A DNA stretch of 64,000 nt from Pseudomonas coleopterorum (GTDB taxonomy: Bacteria; Pseudomonadota; Gammaproteobacteria; Pseudomonadales; Pseudomonadaceae), in assembly GCF_900105555.1 (NCBI RefSeq), contig NZ_FNTZ01000001.1, positions 1,302,001 to 1,366,000 of the forward strand, read 5' to 3'. The translations under genes and the position numbers were made by a program. Position 1 is the stretch's first letter. Every line of letters begins with the position of its first letter. This document shows, in pieces, positions 1-64,000 of this stretch. The notes under the pieces are model-generated. The model searched no databases. It had not been told where the DNA came from and saw only the letters and a program-made list of their open reading frames with translations.

Positions 1-68
1 CGGTTGGCGTGGCTTGCCTGCCTGTGTCCTAATGCCGGGCATCGGTTTTATTTGTCTGGAGTCCCTGC

Positions 69-542
69 ATGACACCCGCCCTGGACCTCTTGAAGAAGCA
101 TCGCGCCGACCATCGGGTGCATGCCTATGAACACGATCCCAAGGCCGCCTCCTACGGATTGGAAGCGGTCGAAAAGCTCGGCCTGGCTCCGGCGCAGGTG
201 TTCAAGACCTTGCTGGCGGCCACTGAAAAAAGTGAACTGCTGGTGGCAGTGGTGCCCGTGACCGGCTCTCTGGACCTCAAGGCACTGGCGCAGGCGGCGG
301 GGGTCAAGAAGTGCGAGATGGCCGACCCCCAGGCCGCGCAGCGCGCCACCGGCTATCTGCTGGGCGGCATCAGCCCATTGGGGCAGAAAAAGCGCCTGCG
401 CACGTTCATCGATCAAACCGCAGCGACGATGCCCAGCGTGTATGTCAGCGCCGGCAGACGCGGGTTGGAAGTGGAACTGGCGCCGCAGTTGCTGGCCGAG
501 CATACCCAAGGCTGCTTCGCCGATATCGGCCGTGCTGGATGA
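69..542 (+). CDS. ybaK: YbaK/EbsC-family aminoacyl-tRNA deacylase
   Basis: 157 aa, the usual length of YbaK, which hydrolyses mischarged Cys-tRNA(Pro) in the cytoplasm as a trans-editing factor. The single domain shows the family's features: an early basic/His segment (HRVHAYEHD), a conserved lysine in QVFKTLL, and the glycine-rich YLLGGISPLGQKK loop near residue 95. ATG 69 is preceded by GGAG at a good distance. It lies alone, 89 bp before the PhzF-like gene on the same strand. Cys-tRNA(Pro) specificity is inferred from the family; related INS-domain proteins edit other tRNAs. Confidence 0.9.
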   Translation: MTPALDLLKKHRADHRVHAYEHDPKAASYGLEAVEKLGLAPAQVFKTLLAATEKSELLVAVVPVTGSLDLKALAQAAGVKKCEMADPQAAQRATGYLLGGISPLGQKKRLRTFIDQTAATMPSVYVSAGRRGLEVELAPQLLAEHTQGCFADIGRAG

Positions 543-631
543 ACGCAAGAAATTATTCATCGACTCCACGAGTCGAACGCCGATAGCCCACGGCCTGGGC
601 GCTACCCCTTTCCGCTACAGCGAGGAATGCC

Positions 632-1426
632 ATGCAACTGGATTTCCATCAGGTCGATGCGTTTACCCAACATCCGTTTGCTGGCAACCCGGCCATCGTC
701 TATCGCCTGGACAGCTGGCTGGCCGACGAACTGATGCAGAAGATCGCTGCCGAACACAACCTGGCCGAGACCGCGTTCATGGTCCGCGAAGCCCAAGGCT
801 GGCACATCCGCTGGTTCACGCCGCGCACCGAAGTGCCCTTGTGCGGTCATGCCACTCTGGCCGGCGCCTACGTCCTGTTCCACGTCTATGGCGAAACCGC
901 GACCAGCCTGTCGTTCGCCAGCCGTTCCGGCACCCTGACCGTCAGCCGCGAGGGCGACCGCCTGTGGCTGGATTTCCCGGCCATGATGCCCGAAGAACAA
1001 CTGGGCCTGACGCTGGATGTGGAGCGTGCGCTGGGTTGCGAGGCGGTCGATGTGATGGCGGCAACTTCACTGTTCGTGCTGCTGGAGTCGGAGCAGGCAG
1101 TGCGCGAATGTCAGCCGAACATGGCGGCGCTGGCTCGCTTGCCCTGGCCTGGGGTGATCATCACCGCACGGGGTGATCATCACGATTTTGTCTCGCGCTA
1201 TTTCGCCCCGGCCATCGGCATCGATGAAGACGCGGTCACCGGTTCCACCCACTGCAGCCTCATTCCGTACTGGTCCAAGCGCCTGGTCAAGACCAGTCTC
1301 AGCGCGTATCAGTGCTCGGCCCGCGGCGGTGAATTGTTTTGCCGCAGGGAAGGCGAGCGGGTCAAGATCGGCGGCTATGCCACGCTGGTCAGCAGCGGCC
1401 GGCTACTCCTGGGCCCGCAGCTCTGA
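632..1426 (+). CDS. PhzF-family isomerase/epimerase-like protein
   Basis: 264 aa with the PhzF (diaminopimelate-epimerase-like) fold. The N-terminal HQVDAFT and FAGNPA motifs, the catalytic glutamate in NLAETAF (Glu46), the CGHATLA motif and the C-terminal EDAVTGSTH motif are all present. PhzF itself isomerises a phenazine precursor, but no phenazine genes are nearby, so this is one of the many family members of unknown substrate. The stop codon lies inside the 3' end of the convergent LysR gene (24-bp overlap). Its relation to that regulator is unknown. Confidence 0.85.
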   Translation: MQLDFHQVDAFTQHPFAGNPAIVYRLDSWLADELMQKIAAEHNLAETAFMVREAQGWHIRWFTPRTEVPLCGHATLAGAYVLFHVYGETATSLSFASRSGTLTVSREGDRLWLDFPAMMPEEQLGLTLDVERALGCEAVDVMAATSLFVLLESEQAVRECQPNMAALARLPWPGVIITARGDHHDFVSRYFAPAIGIDEDAVTGSTHCSLIPYWSKRLVKTSLSAYQCSARGGELFCRREGERVKIGGYATLVSSGRLLLGPQL

Positions 1427-2314
1427 TTCATCCGCCGCCGAAATACTGGCCTGGCCATCGAGCAGCGCCATGAAGGCCCGGGCGGCGTTCGACAAGGTTC
1501 TCTCGGTGTGCAGGATGTAGCCCAGCTGGCGACTCAACTGCACACCGGGCAGTACGAAGCGCGCCACCTGATCGTCGAGCATGGTGCGCGGCAACACACT
1601 CCATGCCAGTCCGATCGATACCATCATCTTGATGGTTTCCAGGTAATTGGTGCTCATGGCGATGTTAGGGCTCAGGCCCTGAGCCTCGAACAGACGGCTG
1701 ACGATGTGGTGGGTGAAGGTATTGCCGCCGGGAAACACCGCCGGATGTTCGGCGATATCGCTCAGCTTCACCGCGGCCTGCAAGGCCAGTGGGTGTTCGG
1801 GGGCGGCGACGAAATCCAGCAGGTCATGCCACACCGGCACCGAGCGCACCAAATGGTGGGGCTCGGGCGCGAGGGTGATGACTGCCAGCTCCGCCCGGCC
1901 GTGGAGAATCTCCTCATAGGCCACTTCCGAATCGAGAAACTGAATGTCCAGGGCGACCTTGGGGTACATGCGCGTGTAGGTACGCAGCAGCGGGGGCAAT
2001 CGGTGCAGGCCGATATGGTGACTGGTGGCCAGAGTGAGCCGACCGGTGACGTCACCGCTGAGGTTGGTCAAAGCGCGACGGGTGTCCTCCAGCACATCCA
2101 GGATTTGATACGCGCGCGGCAGCAAAGCCCGGCCGGCCTCGGTCAGATTGACTTCCCGGCCCAGCCGGTCGAACAGACGCACACCCAATTGCTGCTCCAG
2201 ACTGGCAATGCGTTTGCTGATTGCAGGTTGAGTCAAATGCAGGCGGTCCCCGGCCCTGGAAAAGCTGCCCACTTCGGCAATGGCAATAAAGGCATTGAGA
2301 CTGGCCAGGTCCAT
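1403..2314 (-). CDS. LysR-family transcriptional regulator divergent from leuC
   Basis: 303 aa. The N-terminal winged helix-turn-helix is typical (LNAFIAIAEVGSFSRAGDRL, then QPAISKRIASLE), followed by a LysR substrate-binding domain from about residue 90. It reads away from leuC with 136 bp between the two starts, and the gap holds a GTTAT-N5-ATAAC dyad suited to a LysR protein. A LysR gene in this place is common in Pseudomonas. Control of leuCDB and self-control are inferred from position; the inducer is unknown. The 3' end overlaps the PhzF-like gene by 24 bp, tail to tail. Confidence 0.88.
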   Translation of the reverse strand: MDLASLNAFIAIAEVGSFSRAGDRLHLTQPAISKRIASLEQQLGVRLFDRLGREVNLTEAGRALLPRAYQILDVLEDTRRALTNLSGDVTGRLTLATSHHIGLHRLPPLLRTYTRMYPKVALDIQFLDSEVAYEEILHGRAELAVITLAPEPHHLVRSVPVWHDLLDFVAAPEHPLALQAAVKLSDIAEHPAVFPGGNTFTHHIVSRLFEAQGLSPNIAMSTNYLETIKMMVSIGLAWSVLPRTMLDDQVARFVLPGVQLSRQLGYILHTERTLSNAARAFMALLDGQASISAADESELRAQE

Positions 2315-2361
2315 GAACCGATTCCTTTTGGTTATCCAAAGTATGAAAATTATGAATTTGA

Positions 2362-2376
2362 GTTATTCAAGATAAC
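2362..2376. promoter_or_regulatory. Candidate LysR operator between the LysR gene and leuC
   Basis: Perfect inverted repeat GTTAT-TCAAG-ATAAC, which fits the T-N11-A pattern of LysR-family sites. A weaker related dyad (GTTAT-CCAAA-GTATG) lies about 30 bp nearer the LysR start. The intergenic stretch is AT-rich compared with its surroundings. Binding by the adjacent regulator is inferred. Confidence 0.5.
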
Positions 2377-2450
2377 CCCATAGCATCATCCCTACAAGCC
2401 AAGCGGTTATTGGCATAGAAAGATTAGAAACACTGATGAGGAAACGTCTG

Positions 2451-3884
2451 ATGGCCGGCAAAACGCTCTACGACAAGCTCTGGGATTCGCATTTGGTCAA
2501 GCAGCGCGACGATGGTTCGGCGCTGATCTACATCGACCGTCACATCATCCACGAAGTGACTTCGCCCCAGGCGTTCGAAGGGTTGCGACTGGCCGGCCGC
2601 AAACCATGGCGCATCGACGCCAACATCGCCACGCCCGATCACAACGTGCCGACCACACCGGAACGCAAGGGCGGCATCGGTGCCATCGCCGACCAGGTGT
2701 CGCGTCTGCAGGTGCAGACCCTGGACGACAACTGCGATGAATACGGCATCACCGAATTCAAGATGAACGACGTGCGCCAAGGCATCGTCCACGTGATCGG
2801 TCCGGAGCAGGGCGCGACCTTGCCCGGCATGACCGTGGTCTGTGGCGATTCGCACACCTCGACCCACGGTGCCTTTGGTGCCCTGGCCCACGGTATAGGT
2901 ACCTCGGAGGTCGAGCACGTGCTCGCCACGCAGTGCCTGGTGGCCAAGAAAATGAAGAACATGCAGGTGCTGGTCGAAGGCACCTTGCCGTTCGGCGTCA
3001 CCGCCAAGGACATTGTGCTGGCCGTGATCGGCAAGATCGGCACCGCCGGCGGCAATGGCCATGCCATCGAGTTCGCCGGCAGCGCCATTCGCGATCTCTC
3101 GGTGGAAGGCCGCATGACCATCTGCAACATGTCCATCGAGGCCGGCGCCCGCGTGGGTCTGGTGGCCGCCGATGAAAAGACCATCGCCTACGTCAAGGGT
3201 CGCCCGTTCGCGCCTCGTGGCGGCGATTGGGACAAGGCGGTGGAATCCTGGAAAGGGCTGGTGTCCGACGCCGATGCCCATTTCGACACGGTGGTGCATC
3301 TGGATGCCGCGCAGATCAAGCCACAGGTCAGCTGGGGCACCTCGCCGGAGATGGTCCTGGCCGTGGATCAGAACGTGCCGGACCCGGCCCGTGAGGCGGA
3401 TCTGGTCAAACGCGGTTCCATCGAGCGTGCCTTGAAATACATGGGCCTGACCGCCAACCAGGCGATCACCGATATTCAGCTCGACCGAGTGTTCATCGGT
3501 TCGTGCACCAATTCGCGCATCGAAGACCTGCGCGCCGCCGCCGTCATCGCCAAGGGCCGCAAGGTGGCCTCGACCATCAAGCAGGCGATCGTCGTGCCGG
3601 GGTCGGGCCTGGTCAAGGAACAGGCCGAAAGCGAAGGCCTGGACAAGATCTTCCTCGAGGCGGGCTTCGAGTGGCGCGAACCGGGCTGCTCCATGTGCCT
3701 GGCGATGAACCCGGATCGGCTGGAGTCGGGCGAGCATTGCGCGTCGACCTCCAACCGCAACTTCGAAGGCCGTCAGGGCGCCGGTGGGCGTACCCACCTG
3801 GTCAGCCCGGCCATGGCCGCCGCCGCCGCCGTTGTCGGCCGTTTCGTCGACGTTCGTGAATTGATCCAGGGGAGCGCAGCATGA
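2451..3884 (+). CDS. leuC: 3-isopropylmalate dehydratase large subunit
   Basis: 477 aa aconitase-family enzyme that, with LeuD, converts 2-isopropylmalate to 3-isopropylmalate in leucine synthesis. The 4Fe-4S ligands are visible in GSCTNSR and in GCSMCLAMN, with the [11 protein letters not shown] motif upstream. The start [11 protein letters not shown] at 2451 is preferred over the in-frame ATG at 2436 because GAGGAAA lies at ribosome-binding distance and because LeuC proteins begin MAGKTLYDK. The gene overlaps leuD by 4 bp (ATGA), so the two subunits are probably translationally coupled. Confidence 0.97.
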
Positions 3885-4522
3885 AAGCCTTTACTCGTCA
3901 CACCGGCCTGGTCGCTCCGTTGGATCGTGCCAACGTGGACACCGACCAGATCATTCCCAAGCAGTTCTTGAAGTCGATCAAGCGCACCGGCTTCGGCCCG
4001 AACCTGTTCGACGAGTGGCGCTACCTGGATGTGGGGCAACCTTACCAGGACAGCTCCAAGCGCCCGCTGAACAAGGATTTCGTGCTCAACCATGAGCGCT
4101 ACCAAGGCGCCAGCGTGTTGCTGGCGCGGGAGAACTTCGGTTGCGGCTCCAGTCGCGAGCACGCGCCGTGGGCGTTGGACGAGTACGGTTTCCGCACGGT
4201 TATCGCGCCCAGCTATGCCGACATTTTCTTCAACAACAGCTTCAAGAACGGGCTGCTGCCGATCATCCTCAGCGATGCGGAAGTCGATGAGCTGTTCAAG
4301 GAAGTCGAGGCGGCGCCGGGTTACCAGCTGACCGTGGACCTGGCTGCGCAGACCGTGACCAGCCCGAGCGGCAAGGTGTACAGCTTCGAGATCGACGAGT
4401 TTCGCAAGCATTGCCTGCTCAATGGGCTGGACGATATCGGGCTGACGTTGCAGGACGGGGAAGCCATTGCGGCGTTCGAGGCCAAGCATCGGGCGAGCCA
4501 GCCTTGGTTGTTTCGCGATTGA
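3881..4522 (+). CDS. leuD: 3-isopropylmalate dehydratase small subunit
   Basis: 213 aa, the normal length for LeuD, the swivelling-domain partner of LeuC. Diagnostic stretches are [13 protein letters not shown] near the N-terminus and [16 protein letters not shown] near residue 85. It begins inside the leuC stop codon with a strong GGGGAGC site upstream. The stop codon lies in a short GATT tandem repeat, and a REP pair follows before the methyltransferase gene. Confidence 0.97.
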
Positions 4523-4547
4523 TTGATTGATTGATGTAGGCAGGTTT

Positions 4548-4653
4548 GGCCTCTTCGCGGGCAGAGGGCTCGCCGCCCGCCCCGCTCCCACAAGAGGCTC
4601 GTCGCCGATGTGGGAGCGGGGCGGGCGGCGAGCCCTCTGCCCGCGATGAGGCC
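4548..4653. repeat. REP inverted pair between leuD and the methyltransferase gene
   Basis: Two 45-bp arms (4548-4592 and 4609-4653) are inverted copies with one mismatch, separated by 16 bp. They contain the Pseudomonas REP core (CGCGGGCAGAG and GCTCCCACA). The pair would form a very stable hairpin in leuCD mRNA and could reduce read-through to the downstream genes or protect the upstream 3' end. REP function is inferred from the known element class. Confidence 0.9.
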
Positions 4654-4694
4654 GGCAAGGCCACCACCAACCCAGGCACAAGGAAGCCCACTCC

Positions 4695-5453
4695 ATGACC
4701 CAGCACAGCCAAGTCGTGCAGAAACAGTTCGGCGAACAGGCCTCGGCCTACCTGAGCAGCGCCGTTCACGCCCAGGGCGCGGAATTTGCGCTGCTTCAGG
4801 CGGAACTGGCCGGCCAGTCCCACGCTCGGCTGCTGGATCTGGGTTGCGGCGCCGGCCACGTCAGCTTTCACTGCGCGCCACTGGTCAAGCAGGTGGTGGC
4901 CTATGATCTGTCGCAGCAGATGCTCGATGTAGTCGCCAGCGCCGCTTACGAGCGAGGGCTGGCCAACGTCAGCACCCAGCTCGGCCCGGCCGAACAGCTG
5001 CCGTTCGCCGATGGCGAATTCGACTACGTGTTCAGCCGCTACTCGGCCCACCACTGGAGCGACCTGGGCCTGGCCCTGCGCGAAGTGCGCCGGGTGCTCA
5101 AGCCCGGTGGCGTGGCGTGCTTCATCGACGTGATGTCGCCGGGCAGCCCGCTGCTCGATACCTATCTGCAGAGCGTCGAAGTGCTGCGTGACACCAGTCA
5201 TGTGCGTGACTACAGTGCCGGCGAATGGCTGAGCCAGGTCAATGCGGCCGGGCTGCAGGTGCGCGGGCATACACGCCAGCGCCTGCGCCTTGAATACGTG
5301 TCCTGGGTCGAGCGCATGCGCACCCCCGAGGTGATGCGTGCGGCCATCCGCACCTTGCAGCAAGCCGTGGGCGCCGAGGTGCGCGAGTATTACCAGATCG
5401 ACGACAATGGCTCATTCAGCACCGACGTGCTGGTGTTGTGGGCCCAGCGTTGA
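4695..5453 (+). CDS. SAM-dependent class I methyltransferase
   Basis: 252 aa UbiE/type 11 methyltransferase. Motif I ([12 protein letters not shown], about residue 50) binds S-adenosylmethionine; a later [11 protein letters not shown] and [12 protein letters not shown] complete the Rossmann core. Its place between leuD and leuB is conserved in Pseudomonas, but the substrate is not known and it is not a leucine-pathway step. The start at 4695 lies 41 bp after the REP pair. It is 58 bp from leuB, so probably cotranscribed with it. Confidence 0.88.
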
Positions 5454-5511
5454 GCATTCATTCACGGCCTGCCCGAGGGCGCGCCGTATTACCGGAATTA
5501 ACGAGGAAAGC

Positions 5512-6594
<1,083 letters not shown>

Positions 6595-6600
6595 TCTCTT

Positions 6601-6644
6601 GGGCCCGCTGCGACTTTCAATCGAAAGCAGCGGCCCACTTTTCA
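6601..6644 (+). terminator. Probable terminator between leuB and asd
   Basis: A long imperfect hairpin (GGGCCCGCTGC ... GCAGCGGCCC, with CTTTC-AATC-GAAAG at the tip) is followed by ACTTTTC. It starts 7 bp after the leuB stop and ends 16 bp before the asd start. The U tract is short, so termination may be partial. Confidence 0.6.
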
Positions 6645-6660
6645 AGAAGGTGTAGTTGCG

Positions 6661-7773
6661 ATGAAACGTGTAGGTCTGATCGGTTGGCGCGGCATGGTCG
6701 GTTCCGTGCTCATGCAGCGGATGCTGGAAGAGCAGGATTTCGATCTTATCGAGCCGGTGTTTTTCACCACTTCCAATGTGGGCGGCCAAGGGCCTGCGGT
6801 GGGCAAGGACATTGCCCCGCTCAAGGATGCCTACAGCATTGAAGAGCTGAAGACACTCGACGTGATCCTGACCTGCCAGGGTGGCGACTACACCAGCGAG
6901 GTATTCCCCAAGCTGCGCGAGGCCGGCTGGCAGGGCTACTGGATCGACGCTGCCTCCAGCCTGCGCATGCAGGATGACGCAGTGATCGTGCTCGACCCGG
7001 TCAACCGCCGCGTGATCGACCAGCAGCTCGATGCCGGCACCAAGAACTACATCGGTGGCAACTGCACCGTGAGCCTGATGCTGATGGGCCTGGGCGGCCT
7101 GTTCGAGGCCGGTCTGGTGGAGTGGATGAGCGCCATGACCTATCAGGCGGCGTCCGGTGCCGGTGCGCAGAACATGCGCGAGCTGATCAAGCAGATGGGC
7201 AGCACCCACGCCTCGGTGGCCGATGACCTGGCCAACCCGGCCAGTGCCATTCTGGACATCGATCGCAAGGTGGCCGAGGCCATGCGCGGCGAGGGCTACC
7301 CGACCGAGAACTTCGGTGTGCCGCTGGCCGGCAGCCTGATTCCGTACATCGACAAGGAGCTGCCGAACGGGCAGAGCCGTGAAGAGTGGAAGGCTCAGGC
7401 CGAGACCAACAAGATCCTGGGTCGCTTCAAGAGCCCGATCCCGGTGGACGGCATCTGCGTGCGCATCGGCGCCATGCGTTGCCACAGCCAGGCGCTGACC
7501 ATCAAGCTGAACAAGGACGTGCCGATGGCGGACATCGAAGGCCTGATCAGCCAGCACAACCCGTGGGTCAAGCTGGTACCCAACAGCCGTGAAGCGAGCA
7601 TGCAGGAACTGACCCCGACCCAGGTCACCGGCACGCTGAACATTCCGGTCGGGCGCCTGCGCAAGCTGAACATGGGCTCGCAATACCTGGGCGCGTTCAC
7701 CGTCGGCGACCAGCTGCTGTGGGGCGCCGCCGAACCGTTGCGCCGCATGCTGCGGATTTTGCTGGAGCGTTGA
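6661..7773 (+). CDS. asd: Aspartate-semialdehyde dehydrogenase
   Basis: 370 aa. Makes L-aspartate 4-semialdehyde for lysine/diaminopimelate, methionine and threonine synthesis. The NADP-binding start ([18 protein letters not shown]), the catalytic cysteine in GGNCTVSLM (about residue 135) and the [15 protein letters not shown] segment are as in gamma-proteobacterial Asd. AGAAGG precedes the ATG. In reference Pseudomonas genomes asd is followed by an Asd-like/fimV group; here it is followed by a repeat array and a reverse-strand thiol-disulfide gene. Confidence 0.96.
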
Positions 7774-7819
7774 TTTCCTCGGGTTCGCTGGGTCCGCCAG
7801 CCGAACCGCACCGACCGCT

Positions 7820-8051
7820 GACGCGGCTTGCGCCGCTGCTACAGGGTGCGCGGTCTCTGTAGCAGCGGCGCGAGCCGCGTCCGGGTTCATCGCGTTCTTT
7901 CAGGCATACCGCGTTCACCGCCGACGCGGCTTGCGCCGCTGCTACAGGGTGCGCGGTCTCTGTAGCAGCGGCGCGAGCCGCGTCCGGGTTTATCGTGTTC
8001 TTTCAGGCATATCGCGTTTACCGCCGACGCGGCTTGCGCCGCTGCTACAGG
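7820..8051. repeat. 103-bp tandem repeat built on a REP-like palindrome
   Basis: The unit starts GACGCGGCTTGCGCCGCTGC and recurs at 7820, 7923 and 8026, exactly 103 bp apart, with two full units and a 26-bp partial. Each full unit contains the element and its inverted partner (GCAGCGGCGCGAGCCGCGTC) plus a linker with TTCTTTCAGGCAT. This palindrome family differs from the TGTGGGAGCGGGC type elsewhere in the window. It fills the gap between the convergent asd and thiol-disulfide genes. Confidence 0.9.
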
Positions 8052-8063
8052 GGGCATCGGCGG

Positions 8064-8879
8064 TTACCGGTTTTCGAAGGCTTCCAGCGCGTGGTTCAGG
8101 CTGGCGGTCGACAGCTCGCCCAGATGGCTGCCCAGCAGCTTGCCGTCGGCGCTGTAGAACAGCGTGGTTGGCAGTGCGACCGAACCCAATGCGCGGCCCA
8201 GATCGCCCTGGCTGTCGAATGCCACCTGTTGCAGATCCAGCCCCATGGTTCCCGCAAAGCTTGCGACGATCTGCGCGGTTTCGCCGTGGTTGACGAACAG
8301 GAAACGGACCTGCGGATGGTGTTTCTGCATGTCCAGCAGCACTGGCATTTCCCGTCTGCAAGGTGGGCACCAGCTGGCCCAGAGATTGATCACCAGCGGC
8401 TGCCCTGCGTAGCTGCGCAGTGCCACAGGCTCACCTGCTGCAGTGTGCAGGGTGACGTCGGGTAATTGCGCGTGGCGTTCCTGCAGGTACCACTGGCTGG
8501 CCAGACTGGTGACGGCCCAGAACATCAGGCCGCTGACCAGGCTTGTGCCCAACGTGACACGCGCCAGTGGGCGCCGCCAGGCATACACCAGCGCCGTCAC
8601 GCCGCTGACCGCCAGGCCCGGCCATAGCAGGAAGCCGCCATCGCGGATATCGGGAATCTGCCACGGATCGGCACGGTACTGCGCCCAGTACCGCATCACG
8701 AAAGCGACACGCGCCATCACCAGGCCCAGCAGGAACAGGCGAAAGATCAGCACTTCGGGATTGCTGCCCAACCCGCGCCGCGACATCTGCCAACCCACGA
8801 CGCTGGCCAGGCCCAAGGCCAGCAGTATCAGCAGGTGATGCAGGGAAAGCGCGAATGGCCCCACGGAAAGGCTCAGCAT
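8064..8879 (-). CDS. Membrane-anchored TlpA/DsbE-like thiol-disulfide protein
   Basis: About 271 aa. The N-terminal half has several hydrophobic spans (for example LLILLALGLASVVGW and LLWPGLAVSGVTALVY) that resemble part of a prolipoprotein diacylglyceryl transferase. The C-terminal ~130 residues are a thioredoxin fold with WCPPC and the cis-proline loop VALPTTLF. This predicts a periplasmic reductase tethered to the inner membrane. Start chosen at ATG 8879 (MLSLSVGPF); a GTG at 8921 would add 14 polar residues. The divergent two-component system and an 11-bp-period repeat in the shared promoter region suggest control by that regulator. Confidence 0.75.
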   Translation of the reverse strand: MLSLSVGPFALSLHHLLILLALGLASVVGWQMSRRGLGSNPEVLIFRLFLLGLVMARVAFVMRYWAQYRADPWQIPDIRDGGFLLWPGLAVSGVTALVYAWRRPLARVTLGTSLVSGLMFWAVTSLASQWYLQERHAQLPDVTLHTAAGEPVALRSYAGQPLVINLWASWCPPCRREMPVLLDMQKHHPQVRFLFVNHGETAQIVASFAGTMGLDLQQVAFDSQGDLGRALGSVALPTTLFYSADGKLLGSHLGELSTASLNHALEAFENR

Positions 8880-8925
8880 CGGCAGGGGTCTCTTGAGGTG
8901 ATGAATCAAGTATGGCGGCACTCAG

Positions 8926-8942
8926 GTTAACCGACGGTTAAC
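8926..8942. promoter_or_regulatory. Direct repeat GTTAAC-N5-GTTAAC, candidate response-regulator site
   Basis: Two identical GTTAAC hexamers are spaced 11 bp apart in the region shared by the thiol-disulfide gene and the response regulator gene. Tandem half-sites with 11-bp period are the normal target of OmpR/PhoB-family regulators such as PmrA and QseB. The site is 47 bp upstream of the chosen thiol-disulfide start. Confidence 0.5.
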
Positions 8943-9086
8943 CCAACCCGCATGAGCGGTCCGGTTCCGACAGACACACCGCGCGGCGTTTTTCGCGGCC
9001 GATGCCCGTCGTCACGGGCGTTTGGGCGCATAATGTTGTGTTAATCACGGCCTGTCACCGTGGGCATTTATCCTTCGAGCGCTGTC

Positions 9087-9770
9087 ATGCACGTATTGCT
9101 TTGCGAAGACGATGACCTGATCGCCAGCGGCATCGTTGCCGGGCTCAATGCCCAGGGTCTGAACGTCGATCGAGTGGCCACGGCTTCTGCCGCCCAGGCC
9201 ATGCTGCAGGCCGCCAGCTTCGATGTGATGGTGCTCGATCTGGGGCTGCCCGACGAGGACGGCATCAAGCTGCTGCAACGGTTGCGCCACAAGGGCGAGG
9301 CGCTGCCGGTGCTGGTGTTAACCGCCCGCGACAGCGTCAGCGATCGGGTTGCCGGTCTGCAGGCCGGCGCCGACGACTACCTGCTCAAACCCTTCGACCT
9401 GCGCGAACTGTGTGCGCGCCTGCACACCCTGCAGCGCCGGGTGGCCGGGCGGACTCTGAACATGATCGAGCACGGCCCGTTGCAGCACGACCCCAGCACC
9501 CGCCAGACCTGGCTGGCCGGCCAGGCCGTCGATCTGTCTCGTCGCGAGCAGGCGCTGTTGTACGCCCTGCTGCAGAACCGAGGCCGCGTGCTCTCGGGCG
9601 AGCAGCTCAAGGACAGTGTCTATGGCTTCAGCGACGAAGTGGAAAGCAACGCCCTGAACGTGCACATCCATCATTTGCGGCGCAAGCTGGGCAACGGCAT
9701 TGTCGAAACCGTCCGCGGCCTGGGCTATCGCTTGGGGCCGGCCCAAGCCGCAGCGCAGGAAGCGCAATGA
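9087..9770 (+). CDS. OmpR-family response regulator
   Basis: 227 aa. The receiver domain begins MHVLLCEDDD with the phosphoacceptor Asp51 in MVLDLGLPDEDG, and the C-terminal winged helix domain ends in HIHHLRRKLG and VRGLGYRLG. It is closest in style to the PmrA/QseB group. Start chosen at 9087 because family members begin directly at the first beta strand; an in-frame ATG at 9060 adds 9 residues. The stop overlaps the start of the sensor kinase gene. Confidence 0.9.
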   Translation: MHVLLCEDDDLIASGIVAGLNAQGLNVDRVATASAAQAMLQAASFDVMVLDLGLPDEDGIKLLQRLRHKGEALPVLVLTARDSVSDRVAGLQAGADDYLLKPFDLRELCARLHTLQRRVAGRTLNMIEHGPLQHDPSTRQTWLAGQAVDLSRREQALLYALLQNRGRVLSGEQLKDSVYGFSDEVESNALNVHIHHLRRKLGNGIVETVRGLGYRLGPAQAAAQEAQ

Positions 9771-11092
9771 GCCTGCGCCTGCGCTTGAGTCTGATTCTGG
9801 GTACGGCCTTCGTGCTGATCTGGGCGCTGGCCGCGACCTGGATGTTCCGCGACTTGCGCAGTCAGATGATGTTCTCCCTCGATCAACGCCTGGTGGCGTC
9901 GGCGCGCATGGTCGCCGGCCTGGTCGATCGGCTGCCGCAACCGCTTTCCGCACAGGGCGAAGGCACCCGCTTCAGTGCCGATCAATGGAGCATCCCCGAC
10001 GGTATCGCCTGCCAGGTCAGCTCGCTGCGTGGTGAAATCCTTGCCCGCAGCCATGGCAATGCCGATCAGGTGCTGGATGACCAGCGCACCGGTTTCCACG
10101 ATCAGGAGATCGAGGGTGAACACTGGCGCAGTTTCACCCTGGCTCGGGACGATGTGCGGATCACCACCGCAGACCGCGAGCTGGAACGCGAGGCATTGAA
10201 CCGTTCGGTACTACTCGCCGCTTCCGCACCGGTACTGATGGCCCTGTTGGGCAGCATCGCGATGCTCTGGCTGGGCATCGGCAAGGGCCTGGCGCCTCTC
10301 AATCGCATGTGCGAGGCGCTGCGCAAACGCGACGTCGACGCCCTTGAACCGCTGGCGCTGAAGTCGCTGCCCAGTGAGTTGCAACCGCTGCTGGAAACCC
10401 AGAACCAGCTGTTCCTGCGCATCGGCTGTACTCTGGAGCGGGAGCGGCAGCTGACCGGTGATGCGGCCCATGAACTGCGCAGTCCCTTGACCGCGATCAA
10501 GACCCACCTGCAGGTCGCCCGCATGACGGCCGGGCTCGCCCACGAACAGGCGCTGGGCCATGCCGAGGAGGGCGCCGACCGCCTGCAGCGCACCCTCGAA
10601 CAATTGCTCTTGCTGGCACGGGTCGAAGGCAGCCTGTCGTTCGACGATGGCGCACCGTGCAGCGCCGAACAGGTGGCGCGCCTGGCCATCGGCGACGCTC
10701 GCCCGGAGGACCGCTGGCGGGTCGAATTGCACGTCCCGCCGCGGCTGCCATCAATAGCCTTGGGAATGCCATCGACCCTGGCGGTACAGGCACTGCGCAA
10801 CCTGATCGACAACGCGTTGCGGCACAGCCCCGATCAGGCGCCGGTCTGGCTGACACTGGCCACGGAACCCGGCTGCGTATGCTTCACGGTGCGCGACTTC
10901 GGCCCCGGCATCGCCGCGCAAGACCTGGAACACCTGACCCAGCGCTTCTGGCGCAGCCGTTCCAGCACCGGTTGCGGGCTGGGCCTGGCCATCGTTCAGG
11001 CGATCGCCCAGCGTTGCGGCTGTACCCTGCACTTCGACAGTACCGAAGACGGCTTGCGCGTCAGCTTCAAGGTCCCGTTCCGACCGGTGTGA
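9767..11092 (+). CDS. Sensor histidine kinase partner of the adjacent regulator
   Basis: 441 aa. Membrane spans at about residues 7-27 and 148-170 enclose a roughly 115-residue periplasmic sensor region. The phospho-accepting His235 lies in GDAAHELRSPLTAIK, and the ATPase domain has the N box (NLIDNALRH), DFGPGI and GLGLAIV. The start ATG overlaps the regulator's TGA (ATGA), so the pair is translationally coupled. The signal is not evident; the neighbouring thiol-disulfide protein hints at envelope redox stress. Confidence 0.9.
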   Translation: MSLRLRLSLILGTAFVLIWALAATWMFRDLRSQMMFSLDQRLVASARMVAGLVDRLPQPLSAQGEGTRFSADQWSIPDGIACQVSSLRGEILARSHGNADQVLDDQRTGFHDQEIEGEHWRSFTLARDDVRITTADRELEREALNRSVLLAASAPVLMALLGSIAMLWLGIGKGLAPLNRMCEALRKRDVDALEPLALKSLPSELQPLLETQNQLFLRIGCTLERERQLTGDAAHELRSPLTAIKTHLQVARMTAGLAHEQALGHAEEGADRLQRTLEQLLLLARVEGSLSFDDGAPCSAEQVARLAIGDARPEDRWRVELHVPPRLPSIALGMPSTLAVQALRNLIDNALRHSPDQAPVWLTLATEPGCVCFTVRDFGPGIAAQDLEHLTQRFWRSRSSTGCGLGLAIVQAIAQRCGCTLHFDSTEDGLRVSFKVPFRPV

Positions 11093-11103
11093 ACGCCGTT
11101 GGC

Positions 11104-11562
11104 TCAGCGTGCGGAGAGCGCGCTGGCCAGTTGCTGAGGATCGTTGAAGGTCTTGATGTCTACCACCACGCCATCCTTGAGCTCCAGCCACTGCACGGTT
11201 TCGCGGTCGCCGTCGTAGCGCGGTGCGACGCGGCCTTCCTGGTCCAGCAGAATGCGGTAATTGAGTTTCTTCATGCCGGGAATGGCGATCCACTTGGCCA
11301 CCGACGGCATGCGCTCGATGTCGGCGATATAGGCCGCATGTCGCGACTCGAGAAAGTCCTTGGGCCGTTTTTCCATGGCCGTACCCATCAACTGGGCGGC
11401 GTCCATGCTGCGCGCGACGATGATCAGTTGGGTCTCGTCGCTGAGCGAGTAGGGTTGTTCGAACTGATCGAGCAGGGTCCAGGGGGCCAGCCGTTCGCCG
11501 ACTTCCGTGGCCTGGGCGGTAAGGGACAGCAAGCTGAAAAGTAATGCGCAGCAGTATTTCAT
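11104..11562 (-). CDS. Small exported thioredoxin-fold protein (YtfJ-like)
   Basis: 152 aa with a cleavable signal peptide (MKYCCALLFSLLSLTAQA). The mature part has the pattern of a thioredoxin-like fold (VGERLAPWTLLDQFEQPY, then LIIVARSMDA) but no CXXC pair, so it is unlikely to be an oxidoreductase. Family members are annotated as periplasmic proteins of unknown role. It is convergent with the sensor kinase gene, 11 bp from its stop. Confidence 0.6.
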   Translation of the reverse strand: MKYCCALLFSLLSLTAQATEVGERLAPWTLLDQFEQPYSLSDETQLIIVARSMDAAQLMGTAMEKRPKDFLESRHAAYIADIERMPSVAKWIAIPGMKKLNYRILLDQEGRVAPRYDGDRETVQWLELKDGVVVDIKTFNDPQQLASALSAR

Positions 11563-11708
11563 TGCGGCAGGGTCCTGGGACAGTGGGGCTCACATTAGAG
11601 CGGATCGGCCACCGGGGTACAAAGGTTTAGCGGCCCGGTGCGCGACTTTTTCGCACGCGCGCGTTCGACCCGGTATTGCCGCCGCGCGGCCTCATGGCAC
11701 AATTGCGT

Positions 11709-12305
11709 ATGTCCAGACCTCAATGCCCTCGCTGCCAACGTCCTCAGGCCCTGTGCCTGTGTGCGTTGATCCCGAACCTGCCCAGCCGAACGCGGGTGCT
11801 GATCCTGCAGCATCCCAGCGAGGTGGATCACGCGCTGAATACGGCGCGCCTGGCCGCGTTGGGCTTGCAGAACTGCGAGATCATGGTCGGCGAAGTATTC
11901 GCTGACCTGGCGCGGTGGCTGGCACAGCCAGGCTATCAGCCCTGTCTGTTGTTTCCCGATGAGCGCAGTGAAGCTTTGAGTGTCTACGCGCCGGATGCTC
12001 AGCCAAGGTTGCTGGTGGTGCCCGACGGCACCTGGCGCAAGGCGCGCAAGCTGCTGCACCTCAATCCGCTGCTCGCCGACCTGCCCAGGGTTCAGCTGGC
12101 CGCTGCCGAGCCCTCGCGTTATCGGCTGCGCAAGGCGCCTGGTCCGGGCGCGCTGTCGACCGTAGAGGCCATCACCCAGGCTCTGGAGGTACTCGAAGCA
12201 CCGGCCTCGTTCCAGGCGCTGCTCAGGCCCTTCGACGCACTCATCGAAGGGCAGATCGCCGCCATGGGTGAAGAGGTTTATCTGCGCAACCATCAACGCC
12301 AGTAA
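11709..12305 (+). CDS. DTW-domain tRNA-uridine aminocarboxypropyltransferase-like protein
   Basis: 198 aa from ATG 11709 (MSRPQCPRC). DTW-domain enzymes such as E. coli TapT/YfiP transfer the 3-amino-3-carboxypropyl group of S-adenosylmethionine to uridine in tRNA. The N-terminal cysteine cluster (CPRCQRPQALCLC) probably binds zinc, and the family motif appears as PDGTWRKARK near residue 107. Earlier in-frame ATGs at 11676 and 11694 are possible but add residues not typical of the family. It ends 3 bp before the convergent HAD gene. Confidence 0.8.
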   Translation: MSRPQCPRCQRPQALCLCALIPNLPSRTRVLILQHPSEVDHALNTARLAALGLQNCEIMVGEVFADLARWLAQPGYQPCLLFPDERSEALSVYAPDAQPRLLVVPDGTWRKARKLLHLNPLLADLPRVQLAAAEPSRYRLRKAPGPGALSTVEAITQALEVLEAPASFQALLRPFDALIEGQIAAMGEEVYLRNHQRQ

Positions 12306-12308
12306 CCA

Positions 12309-12962
12309 TCAACGCCAGTGATGAATCGGCCACCCAGCCTTTTCCGCGTGCTCGCGCAGCACCGGATCAGGATTGACCGCATGGGGGAAGGGCACTTCCA
12401 ATAGCAGCGGCAGGTCGTTGCGTGAATCCGAATAGAAGCTGGCGCCTTCCAGGGTTTCGCCCTCGTCGTGCATCCATTCGCGCAGGCGCTTGATCTTGCC
12501 CTCGCGGTAGGTCAATACGCCGACCGTATTGCCACTGTAGCTGCCGTGGTTGAGTTCCAGGTCGATCGCCAGCACGTCGTCGACACCCAGGCGCTCGGCA
12601 ATGGGCTGGACCAGATGAACGCCGGAAGCGGAGATGATCAGAATGCGATCGCCGGCCGCGCGATGGGCGGCGATGGTGCGGGTGGCGTCGCTGAAAATGA
12701 TCGGCTCGATGAAGTCCTCGACCCAGGGGCCGACCAGGTGTTCGACCTCCTCGGGCGAGCGCCCGAGCATCGGCTCCAGGCTGAACGCCATGTAGTCTTC
12801 CATGGCCAGCCGACCCTCGCTGTAGGCCTGCATCAACTCGTGGTCGCGTTGCATGAAGGACTCGGGATCGACCCAGCCCAGGCGACCCATCTGCTCGCTC
12901 CAGAGTGAAGAACAGTCGCCGTGGATCAGGGTCTCGTCGAGATCGAAAATCGCTAGAGCCAT
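12309..12962 (-). CDS. HAD-IB (SerB-like) phosphatase, last gene of an ABC transporter operon
   Basis: 217 aa. The HAD motif I is IFDLDETLIHGD, motif II lies in ILIISASG and motif III/IV near SFYSDSRNDLPLL, as in phosphoserine-phosphatase-like enzymes. It starts 24 bp after the ABC ATPase gene on the same strand and is almost certainly in that operon. This suggests that the imported compound, or a metabolite of it, is phosphorylated. The substrate cannot be told from sequence. Confidence 0.85.
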   Translation of the reverse strand: MALAIFDLDETLIHGDCSSLWSEQMGRLGWVDPESFMQRDHELMQAYSEGRLAMEDYMAFSLEPMLGRSPEEVEHLVGPWVEDFIEPIIFSDATRTIAAHRAAGDRILIISASGVHLVQPIAERLGVDDVLAIDLELNHGSYSGNTVGVLTYREGKIKRLREWMHDEGETLEGASFYSDSRNDLPLLLEVPFPHAVNPDPVLREHAEKAGWPIHHWR

Positions 12963-12986
12963 ATGAAACCTCCCTTGGAAAGGTGC

Positions 12987-13976
<990 letters not shown>

Positions 13977-13977
13977 A

Positions 13978-14775
13978 TCAGTCTTTGTCCTTGTTCAAGC
14001 GGTTCGCACCCCAGGTGAGCAGCAACACGAAGAAGAAATAGGAAATCACCAGCGCGCTGTTGAAGTGGCCGCTGCTGTTGCGCATGTTGTTCAAGTAAAC
14101 CTGCAGGGTTTCGTAGCGGGTGCCGACCAGCAGGTTGGCGAACACGAACTCGCCGAACAGGAACGAGAACGACAGCAGCAGGGCGATCATCAGGCCCTTG
14201 CGCAGGTTGGGCAGCACCACCAGAAACGCTGCCTGGAAGGTGCTGGCGCCCAGCAACTGGGCAGCGTCCATCAGGTCGCGCAGGTTGATCGCCTGCAGGT
14301 TGTTGGTGATGGCTCGGTACATGAAGGGCAGGGCCACGGTGAAGTAGCAGCCGATCAGGATCCACGGCGTGCCGACCATGGCCAGTGGTCCCGAGCCGTA
14401 CAGGTTCAACAGGCCCACTGAGGACACCACGGGCGGCACGGCGAAGGGCAGCAGGATGAGGATGTTCATCAGCGCATCCAGCCTGGGAAAGTGGTAGTGC
14501 ACGGCGAACAGCAGCGGCAGGATCAGCAGCACCGACAGCACCAGCGCGCCCACGCAGACCACCAGTGATTGACCGAAGGCCTGCAGGAACCGCGGGTCGC
14601 CCCACAGTTGCAGGTACCACTTGAAGGTCAGGCCGCTGGGCAGGATCGATGCCGACCAGCTGGTGGCCAACGAATACAGCAGGGTGCCGGCCAAGGGCAG
14701 CAGCAGGATCAGGAACAGCAGCCACACCACGACTCTGTGGTAGAGGCCGGGGGCGTTGTGTTCAGCGCGCGACAT
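13978..14775 (-). CDS. ABC transporter permease (PotC type)
   Basis: 265 aa inner-membrane permease with about six spans and the EAA-like cytoplasmic loop (LMDAAQLLGASTFQAAFLVV). It overlaps the upstream permease gene by 14 bp and is followed 1 bp later by the ATPase gene. With the other permease it forms the heterodimeric channel. Confidence 0.92.
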   Translation of the reverse strand: MSRAEHNAPGLYHRVVVWLLFLILLLPLAGTLLYSLATSWSASILPSGLTFKWYLQLWGDPRFLQAFGQSLVVCVGALVLSVLLILPLLFAVHYHFPRLDALMNILILLPFAVPPVVSSVGLLNLYGSGPLAMVGTPWILIGCYFTVALPFMYRAITNNLQAINLRDLMDAAQLLGASTFQAAFLVVLPNLRKGLMIALLLSFSFLFGEFVFANLLVGTRYETLQVYLNNMRNSSGHFNSALVISYFFFVLLLTWGANRLNKDKD

Positions 14776-15604
14776 GGTAGCTCCTGCGCAGTAGCCATTG
14801 ATGGGCCAGGGTGACCAGGGTCATCAGCCCCACCAGAATCATCGCCAGGGCGCTGGCCAGGTTGGGGTCCAGGCTGATGTCGCCGGCCACCATGGCGGCG
14901 ATACGGATCGGCAGCACGTTGAAATTGCCGGTGGTCAGGGCGTACACCGTGGCGTATGCGCCCAGGGCATTGGCCAGGAGGATGACGAAGGTGCCCAGCA
15001 GCGCCGGGGTCAGCACCGGCAAGCCGATGTAGCGCCAGTAGGCCCAGCCGTTGGCGCCGAGCAGGGCGGCGGACTCGCGCCAGTCTTCGCGCAGGGCGTC
15101 GAAGGCAGGGTAGAGCAGCAGGACGCCCAGCGGGATTTGGAAATAGGTGTAGGTGATGATCAGGCCGGTTTTGGAGTAAAGGTTGAAATCATCGATCAGG
15201 CCGCCCTGCTTGAGTGCCAGGGTGATTGCGCCGTTGAAGCCCAGCAGGATGATGAAGGCGAAGGCCAGCGGTACGCCGGAAAAGTTGCTGGTCATGTTGG
15301 CGAAGGCGCTGACGAAATCCCGCAGCCGCGAGTCGACCCGGCGCAGGGAGTAGGCACCGATGACGGCGATGACGATGCCGAACAGACTCGACCAGAAGCT
15401 GATTTCCAGGCTGAACTGGATGGCCTGGCGGTAGAAGCGCGAGCCGAAAGCCTTGCTGAAGTTGTCCAGGCTCCAGCCGGCGTCGGTCTGCACGCTGTGG
15501 ATGGCCACCCAGGCGAGGGGGGCGATCTGGAAGACGATGAAGAATAGAGCGAAGGGCGCCAGCAGGAGCAGGGCCAGGGTTCTACCGCGAGTGGGGGTGG
15601 TCAC
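14762..15604 (-). CDS. ABC transporter permease (PotB type) with its start copied in a repeat array
   Basis: About 280 aa with a first membrane span at LALLLLAPFALFFIVF and the EAA loop in ESAALLGANGWAYWRYIGL. The start is taken as GTG 15604 (VTTPTRGRTLA) with GGAG 10 bp upstream, because everything further upstream in frame is repeat-derived. The region around this start codon is repeated three more times upstream (see the array). The stop of an upstream repeat-encoded frame overlaps the GTG as GTGA. Confidence 0.85.
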   Translation of the reverse strand: MTTPTRGRTLALLLLAPFALFFIVFQIAPLAWVAIHSVQTDAGWSLDNFSKAFGSRFYRQAIQFSLEISFWSSLFGIVIAVIGAYSLRRVDSRLRDFVSAFANMTSNFSGVPLAFAFIILLGFNGAITLALKQGGLIDDFNLYSKTGLIITYTYFQIPLGVLLLYPAFDALREDWRESAALLGANGWAYWRYIGLPVLTPALLGTFVILLANALGAYATVYALTTGNFNVLPIRIAAMVAGDISLDPNLASALAMILVGLMTLVTLAHQWLLRRSYHVAR

Positions 15605-16120
15605 TGCTGGAGGGCTCCGGGGTTGCGGGGTGTCAGGGGGTTGGTGGTGGCTGCTTCGCGGGCAGAGACCCGCTCCCACAAGGATTGCCGCTTCTGCTCT
15701 TGTGGGAGGGCCAGGGTTCTGCCGCGAGTGGGGGTGGTCACTGCTGGAGCGCTCCGGGGTGTCAGGGGGTTGGTGGTGGGCCTTTCGCGGGCAGAGACCC
15801 GCTCCCACAAGGATCGACGCTTCTGCTCTTGTGGGAGGGTCAGGGTTCTGCTGCGAGTGGAGGTGGTCACCGCTGGAGGGCTCCGGGGTTGCGGGGTGTC
15901 AGGAGATTGGTGGTGGCTGCTTCGCGGGCAGAGACCCGCTCCCACACGGATTGACGCTCCTGCTCCTGTGGGAGGGCCAGGGTTCTGCCGCGAGTGGGGG
16001 TGGTCACTGCTGGAGCGCTCCGGGGTGTCAGGAGATTGGTGGTGGGTTCTTCGCGGGCAGAGACCCGCTCCCACATAGGCGCAGTCCGAGTCTCTGTGGG
16101 AGCGGGTCTCTGCCCGCGAA
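15574..16120. repeat. Four-copy REP array that duplicates the permease start
   Basis: Units begin at CCAGGGTTCT in positions 15574, 15711, 15840 and 15977, so the spacing alternates 137, 129, 137 and about 129 bp; the difference is an 8-bp insertion in units 1 and 3. The array is therefore a 266-bp double unit present twice. Each unit holds a REP element (TTCGCGGGCAGAGACCCGCT and its partner) and the ribosome-binding region, GTG and first ~11 codons of the downstream permease gene. Unit 1 is the real gene start. The array fills the gap between the binding-protein gene and the permease gene. Confidence 0.9.
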
Positions 16121-16148
16121 GGGGCCCTACCTGATGCACCTCAGGCAA

Positions 16149-17213
16149 TCACTGCATCTCGAAGATGACCTGTTCCTGCCACTGCTGGGGCAGGGCCTTG
16201 GCGCTGGCTTCCCAGACGTCCGGGTTCTTGATCGGGGTGACGTTGCGGTACTGCTCGGCCGGCAGCAGCTTGGCCGCGACATCTTCCGGCAGCTTGATGT
16301 GGTCGGCGCGGATCGGCCGTGCATAGCCGCGTGCCAGGTTGATCTGGCCGGCGTCGCTGAGGATGTACTCACGCGCCAGCTTGGCGGCGTTCGGGTGCTT
16401 GGCGTACTTGTTGATGATGGTGGTGTAGCCGGAAATCACCGAGCCGTCCGAGGGGATCAGCACGTCGAAGCGTTTCGGATCGATCTGGTCGCGGTAGCTC
16501 AGGCCGTTGAAGTCCCAGACCACACCCACCTCGATCTCGCCTTTTTCCAAGGTCTGGATGGTCGGATTGGCCAGCGACAGGCGCTTCTGTTGCGCCAGTT
16601 CGGTGAACAGTTGCAGGCCAGGGGCCAGGTTGCTCTCGTCGCCCTTGAACGCGATGGCTGCCGCGAGGACCCCGTTGGCCGCCTGGGCTGCAGTGCTGAC
16701 GTCGCCGATCGCTACCTTGTACTTGCCGTTCTTCAGATCTGCCCAGCTTTTGGGCGCGTCTTCGGCTTTGACCAGTTGCTTGTTGATGATGAACGCGATG
16801 GTGCCGGTGTAGGCCAGCATCCAGTGGCCGTCGGCGTCCTTGGCCCAGTCGGGGATCTGCGCCCAGGTGGAAGGCTTGTACGGCTGGGTCACGCCCTGTT
16901 TGGTGGCAATGGGGCCGAACGCTGCACCGACATCGCCGATATCGGCACTGGCGTTGTCCTTCTCGGCGGCGAACTTGGCCACTTCCTGGGCCGAGCTCAT
17001 GTCGGTGTCCATGTGCTTGAGGCCGTACTTGTTGGCCAGGTCTTCCCAGGTACCCTTCCAGTTGGCCCAGGCATCGGGCATGCCGACGCTGTTGACCATG
17101 CCTTCGGTCTTGGCCGCGGCTTCCAGGGTTTGCAGATCGGTATCCGCTGCCGAAGCCAGGTTGCACAACGCGATGCTCGAACCTAAGAGTGTGGCCAGGA
17201 AAAGCTTTTTCAT
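16149..17213 (-). CDS. ABC transporter periplasmic solute-binding protein
   Basis: 354 aa with a clear signal peptide (MKKLFLATLLG ... ASAAD). The body is a family 1 / PotD-FbpA-like binding protein with the LAYTGTIAFIINKQL and GEIEVGVVWDFNG segments. It is the first gene of the five-gene operon that runs to the HAD phosphatase. The ligand is not recognisable; the operon's phosphatase makes a phosphorylated or phosphonate compound one possibility. The REP array after its stop may let it be expressed more strongly than the permeases, as known for other binding proteins. Confidence 0.9.
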   Translation of the reverse strand: MKKLFLATLLGSSIALCNLASAADTDLQTLEAAAKTEGMVNSVGMPDAWANWKGTWEDLANKYGLKHMDTDMSSAQEVAKFAAEKDNASADIGDVGAAFGPIATKQGVTQPYKPSTWAQIPDWAKDADGHWMLAYTGTIAFIINKQLVKAEDAPKSWADLKNGKYKVAIGDVSTAAQAANGVLAAAIAFKGDESNLAPGLQLFTELAQQKRLSLANPTIQTLEKGEIEVGVVWDFNGLSYRDQIDPKRFDVLIPSDGSVISGYTTIINKYAKHPNAAKLAREYILSDAGQINLARGYARPIRADHIKLPEDVAAKLLPAEQYRNVTPIKNPDVWEASAKALPQQWQEQVIFEMQ

Positions 17214-17450
17214 CCGGTGCTCCTATGGGCGCCTATCGAAACGAGGGGACTGTCGACGATTGGATTGATCAGGATCAGCAATACCCGAGCCAACGTAGGG
17301 GACGCGCATGACATTTTGACGTCGAGCGCGTCGGCGCAGGCATGCTCAGGGCTGTCAGGCCCCTGGAAATCAAGCGTAGACGAGATTTGCCGTTTCGATC
17401 GATACGGCGCGAGGGCCGTTGCAAGCAGGGATGTATGGAGCGCTAGCCGG

Positions 17451-17474
17451 GCAGGGCCGCGTGGCGGGCCCTGC
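17451..17474. terminator. GC-rich hairpin after the glycosylase gene
   Basis: Perfect stem GCAGGGCC/GGCCCTGC with an 8-base loop, 14 bp after the glycosylase stop. There is no clear U tract, so it may act as a 3' stabiliser rather than a terminator. The rest of the 17214-17488 gap shows nothing else recognisable apart from the expected promoter of the binding-protein gene. Confidence 0.35.
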
Positions 17475-17488
17475 GAGGCGCGGAGGGA

Positions 17489-18160
17489 TCAGTGGTTCAC
17501 GGTAAAGGCCAGCATCGCCGACAGCTGACACATCGGCCGGCCGCTTTCGGCATGCCACTGGTTGAATGCGGCCTGCACGGCCGCCTGATCGCGCTTGGAG
17601 CTGGGCACCTTGTCGACGATCTCCTGGGCGTTCAGCGCGGCCACCACGTCCCAGCTGGGAATGAAGGTGTCCTTGCCGATCATGCGCAGGAAACGCGGCG
17701 CCGACAGCCCACCCATCTGGTTGCCGTGCTTGGCGATGTACTGCCACAAGCCGGTGATGTCTTCCACCGGCCAGTCGGCGATGAAATCACCGAAACTGCC
17801 GTGCTCCATGGCCACGTCGAGAATCATCTGCGCGTTGCGCGGCACGCTCTTGAGCTTGCCGAAATGGCGAATGATGCGGGTGTCCTGCATCAGCCGTTCC
17901 AGGCGCTCGGCGCCCATGAGCACGATCTTCTCCGGGTCGAAGCCGAAGAACACTTCTTCGAAGGCAGGCCACTTGGAGTCGACCAGGCTGTGCTTGAGGC
18001 CTGCCCGAAAGACCCGCAGGGCCATGGTCGACAGGTAGCGGTCGGCGCTGATCTTGCGCAGTTGCGCCGGGGACTTGGCCGTCGGCAGACGCGCCTCCAG
18101 CGCCTTCTGCGAGCCGAAGCGATTAAGGCAGTACTCGTTCAGCCACTTGTAGTCTTGCAT
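17489..18160 (-). CDS. DNA-3-methyladenine glycosylase I-like protein
   Basis: 223 aa. An alpha-helical helix-hairpin-helix glycosylase-type protein; segments such as WPAFEEVFFGFDPEKI and FGDFIADWPVEDITGLW resemble the Tag-like family that removes alkylated adenine from DNA. It lacks the obvious zinc-snap cysteine/histidine arrangement of E. coli Tag, so it belongs to a divergent branch. Start ATG 18160. The kinase-like gene lies 13 bp upstream on the same strand, so they are probably cotranscribed. Confidence 0.7.
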   Translation of the reverse strand: MQDYKWLNEYCLNRFGSQKALEARLPTAKSPAQLRKISADRYLSTMALRVFRAGLKHSLVDSKWPAFEEVFFGFDPEKIVLMGAERLERLMQDTRIIRHFGKLKSVPRNAQMILDVAMEHGSFGDFIADWPVEDITGLWQYIAKHGNQMGGLSAPRFLRMIGKDTFIPSWDVVAALNAQEIVDKVPSSKRDQAAVQAAFNQWHAESGRPMCQLSAMLAFTVNH

Positions 18161-18173
18161 GGAACCGGTGTCC

Positions 18174-18914
18174 TCAACTGCTGGATGAATGCACGGGCAG
18201 GTCGCCTTCGCGCAGCCAGACCTCGTCGATGCGGTGGTCCGGTGCCTTGTGCAGAACCATCTGCGCCCGATCGCGGGTCACCAGGATGTTTTCCGTGAGG
18301 TTCTTCAGGTTGACCTCTTCCCACAAATAGTCGGCGCGCGCCTGTGCAGCGTCGCCCGATAGAGTGGTCAGGCTCATGAAGCGTTCCATGTACCAGTGAC
18401 GAATGTCGGCGGTCGGGGCATCCAGGTAAATGGAAAAGTCGTGGGCGTGGTCCAGCTGGAGGATGTTCAGCCCCTCCAGAATCAGGATGTCCGGCTGATC
18501 GATCAGGTGAAAGTGCTCGTCGATGTCCTTGATCGCCTGGGAATAGACCGGGACCTGCAAACCACGAACGCCCTGCCTGAGATCATGCAGGAACGCCTTC
18601 AGGTCGTCGGTGCGGTAGCTTTCCGGGAAGCCCTTGCGCGGCATCAACTGACGCTCTTCCAGGATCCGGTTGGGATACAGGAAGCCATCGGTGCTGACCA
18701 CCTCGACCCGCGGTGCTTCCGGCCAGCCCTCGAACCGTTCCTTGAGCAGCGTGGACAGGGTGCTCTTGCCCACGGCGACGCTGCCGGCGATGGCCACCAC
18801 GAAGGTGTGCCGATGGCCTTGATAGTGCTCGCGGATGTGTTCGCTGATCCAGGCCAGCGGCGACTCGTCGCCGAACGCCATGGCGGGGTACTTGGTGTAG
18901 GCGTGGATGCTCAA
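18174..18914 (-). CDS. Short type I pantothenate kinase-like P-loop kinase
   Basis: 246 aa. Walker A is AIAGSVAVGKST (Lys50), followed by VVSTDGFLYPN, RKGFPESY and DILILEGLNILQ, all hallmarks of bacterial CoaA. It is about 70 residues shorter than E. coli CoaA, mainly at the N-terminus. Pseudomonas are known to use the unrelated type III enzyme CoaX, so this may be a second pantothenate kinase or a kinase for another small molecule. The start is uncertain: TTG 18914, or ATG 18881 which would remove 11 residues. Confidence 0.75.
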   Translation of the reverse strand: MSIHAYTKYPAMAFGDESPLAWISEHIREHYQGHRHTFVVAIAGSVAVGKSTLSTLLKERFEGWPEAPRVEVVSTDGFLYPNRILEERQLMPRKGFPESYRTDDLKAFLHDLRQGVRGLQVPVYSQAIKDIDEHFHLIDQPDILILEGLNILQLDHAHDFSIYLDAPTADIRHWYMERFMSLTTLSGDAAQARADYLWEEVNLKNLTENILVTRDRAQMVLHKAPDHRIDEVWLREGDLPVHSSSS

Positions 18915-18953
18915 GCGTGGCCCGCCATCGTGCGATGCACTCTACGATCGGAC

Positions 18954-19909
<956 letters not shown>

Positions 19910-20010
19910 GGGAAAAGTCGCCTCCGGCATCCAGTGGCGGGTATTCTAACCACGTGGCGATGATCGGTCGCCTTTTTCGCATAGCTGCAGGAATGAGGAA
20001 GGGTAGATCC

Positions 20011-20496
20011 ATGAAATGGCGTATCAAGGCCCGCTTCGCACCGTTGGCGGGCCTGCTGTTGGCGGCCGCGCTGCTGGGTGGTTGTGGGGGTGACTACGGC
20101 CCTGATCAGCATGGCAACCCGGTCAGCGCCCAGACGCTGGACAAGCACTGGCTGGTGGTCAACTACTGGGCGGTGTGGTGCGGACCCTGCCGCCGCGAGA
20201 TTCCCGAACTCAATGCGCTTTCGCAGAGCCTGCAAGGGCAGGGCGTGCGGGTGCTCGGGGTGAATTTCGACAACCTGCAGGGTGAGGAACTGAGCGCCGC
20301 CGCCCAGACGCTGGGGATCGATTTCCCGGTACTGGCCCAGGACCCGGCGCCGCGTTTCGCGCTGCCGCGCAGCCAGGGGTTGCCGGTCACCTACATCATC
20401 GATGACCAAGGCAAGCTGCGCGAGCAATTGATGGGCGAGCAGACCGCCGCTGGCATCAAGGCGCGTCTGGCGGCCTTGCAGGGCAGCGGCAACTGA
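20011..20496 (+). CDS. TlpA-like thioredoxin-fold lipoprotein
   Basis: 161 aa. The signal sequence ends in LLGGC (Cys25), a lipobox, and Gly after the cysteine favours outer-membrane sorting. The thioredoxin domain has WAVWCGPCRREIPEL and the cis-Pro loop GLPVTYIIDD. It is predicted to act as a periplasmic thiol reductase. Start ATG 20011 is preferred over ATG 19993 because GAGGAAGG is well placed. Convergent with the catalase-like gene. Confidence 0.85.
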   Translation: MKWRIKARFAPLAGLLLAAALLGGCGGDYGPDQHGNPVSAQTLDKHWLVVNYWAVWCGPCRREIPELNALSQSLQGQGVRVLGVNFDNLQGEELSAAAQTLGIDFPVLAQDPAPRFALPRSQGLPVTYIIDDQGKLREQLMGEQTAAGIKARLAALQGSGN

Positions 20497-20516
20497 GTTG
20501 CGGTCCAGGACCGTGC

Positions 20517-21692
20517 TCACCTGACGCCATTGCGTTCCAGGCGATAGGCGCTGACCGCCTCGTACACCGCCTTGCGCAGGCGGTTGATGCCGCCGATGGG
20601 GCGATGCGCCTCGATCCCGTGCCAGGGGCTGAAACTGAAGTTGTCGCACATCAGGTTCTGCTCGGGTGTGTCGAAGTCCTGAGCCGGCACCTGGATGTGG
20701 GCCACGGTCTGGAAGGGCGCGTCGCTTTCCTTCCACTGCACGCTGGTGTCTTCGATGGGCATGTAGCGGGTGGCGTCCTGCGTCTGGATCTGCAGGGCGA
20801 AGCAGGCTGGCTGACGATCGGTGGACAGTTGCTGGTACAACGCCGAGCGCAGGAAGTTGGGCACGTCGCGGTTCTGCGCCGGTGGCGTATACGCCGGGCA
20901 CGTTCCCGCTTCCGGGGTGACGCGGAACTTGGCGTTGAGGTTGCCGAACTTGTACGGCGACACGGAAAAGTAAGTGGTCAGCAGCGGGCTGGGCGGTGCT
21001 TCGGACAGGGTCGCCAGGGCGATGAACAGGTGTCGCACCTGCCATTGGCGCGGGTCCCAGCCTGGCAGAAAGGCCATCACCTTCTTGCCGTCGGCCTGGG
21101 CCGCCACGTTCTGGCGATATTCGGCCACGTCGCTGACGAAGAAGTTGGCATGGTTGAACATGACGAAATCCTGCTCGCCGCGTCCCTGCTGGCTGGGCAG
21201 CAGCTGATCGCCGGGGACGCCCAGCAGCTTGATGGCCATGCCGCGCGCGTCCTTCATGTTGTCGAACTGCGGATAGGCGTTGCCGTTAGAGAGCCGCATC
21301 CAGGCTTGCCAGGTCTTGCCCGGTTCGCTGAACACACCCTGGCGCAGTGCCGGATCCAGGTCGGTGGCCACGCTGACCTGCGCCTGCACGCAGCCATGCG
21401 CCTTGGCGTGGGCGTCGCGCAGGTAGCGGGTGGGTTCGCGGTGCTGGTCGACGATGCGGATGGCGGTCTGGATGATGTCCTGGGTCATCGCCGCCTCGCC
21501 GGCGGGAATCTGCTCCTGGGCCGAGACCGGCCCGGAGAACTTCCACGCGTACCACAGCGTGGCCAGCAGCCAGCCCAGCAGGCCCAGGACGATCAGCCCC
21601 AGCACCGTCCTGAACAGCCAGGTACCCAGGCGCAGCCAGAAGCGGCCGATGGGGCCGGGTGGCGTCGAATCCATCGAGGGACGGTTGATCAT
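20517..21692 (-). CDS. Membrane-anchored catalase-family heme protein
   Basis: 391 aa. One N-terminal transmembrane segment (about residues 28-50) is followed by a reduced catalase-fold domain of the SrpA-like group, with RLSNGNAYPQFDNMKDARGMAIKLL-type strands and FNHANFFVSDVAEY. It is shorter than a true catalase, so catalase activity should not be assumed. The start overlaps the stop of the di-heme cytochrome gene by 4 bp, pointing to a joint envelope function such as peroxide handling. Confidence 0.8.
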   Translation of the reverse strand: MINRPSMDSTPPGPIGRFWLRLGTWLFRTVLGLIVLGLLGWLLATLWYAWKFSGPVSAQEQIPAGEAAMTQDIIQTAIRIVDQHREPTRYLRDAHAKAHGCVQAQVSVATDLDPALRQGVFSEPGKTWQAWMRLSNGNAYPQFDNMKDARGMAIKLLGVPGDQLLPSQQGRGEQDFVMFNHANFFVSDVAEYRQNVAAQADGKKVMAFLPGWDPRQWQVRHLFIALATLSEAPPSPLLTTYFSVSPYKFGNLNAKFRVTPEAGTCPAYTPPAQNRDVPNFLRSALYQQLSTDRQPACFALQIQTQDATRYMPIEDTSVQWKESDAPFQTVAHIQVPAQDFDTPEQNLMCDNFSFSPWHGIEAHRPIGGINRLRKAVYEAVSAYRLERNGVR

Positions 21693-23488
21693 GGCAGTCG
21701 TTTCTCCAGTGGCCCACCCAGGATCTTGAGGTATTCGAGCAGCGCCCAGCGCTCCTCGGGCTGCAGCAGGCGACCGATCACCCCGGCACCCAGCGGGCCG
21801 TCGCGGAATTCGTGGCCGCTGTTGGCGTTGCCGGTCAGGCGCGTGTCGTAGAGAAAGCCGCCGGGGAAGGCTTCGCTGCGATAACCCAGGTGCGCCGGGT
21901 CGTATTCCAGGTTGCCACGGTAGAAGGTCACCGAGCGCTCGTCCTGAGGCGACAGCAGTTGATAGAGGCTGGGCACCGAACCGTTGTGCAGGAACGGCGG
22001 GGTGGCCCAGACGCCGGCCAGGGGCCGGGCCTTGTACGCGCGCAGTTCACGCACGCCGATGTCCATGCCGAAGCCGTTCAGCCGTGCCTGTTCCTGCGGG
22101 CCGATGCCGGCCTGGCGGTAGGCCTGCGCCTCGACGAAGGCGGTGACATAGGCCAGTGCCTTGGCCACGGAAATGTGCTTGAGGTCGAGCGGCTCGCTGG
22201 GATCTTCCAGCTGCACGTTCATGGTCTTGAGGGCCTGCACGTCCCAGTTCAGCGCGCTGACATCGAAACGATGATCGGCGATGTTGTTGGCAGCGGTAGG
22301 GTCGGTGCCCATGTAGTCGACCGAGCGCATCTGCAGCTTGGCCACGGGGCGCGGTCCGCTGTGGTCCACCAGGGGCACGTGGCAGGCCGCGCAGTTTTCC
22401 TGGAACAGCTGCCGGCCCTGGGCGGCACGGGTCAGATCGACCTGGCCCAGCACTGCTTCGGGCCACTGCGGCGCGGGCAGACGCTCCACGGCTTGTTCGA
22501 TGCGGTACAGGTCCATGACCCGCACGCTCGAGGGGTAGCGTTCGTCACCCATCAGGGGCTGGCCGTGGGCGTCGAAGAACTCCAGGGTCGCCCCCACGCC
22601 CAGCGCCTCACCGATGTTGCGCGCCATCGGCTGCTGGGCCGAACCGTTCCACTGCACCCAGTCGAAGGTCCAGATGTCCCACAAGTGTGGATAGTCGACC
22701 GGCGCGTTGGCGACGCGATAGTTGTCGGCACTGATGGCGTCGCCGAAGGTGGCGTTGGCGATGCGGCCAAACGCATCGGCGCGGCCGGGCCCTTCCTGGA
22801 CGGGGTACAGGCCGCGATGGGTGTCGTTCCAGGCGGTGTGCAGGATGCTGTTCAGCGAGGCCTTGAGCGCTGCACGCAGGGCGTCGTGCCCGGCCTCGTA
22901 GCCTTGCTCGCCGAGCACCGCCAGGGCGAAGCGCTTGAACTTCCAGGGGTTGTAGTAGGTGGCCGCCATGCTCGCCGCCAGGGCCTGGCCGAAGTCGCCG
23001 CCGCGCAGGGTCGGCACCGTGGCGGGCAGCACGTGCTGCGCGGTGCCGCCGTCTACCCGCAGCGCCGTGCCGTTGAAGCGCAACTCACCGGTGTGGCAGG
23101 CGGCGCAGCTGATGTCGAGAAACTGCGTGTCGCCGTTTTCGCCGGGGTGCCGGGTGAAGCCTATGGGCAAGTCGTGCGGATTCTGCGCGTGGCCCGGTTC
23201 GATCAGGAAGCCGAAACGGCCGAGGTTTTCCGGCGCTGCGAAGCGTTGCGTGGAAAACGGCTGTTCCAGGTTGACGAACCAGTCGTAGTGCAGGCCCTTG
23301 ACCTGGGTCCCCTGGGGGGTGAAATAGTAGGTGTCGCGGTCGGCGTCGCTCCAGTCCTGCAGGTAGTGCAGGTCGCGGGCAGGGCTATAGGCTGGCAGGT
23401 TGGGGTAGGCGATGTAGTAGGCGATGACGGCGACGGCCAACAGCGCGGCCACCAGCACGATCATCACGCCTCGAATGAGCAAGCGCAT
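21689..23488 (-). CDS. Di-heme cytochrome c peroxidase-like protein
   Basis: About 599 aa. An N-terminal membrane anchor (ILVAALLAVAVIAYYIAY-type span) precedes a periplasmic part with two CAACH heme-binding motifs, one near residue 145 and one near residue 375. This layout matches large di-heme peroxidase-like proteins. ATG 23488 is chosen because AAGGA lies 8 bp upstream; GTG 23494 is the alternative. It is the first gene of a two-gene operon with the catalase-like protein. Confidence 0.82.
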   Translation of the reverse strand: MRLLIRGVMIVLVAALLAVAVIAYYIAYPNLPAYSPARDLHYLQDWSDADRDTYYFTPQGTQVKGLHYDWFVNLEQPFSTQRFAAPENLGRFGFLIEPGHAQNPHDLPIGFTRHPGENGDTQFLDISCAACHTGELRFNGTALRVDGGTAQHVLPATVPTLRGGDFGQALAASMAATYYNPWKFKRFALAVLGEQGYEAGHDALRAALKASLNSILHTAWNDTHRGLYPVQEGPGRADAFGRIANATFGDAISADNYRVANAPVDYPHLWDIWTFDWVQWNGSAQQPMARNIGEALGVGATLEFFDAHGQPLMGDERYPSSVRVMDLYRIEQAVERLPAPQWPEAVLGQVDLTRAAQGRQLFQENCAACHVPLVDHSGPRPVAKLQMRSVDYMGTDPTAANNIADHRFDVSALNWDVQALKTMNVQLEDPSEPLDLKHISVAKALAYVTAFVEAQAYRQAGIGPQEQARLNGFGMDIGVRELRAYKARPLAGVWATPPFLHNGSVPSLYQLLSPQDERSVTFYRGNLEYDPAHLGYRSEAFPGGFLYDTRLTGNANSGHEFRDGPLGAGVIGRLLQPEERWALLEYLKILGGPLEKRLP

Positions 23489-23624
23489 GGGCACGGTCCT
23501 TGTGATAAGCGCGGCTTTATGCCTGAAAAATCCAGTGATGGCAACTGGCCTTTAGTCTAGTCCCGGCAATCTCTTCATAACGCGCAGACGCCCGTCGCAT
23601 CGGTGCCAGCCTGTGGTGCGCGAC

Positions 23625-23639
23625 GCACATAAAGGGTGC
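23625..23639. promoter_or_regulatory. Candidate NtrC enhancer site upstream of nasA
   Basis: GCAC-N7-GTGC, the core of the NtrC consensus (TGCACC-N5-GGTGCA), centred about 101 bp upstream of the expected start of the sigma-54 promoter. This is a usual NtrC distance. Confidence 0.6.
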
Positions 23640-23706
23640 AGGTCACGGTCGATACGCCGCACCTGCGACCGGCTGCTTCCTTTCTTCACTGCGGTCCGGA
23701 TGATTG

Positions 23707-23722
23707 TGGCGCATGGATTGCA
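23707..23722 (+). promoter_or_regulatory. Sigma-54 promoter of nasA
   Basis: TGGCGCATGGATTGCA matches the -24/-12 consensus TGGCACG-N4-TTGCW, with the invariant GG and GC exactly 10 bp apart. Expected transcription start is near 23733, 120 bp before the nasA ATG. Together with the NtrC-like site this predicts expression under nitrogen limitation. Confidence 0.75.
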
Positions 23723-23741
23723 AGCCTGCGCACTACACAAT

Positions 23742-23829
23742 GCAATCGATGCCGATTGCCTCCCACACGACAACGGTGCCGTGCTGCCCGCTCTGATGAG
23801 CGCAGGCAGCTGGCGCCGTTTTTGTTTTT
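23742..23829 (+). promoter_or_regulatory. nasA leader: two hexaloop hairpins and an intrinsic terminator (ANTAR/NasT-type)
   Basis: Hairpin 1 (23742-23759) is GCAATC/GATTGC around loop GATGCC. Hairpin 2 (23766-23783) is CACGAC/GCCGTG with one A-C mismatch around loop AACGGT. The terminator (23772-23829) pairs AACGGTGCC with GGCGCCGTT, then GCTGCC with GGCAGC and CGCTC with GAGCG, and ends in TTTTTGTTTTT. Hairpin 2 uses the 5' strand of the terminator, so the two cannot coexist. Two six-base loops with A1 and G4 are the known target of ANTAR antiterminators such as NasT; loop 1 here has G at position 1. Confidence 0.7.
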
Positions 23830-23852
23830 GTCGCCAGCAGCGAGGAGGGTCG

Positions 23853-26800
23853 ATGACCGCCACTTCAGTGCGTAGCGTGTGCCCCTACTGCGGCGTCGGC
23901 TGCGGTATCGTCATGACTGTCGAGAGCGGCCGCGTGGTCAAGGTCAGCGGCGACAAGCTGCATCCGGCCAACGCCGGACGCCTGTGCACCAAGGGCAGCA
24001 CCTGCGCCCAGCCGCTCAGCGATCCGGGGCGCATGCAGCACGCCTACCTGCGCGAGAACCGTGATCACGAGCCGGTACAGTCGAACATGGACGCCGCCAT
24101 CGCCGCGGCCGGCAGCCGCCTGCGGCTGATCCTCGATGAGCATGGCCCCGATGCCCTGGCCTTCTACGTCTCCGGGCAGATGTCGCTGGAAGCCCAGTAC
24201 CTGGTCAACAAGCTTGCCAAGGGGTACGTGCGCACGCGGCATATCGAATCCAACTCGCGGCTGTGCATGGCCAGCGCCGGCAGTGGCTACAAGCTGTCGT
24301 TGGGCGCCGATGGCCCGCCCGGCTCATACGATGATTTCGATCAGGCCGAGGTGTTTCTGGTGATCGGCGCGAACATGGCCGACTGTCATCCGATCCTGTT
24401 CCTGCGCCTGCTCGATCGCCTCAAGGCCGGCGCCAGGCTGATCGTCGTCGACCCACGGCGCAACGCCACTGCCGACAAGGCCGACCTGTTCCTGCAGATC
24501 GAGCCGGGCACCGACCTGGCGCTGCTCAACGGCCTGCTGCACCTGCTGCACGCCAACGGCGCGACCGACCCGGCGTTCATCGCCGCGCACACCGAAGGCT
24601 GGGAGGACATGCCGGCTTTTCTGGCCGATTACACGCCAGCCCGAGTCGCGCAGATCACCGGCCTCGACGAACAGGCGATCCGTCAGGCCGCGCAGTGGAT
24701 CGGCGGCGCGGCCAACTGGATGAGTTGCTGGACCATGGGGCTGAACCAGAGCATCCACGGCACGTGGAACACCAACGCGCTGTGCAATCTGCATCTGGCC
24801 ACCGGCGCCCTCTGCCGTCCGGGCAGCGGACCGTTCTCCCTGACCGGCCAGCCCAACGCGATGGGCGGGCGCGAAATGGGCTACATGGGCCCAGGCCTGC
24901 CCGGCCAGCGTTCGCTGCTGGTGGCGGCCGATCGGGCCCACGTCGAAACACTCTGGGGCATTGCCCCTGGCAGCTTGCGTGAAGAAGGCAACGCCGGCAC
25001 CGTCGACCTGTTTCGGCAGATGGGCGAGGGCGCGATCAAGGCGTGCTGGATCATCTGCACCAACCCGGTGGCCAGTGTCGCCAACCGTCAGCAGGTCATC
25101 GATGGCCTGCAGGCGGCAGAGCTGGTGATCACCCAGGATGCCTTTCTCGACACCGAGACCAATCGCTATGCCGACGTGCTGCTGCCCGCCGCGCTGTGGG
25201 CCGAGGCCGAAGGGGTGATGATCAACTCCGAGCGCAACATGACCCTTATGCGCAAGGCTGTCGACGCACCGGGGCAAGCCCTGCCGGACTGGCAGATCAT
25301 CGCCAAGGTGGCCTGCGCCATGGGCTTCGCCGAGGGCTTCGACTACGCCAGTGCCGAACAGATCTATGAAGAGCTGCAACGCTTCGACAACCCGCAGAGC
25401 GGTTACGACATCCGCGGCGCCAGCTACGCGCAACTGCGCCAGCAGCCACGCCAATGGCCTGCGCTGCCAGGGCAGGAGGGTGTGCGCAGCCCGATTCGCT
25501 ACCTCACCGAGGCAGGCGTGCGCTTTCCCACCGCCAGCGGTCGTGCTCGGTTCTTCGCCCGTCCGCACCTGCCAGCCGCCGATCAGCCCGACGCCGAGTT
25601 CGCCATGGTGCTCAACACCGGTCGCTTGCAGCATCAGTGGCACACGCTGACCAAGACCGGCAAGGTCGCCACCTTGAACCGGCTCGACCCTGGGCCGTTC
25701 ATCGAGCTTCATCCCGACGACGCCGAGCGTCTGGGCATCGGCGAGGCCGATCAGGTGCAGGTCCGCTCGCGGCGCGGCCAGGCGGTATTGCCGGCCCGCC
25801 TCAGCGACCGGGTACGGCCGGGCAATTGCTTCGCGCCCTTTCACTGGAACGACGTGTACGGCAGCGATCTGGCCATCAATGCCGTGACCAGCGACGCCAC
25901 CGATCCGCTGTCGCACCAGCCGGCCTTCAAGTTCGCCGCCGTGGCGCTGCAACGCGTCGGCTCGCCGAAAATCGCCCTGCAGAACCTCGATGCCGACGCG
26001 CCTGACGGTGTCGCGGCAAGCGACGGGCAGGCGGCCATCCAGGTGCTCTGGGCTTCGCAGACCGGCACCGCGCAGGCCATCGCCGAACGCTGCGCGCAGA
26101 CCCTGCGCGAGCGTGGCGCATCGGTCGCTCTGCGTGGCCTGCACGAGATCACCCCGGCCGAGTTGCTCGCCGCCCATGACCTGTTGCTGATCACCAGCAC
26201 CTTTGGCGATGGCGATGCACCGGACAATGCCACGCGCCTGTGGGCCCAGTTGCAGGCCACGCAGACCGAGCCTTGTGCAGACCTGCGCTATGCCGTGCTG
26301 GCGCTGGGCGATTCCAGTTACGCGCAGTTCTGCGGCTTTGCCCGCAAGCTGGACGAGCGCCTGACCCAGCTGGGCGGAAAGCGTCTGCTCGAACGCGTCG
26401 AGTGCGAGCCTGACGATCAGGCGCCTGCCGAGCGCTGGATACAGGCCGCCAGTCTGCTGCTTGCCGGACCAGCGTCCAGTTCAGTGGCTGAATCGGTGGC
26501 CGGTTCGGTTGCGGCAGAAGCTGCGTTGTATACCCGTCAGCGACCCTGGCTGGCGCGCGTCCTGCACAATCAGGTGCTCAACGCCGCCGGCACCGAGAAG
26601 GAAGTGCGCCATGTGGTGTTCGACTTGAAGGACAGCGGCCTGGTCTATGAAGCGGGCGATGCCCTTGGCGTATGGCCGAGCAACTGCATGAGCCTGGTCG
26701 AGGAACTGCTGGCCTGCCTTGGCCTGGACAGCAGCGAGCGGGTCCTGCTCAAGGGGCACGGCGAGCAGCCGCTGGCGGTGGCTTTGCACAAGCATCTGGA

Positions 26801-27644
26801 CATCACGCGCATCACGCCGCAGTGGCTGGCATTTCTGAGCGAGCGCTGCGCCGATCCGTTGTTGGCCTCGTTGCTCGAACCGGCCAACGCTGTCCAACTG
26901 CAGCAGTGGTTGTGGGGTCGGCAACTGATCGACCTGCTCGAAGCCTTTCCGGTGACGCTGACCACCCAGGAACTGCTCGGCCTGCTCAAGCCCTTGCAGC
27001 CGCGGCTGTACTCCATCAGCTCCAGCGCTCGCACTGACCCGCATCAGGTGCACATCACCTTGTCGACCGTGCGTTACCAGTGCAACGAGCGCGTGCGCAG
27101 TGGCGTCTGCTCGGGCTTCCTGGCCGATCGCTCGGCAGCGGCGCTGGTGCCGATCTTCGTTCAAAAGACCCGTCAGTTCCGCGTGCCCAGCCAGGCCGAT
27201 ACGCCGATGATCATGGTCGGCCCGGGCACCGGCATAGCGCCGTTTCGCGCCTTCCTTCACGAGCGCCAGGCGCTGGGTCATCACGGGCGCAACTGGCTGT
27301 TGTTCGGCGAGCAACGCGAGCACAGCGACTTCTACTACCGCGACGAACTGCACGCCTGGCTGCGCAGCGGGCATCTGCACCGGCTGGATACGGCGTTCTC
27401 CCGCGATCAGGCGGAAAAGATCTACGTCCAGGACCGCTTGCGCCAGCAGGGCGCCCAGGTGTGGCAATGGTTGCAGCAGGGCGGGCATTTCTATGTCTGC
27501 GGCGATGCCAGCCGCATGGCCAAGGATGTCGACGCAGTGCTGCGCGACGTAGTGGCCGAACACGGCGCCATGAGCACGCAGCAGGCCGAGGCTTACCTGG
27601 CCCAGTTGAGCCGGGACCGGCGTTATGTGCGGGATGTGTACTGA
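23853..27644 (+). CDS. nasA: Assimilatory nitrate reductase fused to a CysJ-like NADPH flavoprotein
   Basis: 1263 aa. Residues 1 to about 710 are a molybdopterin nitrate reductase: an N-terminal 4Fe-4S site (Cys10, Cys13, Cys17, Cys45) and the molybdopterin-guanine-dinucleotide-binding domains. From about residue 728 a flavodoxin domain follows ([14 protein letters not shown]), and from about 890 an FAD/NADPH reductase domain like CysJ, ending in [10 protein letters not shown]. The fusion supplies its own electron path from NADPH through FAD and FMN to the iron-sulfur centre and molybdenum. ATG 23853 has GAGGAGGG upstream. It reduces nitrate to nitrite for NirBD. Confidence 0.92.
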
Positions 27645-27656
27645 AAGGGTGCGGTG

Positions 27657-27673
27657 TGCACTGGGGTGGGGCT
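27657..27673. promoter_or_regulatory. Weak NtrC-like site upstream of nirB
   Basis: TGCAC-N7-GGGC differs from the GCAC-N7-GTGC core by one base. It is about 146 bp upstream of the expected nirB start, with a REP pair in between. Position supports a role; the sequence match is imperfect. Confidence 0.35.
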
Positions 27674-27686
27674 TTGTATCAGGGAG

Positions 27687-27758
27687 GGCCTCTTCGCGGG
27701 CAGAGCCCGCTCCCACACTGAAATCCTTGTGGGAGCGGGCTCTGCCCGCGAAGAGGCC
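27687..27758. repeat. Perfect REP inverted pair between nasA and nirB
   Basis: Two 31-bp arms (27687-27717 and 27728-27758) are exact inverted copies of the element starting GGCCTCTTCGCGGGCAGAGC, separated by 10 bp. It lies after the nasA stop and just before the nirB promoter, so it may cap the nasA transcript. Confidence 0.95.
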
Positions 27759-27784
27759 CCATCTGACACTCCCCAGACAAACCC

Positions 27785-27800
27785 TGGCACGCAACCTGCT
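27785..27800 (+). promoter_or_regulatory. Sigma-54 promoter of nirBD
   Basis: TGGCACGCAACCTGCT matches the -24/-12 consensus at nearly every position, with GG and GC 10 bp apart. Expected start is near 27811. It gives nirBD its own promoter, separate from nasA. Confidence 0.8.
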
Positions 27801-27819
27801 TCCACCCAGACAAGTCCCC

Positions 27820-27908
27820 GGTGCTCAACGACGATCACCCCACCGGACACCCTCATTTCGACGATCAGGCAAAGGCGCCTGGAGCATTCGCTCCAGGCGT
27901 TTTTTTTT
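27820..27908 (+). promoter_or_regulatory. nirBD leader: ANTAR (NasT) antiterminator hairpins and terminator
   Basis: Hairpin 1 (27820-27839) is GGTGCTC/GATCACC with one mismatch and loop AACGAC. Hairpin 2 (27865-27882) is TCAGGC/GCCTGG with loop AAAGGC. Both loops have six bases with A at position 1 and G at position 4. The terminator (27876-27908) is CGCCTGGAGC/GCTCCAGGCG with loop ATTC and nine Ts, and its 5' strand is shared with hairpin 2. Nitrate-responsive antitermination by the ANTAR protein NasT before nirB is established in P. aeruginosa and for nas genes in Azotobacter. nirB starts 40 bp after the T run. Confidence 0.85.
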
Positions 27909-27948
27909 GCCCGATGGTCAAGACACCGCAACGTGCCAGGAGATACCC

Positions 27949-30510
27949 ATGAACGCGCTCGTGAACCTCAAGCCCCGGCAGAAACTCATCGTCGTCGGCA
28001 ACGGCATGGTGGGGCATCACTGTGTCGAGCAGTTGATCGAGCGCAGCGCGGTCGATCGCTACGAGATCCACGTCTTCGGCGAAGAGCGCCAGCGGGCGTA
28101 TGACCGGGTGCACCTTTCCGAATACTTCGGCGGCTCGTGTGCCGAAACCCTGGCCCTGGGCGACGCCCAGTTGTACGGCAGGCACGGCGTCACCTTGCAC
28201 CTGAGCCAGCCGGTGATCGAGATCGACCGTCAGGCCCGCGAAGTGGTCACCGCCAACGGGCGGCATGCCTACGACATACTGGTACTGGCCACCGGTTCGT
28301 TCCCGTTCGTGCCACCGATTCCGGGCTGTGAGGGCAACGCGCGGCTGGTCTATCGCACCCTGGATGATCTGGACGCGATCCGCGCCGCAGCGGTCGGGGC
28401 GCGCCGTGGCGTGGTGGTCGGCGGCGGGCTGCTGGGCCTGGAAGCGGCCAACGCCTTGAAGTCGCTGGGGCTGGAAGCGCACGTGGTCGAGTTCGCTTCG
28501 CGGCTGATGCCGGTGCAGCTGGACGCCGAAGGAGGCGCGGCGTTGCGCGCGCGTATCGAAGCCCTGGGGGTAGGCGTGCACACCTCGCGCGCCACGCAGA
28601 ACGTGGAGGCCGGCGAGACCCATCGTTATCGGATGAATTTCGACGGCGGCGAATGCCTGGAAACCGACCTGATCGTGTTCTCGGCCGGTATCCGCCCTCA
28701 AGACGCATTGGGCCGCGCCAGCGGGCTGGAGATCGCGGCCCGTGGCGGTATCGTCATCGACCCGCACTGCCGCACCAGCGACCCGGCGGTGTATGCGATC
28801 GGCGAGTGCGCCTCCTGGAACGGCAGCATCTTCGGTCTGGTAGCGCCCGGTTACAGCATGGCCCGCAACATCGCCTGCGAATTGGCCGGGGAAACGCCGG
28901 TGGCGTTCAGCGGCGCCGACATGTCCACCAAGCTCAAGCTGCTCGGGGTCGACGTGGGTTCCATCGGCGACGCCCATGCCAGCACGCCAGGCGCCAAGAG
29001 CTACCGTTTCATCGACGAAGCCAACGCCAGCTACCGGCGCCTGGTGGTGGACGCCAGCGGTAAACGGGTTCTCGGCGCCGTGCTGGTCGGCGACAACAGC
29101 TACTACGACACCCTGCTGCAATACGCGCAGAACGGCATCGCCCTGCCGGCCGACCCGTCGACGTTGATCCTGCCGCTGTCCGACGGCGCACCGGTTCTGG
29201 GCGCCGACGCGCTGCCCGACACGGCCATGATCTGCTCCTGCCACAACGTCAGCAAAGGTGCGATCTGTTCCGCCATCGACGGCGGTTGCGGCGACCTCTC
29301 GGCGCTCAAGTCGCAGACCAAGGCCTGCACCGGCTGTGGCGGCTGCGCCGCGCTGCTCAAGCAGGTCTTCGAGCATGAACTGACGGCCCGTGGCGTGACG
29401 GTCGACAAGAGCCTGTGCGAGCACTTCGCCTACACCCGCGCCGAGCTGTACGCGCTGGCCCGTGTCGAAGGCATCGCCAGCTTCGAGGACATGCTCGCCC
29501 GCCACGGACGCGGTGCGGTGGGCTGCGACGTGTGCAAGCCCACCGTCGGCAACATCCTCGCCTCGTGCTGGAACCAGCCGATCATGGACCCCTCGCTGGT
29601 GCCGCTGCAGGACACCAACGACACCTTCATGGCCAACATGCAGAAGAACGGCACCTACTCGGTGGTGCCGCGCATTCCCGGCGGTGAGATCACCCCGGAC
29701 AAGCTCATCGCCATTGGCGTGGTGGCTAAGAAATACGACCTCTACACCAAGATCACCGGTGGCCAGCGCATCGACCTGTTCGGCGCACAGTTGCACGAGC
29801 TGCCGGAGATCTGGAGTGAACTGATCGAAGCGGGCTTCGAAACCGGGCATGCCTACGGCAAGTCGACCCGCACCGTGAAGTCCTGCGTGGGCAGCACCTG
29901 GTGTCGTTACGGCGTGCAGGACAGCGTGGCCATGGCCCTGCGCATCGAGGACCGCTACAAGGGCCTGCGCTCGCCGCACAAGCTCAAGTTCGCGGTATCG
30001 GGCTGCACCCGCGAGTGCGCCGAGGCGCAGAGCAAGGACATCGGCGTGATCGCTACGGAAAAGGGCTGGAACCTGTACGTCTGCGGCAACGGTGGCATGC
30101 GGCCGCGTCACGCCGAGCTGTTTGCCACCGACCTGGATGACGAGCAACTTATCCGCTACATCGACCGCGTGTTGATGTTCTACATCCGCACCGCCGACAA
30201 GCTGCAGCGCACCTCGGTGTGGCGCGAAAATCTGGAAGGCGGCCTGGAATTCCTCAAGCAGGTGGTCCTGGAAGACAGCCTGGGCGTGGGCGCCGAACTC
30301 GAAGCGCAGATGCAGCGGGTGGTCGATCACTATGAATGCGAATGGGCCAACGCCCTGAAGGATCCGGAAAAGCTCAAGCGCTTCCGCACCTTCGTCAATG
30401 ACAAGCGCGCGGACCCCGGCGTGCAGTTCGTCAAGGAACGCGGCCAGCGCCGCCCCGCCCATGCGGGCGATGTCGTGACGTTGATCCCGGTGGTCGAGGA
30501 GGTGGTGTGA
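27949..30510 (+). CDS. nirB: Assimilatory nitrite reductase large subunit
   Basis: 853 aa. The order of domains is an N-terminal FAD/NAD(P)H reductase (IVVGNGMVGHHC, GGGLLGLEAANALK), a BFD-like 2Fe-2S region (CSCHNVSKG ... CTGCGGC), and a C-terminal siroheme/4Fe-4S reductase with SCVGSTWCRYG and SGCTRECAEAQ as cluster ligands. It reduces nitrite to ammonium with NADH or NADPH. ATG 27949 is preceded by CAGGAGA. It lies in a transcription unit with nirD, under the leader described above. Confidence 0.97.
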   Translation: MNALVNLKPRQKLIVVGNGMVGHHCVEQLIERSAVDRYEIHVFGEERQRAYDRVHLSEYFGGSCAETLALGDAQLYGRHGVTLHLSQPVIEIDRQAREVVTANGRHAYDILVLATGSFPFVPPIPGCEGNARLVYRTLDDLDAIRAAAVGARRGVVVGGGLLGLEAANALKSLGLEAHVVEFASRLMPVQLDAEGGAALRARIEALGVGVHTSRATQNVEAGETHRYRMNFDGGECLETDLIVFSAGIRPQDALGRASGLEIAARGGIVIDPHCRTSDPAVYAIGECASWNGSIFGLVAPGYSMARNIACELAGETPVAFSGADMSTKLKLLGVDVGSIGDAHASTPGAKSYRFIDEANASYRRLVVDASGKRVLGAVLVGDNSYYDTLLQYAQNGIALPADPSTLILPLSDGAPVLGADALPDTAMICSCHNVSKGAICSAIDGGCGDLSALKSQTKACTGCGGCAALLKQVFEHELTARGVTVDKSLCEHFAYTRAELYALARVEGIASFEDMLARHGRGAVGCDVCKPTVGNILASCWNQPIMDPSLVPLQDTNDTFMANMQKNGTYSVVPRIPGGEITPDKLIAIGVVAKKYDLYTKITGGQRIDLFGAQLHELPEIWSELIEAGFETGHAYGKSTRTVKSCVGSTWCRYGVQDSVAMALRIEDRYKGLRSPHKLKFAVSGCTRECAEAQSKDIGVIATEKGWNLYVCGNGGMRPRHAELFATDLDDEQLIRYIDRVLMFYIRTADKLQRTSVWRENLEGGLEFLKQVVLEDSLGVGAELEAQMQRVVDHYECEWANALKDPEKLKRFRTFVNDKRADPGVQFVKERGQRRPAHAGDVVTLIPVVEEVV

Positions 30511-30872
30511 TGCAGGCAATCGAAGCTGTGCAGGCGATGACCTGGCAAGCGGTGTGCGAGCGGTCGGACCTGATCGCCAATTCCGGTGTGGTGGTGTGGC
30601 TGGACGGTGAGCAGATCGCATTGTTCTACCTGCCCGGAGCGGGCGAGGGCAGGGTGCTGCACGCCATCGACAACCACGACCCGCGCTCGGGCGCCAACGT
30701 GCTGGGCCGCGGAATCGTCGGGTACCTGCAAGGGGAGTTGGTGGTGGCGGCGCCGCTGTACAAGCAGCATTACTGCTTCAGCGACGGGCGCTGCCTGGAG
30801 GCGCCGGATCAGCATGTCAGGGTCTGGCCGGTGCGCTTGAATGGGGATCGGGTGGAGATTGGCAGGATGTAG
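30510..30872 (+). CDS. nirD: Assimilatory nitrite reductase small subunit
   Basis: 120 aa Rieske-like NirD subunit. It resembles the Rieske fold but lacks the Cys/His cluster ligands, as is normal for NirD. Start ATG 30510 is favoured over GTG 30507, as GAGGAGG lies 7 bp upstream; it overlaps the nirB stop by 1 bp (TGATG), so the two subunits are coupled. A REP pair begins 12 bp after its stop. Confidence 0.93.
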   Translation: MQAIEAVQAMTWQAVCERSDLIANSGVVVWLDGEQIALFYLPGAGEGRVLHAIDNHDPRSGANVLGRGIVGYLQGELVVAAPLYKQHYCFSDGRCLEAPDQHVRVWPVRLNGDRVEIGRM

Positions 30873-30884
30873 GTAGGTCTTGCT

Positions 30885-30983
30885 GGCCTCTTCGCGGGCA
30901 GAGGGCTTGCCGCCCGCCCCGCTCCCACAATGGTCCGGCGTACGCACATTAATGTGGGAGCGGGCTCTGCCCGCGAAGAGGCC
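30885..30983. repeat. REP inverted pair after nirD
   Basis: A 45-bp arm (30885-30929) and a 31-bp inverted arm (30953-30983) of the same REP type as elsewhere. The first arm has an extra insertion (GGCTTGCCGCCCGCC) in the middle. It sits between nirD and the PcaQ-like gene. Confidence 0.9.
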
Positions 30984-31072
30984 CTCACTACCAAAGCAAA
31001 CCCCAAGGCCACTGCTCCCATAAGAAAGCTCGATGTGCAGGGGCCCTCACTACCAAAGCAAACCCCAAGGCC
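30981..31072. repeat. 30-bp direct repeat, 62-bp period, upstream of the PcaQ-like gene
   Basis: The sequence GCCCTCACTACCAAAGCAAA and the next 10 bases occur identically at 30981-31010 and 31043-31072. The first copy begins in the last bases of the REP arm, and the second ends 19 bp before the regulator's ATG, so the duplication has reshaped its promoter or leader region. Confidence 0.9.
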
Positions 31073-31091
31073 CAATGCTACGATTGGCGCC

Positions 31092-32027
31092 ATGAACCTC
31101 GACAGCCGCATCAAATTCCGCCACCTGCTGTGCTTTCTCGAAATTGCCCGTCAGGGTAGCTTCGCCAAGGCCGCCGATACCTTGTCCATCAGCCAGCCGG
31201 CGATTTCCAAGACCCTCAAGGAACTCGAAGACCTGCTGCAGACCCGCCTGTTCGAGCGCGACAAGAGCGGGGTCGAGCTGACGGCCGCAGGCGTACGCTT
31301 CATGCGCTACGCCGGCCCCTGCGTGCAGGCCCTGCGCGACGGCGTCAGCAGCCTGCGCGGCGAGCCGCACGAAGCGCCCCAGGTGCGCATCGGTGTGCTG
31401 TCCACCGTCGAAAGCCAGTTATTGCCCGAAGTGCTCTGCCGCCTGCACGCGCGCCACGCCGCGCTGGTCGTCAGCGTCGCGACCGGCCCGGGGGCGTACC
31501 TGCTGGCGCAACTGCACGTGGGCGAACTGGACCTGGTGATCGGCCGCATGACCGACAGCCCGCAGATCCAGGGCCTGTCGTTCGAGCACCTGTACAGCGA
31601 GTCGATGACCCTGGTGGTACGCCCGGGCCATCCGCTGCTCGAAGTGCGCCCGTTGGACGCCGAACAGGTCGGCGCCTGCCCGTGGGTGCTGCCGCTGGCT
31701 GGGACGACCATCCGCAAGCACGCCGACAGCTTGTTCGTGCAGTGCGCGATCACCCCGTCTGCGCAACGTCTGGAAACGCTTTCGCCGACCCTCAGTCGGC
31801 GCTACGTTGCCAGCAGCGATGCCATCTGGGTCGCGCCACGCGATGCGGTGCAACGCGACATCGCCACCGGCCAGTTGTACGAACTGGATCTGGGCGTGCA
31901 CGAGCCGGGCGGCTCGGTGGGCATCTGCCGCAACGCCGCGCTGCCGCTGTCGATGCCGGCGCAATGGTTGTGTGAGGTGGTGCGTGAAGTGGCTGCGCAG
32001 TATGAGCAGTCCTCCACCTTCCCATGA
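31092..32027 (+). CDS. pcaQ: LysR-family regulator, PcaQ-like
   Basis: 311 aa. The start MNLDSRIKFRHLLCFLEIAR and the helix-turn-helix (ISQPAISKTLKELED) match PcaQ, the activator of protocatechuate (beta-ketoadipate) genes in some proteobacteria. No pca genes lie in the window, so the target must be elsewhere or the name may mislead. ATG 31092 is the family start. Its upstream region carries the 62-bp duplication. Confidence 0.78.
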   Translation: MNLDSRIKFRHLLCFLEIARQGSFAKAADTLSISQPAISKTLKELEDLLQTRLFERDKSGVELTAAGVRFMRYAGPCVQALRDGVSSLRGEPHEAPQVRIGVLSTVESQLLPEVLCRLHARHAALVVSVATGPGAYLLAQLHVGELDLVIGRMTDSPQIQGLSFEHLYSESMTLVVRPGHPLLEVRPLDAEQVGACPWVLPLAGTTIRKHADSLFVQCAITPSAQRLETLSPTLSRRYVASSDAIWVAPRDAVQRDIATGQLYELDLGVHEPGGSVGICRNAALPLSMPAQWLCEVVREVAAQYEQSSTFP

Positions 32028-32185
32028 CACATCTTTCATACAGCCGCTGCCAAGCCACTTTCCTTTTGCTGGCCTGAACTTATCGGCTTTTTGCCTCTCT
32101 CATGCCGGTAGCCATTGGTCGTGGCCGCCTGATAAGCTCGCGGCCTCACTCGATTGCCCTTATGGCGCATGAACAAGGAAATAGC

Positions 32186-32947
32186 ATGAAACAGCATCGG
32201 TTGGCGGCGGCAGTTGCCTTGGTCACCCTGGTCCTCGCAGGTTGCGATTCCCAGACCAGCGTCGAGCTCAAAACCCCGGCGCAAAAAGCTTCCTACGGTA
32301 TCGGCCTGAACATGGGCAAGAGCCTGGCTCAGGAAGGTATGGACGATCTCGATTCCAAGGCCGTCGCCCTGGGTATTGAAGACGCCGTCGGCAAGAAAGA
32401 GCAGAAGATCAAGGACGATGAGCTGGTCGCAGCTTTCGCCGATCTGCAGAAACGCGCTGAAGAACGCATGACCAAGATGAACGCCGAGGCCCAGACCGCC
32501 GGCAAGAAGTTCCTCGAGGAAAACGGCAAGAAAGACGGCGTGGTCACCACCGCTTCGGGCCTGCAGTACCAGGTCATCAAGAAGGCCGACGGCGCCCAAC
32601 CCAAGCCGACCGACGTGGTCACCGTCCATTACGAAGGCAAGCTGATCGACGGCAAGGTCTTCGACAGCTCCATCGAGCGCGGCGCCCCGATCGATCTGCC
32701 GGTCAGCGGCGTGATTCCAGGCTGGGTCGAAGGCCTGCAACTGATGCACGTCGGCGAGAAGGTCAAGCTGTTCATCCCGGCCGATCTGGCCTACGGCGCC
32801 CAGAGCCCGAGCCCGACCATTCCGGCCAACTCGGTGCTGGTGTTCGACCTTGAGCTGATCGCCATCAAGGACGCTGCCAAGGCTGCTGCCGACGCTGCTG
32901 CCGAAACCGACGATGCCGAAGTCGAAGAAGCCGCACCCGCCAAGTAA
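32186..32947 (+). CDS. FKBP-type peptidyl-prolyl isomerase lipoprotein (FkpA/Mip-like)
   Basis: 253 aa. The signal sequence ends in the lipobox LVLAGC (Cys20). An N-terminal helical dimerisation region (about residues 30-110) precedes the FKBP domain with VTVHYEGKLIDGKVFDSS and the VIPGWVEGLQLM motif. The tail after about residue 228 is rich in Ala and Glu. It assists folding of envelope proteins. ATG 32186 has AAGGAA at good spacing. A strong terminator follows. Confidence 0.92.
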   Translation: MKQHRLAAAVALVTLVLAGCDSQTSVELKTPAQKASYGIGLNMGKSLAQEGMDDLDSKAVALGIEDAVGKKEQKIKDDELVAAFADLQKRAEERMTKMNAEAQTAGKKFLEENGKKDGVVTTASGLQYQVIKKADGAQPKPTDVVTVHYEGKLIDGKVFDSSIERGAPIDLPVSGVIPGWVEGLQLMHVGEKVKLFIPADLAYGAQSPSPTIPANSVLVFDLELIAIKDAAKAAADAAAETDDAEVEEAAPAK

Positions 32948-32980
32948 GCGCTATTGCTGCGAAGCGTCACGGCTTGATGA

Positions 32981-33008
32981 AACGCCCCGTCTCGACGGGG
33001 CGTTTTCG
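32981..33008 (+). terminator. Intrinsic terminator after the FKBP gene
   Basis: Stem AACGCCCCGT/ACGGGGCGTT with loop CTCG followed by TTTTCG, 33 bp after the stop codon. Confidence 0.85.
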
Positions 33009-33166
33009 TTTGAACCGGGCCTTGGCCAATGGGTCTGAGATGAAGCTGCGTTAGCCGTTTTCGCAACACTGCGTCAAGAATTTTCGTGGCTTTTTTGTGT
33101 GAGTAAAAAACGCCCGATTTGACCTCAGCCCTTGAAAACCGGGCGGGTCAGGCGCGAAAAGCGGCT

Positions 33167-33203
33167 CTGTTCACAAGGTTATCCACAAATACTGTGGATA
33201 ACC
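33167..33203. promoter_or_regulatory. Head-to-head DnaA boxes upstream of the DUF1232 gene
   Basis: TTATCCACA (33179-33187) and its exact inverse TGTGGATAA (33193-33201) are separated by 5 bp; the symmetry extends to 11-bp arms with GG/CC. Both match the strong DnaA consensus TTATNCACA perfectly. A weaker box, CTGTTCACA, lies at 33167-33175. The cluster is about 30 bp upstream of the next start codon, and no dnaA, dnaN or rpmH gene is nearby. Confidence 0.7.
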
Positions 33204-33232
33204 TGAAACCACCATTCGGCACCGGAGGGCTC

Positions 33233-33679
33233 ATGAAGGCACCTTGGAATTTCACCCGTTTTCTGCCCATTGCCGAACGCATCCTGAGTCGGGGCCGCCT
33301 GCCGGCCTTGATCTTCGCCGTGGCGCGCAAGGGCAAGGGCTATCGGCTGGGCGCCCTGAAGGAAGACGTGCAACTGCTCCAGGCCCTGTGCCTGGCCTAC
33401 TGGCGGGGCGAGTACCGCAACATCAGCCCAAAGGCGTTGCTGTCCATCGTCGCTGGACTGGTCTACTTCGTCAGCCCCATCGATGCCATTCCCGACTGGC
33501 TGTTGGGCGTCGGCATGCTGGACGACATCGCGGTGCTGGCCTGGGTCATGAAAACCCTGTCCGGCGAGCTGGACACCTTCCGCGCCTGGCGCGAGCGGCA
33601 GTCTCCGGAGAAGCTGCGGGTCGTCGAACGCCTGCCGGCTTCGGAGCAGGAGCTGGAGCTGGAAAAATCCCACCGCTGA
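33233..33679 (+). CDS. DUF1232 (YkvA-family) membrane protein
   Basis: 148 aa. The DUF1232 core is SPIDAIPDWLLGVGMLDDIAV near residues 81-101, with hydrophobic stretches on both sides that suggest membrane association. Function of the family is unknown. Start ATG 33233 has GGAGG upstream; an earlier open frame to 33119 would run through the DnaA boxes. Confidence 0.85.
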   Translation: MKAPWNFTRFLPIAERILSRGRLPALIFAVARKGKGYRLGALKEDVQLLQALCLAYWRGEYRNISPKALLSIVAGLVYFVSPIDAIPDWLLGVGMLDDIAVLAWVMKTLSGELDTFRAWRERQSPEKLRVVERLPASEQELELEKSHR

Positions 33680-33794
33680 TACAGCTGCCGGCTTCGGTGC
33701 GCAGTTAACGCCCCGAAGTCGGCGATCCCCTGTTAACATCCCCGCATTACGCTTGCATCATCCGATGTAGGCAGCCATCGTGCGGGAGGATGCA

Positions 33795-34148
33795 ATGGGG
33801 GTTCAGGTGATAAGCCGTGACGGCCAGCCGGAATACGCGGTGGTGCCATGGGCCGAGTATCAACGGCTTCTGGCTGCCGCCGCAGGCAGCTCGGTCGAGC
33901 AGTCTTCAGACACCGAAGCGTCCAGCGAACCAGCCGCTCCGGCCGCTCACGTCCCGCCTCCCAGCTTCCAGCGCCTGCGCGAATTGCGCGAGACCCAGGG
34001 CGTGCCTCTGGACAGCCTGGCCCGCGCGGTCGGCATCAGTCCTTCCTACCTGTCGATGATCGAAACCGGCGAGCGCGAGCCCGATGCTGCCATCCGCCGC
34101 AGCCTTGCCTGGGAATTGGGGGTGCCGGGCTGGAGCGGCGAGTCGTGA
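33795..34148 (+). CDS. XRE-type regulator with an antitoxin-like N-terminus
   Basis: 117 aa. Residues 1-30 (VQVISRDGQPEYAVVPWAEYQRL) resemble the beta-hairpin start of Phd/YefM-type antitoxins. A Pro/Ala/Ser-rich linker follows, then a helix-turn-helix of the XRE class (residues about 58-110; LDSLARAVGISPSYLSMIE). ATG 33795 is chosen for GGAGG; GTG 33780 is the alternative. Its stop overlaps the next gene (GTGA), so the pair is coupled like many toxin-antitoxin or regulator-effector pairs. Confidence 0.75.
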   Translation: MGVQVISRDGQPEYAVVPWAEYQRLLAAAAGSSVEQSSDTEASSEPAAPAAHVPPPSFQRLRELRETQGVPLDSLARAVGISPSYLSMIETGEREPDAAIRRSLAWELGVPGWSGES

Positions 34149-34516
34149 GCGTGCGCATCAGTCGGCAGCAATGGGAGGGCCTGCTGAGCGAGCTCGACGT
34201 TGCGCGGCACCAGCGCCACTTGCTCACCTACCGCGCGCTGCTCGAACGTCTGGCATTGCCCACGCCTGCCATGCAGACCCTCACGGCGGCGCTGGAATAC
34301 CTGGCCATGCTCGATGCCCGCGCCGACCAACCGTTGCGCAGCTCGCTGGTGATCAGCCAGGGCGCGAGCCGGCTGCCGCGTCCCGGCTTTTTCGAGTGCG
34401 TTGAAAAGCTCGGGCGCTTCTCCGGTCCATCGGATGGCGTGGCGGCTGCCGCCTGGCACGCCTCGGAAGTGGTGCGCGTGTTCGAGTATGCGTACCCGTC
34501 CAGCACGGCGGTCTAG
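34145..34516 (+). CDS. Unknown small protein coupled to the XRE gene
   Basis: 123 aa from GTG 34145. I do not recognise a characterised family. It is soluble, mostly helical, with a SSLVISQGASRLPRPGFFE stretch and the later LGRFSG and AAAWHASE. It overlaps the XRE gene by 4 bp and converges with the EAL gene, overlapping its 3' end by 4 bp. The coupling suggests that the XRE protein controls or binds it. A toxin role is only a guess. Confidence 0.7.
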   Translation: MSVRISRQQWEGLLSELDVARHQRHLLTYRALLERLALPTPAMQTLTAALEYLAMLDARADQPLRSSLVISQGASRLPRPGFFECVEKLGRFSGPSDGVAAAAWHASEVVRVFEYAYPSSTAV

Positions 34517-35706
34517 GCCGGCCCGGTGATCAGTCTGAGTACGTCGATCAGTCGCCCCAGGCCCAGGTATCGCCCACCCTGAATGATCATGAAGTCCTCT
34601 TCGATCCGTTGCCGGGCACGTCCGGTCAGTAGGCGGCTGACCTGTTGCAGGGACTGCTTGATGTCGACCGCGAGGAAATCACTGCTCATCAGTCGGCTGA
34701 TCGGCTTGCGCGCGAGCAGGTCGGCGGCGAAGGGCTCGAACAGCGCATCCGACAGTGCGCGCCGATGGACGATGCCACAGGGGCGGCCCTCGTCGTCGAC
34801 CACGGCCAGGGTGTTCAGGTCGGCCTGCAGGCGGAAGGCTTCCAGCACCTGCCGGGTCGAAGTATCGCGCTGCACCGCGGCTTGTTCGATGATCAGCGCG
34901 GACAGGTCGCTGCCGTCTCCGCCCAGGGGAGGGTGACTGTCTTCCAGATCAGGAATCAGCGCCCGGGCATCCCGTGGCGGCTGCTCCTGAGGACGGCAGA
35001 GCAGATAGCCCTGGACCAGGTCGACGCCCATCTCGATGAGCACCAGCAACTCCTCCTCCAGCTCGATGCCCTCGGCGATCACCTGGGCTTTGGAGGCCTT
35101 GGCGATCTGCAGGATGGAGCCGACGAACTCACGCTTGAGGGCGTCCTGGTGAATGCCATCGATGAAGTGACGGTCGATCTTCACGTAGTCCGGGCGCAAT
35201 TCCGACCACAGGCGCAGACTCGAATAGCCTGCTCCCAAGTCGTCCAGGGCAATGGAAAACCCCATGGCGCGGTAATGATGCAGCGCGTTGAACAGCAGTT
35301 GAAAATCGTCGGTGGGGGTTTGTTCGGTGAGTTCGATGACCACTTGGTTCGGGCTGATGCCGTAGCGTTGCAACAACTGCAAGGTGCGGCCGTTTTCGTG
35401 CAGCGGTTCGAGCAGCGACTCGGGCGACACGTTGAGAAACAGCTTGCCGTCCAGGCGCTGTTCGCTGAAGCGGCGGCAGGCGGTGTCGCGGCACATCATC
35501 TCCAGCTCGTTGAGCCGCCCGGCCTGGCGGGCGACGGCGAACAGATTGATCGGCGAGTGCAGCGGGCTGTTCGACGGCCCTCGACTCAATGCCTCGAAGC
35601 CCAGGATCTGTCGTTGGGACAGTGACACGATCGGCTGGAACAAGCTGTGCACACCGCCTTGGGCCAGAATGGTGTCCAGGGCGCTGAGCTGTTCAATGAC
35701 GGTCAT
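34513..35706 (-). CDS. EAL-domain c-di-GMP phosphodiesterase-like protein with CBS pair
   Basis: 397 aa. The N-terminal EAL domain shows LGFEALSRGPSNS (motif EAL), LNVSPESL, VIELTEQT and ALDDLGAGYSSL, so most catalytic residues for cyclic di-GMP hydrolysis appear present. The C-terminal part is a CBS-domain-like region (about residues 245-390). No membrane segment, so cytoplasmic. Start ATG 35706 is favoured over 35778. Its link to LapE, which is nearby, is suggestive because c-di-GMP controls Lap adhesion, but it is not shown. Confidence 0.88.
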   Translation of the reverse strand: MTVIEQLSALDTILAQGGVHSLFQPIVSLSQRQILGFEALSRGPSNSPLHSPINLFAVARQAGRLNELEMMCRDTACRRFSEQRLDGKLFLNVSPESLLEPLHENGRTLQLLQRYGISPNQVVIELTEQTPTDDFQLLFNALHHYRAMGFSIALDDLGAGYSSLRLWSELRPDYVKIDRHFIDGIHQDALKREFVGSILQIAKASKAQVIAEGIELEEELLVLIEMGVDLVQGYLLCRPQEQPPRDARALIPDLEDSHPPLGGDGSDLSALIIEQAAVQRDTSTRQVLEAFRLQADLNTLAVVDDEGRPCGIVHRRALSDALFEPFAADLLARKPISRLMSSDFLAVDIKQSLQQVSRLLTGRARQRIEEDFMIIQGGRYLGLGRLIDVLRLITGPA

Positions 35707-35776
35707 CGGTACGCTACCTTGCTGAAGGTCGTGCTGGCCGATGCTCGAAACAGGTTGAAAGCACCGGGCCAGACGC

Positions 35777-35807
35777 AAAAAAAGACCCGCTGCTCACGCA
35801 GCGGGTC
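35777..35807 (-). terminator. Intrinsic terminator of prc
   Basis: On the minus strand: GACCCGCTGC/GCAGCGGGTC with loop GTGA, followed by seven Ts. It is 69 bp after the prc stop and just before the EAL gene on the same strand. Confidence 0.9.
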
Positions 35808-35876
35808 CCTATTTCACGACAGCTTCATTTCGGTTTGATGACGCAGGTGTCACGTTGCAGTCATTACTTCCGTGGA

Positions 35877-37958
35877 TCAGTGCTTGGCCACAGACGTATT
35901 GAGTTTCAGGTAGTCGAGCAGGATGCGCCCGGTCTCTGCCAGGTAAGCGTCGTCTTCCGGTTTGGTCTTGTCCGGATCGGCGCCCAGTGCGTCTTCGTCT
36001 TCCTTCTTCAGCTCTTTGAGCGGCTCTTCGCCCTTGGCCTTGCGACGGGTGTTTTCCAACGCCAGTTGCTTGGCTTCGATGTCGCTGTGCTGGGCACGAC
36101 GATCGGCCTCGTTCAGGCTCACGGTCTTCTCTTTCATCAACTGCTCGGCCAGGGCCAGGCGATCGCGGATGTAGATGAATTCCGGATCCTTGACGGTGCG
36201 CGCGTCATGATCTGCGGTCAGCTTGGCCAGGTACGGCTTGAACGGATCGCTGGCCGGCTTGATGGCCGGGCGGATGGTGTCCCACGGCATCGCTTCGGGC
36301 AGGGCGCTCTCGCCGATCTCCTTGGTGTCGATGATCGACGGGTAGGCGATGTCCGGCAGCACGCCCTGATGCTGGGTGCTCTGTCCGGAAACCCGGTAGA
36401 ACTTGGCCAGGGTCAGCTTGAGCTCGCCGTGGTTGAGCGGCTGGATGGTCTGCACCGTGCCCTTGCCGAAGGTCTGTCCGCCCACGATCAGAGCGCGGTG
36501 ATAATCCTGCATGGCACCGGCGAAAATCTCCGAGGCCGAAGCGGACAGACGGTTGACCAGCAGCGCCAGCGGGCCTTTGTAGAACGCGCCGGGGTTTTCG
36601 TCCTCGAGCACGTCGACACGGCCATCGGCGTTGCGCACCAGCACGGTCGGGCCTTTCTCGATGAACAGGCTGGTCAGTTCGGTGGCTTCCTGCAGGGAGC
36701 CGCCGCCGTTGTTGCGCAGGTCAATGACCACACCGTCGACTTTTTCCTTCTGCAGCTCGGTGAGCAGCTTGCGCACATCGCGGGTGGTCGACTTGTAGTC
36801 CGGGTCACCGGCGCGGAACGCCTTGAAGTCCAGGTAGAAGGCTGGAATCTCGATCACGCCCAGCTTGTAGTCGCGGCCGTTTTCCTTGAGGTTGAGGATC
36901 GACTTCTTCGCCGCCTGCTCTTCGAGCTTGACCGCTTCGCGGGTGATCGAGACGATCTTGCTGGTCTGATCGTTGGGCGCATTGGTGTGCGGAATCACTT
37001 CAAGGCGCACGGTGGAGCCTTTCGGGCCGCGAATCAGCTTGACCACTTCATCCAGGCGCCAGCCGACCACGTCGACCATTTCCTTGTCGCCCTGGGCGAC
37101 GCCGATGATCTTGTCGGCGGGGGCGACCTGCTTGGTCTTGTCGGCCGGACCGGCAGGGACCAGGCGCACGATCTTGACCTGATCGTTGTCGCTTTGCAGG
37201 ACCGCACCGATGCCTTCGAGCGACAGGCTCATGTTGATGTCGAAGTTTTCCGCGTTGTCCGGGGACAGGTAGTTGGTGTGCGGGTCGTAGGACTGGGCGA
37301 AGGTATTGATGTACGCCTGGAAGATGTCCTCGGCGCGGGTCTGGTCGAGGCGGGCAAGCTGGTTCTTGTAGCGCTTGGACAGGGTTTCCTGAATCTGCGC
37401 GGCGTCTTTTCCGGCGATCTTCTGGCGTAGCACTTCATCCTTCACGCGCTTGCGCCACAGATCGTCCAGCTCCGCTTCGTTCTTCAGCCAAGGGGCGTCC
37501 TTGCGGTCGACCAGCAGGGTTTCCTTGGTGGTGAAGTCGAACTTGTCGACGCCCTTGTTCAGTTCAGCCAGGGCAAAGTCCAGACGGGCCTTGACCCGAT
37601 CCAGATAGCGCTTGTAGATGACGAAGCCGGGATCCAGGTTGCCGTTCTTCAGGAAGTCGTCGAACTGAGTCTTCCATTTATCGAACTCGGCGATGTCGGC
37701 CGCCGTGAAATAGCTGCGCGAGGGATCAAGCAGCTTGATGTAGCTGTCATAGATGATGACCGAGCGCGCATCGTTGAGCGGCGGCTTGCTGTAATGATGG
37801 CGCTTGAGCAGCTCGACCACATTGAGGCTGGCCACCACTTCGTCGCGATCCGGCTGAAGTTTGTCCCAGCTGTTGGCGGCCAAGGTATTGGCGGACATCG
37901 ACAAGCTGCCGAGGCCGATACACAGCGCCAGGGCACTGCCGGGAATGAAATGCTTCAT
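35877..37958 (-). CDS. prc: Carboxy-terminal processing protease Prc/Tsp
   Basis: 693 aa. A signal peptide (MKHFIPGSALALCIGLG ... ANTLA) targets it to the periplasm. The PDZ domain (GIGAVLQSDNDQVKIVRLVP) precedes an S41 peptidase domain with DLRNNGGGSLQEA, the catalytic serine in SASASEIFAGAMQ and the lysine in GQTFGKGTVQ. It trims or degrades periplasmic proteins and takes part in peptidoglycan enzyme turnover. ATG 37958 is chosen at the signal peptide; 37991 in frame is less likely. Confidence 0.95.
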   Translation of the reverse strand: MKHFIPGSALALCIGLGSLSMSANTLAANSWDKLQPDRDEVVASLNVVELLKRHHYSKPPLNDARSVIIYDSYIKLLDPSRSYFTAADIAEFDKWKTQFDDFLKNGNLDPGFVIYKRYLDRVKARLDFALAELNKGVDKFDFTTKETLLVDRKDAPWLKNEAELDDLWRKRVKDEVLRQKIAGKDAAQIQETLSKRYKNQLARLDQTRAEDIFQAYINTFAQSYDPHTNYLSPDNAENFDINMSLSLEGIGAVLQSDNDQVKIVRLVPAGPADKTKQVAPADKIIGVAQGDKEMVDVVGWRLDEVVKLIRGPKGSTVRLEVIPHTNAPNDQTSKIVSITREAVKLEEQAAKKSILNLKENGRDYKLGVIEIPAFYLDFKAFRAGDPDYKSTTRDVRKLLTELQKEKVDGVVIDLRNNGGGSLQEATELTSLFIEKGPTVLVRNADGRVDVLEDENPGAFYKGPLALLVNRLSASASEIFAGAMQDYHRALIVGGQTFGKGTVQTIQPLNHGELKLTLAKFYRVSGQSTQHQGVLPDIAYPSIIDTKEIGESALPEAMPWDTIRPAIKPASDPFKPYLAKLTADHDARTVKDPEFIYIRDRLALAEQLMKEKTVSLNEADRRAQHSDIEAKQLALENTRRKAKGEEPLKELKKEDEDALGADPDKTKPEDDAYLAETGRILLDYLKLNTSVAKH

Positions 37959-38046
37959 GCTGATTCGACGTGGGGGCAATTGATCACGCATATTAGGCCG
38001 TCTTTGAATTCGCCGGTTCCGTTGAAGCCGGACGCATAATGCGAAA

Positions 38047-38070
38047 AGCCCGGCGCCAAGGCGTCGGGCT
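38047..38070 (-). terminator. Hairpin with short U run between prc and the quinone reductase gene
   Basis: AGCCCGGCGCC/GGCGTCGGGCT stem with one G-U pair; on the minus strand it is followed by TTTTCGC. It would stop leftward transcription entering the prc promoter region. Its parent gene is not obvious, since the two flanking genes diverge. Confidence 0.4.
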
Positions 38071-38097
38071 CAGTCATGACTCAACTATGGAGGCACC

Positions 38098-39060
38098 GTG
38101 AAGGCATTGCAAGGCGTGGAAGGACATGTGGAGTGGAGCGAACGGCCGAGCCCGACGTGTGACGTAGGTCAAGTGAAGATTCGCGTCGCCGCGGCCGGTC
38201 TCAACCGGGCCGATTTGATGCAACGTGCCGGCCTGTACCCGCCGCCACCGGGCGCCAGCGATATTCTGGGCCTTGAGTGTGCAGGCGTCATCAGCGAGGT
38301 CGGCGTCGGTTCGTCCTGGCAGGTTGGTGACAGGGTGTGCACGTTGCTGGCTGGGGGCGGCATGGCCGAGGAGGTGGTGGTCGATGGCCGTCACGTGCTG
38401 CCCGTGCCCGAGGGGCTGAGCCTGCACGAGGCCGCAGGCATCGTCGAGGTCTACGCGACGGTGTGGCTGAACCTGTTCCAGCTGGCCGATCTGCAACCGG
38501 GCGAGAAGGTCCTGCTGCATGCTGGCGCCAGCGGCATCGGCTCGGCGGCGATCCAGCTGTGCAAGGCATTCGGCAACCCCACCTGGGTCAGCGTCGGCTC
38601 CGCCGAGCGCCTGGCCTACTGCGAAGCATTGGGTGCCCAGGGCGGTGTGGTGCGGGGTGACGGCCTGGAAGGGTTGAAGGACCTGGGCCCGTTCGATGTG
38701 ATCCTCGACCCGGTGGGCGCCAACTACAGCGAGCTGAACCTGGACGTGGTGGCGCTGGATGGACGCTGGGTGATGATCGGCCTGATGGGCGGCCGCCAGG
38801 CGCAGTTCGACCTAGCCAAGGTGCTGAGCAAGCGCGTGCGCTTGCAGGGTTCGACCTTGCGCAGCCGTGACGATGCATTCAAGGCCGACCTGCTCAGTGA
38901 CCTGGGCCAGCAGGTATGGCCATTGTTCACCGAAGGGCGCTTGAAGTCGCAGTTGGCCAAGACGTTCCCGATCGCCGACGCCGAGGCGGCGTTCGAAGCG
39001 CTGGCAAGCAATCAGATTTCAGGGAAGGTGGTGCTGGTGATCGACGAAACCCTGAGCTGA
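38098..39060 (+). CDS. NAD(P)H quinone oxidoreductase (zinc-independent MDR family)
   Basis: 320 aa of the medium-chain dehydrogenase/reductase superfamily, PIG3/QOR-type. The coenzyme-binding segment is LLHAGASGIGSAAIQLCKAF, and the N-terminal part has AAGLNRADLMQRAGLYPPPPG. Zinc ligands are absent, as expected for quinone reductases. The GTG start 38098 has GGAGG at 7 bp. It diverges from prc and faces lapE tail to tail. Confidence 0.92.
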   Translation: MKALQGVEGHVEWSERPSPTCDVGQVKIRVAAAGLNRADLMQRAGLYPPPPGASDILGLECAGVISEVGVGSSWQVGDRVCTLLAGGGMAEEVVVDGRHVLPVPEGLSLHEAAGIVEVYATVWLNLFQLADLQPGEKVLLHAGASGIGSAAIQLCKAFGNPTWVSVGSAERLAYCEALGAQGGVVRGDGLEGLKDLGPFDVILDPVGANYSELNLDVVALDGRWVMIGLMGGRQAQFDLAKVLSKRVRLQGSTLRSRDDAFKADLLSDLGQQVWPLFTEGRLKSQLAKTFPIADAEAAFEALASNQISGKVVLVIDETLS

Positions 39061-39078
39061 GCCCAGGGCTGTCGTTGG

Positions 39079-39122
39079 GCGAAATCCGTGACCGGCTGCG
39101 AACGAGCGGCCACGGGTTTCGC
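39079..39122. terminator. Symmetric hairpin between the quinone reductase gene and lapE
   Basis: GCGAAATCCGTG pairs with CACGGGTTTCGC around an inner stem; 18 bp after one stop and 12 bp before the other. Lacks a long U run but is placed to act in both directions. Confidence 0.5.
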
Positions 39123-39133
39123 CATGGCGGCAA

Positions 39134-40492
39134 TCAGCGCATTTCAGGCAGACGCGCTTCGCTCTTCACTTCGGTCAGCGCCACGGCTTCGGCCGGCAGC
39201 ACGACGCGGGTCTTGGCCAGCAGCTCACCCATGTTGGAGAGCACGCGATACATCGAGTATTCCTCGGTGTAGCGGACTTCGGCGTAGCGGGTGTTGGCGG
39301 TGTACAGCTCGTTTTCACTGTCGAGCACGTCGAGCAGGGTCCGCTGGCCGAGACCGAACTGGTCCTGATAGGCCGCACGCACGCGCGTGGTGGTTTCGGC
39401 GTATTCGCGGGCATACGGGATTTGCGTGCCGGCGTTTTTCATCGCGTTCCACGACAGCGCCAGGTTTTCGTTCAACTGACGCAGGGCGTTGTTGCGGATG
39501 TCCATGGCCTGGTTGATGCGGTGCGCGTCGCCCTGCAGGCGCGCCTTGTCGCTGCCGCCGCGGTACAGGTTGTAGCTCATGCTCACGCCTGCACGCCAGT
39601 CGGTGTTGTTGTGACCGCGCTCGCCGGACAGGTTGTTGTTGGCACCGGTGGCCAGTTCCGCGTCGACCCGTGGGTAGAACGCGGACTTGGCGCCTTCATA
39701 CTGGCTCTCGGCAGCCTGCACGTCGGCCTGGGCCGATTTGAGGTACGGGTTGTTTTCCATCATGGACTGGCGCGCGGCGTTCAGGTCGCCTGGCAGTTCA
39801 CCACGGATCGAAGGCAGGGGTTCCAGCTCGTCGGGCATACGGCCCACGGCGCTGAAGAACGCAGCTTCGGCATCGGCCAGGTTGACCTGGGCGGTGTTGT
39901 AGTTGTTCTCAGCCAGGGCGCGACGGGCGCGCGACTGATCGACGTCCGCCGTGCTGCCGACGCCGCGCTCGCTGCGCAGGCCGATCTGGTCGTTGACGCG
40001 CAAGTGCGCTTGCAGGTTGTTCTTGGCCAGGGTCACCAATTCGCGGTTGCGCAGTACATCCAGGTACACCTGAACGGCGCGCAGGGCCAGGTCCTGGGCG
40101 GTGGCCTGAACGTAGTAGGCACGGGACGTAGCAGTGGAGCGAGTCCGGCTGATTTCGCTGGAAGCGCTGGAACCGTCGAACAGCATCTGGCGCAGACGCA
40201 GTTCCGACTGGGTGTAGTTCAGCGTTTCCTTGTTGTGGTCACCACGGGCGCGGGTGTTCAGGTTGTCCGAACGCTCGCGCCCGTAGCCGGCAACGAAATC
40301 AACGCTGGGGCGGTAGGCGCCCTGGGCGATTTTCGTGTCCTCATCCGCGGCCAGGCGACTGTTGATGTTGGATGCCAGCTCAGGATGGTTATCCACGGTG
40401 CTCTGGATCGCCTGGGTGAGTGACATGGCTTGCGCGTGCGAGCACGCCATGGCCAACAAGATCGCGCTGCAGATGGGGGTGAAAACGCGCAT
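39134..40492 (-). CDS. lapE: TolC-family outer membrane secretion channel LapE/AggA
   Basis: 452 aa with a signal peptide (ILLAMACSHAQA). Two outer membrane efflux protein repeats are visible (LTQAIQSTVDNHPELAS; later LNAARQSMMENNPYLKSA), with coiled-coil segments rich in Arg, Gln and Ala. This protein (AggA in P. putida) exports the giant biofilm adhesin LapA with LapB and LapC, which are not in the window. The neighbourhood with DUF454, YecA and RecQ matches P. putida. Confidence 0.88.
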   Translation of the reverse strand: MRVFTPICSAILLAMACSHAQAMSLTQAIQSTVDNHPELASNINSRLAADEDTKIAQGAYRPSVDFVAGYGRERSDNLNTRARGDHNKETLNYTQSELRLRQMLFDGSSASSEISRTRSTATSRAYYVQATAQDLALRAVQVYLDVLRNRELVTLAKNNLQAHLRVNDQIGLRSERGVGSTADVDQSRARRALAENNYNTAQVNLADAEAAFFSAVGRMPDELEPLPSIRGELPGDLNAARQSMMENNPYLKSAQADVQAAESQYEGAKSAFYPRVDAELATGANNNLSGERGHNNTDWRAGVSMSYNLYRGGSDKARLQGDAHRINQAMDIRNNALRQLNENLALSWNAMKNAGTQIPYAREYAETTTRVRAAYQDQFGLGQRTLLDVLDSENELYTANTRYAEVRYTEEYSMYRVLSNMGELLAKTRVVLPAEAVALTEVKSEARLPEMR

Positions 40493-40927
40493 TCGGGTGC
40501 TTCTCCGTTATGTTTGAAGTCAGGCATACGCCAGAATGTTGGCGAACAACTTGGTTAAAAGTCCGTTTAAGGTTTGTGATAGGCGCAATCGAGGCACCGA
40601 GGGCAGCGCTTTCAACGGAATTTTCACATGATATAGAGCAAAAAATAGTTATGCCATCATTCCTTGCGATGATGGCAAATAGATTTCATAGCGCCTGAGG
40701 AGCAAGCGGGGAGCGGGGTTGCGTGGGGTGTAAGGCTTAGGGCCAGCGTTTTGGGGGGTGGCAGGCTGCGCCAAAGCTAAGGCGGGAAGCTGGAGTCAAA
40801 ATAGTGACGGAAAACTGTCACTTTCAGGCGCCTGTATCACCGTTGATCCAGACTTATATTAAAGATTAGCTAATTGATTTAATTAAGGTTTTGTCACGGC
40901 ATGACCATTCGTCGCCAATGACCGGAG
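40493..40927. other. 435-bp AT-rich gap upstream of lapE with two dyads
   Basis: This region has lower G+C than its surroundings, with runs such as GATTTAATTAAGG near 40880 and CAAAAAATAG near 40640. A perfect 8-bp dyad GCCATCAT/ATGATGGC (40653-40676) is followed, on the minus strand, by a U-rich stretch and may terminate transcription from the DUF454 gene. A second dyad, AGTGAC/GTCACT (40803-40822), could be an operator. No gene is supported. The lapE promoter must lie in the left part. Confidence 0.5.
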
Positions 40928-41308
40928 TCATCTGCGTGTTTTCTGCAAAGCGATATAAACAGTGACTGCCAGCCCCACAGCTATCATCAGCACGCGTAGC
41001 CATGGCAATGGCACCAGCCAGCACGACACGGCGATACTGATCCACATCGAACCGATGGCCAGCACCTTGGCTTTCAAGGGGATGCCTTCGCCGTCCAGAT
41101 AGGCTTTGAGCAAAGGCCCCAGCCGTGGATGGCCAAGCAGCCAGGCATGGAAGCGCGGCGAGCTTCGTGCGAAACACGCAGCCGCCAGCAGCAGGAATGG
41201 GGTGGTGGGCATGATCGGCAGGAAGATGCCGATGACGCCCAGGCAGACGCTTGCGCAACCAATGCCCAGCAGCAGGTAGCGCAGCCAGGCTGGCCGGGCT
41301 TGAGCCAC
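40928..41308 (-). CDS. DUF454 (YbaN-like) inner membrane protein
   Basis: 126 aa with three or four hydrophobic spans (LLLGIGCASVCLGVIGIFLP, PTTPFLLLAAACFARSS, and two near the C-terminus) and the family's RFHAWLLGHPRLGPLL motif. Function unknown. GTG start 41308 lies 9 bp after the YecA-family gene, so they are probably in one operon. Confidence 0.85.
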   Translation of the reverse strand: MAQARPAWLRYLLLGIGCASVCLGVIGIFLPIMPTTPFLLLAAACFARSSPRFHAWLLGHPRLGPLLKAYLDGEGIPLKAKVLAIGSMWISIAVSCWLVPLPWLRVLMIAVGLAVTVYIALQKTRR

Positions 41309-41317
41309 GGCCGTTGC

Positions 41318-41905
41318 TTAGTGATGGCGCGGCTTGAGAATCGCCGGCTTTTCATCCGGGGCGTTGCACAACAGGTAGAGGGCCGTCAGCGCCTCGGGGA
41401 TCTGCACGATCATGTCGTCCATCAGATTAGCGTCGGCGGCGATGTCGGAGAACTCCGGCTGCTCGTCGAACAGGCCGGAACCGACCATGATCGGCAGGAG
41501 CATTTCGCTGACTTCGTCCTCGGCGGTTTCGAACCAGGCGGCTTCGCGCAGGAACACGCCTTCCATGAAACCGATGCACCAGCCGCGCAGGTCGGAATCG
41601 TCCGGCTCATCGCCCAGATCGAGATCGCATGGCAGCTCGAATTCTTCGTCGCTGGCCAACTGGCGAGCGATGTGCGCCTTGAGCTGGATGAGCGTGCCTT
41701 CGATCTCTTCACGCTGGGCATCATCGCTGTAATGAGGCGGCTCGGCGAACAGGGCATCGATCCATTCACGCTCCGGAACTTCTTCGGAGCAGATCGACAG
41801 GGCGGTCAGGTAGCCATGGGCGGCGACGTAGTCCAGCGCCTCGTCATGCAGCTCATCGGCGTCGAGGAAGGCTTGCAGGCGGGTCAGTTGCTCGGCGAAG
41901 GACAT
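41318..41905 (-). CDS. YecA/YgfB-family (UPF0149) protein
   Basis: 195 aa, strongly acidic, with the helical UPF0149 fold and the conserved DLRGWCIGFMEGVFL motif near residue 105. It lacks the C-terminal SEC-C zinc motif of some YecA proteins. Function is not established. It diverges from recQ with 258 bp between starts. That gap holds a TATACT hexamer (42028-42033) that could be the recQ -10 element. Confidence 0.85.
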   Translation of the reverse strand: MSFAEQLTRLQAFLDADELHDEALDYVAAHGYLTALSICSEEVPEREWIDALFAEPPHYSDDAQREEIEGTLIQLKAHIARQLASDEEFELPCDLDLGDEPDDSDLRGWCIGFMEGVFLREAAWFETAEDEVSEMLLPIMVGSGLFDEQPEFSDIAADANLMDDMIVQIPEALTALYLLCNAPDEKPAILKPRHH

Positions 41906-42163
41906 TAACAGGTTACCTTGGAAGACTATGCGGATAGTGAATTCTAGGCCTTGTTAGGCCTTGTGCGCCACCCAAGGGGTGAAATGGCAGGATGTCCGGC
42001 TGCCGCGCGACGCTGCAGGCACTGGGGTATACTGCCGCGGTCTTTCGCTCAGGCCCCGAATCCACGGGGTGGTAACTCGCGCTTACGCAATGGCGGATGC
42101 AGCGAAAGCGGTTTTCATCCAGCCTGTGCGGCCCGGGTGGTTTTACGATTTCTGGAGTGACCC

Positions 42164-44305
<2,142 letters not shown>

Positions 44306-44349
44306 ACGAGGCTGCCACTGGGCATGAGTCTTGCCTGTGGGCTAAGGTC

Positions 44350-44369
44350 ATGATTAGCTGACTAATCAT
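44350..44369. promoter_or_regulatory. Perfect palindrome, candidate operator of the MarR-family gene
   Basis: ATGATTAG-CTGA-CTAATCAT, 8-bp perfect arms, 58 bp upstream of the MarR start. The size and AT-rich symmetric form are typical of MarR/SlyA operators and would overlap the promoter for autoregulation. Confidence 0.6.
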
Positions 44370-44427
44370 CAGCTCCGGCCTTCGCGCAGGCGCTGCTTGT
44401 GCGAGGCTGTTTTTTCAAGAGAGATCT

Positions 44428-44865
44428 ATGCCGTTAACTGATCAACATCGCTTCGGAATGCAGCTGGCGCACATGTCCCGTGGGTGGCGGGCCGAACTGG
44501 ACCGCCGGCTGGCCGGATTGGGATTGTCGCAGGCCCGTTGGCTGGTGCTGCTGCACCTGGCGCGGTTCGACGAACCTCCGACCCAGCGCGAGCTGGCCCA
44601 GAGCGTAGGCGTCGAGGGGCCGACCCTGGCCCGGCTGCTGGACAGCCTCGAAGCTCAGGGCCTGGTCGAGCGCCAGGCCGTGGTCGAAGACCGCCGCGCC
44701 AAGAAGCTCATGCTCTGCCCGCCGGCACGGCCACTCATCGAGCAGATCGAAACCATCGCCAACGCCTTGCGTGTCGAACTGTTCACGGGCGTCGACGAAG
44801 AAGAATTGAGCACCGCCATGCGGGTACACAGCCGCATCCTGGCGAATCTGGAAAAGAAATCCTGA
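44428..44865 (+). CDS. MarR/SlyA-family transcriptional regulator
   Basis: 145 aa winged-helix dimer. The core is LSQARWLVLLHLAR, TQRELAQSVGVEGPTLARLLD for the recognition helix, and the wing in VEDRRAKKLMLC. It is of the SlyA/RovA type by length. It follows recQ on the same strand by 122 bp, with its own palindrome upstream. Its targets are not evident; the FimV-like gene starts 82 bp downstream. Confidence 0.92.
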   Translation: MPLTDQHRFGMQLAHMSRGWRAELDRRLAGLGLSQARWLVLLHLARFDEPPTQRELAQSVGVEGPTLARLLDSLEAQGLVERQAVVEDRRAKKLMLCPPARPLIEQIETIANALRVELFTGVDEEELSTAMRVHSRILANLEKKS

Positions 44866-44947
44866 AGTCAACGGGCCGTCATCCGCTTGGAGCAAGCGGG
44901 TTGCACAGGCTATAAAGTTATTGGATGTCGGTCTTCAAGGGATTCCC

Positions 44948-47065
44948 ATGCAAGTGCGTATACCGTCGCGTTCAAGGTTCGCCTCACTTCGTCTGCTGGC
45001 ACCGGTATGGGCCTTGGCGCTGTGCTATTCCACGGCCGCGTCGGCCCTGGGCCTGGGCGAGCTGACCCTGCGCTCGTCGCTCAACCAGCCGTTTCGCGCC
45101 GACATCGCCCTGCTCGACACGGCCGGGTTGGAACAGGACGACATCAGTGCCAGTCTGGCGACAGCCGAAGAGTTCGCCAGGGTGGGGGTGGAACGCAGCT
45201 TCTTCCTCAACGACCTGAAGTTCACGCCCGATTTCAGCGGTGGCCGCAAGGTCATTCACGTCAGCTCCAGCAAGGTGGTCACCGAGCCGTTCATGAGTTT
45301 CGTGATCCAGGTCGGTCGGCCAAACGGGCAGTTGTTGCGGGCCTTCACGGTGTTGCTCGATCCGCCGGGCATGGGCCCGGGCCTGGCCGACCGCGCGCCG
45401 CAGCGTACGCCGGTGGCACAAGCGAACACCCAGCGGCCCGCTGAAGCGCCGGCCAAGCCCCGCACCTCGAGTCAGCCTGCGAACGAGCCGGCCAGGCAGG
45501 CATCTGCCAAGGCCGCTGCGCCGGCGCCTTCGCAGGATGCGGCGCAACTGGCAGCGGCTGCGCTGGAAAACCAGCAACTGCAAAAGAATTTCGACGACGT
45601 GCAGGCGCGCCTGCAGAGCCTTGAGGCGCAGGTGGCCGACAAGGACAAGGAGGTCGCCCAGTTGCAGGCGCGGTTGGCTGAAACGCCGCCTGCATCTTCC
45701 TCCGCTGTCGTACCCGGGACTGCAACCGCGACCCCTGCGCCCGTAGCGTCGCCAGCACCTGCTGCACAGGTCTCGGCGCCTGCTCCGGTCGCCACGCCAG
45801 CGCCCACGACCGCAGAAGACAGTAGCGGTTGGCTGAATATCCTGGCGCTGGTGGCTGCCTTGCTGCTGATCATCGCGCTATTGCTGCTGTTGCGTCGCCA
45901 GCGGCAACGCAAGTCGGCGGCATCGCTTGCGGCTTTCGAACCGGTGCTGACCCAGCCGGTGCAGCCTGCGCCGCTGGTCGCTGCCGCAGCACCCACGGTA
46001 GTGGAAGCCGCGCCGCCCAAGCGCGCCGAGCCTGCGCCGGTGCCACGCCGGGAAGCCCCGACGGCCACCGACGCCCTGGACGGCGCAAGCATCTATATCG
46101 CCTACGGGCGCTTCAATGAGGCCTTGGGCATTCTGCGCGACGGTCTGGCCAGGCAGCCGGAGCGCACCGATCTGCGCGTGCGCATGCTCGAAGTGCTCGG
46201 CCAGCAGGGCAATGCCAAGGGCTTTGCCGAACAGGAGGCCCTGCTGCTTTCGGCGGGTTTCAACCCACAGACGCTGAGCGAGATACGCGGCCGCTTCCCA
46301 AACCTCCAATCTGCTCTGGCACCTTCTTCGCCAGCCGCCACGGCCCCTGCCAGTCTGGCGCCCGCAGCCACGGCGGCAGTTCTGGCCACCACTGCCGCCG
46401 CTGCCGCCCCTGTGCACTCCGAGCCCCAGCCCGCGCCTGCGCCCGAATCTGCTCCGGAAGCCGACTTCGATTTGTCCGATTTCGATCTGGATGCACTCGA
46501 CACCCCGGCCGAAGCCGCGCCAACGACGCAGCAGGACGGTGAATTCCAGCTCAACCTGGATGACCTGTCCATGGATGCCGACTGGGCGCTGGTCAGCCCC
46601 TTCGGTGACACGCCGGCGCCCAAAAGCAAGCCGGCTGCCGTGCCCATGGCCAAAGAGGCAATGGACCCGGAGTTCACCAGCAACCTCAAGGAACTGCCGG
46701 AAGTCTTCGAGATGCCCGAGGAGCAGTTTCTCAGCGATTTCGCCGAAGTCGAAGAGCTCCCGCCAATCGAAGAGCCCCAGACCGAGGACGTCCCGGCCGG
46801 CAAGAGTCAGGAAGACATCGACAACGAATTCCTCGACAGCTTCATCGCCGACAGCGATCTGCCCGAGCTGGATGCCCTGACCGTCGATTTCGATGACCTG
46901 GAACAGCAGCACGCGTCGGCGCAGAAACTCGATCAGGCCCAGCAGTTGTTCGACGAGGGCGATGCAGGCGAAGCCAGCGCCTTGCTGCACGAACTGCTGG
47001 AGGACGGCGACGAGTCCAGCAAACAGGCGGCACGCCAGTTGCTGGCGCGGATGGGTGAGGCATGA
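44948..47065 (+). CDS. FimV-like membrane protein
   Basis: 705 aa. A signal peptide leads into the FimV N-terminal domain (LGELTLRSSLNQPFRADIAL), followed by an Ala/Pro-rich linker, a coiled coil (about residues 200-245), one transmembrane helix (about 296-318) and an acidic cytoplasmic part with a TPR-like repeat (ASIYIAYGRFNEALGIL) and a short C-terminal FimV motif. I see no LysM peptidoglycan-binding motif, unlike full-length FimV. The classical fimV normally next to asd is not in this window, so this is probably a paralog. It overlaps the next gene by 4 bp. Confidence 0.78.
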   Translation: MQVRIPSRSRFASLRLLAPVWALALCYSTAASALGLGELTLRSSLNQPFRADIALLDTAGLEQDDISASLATAEEFARVGVERSFFLNDLKFTPDFSGGRKVIHVSSSKVVTEPFMSFVIQVGRPNGQLLRAFTVLLDPPGMGPGLADRAPQRTPVAQANTQRPAEAPAKPRTSSQPANEPARQASAKAAAPAPSQDAAQLAAAALENQQLQKNFDDVQARLQSLEAQVADKDKEVAQLQARLAETPPASSSAVVPGTATATPAPVASPAPAAQVSAPAPVATPAPTTAEDSSGWLNILALVAALLLIIALLLLLRRQRQRKSAASLAAFEPVLTQPVQPAPLVAAAAPTVVEAAPPKRAEPAPVPRREAPTATDALDGASIYIAYGRFNEALGILRDGLARQPERTDLRVRMLEVLGQQGNAKGFAEQEALLLSAGFNPQTLSEIRGRFPNLQSALAPSSPAATAPASLAPAATAAVLATTAAAAAPVHSEPQPAPAPESAPEADFDLSDFDLDALDTPAEAAPTTQQDGEFQLNLDDLSMDADWALVSPFGDTPAPKSKPAAVPMAKEAMDPEFTSNLKELPEVFEMPEEQFLSDFAEVEELPPIEEPQTEDVPAGKSQEDIDNEFLDSFIADSDLPELDALTVDFDDLEQQHASAQKLDQAQQLFDEGDAGEASALLHELLEDGDESSKQAARQLLARMGEA

Positions 47066-47367
47066 GCGAGGTCGCCGTCGCCAAGCCCCAGGTGGTGATC
47101 ACCTACTGCACCCAGTGCCAGTGGTTGCTGCGTGCCGCGTGGCTGGCTCAGGAACTGCTCAGCACCTTCGGCGAGGACCTAGGCCAGGTCGCCCTGGCGC
47201 CGGCCAGTGGGGGCACCTTTCACATCACCTGTGACGGCGTGCAGGTCTGGGAGCGCAAGGCCGACGGTGGTTTCCCCGAAGCCAAGGTGCTCAAGCAACG
47301 CATTCGCGACCTGATCGATCCGGCCCGTGACCTTGGCCACAACGAGCCTGCGCGCCCCGCTTCCTAG
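47062..47367 (+). CDS. SelT/SelW/SelH (Rdx)-family protein
   Basis: 101 aa thioredoxin-like protein with CTQC in ITYCTQCQWLLRA, where eukaryotic homologues have CXXU. The redox partner is unknown. ATG 47062 overlaps the FimV-like stop (ATGA), so it is co-expressed with it. Convergent with trkH. Confidence 0.88.
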   Translation: MSEVAVAKPQVVITYCTQCQWLLRAAWLAQELLSTFGEDLGQVALAPASGGTFHITCDGVQVWERKADGGFPEAKVLKQRIRDLIDPARDLGHNEPARPAS

Positions 47368-47388
47368 AACCTGCCGGGCCGGCCTCGA

Positions 47389-48843
47389 TCAGTGCCGCCA
47401 GAACGCCGGCATGCACAGGATCAGCACGGTGATGATTTCCAGTCGGCCCAGCAGCATGCCCACGGCCAGTATCCACTTCGCCGCGTCGGGGAGGGTGGCG
47501 AAGTTGCCGGCCGGGCCGATCACCTCGCCCAGGCCGGGACCGACGCCGGAGACCGTGCTGGCGGCCCCGGTGAGTGCAGTCATCCAGTCCAGGCCCAGCA
47601 GCGACAGCGCCAGCGCGATGATGCCGACGGTGAAGCCGAAGAAGAACGAGAAGGTCAGGATCGATCGCACGATCTCCTCGTCCAGGCGATGGCCGTTGTA
47701 CTTCTGCTTGATCACTGCGCGCGGATGGATCAACTGATTGAGGTTGGATTTGAGCAGGATGTAGGCGACCTGAAAACGGAAGATCTTGATCCCGCCTGCC
47801 GTGGAGCCCGAGCAGCCGCCGATGAAGCCCAGGTAGAAGAACAGCATCAGGGAAAAGTTGCCCCACAGGCTGTAGTCGCCCAGGGCGAAGCCCGTGGTGG
47901 TGACCACCGAGGTGACGTTCAGCGCCACGTGGCGGAACGCCGTCCACCACGGCAGTTCGGTGGTGGCCCAGTACCAGGTGCCCAGCACCAGCCAGGTGAC
48001 CACCAACAGGATCAGCATGCCCTGCACCTGCTGATCGCGCAGCAGGGCCTGGCGGTTGCCGCGCAGGGTCGAGACGTAGAGGGCGAAGGGCAGGCTGCCC
48101 AGGATCATCACCACGATGGCCACCCAGTGCACGGCCGGTTGCTGCCATTTGCCCAGGGACAGGTCGGAGGTCGAGAAACCGCCGGTGGAGATCGCCGACA
48201 TCGCATGGTTGACCGCATCGAACGGGCTCATCCCCGCCAGCCAGAAGCCCAGGGTGCCCAGCGCGGTGAAGCCGACATACACCAGCACGATGAACTTGGC
48301 GACCATGTGCGAGCGCGGCATGACCTTTTCCGAGCGATCGCTGGATTCGGTCTGGAACAGGCGCATCCCACCGATGCGCAACAGCGGCAGGATCGCCACG
48401 GCCATGCCGATGAAGCCGATGCCGCCGAGCCAGTGCAGCATCGAACGCCACATGAGGATGCCGGGGGACATTTCGTCCAGGTGACTGAGCACCGTCGAGC
48501 CGGTGGCGGTGATCCCCGACATGCTTTCGAAGAAGGCGTCGGTGTAGCTGATGTGGTTGGTCAGCAAAAAGGGCAGGGCGGCGAACACGCAGACCACTAC
48601 CCAGCTGCTGACCGTCAGCAGGTACATGTCGCGCGGCCGCAGGTTGACGTTGTCGGGGCGTCCCGGCAGTACCAGCATCAGGCCGGCAACGAAGGTGATC
48701 AGGCTGGCCCATAGAAACGACTGGATGTCTTCGGTGCGCTCGAACACCACCAGCGTGCCCATGGGCACGACCATGCTCACGGCCAGGGTGATCAGGAAGA
48801 TGCCGATAATGAAACCGATGATGCGCAGGGTCGGCAACGCCAT
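47389..48843 (-). CDS. trkH: TrkH/TrkI-family potassium uptake protein
   Basis: 484 aa with about ten membrane-spanning segments. The repeated selectivity-filter regions of the Trk/Ktr family are recognisable (SGITATGSTVL, SAISTGGFST, TSVVTTTGF and GPGLGEVIGP). It imports K+ together with the NAD-binding protein TrkA encoded elsewhere. ATG 48843 (MALPTLRIIG) is chosen over an in-frame start at 48900 that would add 19 residues of a different character. Confidence 0.93.
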   Translation of the reverse strand: MALPTLRIIGFIIGIFLITLAVSMVVPMGTLVVFERTEDIQSFLWASLITFVAGLMLVLPGRPDNVNLRPRDMYLLTVSSWVVVCVFAALPFLLTNHISYTDAFFESMSGITATGSTVLSHLDEMSPGILMWRSMLHWLGGIGFIGMAVAILPLLRIGGMRLFQTESSDRSEKVMPRSHMVAKFIVLVYVGFTALGTLGFWLAGMSPFDAVNHAMSAISTGGFSTSDLSLGKWQQPAVHWVAIVVMILGSLPFALYVSTLRGNRQALLRDQQVQGMLILLVVTWLVLGTWYWATTELPWWTAFRHVALNVTSVVTTTGFALGDYSLWGNFSLMLFFYLGFIGGCSGSTAGGIKIFRFQVAYILLKSNLNQLIHPRAVIKQKYNGHRLDEEIVRSILTFSFFFGFTVGIIALALSLLGLDWMTALTGAASTVSGVGPGLGEVIGPAGNFATLPDAAKWILAVGMLLGRLEIITVLILCMPAFWRH

Positions 48844-48967
48844 GGGGTCAGCTCTGGCCATGAAGGAAAGGGCCGCCATTCTACCTGCGGGCCACAGCAT
48901 GTAAACCCGGCAGGCGGAGGCCGCTTGGGTCTAGAATAGCGGCTTATCGTTCCACAGGAGGTTGCCC

Positions 48968-49525
48968 ATGGAGGCGCTCGAGGTTTTGCTCAATCGTGTT
49001 TCCGCTCCCCGGCTCATGGCGCCTGCGCCAAGCGCTGCGCAGCGTGAAGTGCTGTTCCAGGCCGCGCTGCGCGCGCCCGACCACGGCCAGCTGCGGCCGT
49101 GGCGCTTTCTCACCGTCGAGGGGGAGGGCCTGCAGCGGCTGGGCGAAGTACTGGCCGAGGCCGCCGCGCTCAACCCCGAGGCCGGCGAGGCAGCGCTGGA
49201 AAAAGCCCGCAACATGCCCTTGCGCGCGCCGCTGGTCGTGGTTGTGATCGCTCGCCTGCAGGAGCATCGCAAGGTGCCACAGAGCGAGCAACTGCTGGCG
49301 GCCGGCTGCGCCGCTCACGGCATTCTGCTTGCGGCCAACGCTCAGGGGCTGGGTGGCGTCTGGCGTACCGGCGAGCTGTCCTACGCGCCTTATGTCGCGG
49401 ACAAGCTGGGCCTGAGCGAAGGCGAGCAGATCATCGGCTTCCTGTACCTGGGCACGCCTGCGCGCGAACTGCGCGAAGCGCCTGCCCTGGCTACCGCCGA
49501 CTTCGTGCAGGCGTGGGGCGCCTGA
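48968..49525 (+). CDS. Nitroreductase-family protein (YdjA-like)
   Basis: 185 aa minimal nitroreductase. The FMN-contacting RAPDHGQLRPWRF near residue 35 and GLGGVWRTGELS near residue 125 identify the YdjA group. Natural substrate unknown. ATG 48968 has CAGGAGG upstream. It ends 10 bp before the convergent cpxA. Confidence 0.92.
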   Translation: MEALEVLLNRVSAPRLMAPAPSAAQREVLFQAALRAPDHGQLRPWRFLTVEGEGLQRLGEVLAEAAALNPEAGEAALEKARNMPLRAPLVVVVIARLQEHRKVPQSEQLLAAGCAAHGILLAANAQGLGGVWRTGELSYAPYVADKLGLSEGEQIIGFLYLGTPARELREAPALATADFVQAWGA

Positions 49526-49535
49526 TCGTACTCGG

Positions 49536-50870
49536 CTAGGCCACCACCACCGGCACCGGTGGCAAGTCCAGGGTCGCGATCAGGCCGCCCTGGGCATGGT
49601 TTTCCAGGTGCAGACTGCCGCCATGCCGTTCGGCGGCGCGGCGGGCTATGGCCAGACCCAGGCCATGGCCCGCCGCGGTCTGCCCTGGCGCGCGAAAGAA
49701 CGGCTCGCTCAGGCGCGCCAGATGTTCCTCCGCCACGCCCGGGCCGTGATCGCGGACGCTGATGCGCACCCGGCCATCCACCTGTTGCGCCGACAGCACG
49801 ACCGGCAACGGCCCGGGGTTGAAGCGCAGGGCGTTGCGCAGCAGGTTGTCCACGGCCCGTTCGATCATGGTCGGCCAGCCCTGCAACGCCAGGTGCGGGG
49901 CAATGTCCAGTTCGATGGATTGCTCCGGCACGGCCACCAGCGCATCCTTGCGTACGGCGTGCAGCAGGGCTGGCAGATCCACGTCTTCGGCGGTGGCCTG
50001 TTCCGCATCGACCCGCGCCAGCACGAGAATCTCGCTGATCAACGCTTCCAGACGATCGCACTCGCGGGTCAGGCGCGGCCACAGCAGGTCGCGCTGAGCG
50101 GGCTCGGCGCGTTCCGCCAAGGCCAGGGCGATGCGCAGCCGAGCCAGGGGCGAGCGCAGTTCGTGGGACACGTCGCGCAACAGCTGGCGCTGGCTGCCGA
50201 TCAGGCTCTGCAGGCGTGAGCCCATGCGGTTGAAGTCGCGCGCCAGCACACCGAATTCGTCACGACGACTGGCCAGCTGCGCCAGGCTGTTCTGCTGGTA
50301 GGTGGTCTGTCCCAGTTCATGCACGGCGCCGCGCAGCCGGCTCAGCGGGCGGGTGATCGACAGGGTGACCATCAGGCTGAACAGCGTCAGCACGACTAGC
50401 GCGATCACCAGTGCGCTGATGGGCATGAGCAGGGAGTCGCGATGCCAGGACTCGAGCTCGGGGTGAGGGATGCGGTAGATCAGCAGGTACGTGTCGCCCG
50501 TGGTGGGGCTGGTGTATTCCGCTGTCAGGCGTCGCCATGGCAGGTCGCGGTCGTTGTCGTTGTGGCGCGCCTCGAAGGCTTCGGCGCGCCGGGGGAAGGT
50601 TCCTGGCACGACCGCTTCGCCAGCCTCGTTGAGCACCTGGGTGTCGATGCGATAGCGCCGCTTGCGTTGTTCGAGCAGTTCCTGGGCAGCTTCGCCACCC
50701 TTGCTCTCATAGCGCTCCACCCAGTCCTGGGCGAAATGCTTGACCGCCGGGTGGCGACTGAGGATCCAGGTGTCCTGGTTCAACATGTGGCCCAGCAGCA
50801 CCGAGAGGCCGGCTACCAGGGCTATGGCCAGCCAGAAGCTGGCCAGGATGCGCCAGAACAGTGAACGCAA
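49536..50870 (-). CDS. cpxA: CpxA-like sensor histidine kinase
   Basis: 444 aa. Membrane spans at about 5-27 and 149-171 enclose a periplasmic domain of some 120 residues; a HAMP linker (about 172-225) follows. His236 is in LRDVSHELRSPLARLR, and the ATPase domain has NLLRNALRF, DHGPGV and GHGLGLAIA. The gene order cpxR-cpxP-like-cpxA on one strand corresponds to P. aeruginosa PA3204-PA3206. It senses envelope misfolding. It starts 66 bp after the CpxP-like gene. Confidence 0.88.
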   Translation of the reverse strand: MRSLFWRILASFWLAIALVAGLSVLLGHMLNQDTWILSRHPAVKHFAQDWVERYESKGGEAAQELLEQRKRRYRIDTQVLNEAGEAVVPGTFPRRAEAFEARHNDNDRDLPWRRLTAEYTSPTTGDTYLLIYRIPHPELESWHRDSLLMPISALVIALVVLTLFSLMVTLSITRPLSRLRGAVHELGQTTYQQNSLAQLASRRDEFGVLARDFNRMGSRLQSLIGSQRQLLRDVSHELRSPLARLRIALALAERAEPAQRDLLWPRLTRECDRLEALISEILVLARVDAEQATAEDVDLPALLHAVRKDALVAVPEQSIELDIAPHLALQGWPTMIERAVDNLLRNALRFNPGPLPVVLSAQQVDGRVRISVRDHGPGVAEEHLARLSEPFFRAPGQTAAGHGLGLAIARRAAERHGGSLHLENHAQGGLIATLDLPPVPVVVA

Positions 50871-50936
50871 GGCAAATTCCTCAATGGACGAAGCCCGGCA
50901 CGCGTGAGCGTACCGGGCTGGGGGCGTGCGCCGATA

Positions 50937-51374
50937 TTACTGGGTTTTCTTGCCTTGCTGGGCTTTCCAGGCCTGGAATTCGGCCCATTCGGCGCGGCGC
51001 TGGTCCTCTTTCTTCTTCATTTCGTCGAACTGCTTCTGCTGCTCGGGCTTGAGCACGGCACGTACATCGGCCTGGGCCTTGTCGTGGTTGGCCTTGATTT
51101 CATCTTCCATGGCCTTGCGATCGGCCGCTGGCAGCTTGTCCAGGTACTTCTTGGTGATCTCGCGCTGTTGATGGCGTTCTTCGCCCATCAGCTTGCCGAC
51201 CTGGGTGCGTTGCTCGTGGGTCAGGTCGAGCTGGGCGAACGGCTCACCGCCACGAGGGCCTGGGCCGCCTTTGCCTGGGCCTGGGCCGAAACCCTCGGGG
51301 CCGCCTTGGGGCATGGCCATGGCCAGGGTCGGCAGGGTAGCGGCGAACAGCATTGCGAGGGTGGTCTTGCGCAT
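50937..51374 (-). CDS. CpxP/Spy-like periplasmic chaperone
   Basis: 145 aa. A signal peptide (MRKTTLAMLFAATLPTLAMA) is followed by a Pro/Gly-rich stretch and a helical LTXXQ-type domain (LDLTHEQRTQVGKLM, then RAVLKPEQQKQFDEM). In enteric bacteria CpxP inhibits CpxA and is itself induced by CpxR. Here it lies between the regulator and sensor genes, and a CpxR box is upstream of it. ATG 51374 at the signal peptide is preferred to an in-frame 51449 start. Confidence 0.85.
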   Translation of the reverse strand: MRKTTLAMLFAATLPTLAMAMPQGGPEGFGPGPGKGGPGPRGGEPFAQLDLTHEQRTQVGKLMGEERHQQREITKKYLDKLPAADRKAMEDEIKANHDKAQADVRAVLKPEQQKQFDEMKKKEDQRRAEWAEFQAWKAQQGKKTQ

Positions 51375-51455
51375 GGTGAATCTCCTGTCTGGTTCCCGGT
51401 CGTTACCGGATGTGGCCAGTTTAGGGAGATCAAGGTCAGGCGCGGTCAAGGCCGC

Positions 51456-51471
51456 GTAAAGCTTGTGTAAA
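51456..51471. promoter_or_regulatory. CpxR box upstream of the CpxP-like gene
   Basis: GTAAA-N6-GTAAA, two perfect CpxR half-sites in tandem, in the gap between cpxR and the CpxP-like gene and about 82 bp upstream of the latter's ATG. It predicts direct autoactivation of the cpxP-cpxA part by CpxR. Confidence 0.7.
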
Positions 51472-51554
51472 GGGATGACGCGGTCGTTACTGACAAATCC
51501 CGGCGCGTTCAGGCGCCAAAGTGGACGGCGCGATCGGTGCGATGCGCCGACCGG

Positions 51555-52232
51555 CTACTGCGCATAGAAATAGCCACGGCTGCGCAGCGCCATGATCCGC
51601 GGACGGCCGTCGGCGTGGGGGCCGATCTTCTTGCGCAGGTTGCTGACGTGCATGTCCAGGCTTCGGTCATAGAGGGTGAGCTTGCGGCCCAGGGCGATCT
51701 GCGCCAGCTCCTGCTTGTCCAGTGGCTCGCCTGGCTGGCGCATGAGCGCTTCGAGCAGGCGGCTTTCGGAAACGGTCAGGTTGATATCGTGCTGATCGAT
51801 ACTGACCACGCCGCGAGCCGGGCTGAAGCACAGGTCGCCTAGTTCCATCTGCCCCGCCACCGCCACCGGGTGGCTGCGGCGCAGGACCGCACGCAGGCGA
51901 GCCGTCAGCTCCCGTGGATCGCAGGGTTTGGCCAGGTAATCGTCGGCGCCCAGCTCCAGGCCCAGGATGCGATCCAGCGGTTCGCCGCGCGCCGAGAGCA
52001 TCAGCACCGGCAGGTCAGGGTGTTCGCTGCGCAGCTGCTTGAGCAGCTCCAGGCCGCTGCCGTCGGGCAGCATCACGTCGAGCACCACGGCCGCCGGTGC
52101 CAGCTCGGCGAGGGCCTTGCGTGCGCTGCTGCCATCATGGCAGGCCCTGACCTGGAAACCTTCCTGGCTCAACCAGCTGTTCAGCAGATCGCACAGCTCG
52201 ACGTCGTCGTCGATCAGTAACAGGTCGCTCAT
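51555..52232 (-). CDS. cpxR: CpxR-like OmpR-family response regulator
   Basis: 225 aa. The receiver domain begins MSDLLLIDDD with Asp52 in VVLDVMLPDGSG, and the winged-helix domain ends in LDMHVSNLRKKIG and ALRSRGYFYAQ. Its position beside CpxP-like and CpxA-like genes and the CpxR box supports the name. The YciI-family gene begins 8 bp upstream in the same direction, so transcription may run from yciI into cpxR. Confidence 0.88.
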   Translation of the reverse strand: MSDLLLIDDDVELCDLLNSWLSQEGFQVRACHDGSSARKALAELAPAAVVLDVMLPDGSGLELLKQLRSEHPDLPVLMLSARGEPLDRILGLELGADDYLAKPCDPRELTARLRAVLRRSHPVAVAGQMELGDLCFSPARGVVSIDQHDINLTVSESRLLEALMRQPGEPLDKQELAQIALGRKLTLYDRSLDMHVSNLRKKIGPHADGRPRIMALRSRGYFYAQ

Positions 52233-52240
52233 CTAAACCT

Positions 52241-52549
52241 TCATTCAGGCGCAGGCAGGGTCTGCTTGAAAGGTTTGACCAGCACGTCCTGGTAGACCCC
52301 GGCGGCCACGAACGGGTCGGCGCCAGCCCAGGTCTGGGCTTCGTCCAGTGACTCGAAGTGGGCAACGATGAGGCTGCCGCTGAACCCGCTTTCGCCGGGA
52401 TCATTGCTGTCGATGGCTGGATGTGGACCGGCCAGGACCAGACGGCCGGCGGCTTCCAGCTGCTTCAGACGCTCCAGGTGCTCGGGCCGTGCGGCCAGGC
52501 GTTTTTCCAGGGAGTTGGGCGTGTCGGTGGCAATGATGGCGTAGAGCAT
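52241..52549 (-). CDS. yciI: YciI-family protein
   Basis: 102 aa from ATG 52549 ([13 protein letters not shown]). The single ferredoxin-like domain carries the conserved histidine and aspartate (GPHPAIDS) and [17 protein letters not shown]. Function is unresolved; the fold suggests a dehydrochlorinase-like activity. It stops 8 bp before cpxR and follows yciB by 1 bp, in the order known from P. aeruginosa. Confidence 0.9.
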
Positions 52550-52550
52550 G

Positions 52551-53147
52551 TCAATCCTCGGTTTTCGGTGTTGTACGATCGGAATCATGCAGGTGACGGG
52601 ACAGGTAGATGCCCTGGCCCACCAGGAACAGCAAGGTCATGGCCAGGCTGCCGAACACTTTGAAGTCGACCCAGAATTGCTCGAAGGTAAATGCCACGAA
52701 CAGGTTGGCAGCGCCGCAGAACAGGAAGAAGACCACCCACGCCACGTTGAGTTTCGCCCAGATCGGGTCGGGCAGGGTCAAGGCATGGCCCATCATGCGC
52801 TTTATCAGCAGTTGCTTGCCGATGAAATGACTGCCGGCGAACGCCAGGGCGAACAGCCAGTTGACCACCGGTGCCTTCCATTTGAGGAAGGTTTCGCTAT
52901 GGAAGGCCAAGGTCAGGGTGCCGAACACCAGGCAGGCGATCAGGGTCAACCACTGGCCTTTTTCCAGCTTGCGCTGCTTGATGAACAGCAGACCGTAGAC
53001 CACCACCGAGCTGGCGATCAGCACTTTGGTGGCACTGAAAATGCCGCCCAGTTCAAAGCTGTAACCGGCCAGGTCGACCATGTGCGGGTCGGTCTTGTAG
53101 ACGATGAGGAAAAGGAGCAGCGGGATGAAATCGATCAATTGTTTCAC
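52551..53147 (-). CDS. yciB: Septation protein A (YciB, inner membrane)
   Basis: 198 aa with about five hydrophobic spans. The start [18 protein letters not shown] of the family appears here as GTG 53147; an in-frame TTG at 53186 would add 13 residues. [18 protein letters not shown] and [15 protein letters not shown] are family hallmarks. It takes part in membrane and cell envelope synthesis at division. Confidence 0.88.
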
Positions 53148-53212
53148 AATGGCAGCCAGAAGCAGGATGTGACGGCATAATAACAAACATCAATGACTGC
53201 GAAAGCGCCACT

Positions 53213-54073
53213 ATGAATGTTGACCTGCACTGCCACAGCACCGCTTCCGACGGCGCCCTTGCGCCTGCCGTCCTGGTGCAGCGAGCCTTCGATCACGGCG
53301 TGCAGACCCTGGCCTTGACCGACCATGACACCCTGGAAGGCCAGCCAGAGGCCCGTGCGGCCGCGACAGCACTGAACATGCAGTGGGTCAGTGGTGTCGA
53401 GATGTCATGCACCTGGGGCGGCGCGACCATCCACGTGCTCGGTTACAATTTCGCTCTGGATGCGCCGCCTCTGGTCGTCGCGCTCGACAGCCTGCACCAC
53501 GGTCGCTGGCTGCGTGCCGAAGAGATCGACCGGCGCCTGGCGCTCAAGGGCATGCCCGGTGCCTTGGAAGGCGCACGCGCCATTCAGCAGGGCCTGGGCG
53601 ACAGCGGCAATGCGCCGGCTCGCCCGCACTTCGCTGATTTCCTCGTGCAGCAGGGCTATGTCAAGGATCGCCAGGAGGCGTTCCGCAAGTGGCTGGGCGC
53701 CGGCAAGCTGGGTGACGTCAAGCAGCACTGGCCCACCCTTGAGGACACTGTGCGCACGTTGCGCGAAGCCAGGGCCTGGATCAGCCTGGCGCACCCGTTG
53801 CACTACGATTTCACCCGCAGCAAGCGGCGCAAGCTGATCGGCGACTATATTCAGGCCGGAGGCCACGCGATCGAGGTGGTCAATGGCATGCAGGCGGCCG
53901 AGCAGGTCGGCACGCTGGCCATTCTGGCCCGCGAGTTCGGCCTGATGGTCAGCGCCGGCAGTGATTTTCATGGTCCGGGCGCCTGGGGTGAAATCGGTGT
54001 CTATCGACCCTTGCCGGTGGACCTGCCGCCGTTGTCCGCGCGGTTCAAGCACGATCCGTCAATCTCCGCCTGA
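53213..54073 (+). CDS. rnm: RNase AM / PHP-domain phosphoesterase
   Basis: 286 aa. PHP-domain metal ligands are visible in DLHCHSTASDG, LTDHDTLEG, and later SLAHPLHY and SAGSDFHG. The E. coli homologue (YciV/TrpH, now Rnm) is a 5'-3' exonuclease for short RNAs and hydrolyses 3',5'-nucleoside bisphosphates. It diverges from yciB and is followed by yciO, as in many gamma-proteobacteria. Confidence 0.88.
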   Translation: MNVDLHCHSTASDGALAPAVLVQRAFDHGVQTLALTDHDTLEGQPEARAAATALNMQWVSGVEMSCTWGGATIHVLGYNFALDAPPLVVALDSLHHGRWLRAEEIDRRLALKGMPGALEGARAIQQGLGDSGNAPARPHFADFLVQQGYVKDRQEAFRKWLGAGKLGDVKQHWPTLEDTVRTLREARAWISLAHPLHYDFTRSKRRKLIGDYIQAGGHAIEVVNGMQAAEQVGTLAILAREFGLMVSAGSDFHGPGAWGEIGVYRPLPVDLPPLSARFKHDPSISA

Positions 54074-54086
54074 ACAGGATGCCAAC

Positions 54087-54716
54087 GTGAGTCAATTCTT
54101 TCAGATCCACCCAGAGAATCCACAGCCGCGGCTGATCAAGCAAGCGGTCGAGATCATTCGCAAGGGCGGCATCGTGATCTACCCCACCGACTCCTCTTAC
54201 GCCATCGGTTGCCAGATTGGCGACAAGAGCGCGGTAGAGCGAGTGCGCCGCCTGCGCCAACTGGACGACAAGCACAACTTTGCGATCATCTGCTGCGACC
54301 TGTCGCAGCTGGGGCTGTTCGCCAAGGTCGATACCGCGGCGTTCCGCCTGCTCAAGGCGCATACGCCAGGGCCGTATACCTTCATCCTCAGTGCCACCCG
54401 CGAAGTGCCGCGCCTGCTCTTGCACCCCAAGCGCCGCACCATCGGCCTGCGCGTGCCCAGTCATCCGATCGCCCTGGCCCTGCTGGAAGAACTGGGCGAA
54501 CCGCTAATGAGTGTGAGTTTGATCATGCCCGGTGACAGCGAGCCGCTCAGCGATCCGTACGAGATGCGTCAGCTGCTGGAAAAACACGTCGACCTGATCA
54601 TCGATGGCGGCTTCGGCGGGACCGAAGCGTCCACCGTGATCAACCTGGCTGACGGCGATCCGCAGGTGATACGCGTGGGTTGCGGCGATCCGGCTCCGTT
54701 TGCGGCCATGGCGTGA
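54087..54716 (+). CDS. yciO: YciO (YrdC/Sua5-like) protein
   Basis: 209 aa from GTG 54087 with AGGA upstream. The YrdC fold is recognisable in IVIYPTDSSYAIGCQIGDK, LRQLDDKHNFAIIC, TPGPYTFIL and RTIGLRVPSH. Homologues make threonylcarbamoyl-AMP for tRNA t6A, but YciO is thought to be weak or to have another role. Its TGA overlaps the scpA GTG start. Confidence 0.88.
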   Translation: MSQFFQIHPENPQPRLIKQAVEIIRKGGIVIYPTDSSYAIGCQIGDKSAVERVRRLRQLDDKHNFAIICCDLSQLGLFAKVDTAAFRLLKAHTPGPYTFILSATREVPRLLLHPKRRTIGLRVPSHPIALALLEELGEPLMSVSLIMPGDSEPLSDPYEMRQLLEKHVDLIIDGGFGGTEASTVINLADGDPQVIRVGCGDPAPFAAMA

Positions 54717-55549
54717 GTGACCTGAGCGCGGTCGAGGAGCCGTCGTCCAGCCTTGCCCAAGGCTCGCCCGAGCAGCTGCAACTGGCGCTGGTCTATGGCC
54801 AGGCGTTCACCCAGATGCCGCAGGACCTGTACATCCCGCCGGATGCGCTGGAAGTGTTTCTGGAGGCGTTCGAAGGTCCGCTCGACCTGCTGCTGTACCT
54901 GATCCGCAAGCAGAACATCGACATCCTCGACATTCCCGTGGCGGAGATCACCCGCCAGTACATGGGCTACGTCGAGTTGATGAAGAGCGTACGCCTGGAG
55001 CTGGCTGCCGAGTACCTGGTGATGGCCGCCATGCTCGCCGAGATCAAGTCGCGCATGTTGCTGCCGCGCAGCGCCGTGGTCGAGGACGAAGAGCACGATC
55101 CGCGTGCCGAGCTGATTCGCCGCCTGCAGGAATACGAGCGCTTCAAGGCGGCCGCCGAAGGGATCGACAGCCTCAAGCGGGTAGGTCGCGATCTCTACGT
55201 GCCCAAGCTCGATGCGCCCCAGGCCAAGGTGCGCAAGCTGCTGCCCGAGGTCAGCCTGGAAGAGCTGCTGATGTCCATGGCCGACGTGTTGCGGCGCAGC
55301 GACATGTTCGAAAGCCACCAGGTCAGCCGTGAGGCGCTGTCGACCCGCGAGCGCATGAGCCAGGTGCTCGAACGCCTGCGCGGTGGTGGCTTCGTGCCTT
55401 TCGTCGAACTGTTCGGTGCCGAGGAAGGCAAGCTCGGCGTGGTGGTGACCTTCATGGCCATCCTCGAACTGGTAAAGGAGCAACTGATCGAACTGGTGCA
55501 GAATGAAGCCTTTGCCGCTATCCATGTGCGTGCCCGAGCCGAACAATGA
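54713..55549 (+). CDS. scpA: Segregation and condensation protein A
   Basis: 278 aa from GTG 54713, which overlaps the yciO stop (GTGA). The kleisin signature FEGPLDLLLYLIRKQNIDI lies near residue 52, with the C-terminal winged helix at LGVVVTFMAILELVKEQ. With ScpB and SMC (or MksB) it organises chromosomes. A 4-bp overlap with scpB follows. Confidence 0.93.
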   Translation: MSDLSAVEEPSSSLAQGSPEQLQLALVYGQAFTQMPQDLYIPPDALEVFLEAFEGPLDLLLYLIRKQNIDILDIPVAEITRQYMGYVELMKSVRLELAAEYLVMAAMLAEIKSRMLLPRSAVVEDEEHDPRAELIRRLQEYERFKAAAEGIDSLKRVGRDLYVPKLDAPQAKVRKLLPEVSLEELLMSMADVLRRSDMFESHQVSREALSTRERMSQVLERLRGGGFVPFVELFGAEEGKLGVVVTFMAILELVKEQLIELVQNEAFAAIHVRARAEQ

Positions 55550-56319
55550 ACTTGACTGACCCGCGCGATCTGGCGCCGCTGCTTGAAGCCTTTCTGCTGG
55601 CCTCCGGAAAACCCCAGTCCCTGGAACGCCTCCATGAGTTGTTCGAGGAGGCCGAACGGCCGGAGCCGGCGGTGTTCAAGAAGGCCCTCGAGGTGCTGGG
55701 CAAATCCTGCGAAAAGCGCGCGTTCGAACTGGTCGAGGTGGCGTCCGGCTACCGTATGCAGATCCGCGAGAAGTACGCGCCCTGGGTCGGCCGGCTCTGG
55801 GAAGAACGGCCGCAGCGCTATTCCCGTGCCCTGCTGGAGACCATGGCGCTGATCGCCTACCGCCAACCCATCACCCGCGGTGAGATCGAAGACGTGCGCG
55901 GCGTGGCGGTGAACAGCAATATCGTCAAGACCCTGGTGGAGCGTGAGTGGATCCGTGTAGTGGGTTACCGCGACGTGCCGGGCCGGCCGGCGATGTTCGC
56001 CACCACCAAGGCCTTCCTCGATCACTTCAACCTCAAGAGTCTCGACGAATTGCCGCCGCTGGCGGTTCTGCGCGAGATGGAACCCGAGTCGGTCCTCGAC
56101 GACCACGACGAAGACGCGCCGGTGCCTGCCCATCTGCAGGCGTTGGCCGATGCCAGTGCCGAGGGTGAGGGCGAGGCACCGCCCAAGGACGAGACCAGCT
56201 TCCGCTCGTTGCTGGTGGAACTCGATTCTATGGAGCAGGGGCTCAAGATCGACTTCGATGATCTGCTCGAAGATACTGCGCAGACGAACGACTCGACGCA
56301 GACCGACGACGAGCGTTGA
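55546..56319 (+). CDS. scpB: Segregation and condensation protein B
   Basis: 257 aa. The winged-helix pair is clear in LLETMALIAYRQPITRGEIE and IRVVGYRDVPGRPAMFATT, with an acidic C-terminal extension. Dimeric partner of the ScpA kleisin. The pseudouridine synthase gene rluB, which commonly follows scpB in Pseudomonas, is not here; a reverse-strand oxidoreductase gene starts the next module. Confidence 0.93.
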   Translation: MNLTDPRDLAPLLEAFLLASGKPQSLERLHELFEEAERPEPAVFKKALEVLGKSCEKRAFELVEVASGYRMQIREKYAPWVGRLWEERPQRYSRALLETMALIAYRQPITRGEIEDVRGVAVNSNIVKTLVEREWIRVVGYRDVPGRPAMFATTKAFLDHFNLKSLDELPPLAVLREMEPESVLDDHDEDAPVPAHLQALADASAEGEGEAPPKDETSFRSLLVELDSMEQGLKIDFDDLLEDTAQTNDSTQTDDER

Positions 56320-56373
56320 ATCTGCGGTGAGCCCTCTAGTGCAGGTGGCCGCACGCCTCCGATCGCTTGTGCG

Positions 56374-57360
56374 TCATACGACTGCTTCATCGGTGATTGT
56401 TGTGCCTGCGATGGTTTCTGCGAATCCACCGCCGAACAATCGCGCGGCAGTCTCGAATCCCGCCTGCCGTTCACCCTCCATCACCCGCCGCGCCGCTTCC
56501 ACTGCGGCGACAGGGGTAAAGGAATAGCCGTTGACGGTTTCGATCCGCGAGCGCGCCATTTCCCCGTAGGCCCCCACAACTTCGGCCACTGCGCGGGCTT
56601 TGTGCGCATCACGATGTGCGACGTCGGGCCCGTCGGCCAACTGCGCGAGATCACCCTCGGGAAAGGCCTCACCGGAAATATGTACGTACATGGCGATATT
56701 GGCGATGCCTGTGGAGTGCCATGCAGTCACCAGGTCACCAAATGGCAACGGTGCACAGAGCACAGGACCGTCGCCAAAATCGAAGTAACGCGGTTGTGTT
56801 TCTGGCGTTGAAACCAGTTCGCCGTCCACTCGCGACAACGGGCCTGCGCCGATAATTTCGCTGACGCTTTTAGCAGAACCACGCGACATGGAGCCAGGTA
56901 CTTGCAGCGCTATGCTCAGGGCATGCGGCTTGGCGACCCGTGCCGCGACATGCACTGCCAAACTGTCAGTCGTCGCAACGTCCCAGCCAACGCCTGGCAG
57001 CAACATGACATCGGACTTTGCTGCCTCGGCACCAAGCCTTTCCGCAAGGCGGTAAACGTTGATCTCTGCGGTGATATCAAGATAGTCGACGCCGGCGTTG
57101 ATGCAGGCATTCATCAGGGCTTCTGCCGTTTGCGCGAAAGGCCCCGCAAAGTTCAGCAGTACAGAGATGCTATCCAAATACCGTTCGGGTCGTTCATTGA
57201 GGGTGAATACCCTGTACGGTACGCCTAGCTGTGTAGAAAGCGCCCTCAAGGGCTCGGCGTCACGCCCGGCGATTTCGAAATTCAGTCCCAGCACCTTAGC
57301 GCGTTCTGCCGCCATGCGGCCGGTATAGCCAGTCGCCCCGTAGATCAAAAGTGTGCCCAT
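56374..57360 (-). CDS. Saccharopine dehydrogenase-like (trans-enoyl-reductase-type) NAD(P)-binding protein
   Basis: 328 aa. A Rossmann start (LLIYGATGYTGRMAAE) and NFAGPFAQTAEALMNACINAG place it with saccharopine-dehydrogenase-like and trans-acting enoyl-reductase proteins. The substrate is unknown. ATG 57360 is chosen at the Rossmann strand. It diverges from the AraC gene, and the shared region has the 26-bp motif also found upstream of the SDR gene. Codon use is less GC-skewed than in the flanking genes, which fits an acquired module. Confidence 0.8.
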   Translation of the reverse strand: MGTLLIYGATGYTGRMAAERAKVLGLNFEIAGRDAEPLRALSTQLGVPYRVFTLNERPERYLDSISVLLNFAGPFAQTAEALMNACINAGVDYLDITAEINVYRLAERLGAEAAKSDVMLLPGVGWDVATTDSLAVHVAARVAKPHALSIALQVPGSMSRGSAKSVSEIIGAGPLSRVDGELVSTPETQPRYFDFGDGPVLCAPLPFGDLVTAWHSTGIANIAMYVHISGEAFPEGDLAQLADGPDVAHRDAHKARAVAEVVGAYGEMARSRIETVNGYSFTPVAAVEAARRVMEGERQAGFETAARLFGGGFAETIAGTTITDEAVV

Positions 57361-57428
57361 GAGGATGGTTCCGCTGTGGTTTGGATGAGTTACCACAGTA
57401 GAGCGTGGCATGGGCGCGGGCGAAGGCC

Positions 57429-57460
57429 TTCCTACCCCGTACTTGCCTGTTCCTACCTTT
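57429..57460. promoter_or_regulatory. Candidate AraC operator, copy 1
   Basis: TTCCTACCCCGTACTTGCCT plus GTTCCT shares 21 of 26 positions with 59474-59499. TTCCTA occurs twice with a 21-bp period (57429 and 57450), the spacing of two AraC-type half-sites. It lies 69-94 bp upstream of the saccharopine dehydrogenase-like start and between it and the AraC gene. Confidence 0.6.
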
Positions 57461-57491
57461 CGCTTGTAACGCAAAAACGACGGAGATCACC

Positions 57492-58415
57492 ATGTTGGCC
57501 AAGGACGCACTACTGAAAGAGCTGCGACGTCTGGCTTCGAAGGCAGAGAACCGCATGACTGAAACAGGCATTCCCCGGGTCTCGATGATTCAGGGGGATG
57601 TTCCCAAGCATTTGCTGGCCGCCGTATACGCGCCCATGGTCAACCTCATTTTGCAGGGCAGCAAAGCAATGACCGTTGGCGAACGTACTTTGCGCTATGA
57701 CCCGGCCACGTACTTTGTGATGTCAGTCGATTTGCCCGCCGTGGGTACCTTGCATCCCGCATCGACCGGGGAGCCGTACCTTGCTGTCAGCCTGACACTC
57801 GATCCGACGGTGCTTTCCACATTGATATCTGATTTGCCCAAAAGCACCGAGATCTTCGAAGACAACGCAGGGTTTTCAGTTGCAGCCGTTACGCCGAAAT
57901 TGATGGATGCGTGGGTGCGGATGTTGGGCTTGATGGAGACGCCTGATGAGGTCGCGGCCTTGGCCCCGATCTACGAGCGTGAAATTCTCTTTCGGGTGTT
58001 ACAAGGGCCTCACGGCTGGATGTTACGAGACATCGCTGCGCCGAACACCGCTATGGCCAAGGTCAGTGTGGCGATTCAGCACATACGCAAAGACTTTGCC
58101 GATCCTATCCGCGTAGAGACCCTTGCCAGCAAAGCCGCCATGAGCGTGTCGGCGTTTCATCGCCACTTCAAATCCATCACTACTCTAAGTCCATTGCAGT
58201 ATCAGAAGCGAGTTCGGTTACTCCAGGCGCGAACCCTCATGATGACCAACCCCGGCAGCGTCAGCAGCGCCGCTTTCGAAGTGGGCTATGAAAGTGTCAG
58301 CCAGTTTACCCGTGACTACACGCGTGTTTTCGGTCTGCCGCCTGCGCGAGATACCGCCAGAATTCAAGCCGAACTCAGCCCGCTCAGAGCCGATCGAGCG
58401 ATTCAGGTGCGATAG
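57492..58415 (+). CDS. AraC-family transcriptional regulator
   Basis: 307 aa. The N-terminal part matches the AraC_N type (VPKHLLAAVYAPMVNLILQGSK-like region), and the C-terminal two helix-turn-helix motifs are at SKAAMSVSAFHRHFKSIT and SSAAFEVGYESVSQFTRDY. ATG 57492 is favoured. It probably controls the divergent dehydrogenase-like gene and the SDR gene downstream through the shared element. Its last ~11 codons overlap a relic of a transporter gene on the other strand. Confidence 0.9.
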   Translation: MLAKDALLKELRRLASKAENRMTETGIPRVSMIQGDVPKHLLAAVYAPMVNLILQGSKAMTVGERTLRYDPATYFVMSVDLPAVGTLHPASTGEPYLAVSLTLDPTVLSTLISDLPKSTEIFEDNAGFSVAAVTPKLMDAWVRMLGLMETPDEVAALAPIYEREILFRVLQGPHGWMLRDIAAPNTAMAKVSVAIQHIRKDFADPIRVETLASKAAMSVSAFHRHFKSITTLSPLQYQKRVRLLQARTLMMTNPGSVSSAAFEVGYESVSQFTRDYTRVFGLPPARDTARIQAELSPLRADRAIQVR

Positions 58416-58463
58416 CAAGCCCGCGGGCAGGAATTCCACCGTGACCAGCGCAAAAGCACCCAT
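58383..58463 (-). pseudogene. Relic of an MFS efflux transporter N-terminus
   Basis: On the minus strand, residues reading GAFALVTVEFLPAGLLSHL resemble the first transmembrane helix of major facilitator drug or sugar efflux proteins. The similarity stops after about 27 codons and no further transporter sequence follows. The relic overlaps the 3' end of the AraC gene. Identification rests on one short segment. Confidence 0.45.
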
Positions 58464-58570
58464 GTCGATGGCGGCCACTGTACTCCATGGCGCCAGAGCA
58501 GGGGTCAATGCTCAGTTGGTGATTGAATCCACTCGAACTGTTTGGGTCATGATTGAAGCCTGCTGGCAAT

Positions 58571-58595
58571 ACAGGCGCACACGGGTTGCGCCTGT
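58571..58595. terminator. Hairpin between the AraC and SDR genes
   Basis: ACAGGCGCA/TGCGCCTGT, a perfect 9-bp stem with a 7-base loop, placed between the two convergent genes. No U tract follows. Confidence 0.45.
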
Positions 58596-58611
58596 TGCGT
58601 ACAAGGTGGCG

Positions 58612-59361
58612 TTAGTAACCAACTCCACGCACGCCACCCGATGCCCGGATCGATTCACCCGTCACCCAGTGCGAGTCCTCGGACGCCAGGAACACGGCCA
58701 AAGGCGCGATATCTTCTGGCTCGCCAAAGCGGCCTAGCGGCGTGCCGGCGATCAGTTTTTCACCGAACTCACCGTCGAAATTGCCTTTGGTGAGCGGCGT
58801 ATTGGTGTGACCGGGCAGGATAGAATTGACGCGGATGCCTTTCGCGCCGAGTTCGCGCGCCAAGGCAAAGGTCAACGTGTCCACAGCCCCCTTGGTTGCC
58901 GAATAGACGCTCGATGCCAAGTACGGATCGGTGCTCAGGATAGAGCTGATATTGATAACGCTGCCCTTGCCGTCAAACAGTTTCACCGCCTCACGGACTG
59001 CTAGCAGATAGCCCAGAACGTTGACATTGAATTGATGATGGAACGCGTCCTCGGTAAGGTCCTTAATCATCTGAAACACCGCAACACCTGCGTTATTCAC
59101 CAGGATATCCAGTGTGCCGAACTCAGTGGCAACAGTTTCGAACAAGCGCGATACATCAGCGCCTTTGCTCATGTCCGCTTGAACCGCGATGGCTGTGCCG
59201 CCTTTTTCCTGGATGAAAGCAACAACTGCGTCTGCCTCCGGCTTGCTTGAAGCGTAATTGATAACCACCGTAGCGCCTTGCGCGGCTAACGCTTTTGCGA
59301 TCCCCGCGCCGATACCTTTGGAGGCGCCGGTGACAACGGCAATCTTTCCTTCAAGTTTCAT
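58612..59361 (-). CDS. Short-chain dehydrogenase/reductase
   Basis: 249 aa classical SDR. The cofactor motif is TGASKGIGAGIA, with LVNNAG, the serine at 139-140 and the catalytic pair Tyr153/Lys157 (YSATK). The C-terminus (HWVTGESIRASGGVRGVGY) is the usual form. It resembles 3-oxoacyl-ACP-reductase- or glucose-dehydrogenase-type SDRs without a defined substrate. ATG 59361 is favoured over 59412. The upstream region has the second copy of the AraC-type element. Confidence 0.92.
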   Translation of the reverse strand: MKLEGKIAVVTGASKGIGAGIAKALAAQGATVVINYASSKPEADAVVAFIQEKGGTAIAVQADMSKGADVSRLFETVATEFGTLDILVNNAGVAVFQMIKDLTEDAFHHQFNVNVLGYLLAVREAVKLFDGKGSVINISSILSTDPYLASSVYSATKGAVDTLTFALARELGAKGIRVNSILPGHTNTPLTKGNFDGEFGEKLIAGTPLGRFGEPEDIAPLAVFLASEDSHWVTGESIRASGGVRGVGY

Positions 59362-59473
59362 GGGGTGACCTTTTCGAGTTGACTGATGATTTGCAATGCT
59401 TGCTGCGGTCAAGGGTTCAGACCTTTGCGCCTACCACCAGTATTCAATCAACGTCCGAGCAAACCTTTGCCGG

Positions 59474-59499
59474 TTCCTATCCAATCCTTGCCTGTTCTT
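59474..59499. promoter_or_regulatory. Candidate AraC operator, copy 2
   Basis: TTCCTATCCAATCCTTGCCT plus GTTCTT, 21 of 26 positions identical to 57429-57454 and in the same orientation relative to the leftward gene. It lies 113-138 bp upstream of the SDR start. The rest of the 59362-59775 gap holds the transporter operon's promoter region and no gene. Confidence 0.6.
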
Positions 59500-59657
59500 C
59501 TCAGAGCGCTTGCGCGACGCTTGGAGGATACCCATGGTCCATGCTCCGCTTGAGTGCACGTGAGACGTGCAGGACCTTGCCGCTGCTCTGCGCGCCGCTC
59601 GTTTTCTGACTTTGTGGCCTGCACCAATGCGGGCATTGATCGCCCTTTCATGGAGCA

Positions 59658-59695
59658 TTTAATTCAATAAAATTAAACCTTGAATTATTTGATTC
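59658..59695. promoter_or_regulatory. AT-rich dyads upstream of the amino-acid transporter operon
   Basis: TTTAATT-CAATAA-AATTAAA (59658-59677) is a perfect 7-bp inverted repeat, followed by TTGAATTATTTGATTC. They are 80-118 bp upstream of the binding-protein gene and are the most AT-rich bases in the region. RpiR-type regulators often bind such palindromes, and an RpiR gene lies at the end of the operon, so this is a candidate site. Confidence 0.4.
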
Positions 59696-59775
59696 TTGCT
59701 CCTAGTCTCGTTCTCGACAGGCCTGCGCAAGTACCCAGGCCGCCATTGGCACTGACGTGAATCGGGGAGCTGGAC

Positions 59776-60552
59776 ATGAGCGTGAAAGTACTTTTGAGCA
59801 TGGCTGTGGCCACTGCGTTTTCGGCCTCGGCACTGGCTGCCGATTGGACCGTCGGTGCCAACGTCGGCAACGTCCCTTGGGAGTTCCAGGACGCCAAGGG
59901 CGACATCGTCGGTTTCGAAGTCGATGTGGTGAAGGAAGTGGCCAAGCGCGCCGGCAAGACCGTGGAATTCGTCAACATTCCGTTCAACGGTCTGTTCAGC
60001 GCCGTGCAGTCCAAGCGGGCGGACATCGCCATTTCTTCGATCACCATCACCCCCAAACGCCTGGAATCGGTCGGGTTCGCCCAGCCGTACTACGACAGCG
60101 ACCAGTCGCTCTCGGTGCTGACCAAGTCCGGCATCAAGGGCCTGGCCGACATGAGCGGCAAGGTGGTGGGCGTGGACACCGGTTCGACCGGCGACATGTG
60201 GGCCGCCCAGCACCAGGGTGAGTACAAGTTCAAGGACATCTCGCGCTACGAAGGGTTGTCGCCGGCCATGCTCGACCTGGCGTCCGGGCGCATGGACGGC
60301 TACATCAGCGACATTCCCGCCGTGCTCTATTACATCAAGGACAAGCCGCAGTATGCCGTGGTCGCGCGCATCCCCACCGGCGAGAAGTACTCACTGATGC
60401 ACGCCAAGGGCTGGGCCGAAGGCGAACGCGTGAACACGATCATCAGCGAGATGAAAAAAGACGGCGTGATCGCCGACCTGCACAAGAAGTGGTTCGGTGC
60501 AGCCGCCGCAGACGATTCCAGCACCGTGAAGGTCGTCGACGTACCCAAGTAA
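59776..60552 (+). CDS. Amino-acid-type ABC transporter periplasmic binding protein
   Basis: 258 aa with a signal peptide ([18 protein letters not shown]). The family 3 binding fold shows [21 protein letters not shown] and [17 protein letters not shown], the pattern of polar amino acid receptors. The ligand is not identifiable. First of a run of four or five genes on the same strand. Confidence 0.92.
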
Positions 60553-60603
60553 GTTCAGCCTTTCGCCCCGCCCGCTACCGGCTCACGACCAAGGGATCCG
60601 TTC

Positions 60604-61281
60604 ATGGAGTTGCTACACACTTTCTTCAACTGGGACGTGTTCGTCGATGCGCTGCCGTTGATGCTGCGCGGCCTTGGCGTGACCATCCTGCTGGGCGTGG
60701 TGAGTATCGTGCTGGGCCTGGTCGGCGGGTTGCTGCTGGCCATGCTCAGGCTGTATGGCTACACCCCCGTGCGCTGGCTGGCGCGGGTCTACATCGACGT
60801 GCTGCGCTCGATCCCGCTGCTGGTGCTGCTGGTGCTGATCTACTATGCCTTGCCCTTTGTCGGCATTCGGCTGTCGTCCTTCGCCGCTGCGGCGGCCGCG
60901 CTGTCGCTGGTGTCGTGTGCCTACTCGGCGGAGATATTCCGCTCCGGCATCGAGGCCATTCCCAAGGGGCAGTTCGAAGCGGCGGCCTCCCAGGGCATGA
61001 GTTTCCTCAACACCATGCGCGACGTGATCCTGCCCCAGGCCATGCGTATCGTTCTGCCGCCGATGACCAGCAACTGCATCAACGTCATGAAGGACACCGC
61101 CCTGGCTTCGGTGGTGGCCATGCCCGACCTGCTCAAGCAGGCCACCCAGGCCCAGGCGCTGTCGGCCAATCCAACACCGCTGGTGGGGGCGGCGATCATG
61201 TACCTGTTGTTGTTGCTGCCCCTGGTGCAACTGGTCAGCTGGGTCCAGCGGCGCAACGGCAACGGAGGCAAGCGCGCATGA
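60604..61281 (+). CDS. Amino-acid ABC transporter permease
   Basis: 225 aa HisM/GlnP-family permease with about five spans and the EAA-like loop ([20 protein letters not shown]). It presumably works as a homodimer, as there is only one permease gene. Overlaps the ATPase gene by 4 bp. Confidence 0.93.
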
Positions 61282-62012
61282 GCAACGTCATCGAGATCGA
61301 ACGGCTGGACAAGTTCTACGGACCTTTCCAGGCCCTCACCGATATCAACCTGACCGTCGCCCAGGGCGAGGTGGTGGTGATCCTCGGTCCGTCGGGGTCG
61401 GGCAAGTCCACAATGATTCGCTGCATCAACCTGCTCGAACCCTATCAGAGCGGTGACATCCGGGTGTCCGGGCAGCGCGTGGAAAACGGCGCCAAGCTCG
61501 CCGGCATCCGCTGCGAAGTGGGCATGGTCTTTCAGAACTTCAACCTCTATCCCCACCTCACGGTGCTGGCCAATGTGGCCCTGGCACCGGTGCGGGTGCG
61601 CGGCATGAACCGACGCGATGCCCAGGCCCGCGCGCGGCTGCTGCTGGAAAAGGTCGGCATGGCCAGCCACGCCGACAAGTACCCCAGTCAATTGTCCGGA
61701 GGCCAGCAGCAACGGGTCGCGATTGCCCGGACCATGGCCATGGAGCCGCGAGTGATCCTGTTCGACGAACCCACCTCGGCACTGGACCCGGAGATGGTCG
61801 GCGAAGTGCTCGACGTGATGCAGAACCTGGCTCGCTCCGGTGTGACCATGATCGTGGTGACCCACGAGATGGGCTTCGCGCGCAAGGTCGCCGACCGGGT
61901 GATCTTCATGGAAACCGGCCGCATCATCGAACAGAACGCTCCGCAGGCATTCTTCACTGCGCCGCAGGAACCGCGAACCCAGGCGTTCCTGCAGGCCATC
62001 CTGCATCACTGA
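61278..62012 (+). CDS. Amino-acid ABC transporter ATP-binding protein
   Basis: 244 aa GlnQ/HisP-type ATPase. Walker A is GPSGSGKST, the signature [15 protein letters not shown], Walker [20 protein letters not shown] and the H-loop [14 protein letters not shown] lies upstream of ATG 61278. Confidence 0.95.
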
Positions 62013-62049
62013 CAGGCTTGACCCCTGACAAGCAACCGGGAGACTCACT

Positions 62050-63297
62050 TTGACTGCCCTCGATATCGACTACGTTCGTCGCCAATTCCCTGCACTCGCC
62101 GACGGCTACGGCTACCTGGACAATGCTGGCGGTTCGGCAGTGCTCAAGCCAGTGGCCGAGCGCATCAGCCACTATTTGCTCAACCATGCCGTGCAGTTGG
62201 GCGCCTCCTACGCGCCGTCGGTGCAGGCCGGTGAGAAGGTGCTCGAAGCCCGTGCCTCGGTGGCCCAGCTGATCAATGCTCGCTACTCGGAAGAGTGCGT
62301 GATGGCCGGCTCGACCACGCTGCTGCTGCAATTGCTGGCACGGGCGATTGCACCCTCGATCGGGGCGGGCGACGAGATCATCGTCACCCACAGCGATCAC
62401 GAAGCCAACATCGGCCCTTGGCAGCGTCTGTGCGAAGAGCGCGGGGCCACGTTGCGCGTGTGGTCGGTGGATCCGTCCAGTCTGGAGCTGGAACTGCAGG
62501 ACCTCCAAGCCCTGCTGGGACCGCGCACCCGTTACGTGGCGATGACCCACGCGTCGAACATTCTGGGCAGCGTCAACCCGGTCGCGCAGGTCGCCGAGCG
62601 CGTGCATGCCTGCGGTGCGAAGCTGGTGGTGGACGCCGTGGCGTACGCGCCGCACCGTCTGGTGGACGTGCAGGCCAGTGGCGCCGACTACTACGTCTTC
62701 AGTTTCTACAAGGTCTTCGGTCCCCATTTCGCCGTGCTGTGGGGCAAGCGCGAGCTGTTGCTGGAGTTGCCCAGCCTCAACCATTTCTTCATCGGCCAGG
62801 AGGTGCTGCCGTACAAACTGCAGCCGGGCAACGTCAACTACGAGTTGTCCTATGGCTGCATGGGCATCAGCGACTACCTGCTGGACATCGGCCGCCGCCT
62901 GGGCGGCGAGGGCAGCGAGCGACAGATCATGCAGGCAGCCTTCGATGCGTTCGAAGTGCAGGAGAACGTGCTGGCCGAGATCCTTTTGGGCTATCTGCGC
63001 GAGTCGGACGGCGTGCGCATCATCGGCAAGCCGCGCGTCACCGCAGGTGACCGGGTGCCTACCATCAGTTTCGTGGTCGAGGGCGTGCAGTCCGAAGCGA
63101 TCGTGCGTCGCGTCGATGCCGCGCGAATCGGCATCCGTTTTGGTGACTTCTACGCCCGTCACTTGATCGAAGCACTGGGCCTGGCGCCTCAGGGCGGGGT
63201 GGTGCGTGTTTCCATCGCGCACTACAACACCGTCGACGAAATGACCCGGCTGGTGGAATGCCTGGCCCACGCCATCGCAGATTTGCGTCCCCGCTGA
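62050..63297 (+). CDS. Class V PLP-dependent enzyme (cysteine desulfurase-like, no catalytic cysteine)
   Basis: 415 aa. The PLP-binding lysine Lys221 is in FYKVFGPH and the PLP-ring aspartate Asp195 in VVDAVAYAPH. At the loop where desulfurases carry their catalytic cysteine, this protein reads RFGDFYARHL, without cysteine, so a desulfurase role is unlikely. It is more probably a lyase, epimerase or aminotransferase for the compound imported by the transporter. TTG 62050 is used as start, with CGGGAG upstream. Confidence 0.82.
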   Translation: MTALDIDYVRRQFPALADGYGYLDNAGGSAVLKPVAERISHYLLNHAVQLGASYAPSVQAGEKVLEARASVAQLINARYSEECVMAGSTTLLLQLLARAIAPSIGAGDEIIVTHSDHEANIGPWQRLCEERGATLRVWSVDPSSLELELQDLQALLGPRTRYVAMTHASNILGSVNPVAQVAERVHACGAKLVVDAVAYAPHRLVDVQASGADYYVFSFYKVFGPHFAVLWGKRELLLELPSLNHFFIGQEVLPYKLQPGNVNYELSYGCMGISDYLLDIGRRLGGEGSERQIMQAAFDAFEVQENVLAEILLGYLRESDGVRIIGKPRVTAGDRVPTISFVVEGVQSEAIVRRVDAARIGIRFGDFYARHLIEALGLAPQGGVVRVSIAHYNTVDEMTRLVECLAHAIADLRPR

Positions 63298-63334
63298 CCG
63301 TCATCGAGCCACCGAGCTATCGAGCCACAGAACC

Positions 63335-64000
63335 ATGCCATTACCGCACACCCTTGAAGAGCTGCGCAGCGCCATCGCCGTCGGCCAGGACAAACTCACC
63401 GCGCGCATGCGCGATGCCGCGCAGTACGTGATCGAGCATCCCCATGACGTGGCGCTCAACACGGTCGCCGCCCTGGCCGCGCGTTCGCAGATTCCCGCTT
63501 CGGCCTTCATTCGTCTGGCCCAGGCCTTGGGCTATGGTGGCTTCAGCGACCTGCAGCGCGTGTGCAAGGCGCCGTTGGAAAAGGCCGGGCAGGGCAGCTT
63601 CAAGGAACGTATCCGTCACTACCGCGGCGAGCAACTGCTGGACGATCCGACCGACGTGGGCGCGATGCTGGGCGCCTTCAGCCGGGCCAATATCGTCTCC
63701 CTCGAACATCTCGCCGAAGGGCAGCAGGTGCAGGCACTGGAACAGTCCATCGCCCTGCTGCAACAGGCGCGAACCACCTTCGTGGTCGGCATGCGCCGCT
63801 CGTTTCCCATGGCCGCGTACCTGAGCTATGCCTTGAGCCGGGTGGGCCGCCGTGCCGTGCACATCAGCGGCCTGGGCGGCAGCCTGCGCGAGCAGGTGGG
63901 GGCGCTGCATGGCGACGACGTGCTGGTGGCCGTCAGCTTTCCGCCCTATGCCCAGGAAACCATCGACGCCTGCAATCAGGCAGTCGCGGCCGGCACGCCG
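63335..64000 (+). CDS. MurR/RpiR-family regulator, truncated by the window end
   Basis: The first 222 codons are present and the frame runs off the window. The N-terminal helix-turn-helix domain (LNTVAALAARSQIPASAFIRL) covers about residues 1-77, and a SIS domain begins near 130 (TTFVVGMRRSFPMAAYL). RpiR proteins respond to a phosphosugar or related ligand. ATG 63335 follows the PLP enzyme gene by 37 bp, so it is likely the local regulator of the transporter operon. Confidence 0.88.
   Translation, partial: MPLPHTLEELRSAIAVGQDKLTARMRDAAQYVIEHPHDVALNTVAALAARSQIPASAFIRLAQALGYGGFSDLQRVCKAPLEKAGQGSFKERIRHYRGEQLLDDPTDVGAMLGAFSRANIVSLEHLAEGQQVQALEQSIALLQQARTTFVVGMRRSFPMAAYLSYALSRVGRRAVHISGLGGSLREQVGALHGDDVLVAVSFPPYAQETIDACNQAVAAGTP

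Follow-up and report, generated by a model that had tools for sequence, protein, structure and literature searches.

A Variant ANTAR-Type Antitermination Leader Preceding nasA in Pseudomonas coleopterorum, Probably Driven by NasR

Introduction

How is the assimilatory nitrate reductase gene nasA of Pseudomonas coleopterorum switched on, and which protein reads the leader in front of it? The gene lies in a 64,000-nucleotide stretch of the genome (the window), in which an initial annotation recognized a sigma-54 promoter and a leader with the layout of a NasT target. ANTAR leaders with two hexaloops, and the regulators NasR and NasT, are already known, according to the available parts of two reports (PMC3369931, PMC7496416). 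In the same texts, Klebsiella oxytoca nasF resembles the present locus in its NIT-ANTAR regulator (NasR), its two hairpins, and the overlap of the second hairpin with the terminator. The Enterococcus eut leaders, read by EutV, are likewise dual-hairpin ANTAR antitermination elements with A1/G4 hexaloops, but differ in their two-component input, their target genes, and their requirement for loop 1 (PMC3369931, available portion). In P. putida, nasA (PP_1703) and nirBD depend on NasT, as stated in the accessible part of PMC7261876. Among the titles and abstract openings listed for the open-access literature on NasR in Pseudomonas and on narK RNA, none reports a difference between NasT and NasR leaders, or one-loop leaders.

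The two-hexaloop target is the published ANTAR signature and is used in leader searches; if one hexaloop suffices for a branch of NasR, searches demanding both loops overlook real sites. Genomes with NasT and genomes with NasR share the same target genes and thus form a natural experiment on the joint change of an RNA site and its protein.

Structure and Conservation of the nasA Leader

The features of the locus are listed in Table 1. The sigma-54 element in front of nasA has the form GG-N10-GC and an invariant core, which bears out the promoter of its own that was annotated for nasA. The pattern TGGCNCN5TTGCW has five exact matches in the window, this element being one of them, and 29 matches with at most one mismatch, against a chance mean of 15.8 for that looser count. 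The predicted start lies about 120 nt from the nasA ATG at 23853, as first described, and the long terminator does draw its 5' strand from the loop and 3' arm of the second hairpin, P2. Two hairpins with six-base loops had also been proposed. The hairpins are conserved, but the open hexaloops were not reproduced by folding, which closes loop 1 by a G1-C6 pair and, once the terminator is omitted, closes loop 2 likewise by A1-U6. Since loop 2 is closed as well, the comparisons below rest on the identity of the base at position 1, not on predicted closure.

Table 1. Coordinates of the nasA and nirBD leaders and genes in the window.
Feature	Position	Strand	Basis or remark
Possible NtrC site, GCAC-N7-GTGC	23625..23639	+	weak; promoter 82 bp downstream
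sigma-54 promoter, TGGCGCATGGATTGCA	23707..23722	+	T1 G2 G3 T13 G14 C15 invariant in 39 aligned leaders
Hairpin P1, GCAATC[GATGCC]GATTGC	23742..23759	+	loop without A1; G1-C6 pairing predicted (tetraloop AUGC)
Hairpin P2 (antiterminator), CACGAC[AACGGT]GCCGTG	23766..23783	+	A1 and G4 present; one A-C mismatch
Intrinsic terminator	23772..23829	+	outer arms AACGGTGCC (23772-23780) and GGCGCCGTT (23812-23820), paired; inner stem; U-tract, 3' end TTTTTGTTTTT (23819-23829)
nasA, assimilatory nitrate reductase fused to CysJ-like flavoprotein, 1263 aa	23853..27644	+	domain matches
sigma-54 promoter of nirBD leader, TGGCACGCAACCTGCT	27785..27800	+	motif match
nirBD P1, GGTGCTC[AACGAC]GATCACC	27820..27839	+	A1/G4 hexaloop; one C-U stem mismatch
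nirBD P2, CAGGC[AAAGGC]GCCTG	27866..27881	+	hairpin, loop AAAGGC
nirBD terminator, CGCCTGGAGC-ATTC-GCTCCAGGCG then T9	27876..27908	+	fold
nirB, nitrite reductase large subunit	27949..30510	+	NF011565, TIGR02374 above cut-off
nirD, small subunit (Rieske-like)	30507..30872	+	PF13806; named by position and domain

The whole leader folds at -49.5 kcal/mol (z -6.6; 0 of 200 shuffles equally low), and P1 with P2 in the absence of the terminator reaches z -2.0 (6 of 200 shuffles). The P1 stem with its own loop folds at -9.0 kcal/mol, compared with -6.8 for the same stem bearing a NasT-type loop.

The possibility that this leader is peculiar to P. coleopterorum was ruled out. The sigma-54 element and P2 precede nasA in all 51 other Pseudomonas-type named loci (50 labelled Pseudomonas and one MAG labelled Paucimonas), and in none of the remaining 29 among the 80 loci, which are enteric, actinobacterial, or from Hydrogenophaga. 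Alignment of relatives, the check proposed with the initial annotation, thus supports the leader, and P1 carries compensatory changes in the 39-row alignment of nasA leaders used for the covariation tests. In P1, 93.6% of cells are paired, and none of 500 shuffles, nor any slid version, attains its covariation score; four of the six pairs are altered on both sides among relatives (14 of 500 shuffles do as well), while the pair types are not unusual (119 of 500 reach the count). In the terminator outer arms, 99.1% of cells are paired, a level that 0 of 500 shuffles reach, and loop 2 position 3 covaries with the 3' arm (A-U 33, C-G 4, unpaired 2); a single pair is altered on both sides, which 254 of 500 shuffles reach. 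P2 has its A-C mismatch in 39/39 rows, with the remaining pairs near-invariant. ACGAC of its 5' arm is invariant in every row, though absent from the terminator, and the arm is intact in the seven NasR rows of the alignment and in G386. From these comparisons, P1 and the terminator appear to be under selection at the RNA level, and P2 is conserved in sequence.

Upstream of the promoter lies GCAC-N7-GTGC, a possible NtrC site. The exact motif occurs three times in the window against a chance mean of 4.0 and alone is not significant. Among 51 regions upstream of nasA, that of the window included, 13 have an exact copy, compared with 14 of 1000 shuffled regions; if one mismatch is allowed, the counts rise to 31 of the 51 and 148 of the 1000. 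The upstream regions of the nearest kin, L012 and L063, contain no exact copy. NasA itself has molybdopterin, flavodoxin, and FAD- and NAD-binding domains, and none of the 25 matches listed is an NCBIfam equivalog above its cut-off.

Identification of the Regulator

The genome of P. coleopterorum is listed as 100% complete. Scoring of all 54 ANTAR candidates revealed two ANTAR proteins, AmiR (AmiR_N and ANTAR) and a protein with a NIT domain followed by an ANTAR domain (PF08376, 164.5 bits; PF03861, 59.5 bits), which matches the NasR structure 4akk with an E value of 1.8e-45. A receiver-ANTAR NasT was not found among these candidates, and NasT is ruled out as the regulator here. Of the NasT target layout first proposed, the ANTAR-type antitermination leader therefore stands and NasT does not. 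The nasR gene is about 328 kb from nasA, beside transport genes. NIT frames of about 650 aa are presumably chemoreceptors.

Among 50 named genomes, NIT-ANTAR proteins were found in six Pseudomonas, four enterics, and Hydrogenophaga; in 39 genomes the ANTAR match scores 59 to 67 bits and no NIT-ANTAR protein was found, the NasT domains being verified in L099 and L109 only. An AmiR-type second ANTAR protein is present in four of the six NIT-ANTAR Pseudomonas (L311, L313, L315, and L316); the third ANTAR protein of G010 and the second of G021 (L312 and L314) have an N-terminus that weakly fits AmiR_N and receiver, and G013 has no second ANTAR protein. None of these extra proteins has a NasT-like start. 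A draw of 398 genomes from the genus contains 15 with NasR but no NasT-class protein, and four (G119, G202, G237, and G274) in which NasR is accompanied by a NasT-type receiver-ANTAR protein, where NasR absence was judged from the best few candidates per genome (6 and 16) and NasT not gene by gene.

A tree of 56 NasA rows, built by a quick method, places the NasR rows at four or five positions: P. coleopterorum with L012 and L063; L022; L024 with L032; L021; and G386, which is on the same unresolved fork as the P. coleopterorum clade. L021 and G386 have long branches. The count of regulator changes given by the tree tool is two, with most rows left unlabelled. Several hand-overs between NasT and NasR, or transfer of nasA, are suggested by this placement.

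The nirBD and Transport Leaders

The nasA leader had been described as separate from a leader of nirBD, and this holds: each has its own sigma-54 element, hairpins, and terminator. The nirBD leader folds with z -5.9, and with z -0.4 when the terminator is removed. A nirB leader is present in 49 of 52 Pseudomonas-type loci, the window counted; it was not found in the remaining three, L031, L053, and L072.

A third sigma-54 leader of like build lies at about 1654240-1654163 of G000:C1 on the minus strand. It is located directly downstream of nasR and is followed by genes for an NMT1_2 binding protein, a permease, and an ATPase. In the NasR genomes G011, G013, G118, G447, and G202, no such leader adjoins nasR.

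Loop 1 Signature and the Regulator

Loop 1 was called canonical with a strict finder, which requires a hexaloop closed by C-G with A1 and G4 and at least five of seven stem pairs; of 2700 shuffled segments, 13 satisfy these rules. The nasA leaders of all 45 named NasT-type loci pass, the regulator having been examined in 39 and L053, L076, L080, L087, L089, and L091 left out; L076, L089, and L091 are G127, G131, and G390 of the draw, and NIT-ANTAR was not found there. All 86 leaders from genomes without NasR pass as well. The draw of 398 genomes includes 161 with a match to the P2 pattern, and a single match was taken from each of 100 of them, leaving out NasR genomes and G202; 14 of these matches lack the sigma-54 element and were not counted. 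Ten of the 86 are copies of named loci, and G136 is included though no ANTAR protein was found there. The named leaders were chosen by their place before nasA, and the 86 by the hairpin 2 pattern.

Only one of eight NasR-only Pseudomonas, P. typographi (L021), has a canonical loop 1 at nasA. The failing loops are GATGCC in P. coleopterorum, L012, and L063, GACGCA in L032, and AACACA in L024; L022 has no such loop, and no P1 hairpin is predicted in G386. The nasA loop of G202, which has both regulators, passes. The initial annotation suggested that G at position 1 might alter affinity. The deviation is real, is common to P. coleopterorum, L012, and L063, and goes with NasR; it may change affinity.

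Leaders beside the regulator gene have a canonical loop 1 in 19/19 NasT-linked cases and in 5/5 enteric and Hydrogenophaga NasR cases, the four enteric relatives (L094-L097) included. Beside nasR in Pseudomonas it is found in 0/16, the nearest being G432 and G444 with four stem pairs; three of the 16 (G119, G237, and G274) come from genomes that also have NasT. The nirB leaders, for which at least four stem pairs were required, are canonical in 42/42 NasT-type and in 6/7 NasR genomes, although the loop picked for nirB of L037 is doubtful and by eye reads AAAGCC. Because the nirB and regulator-linked scans demanded an A/G..G loop 2, its constancy there is partly built in. Nine further NasR Pseudomonas have a different reductase operon. 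Their leaders show an A1..G4 loop in 9/9 under a loose rule (any closing pair, at least three pairs; seven closed otherwise than by C-G), and two of the nine pass the strict finder, which speaks against a general rule. As judged from these comparisons, the loop 1 change at nasA follows the regulator: every examined genome that has lost the signature is a NasR genome. The Fisher values for this association take no account of relatedness and are based on five lineages.

P. typographi, a NasR species, retains canonical loops at both nasA and nirB, which counts against the proposed reading of loop 1.

The protein side was compared at the position of K. oxytoca N373, with the register fixed by W362 and R366 in the same alignment. 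Replacement of this residue by Ala abolishes RNA binding by K. oxytoca NasR, according to the available text of PMC7496416. Gly (15) or Ser (6) occupies the position in 21/21 Pseudomonas NasR rows, Gly in P. coleopterorum in place of the Asn of K. oxytoca; Asn is found in 4akk and in 5/5 non-Pseudomonas NasR loci, and Gln in four NasT rows. This residue does not define the family. The NasR of P. typographi has Gly there, yet its nasA and nirB loops are canonical, so the residue alone does not predict the loop. The position separates all Pseudomonas NasR from the other NasR compared and may therefore be a mark of ancestry only.

Proposed Mechanism and Alternatives

The nasA leader is probably a NasR-driven variant of nitrate-responsive ANTAR antitermination. 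There is good reason to regard the region as an attenuator in which termination is the default and is relieved by NasR holding P2; this reading draws on the observed sequence, conservation, covariation, and gene content, from which the transcription start, binding, nitrate response, and order of affinities are predicted. RNA polymerase with sigma-54, putatively activated by NtrC under nitrogen limitation, would initiate near 23733; the NtrC input is proposed because of the sigma-54 element and the enrichment of GCAC-N7-GTGC upstream of nasA. By default the transcript would stop at the terminator near 23829. One-component NasR, when bound to nitrate or nitrite, would hold P2, and because P2 and the terminator are predicted to be mutually exclusive, the polymerase would continue into nasA. 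NasR would also serve the nirBD leader and the third, transport leader. With P1 of nasA and of the transport leader devoid of the ANTAR loop signature, NasR probably reads mainly P2 there, and more weakly than it reads nirBD.

Klebsiella NasR binds P1P2 with an affinity of about 1 uM and P2 alone with about 12 uM (PMC7496416, in the part available). By analogy with this roughly 12-fold weaker binding, nasA and uptake might call for a larger amount of active NasR than nirBD does. Experiments with EutV and NasR show that A1 and G4 of the loops are important (accessible part of PMC3369931), and a P1 without the signature might therefore leave nasA weakly controlled or uncontrolled. The three leaders in one genome offer a ready test of a gene order set by affinity in nitrate assimilation.

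A broader scenario is put forward tentatively. The nitrate regulon of Pseudomonas may have swapped NasT and NasR several times, and the NasR of the genus, with Gly or Ser, may accept single-hexaloop leaders. The first loop would have been lost in the leaders beside nasR (16/16, standing before transport genes where looked at) and, in three or four of the four or five NasR lineages with this gene order, at nasA, with nirB mostly keeping it. Nitrite reductase would then be induced by a smaller amount of active NasR than uptake and nitrate reductase require, and the accumulation of nitrite would be limited.

The altered P1 could instead be a form that the NasR of this lineage binds equally well, so that the three leaders are functionally alike. 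This is conceivable but doubtful: P1 is non-canonical in all 16 nasR-linked Pseudomonas leaders, and Gly or Ser at the N373 position indicates that the protein side differs too, but the nirB leaders of NasR genomes stay canonical in six of seven cases, which suggests that the loop still matters somewhere. It is unlikely that P1 of nasA is a decaying relic, with NasR control lost and the terminator either a fixed attenuator or bypassed by another promoter. The signature is gone in seven of eight NasR-only genomes, and G386 lacks any predicted P1 hairpin; however, the 5' arm of P2 is preserved in 8/8 although the terminator can do without it, P1 stem and loop are identical in P. coleopterorum, L012, and L063 despite differing linkers, and an unrelieved strong terminator would silence nasA. 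Antitermination by NasT, freed from a NasS/NasT pair and binding both hexaloops, is the commoner arrangement (39 of the 50 named genomes, by the ANTAR matches above) and a delta-nasT P. putida is unable to use nitrate (PMC7261876, available part), but for this complete genome, whose ANTAR proteins are NIT-ANTAR and AmiR, it is refuted, unless there is a NasT so divergent that the ANTAR profile misses it.

Relation to Known Leaders and the Rfam narK RNA

The NasR-driven leader proposed here shares its promoter kind, P2, terminator, and reductase genes with the NasT leaders of Pseudomonas (nasA, nirBD, and a narK-type transporter), but these are served by NasT instead of NasR and have A1..G4 in loop 1 in all examined. 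K. oxytoca nasF has two canonical loops, in the available descriptions, unlike the nasA and transport leaders of P. coleopterorum. Compared with the dual-hairpin ANTAR definition, the nasA leader has a second hairpin with an A1/G4 loop (AACGGT) that excludes the terminator and a cognate ANTAR protein, the NIT-ANTAR protein, in the genome; its first loop, GATGCC, has G1 and G4, with G1-C6 predicted to be paired. The receiver-ANTAR NasT that defines a NasT-regulated leader was not found in the genome, and the regulator has the NIT and ANTAR domains of NasR in that order with Gly at the N373 position. The leader thus appears to act like an ANTAR leader while departing from the strict definition.

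The Rfam family RF03032, narK RNA, spans a sigma-54 element, a P1 with loop AACGGC, and a P2 sequence with loop AAAGAC, and its structure line pairs P1 only. It is evidently the same element as these leaders: the NasT-linked leader scores above gathering in 19/20 loci, as do the nasA leaders of L013, L028, and L086. The three leaders of P. coleopterorum rank at the top of its genome, nasA with 28.6 bits (E 0.004), transport with 22.6 (0.09), and nirB with 18.5 (0.9), ahead of the next place with 17.5 (1.5), but all are below the cut-off of 43.2, at which the model misses all three. With E values up to 10, the model also matches 13 of 14 control genomes, none above the cut-off, and 17 other sources, all NasR genomes, gave no match above it. 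Given these scores, the nirB and transport leaders are identified by their layout and conservation and not by the match to this model. A covariance model built from the 39 nasA leaders (R1) recovers, in the P. coleopterorum genome, only the nasA leader (150 of 2450 candidates scored), and is therefore not general to the nirB and transport leaders. Matches to microRNA families of Rfam at 27685-27760 were rejected and are attributed to an inverted repeat.

Relation to the Rfam narK RNA

The sigma-54 ANTAR leader adjoining nasT occupies the same place as the Rfam narK RNA (RF03032) in the compared loci L098–L120 (e.g., L114:1690–1760), and in two of them, L099 and L109, the next downstream gene looks like a narK-type transporter. 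The first hairpin, P1, is the sole paired element of the RF03032 model, and thus P2 and the antitermination logic are concealed.

Variant leaders and a possible orphan leader

Three candidate hexaloop hairpins precede the terminator in the reductase-operon leaders of two Pseudomonas with NasR (loci L197 and L199), with the loops AACGAC or AACGAT, AGAGAA or AAAGAA, and AAAGGC. The nasA leader of genome G136 (locus L282) is canonical, and no ANTAR protein was found among the best 16 candidates scored in this genome; either the ANTAR gene was missed or the leader is an orphan.

Features of the leaders and neighboring elements
Feature	Location	Strand	Context
RF03032 match (Rfam model), below its cut-off	window:23708–23782		nasA leader region
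Inverted repeats, GGGCCTCTTCGCGGGCAGAGCCCGCTCCCACA type	window:27685–27760		directly 3′ of nasA
Inverted repeats, GGGCCTCTTCGCGGGCAGAGCCCGCTCCCACA type	window:about 30885–30985		directly 3′ of nirD
L197 reductase-operon leader	sigma-54 at 11904	plus	
L199 reductase-operon leader	sigma-54 at 12434	minus	
Guanidine-II riboswitch	L086:1822–1873		about 3 kb upstream of nasA leader

Other elements

The inverted repeats following nasA and nirD are presumably REP-like. The guanidine-II riboswitch, in the record of P. putida strain NBRC 14671, scored above the Rfam gathering threshold. When a single mismatch is tolerated, the whole window contains 29 sigma-54-like sites versus 15.8 in shuffles, an about twofold excess, and none of 100 shuffles reached 29.
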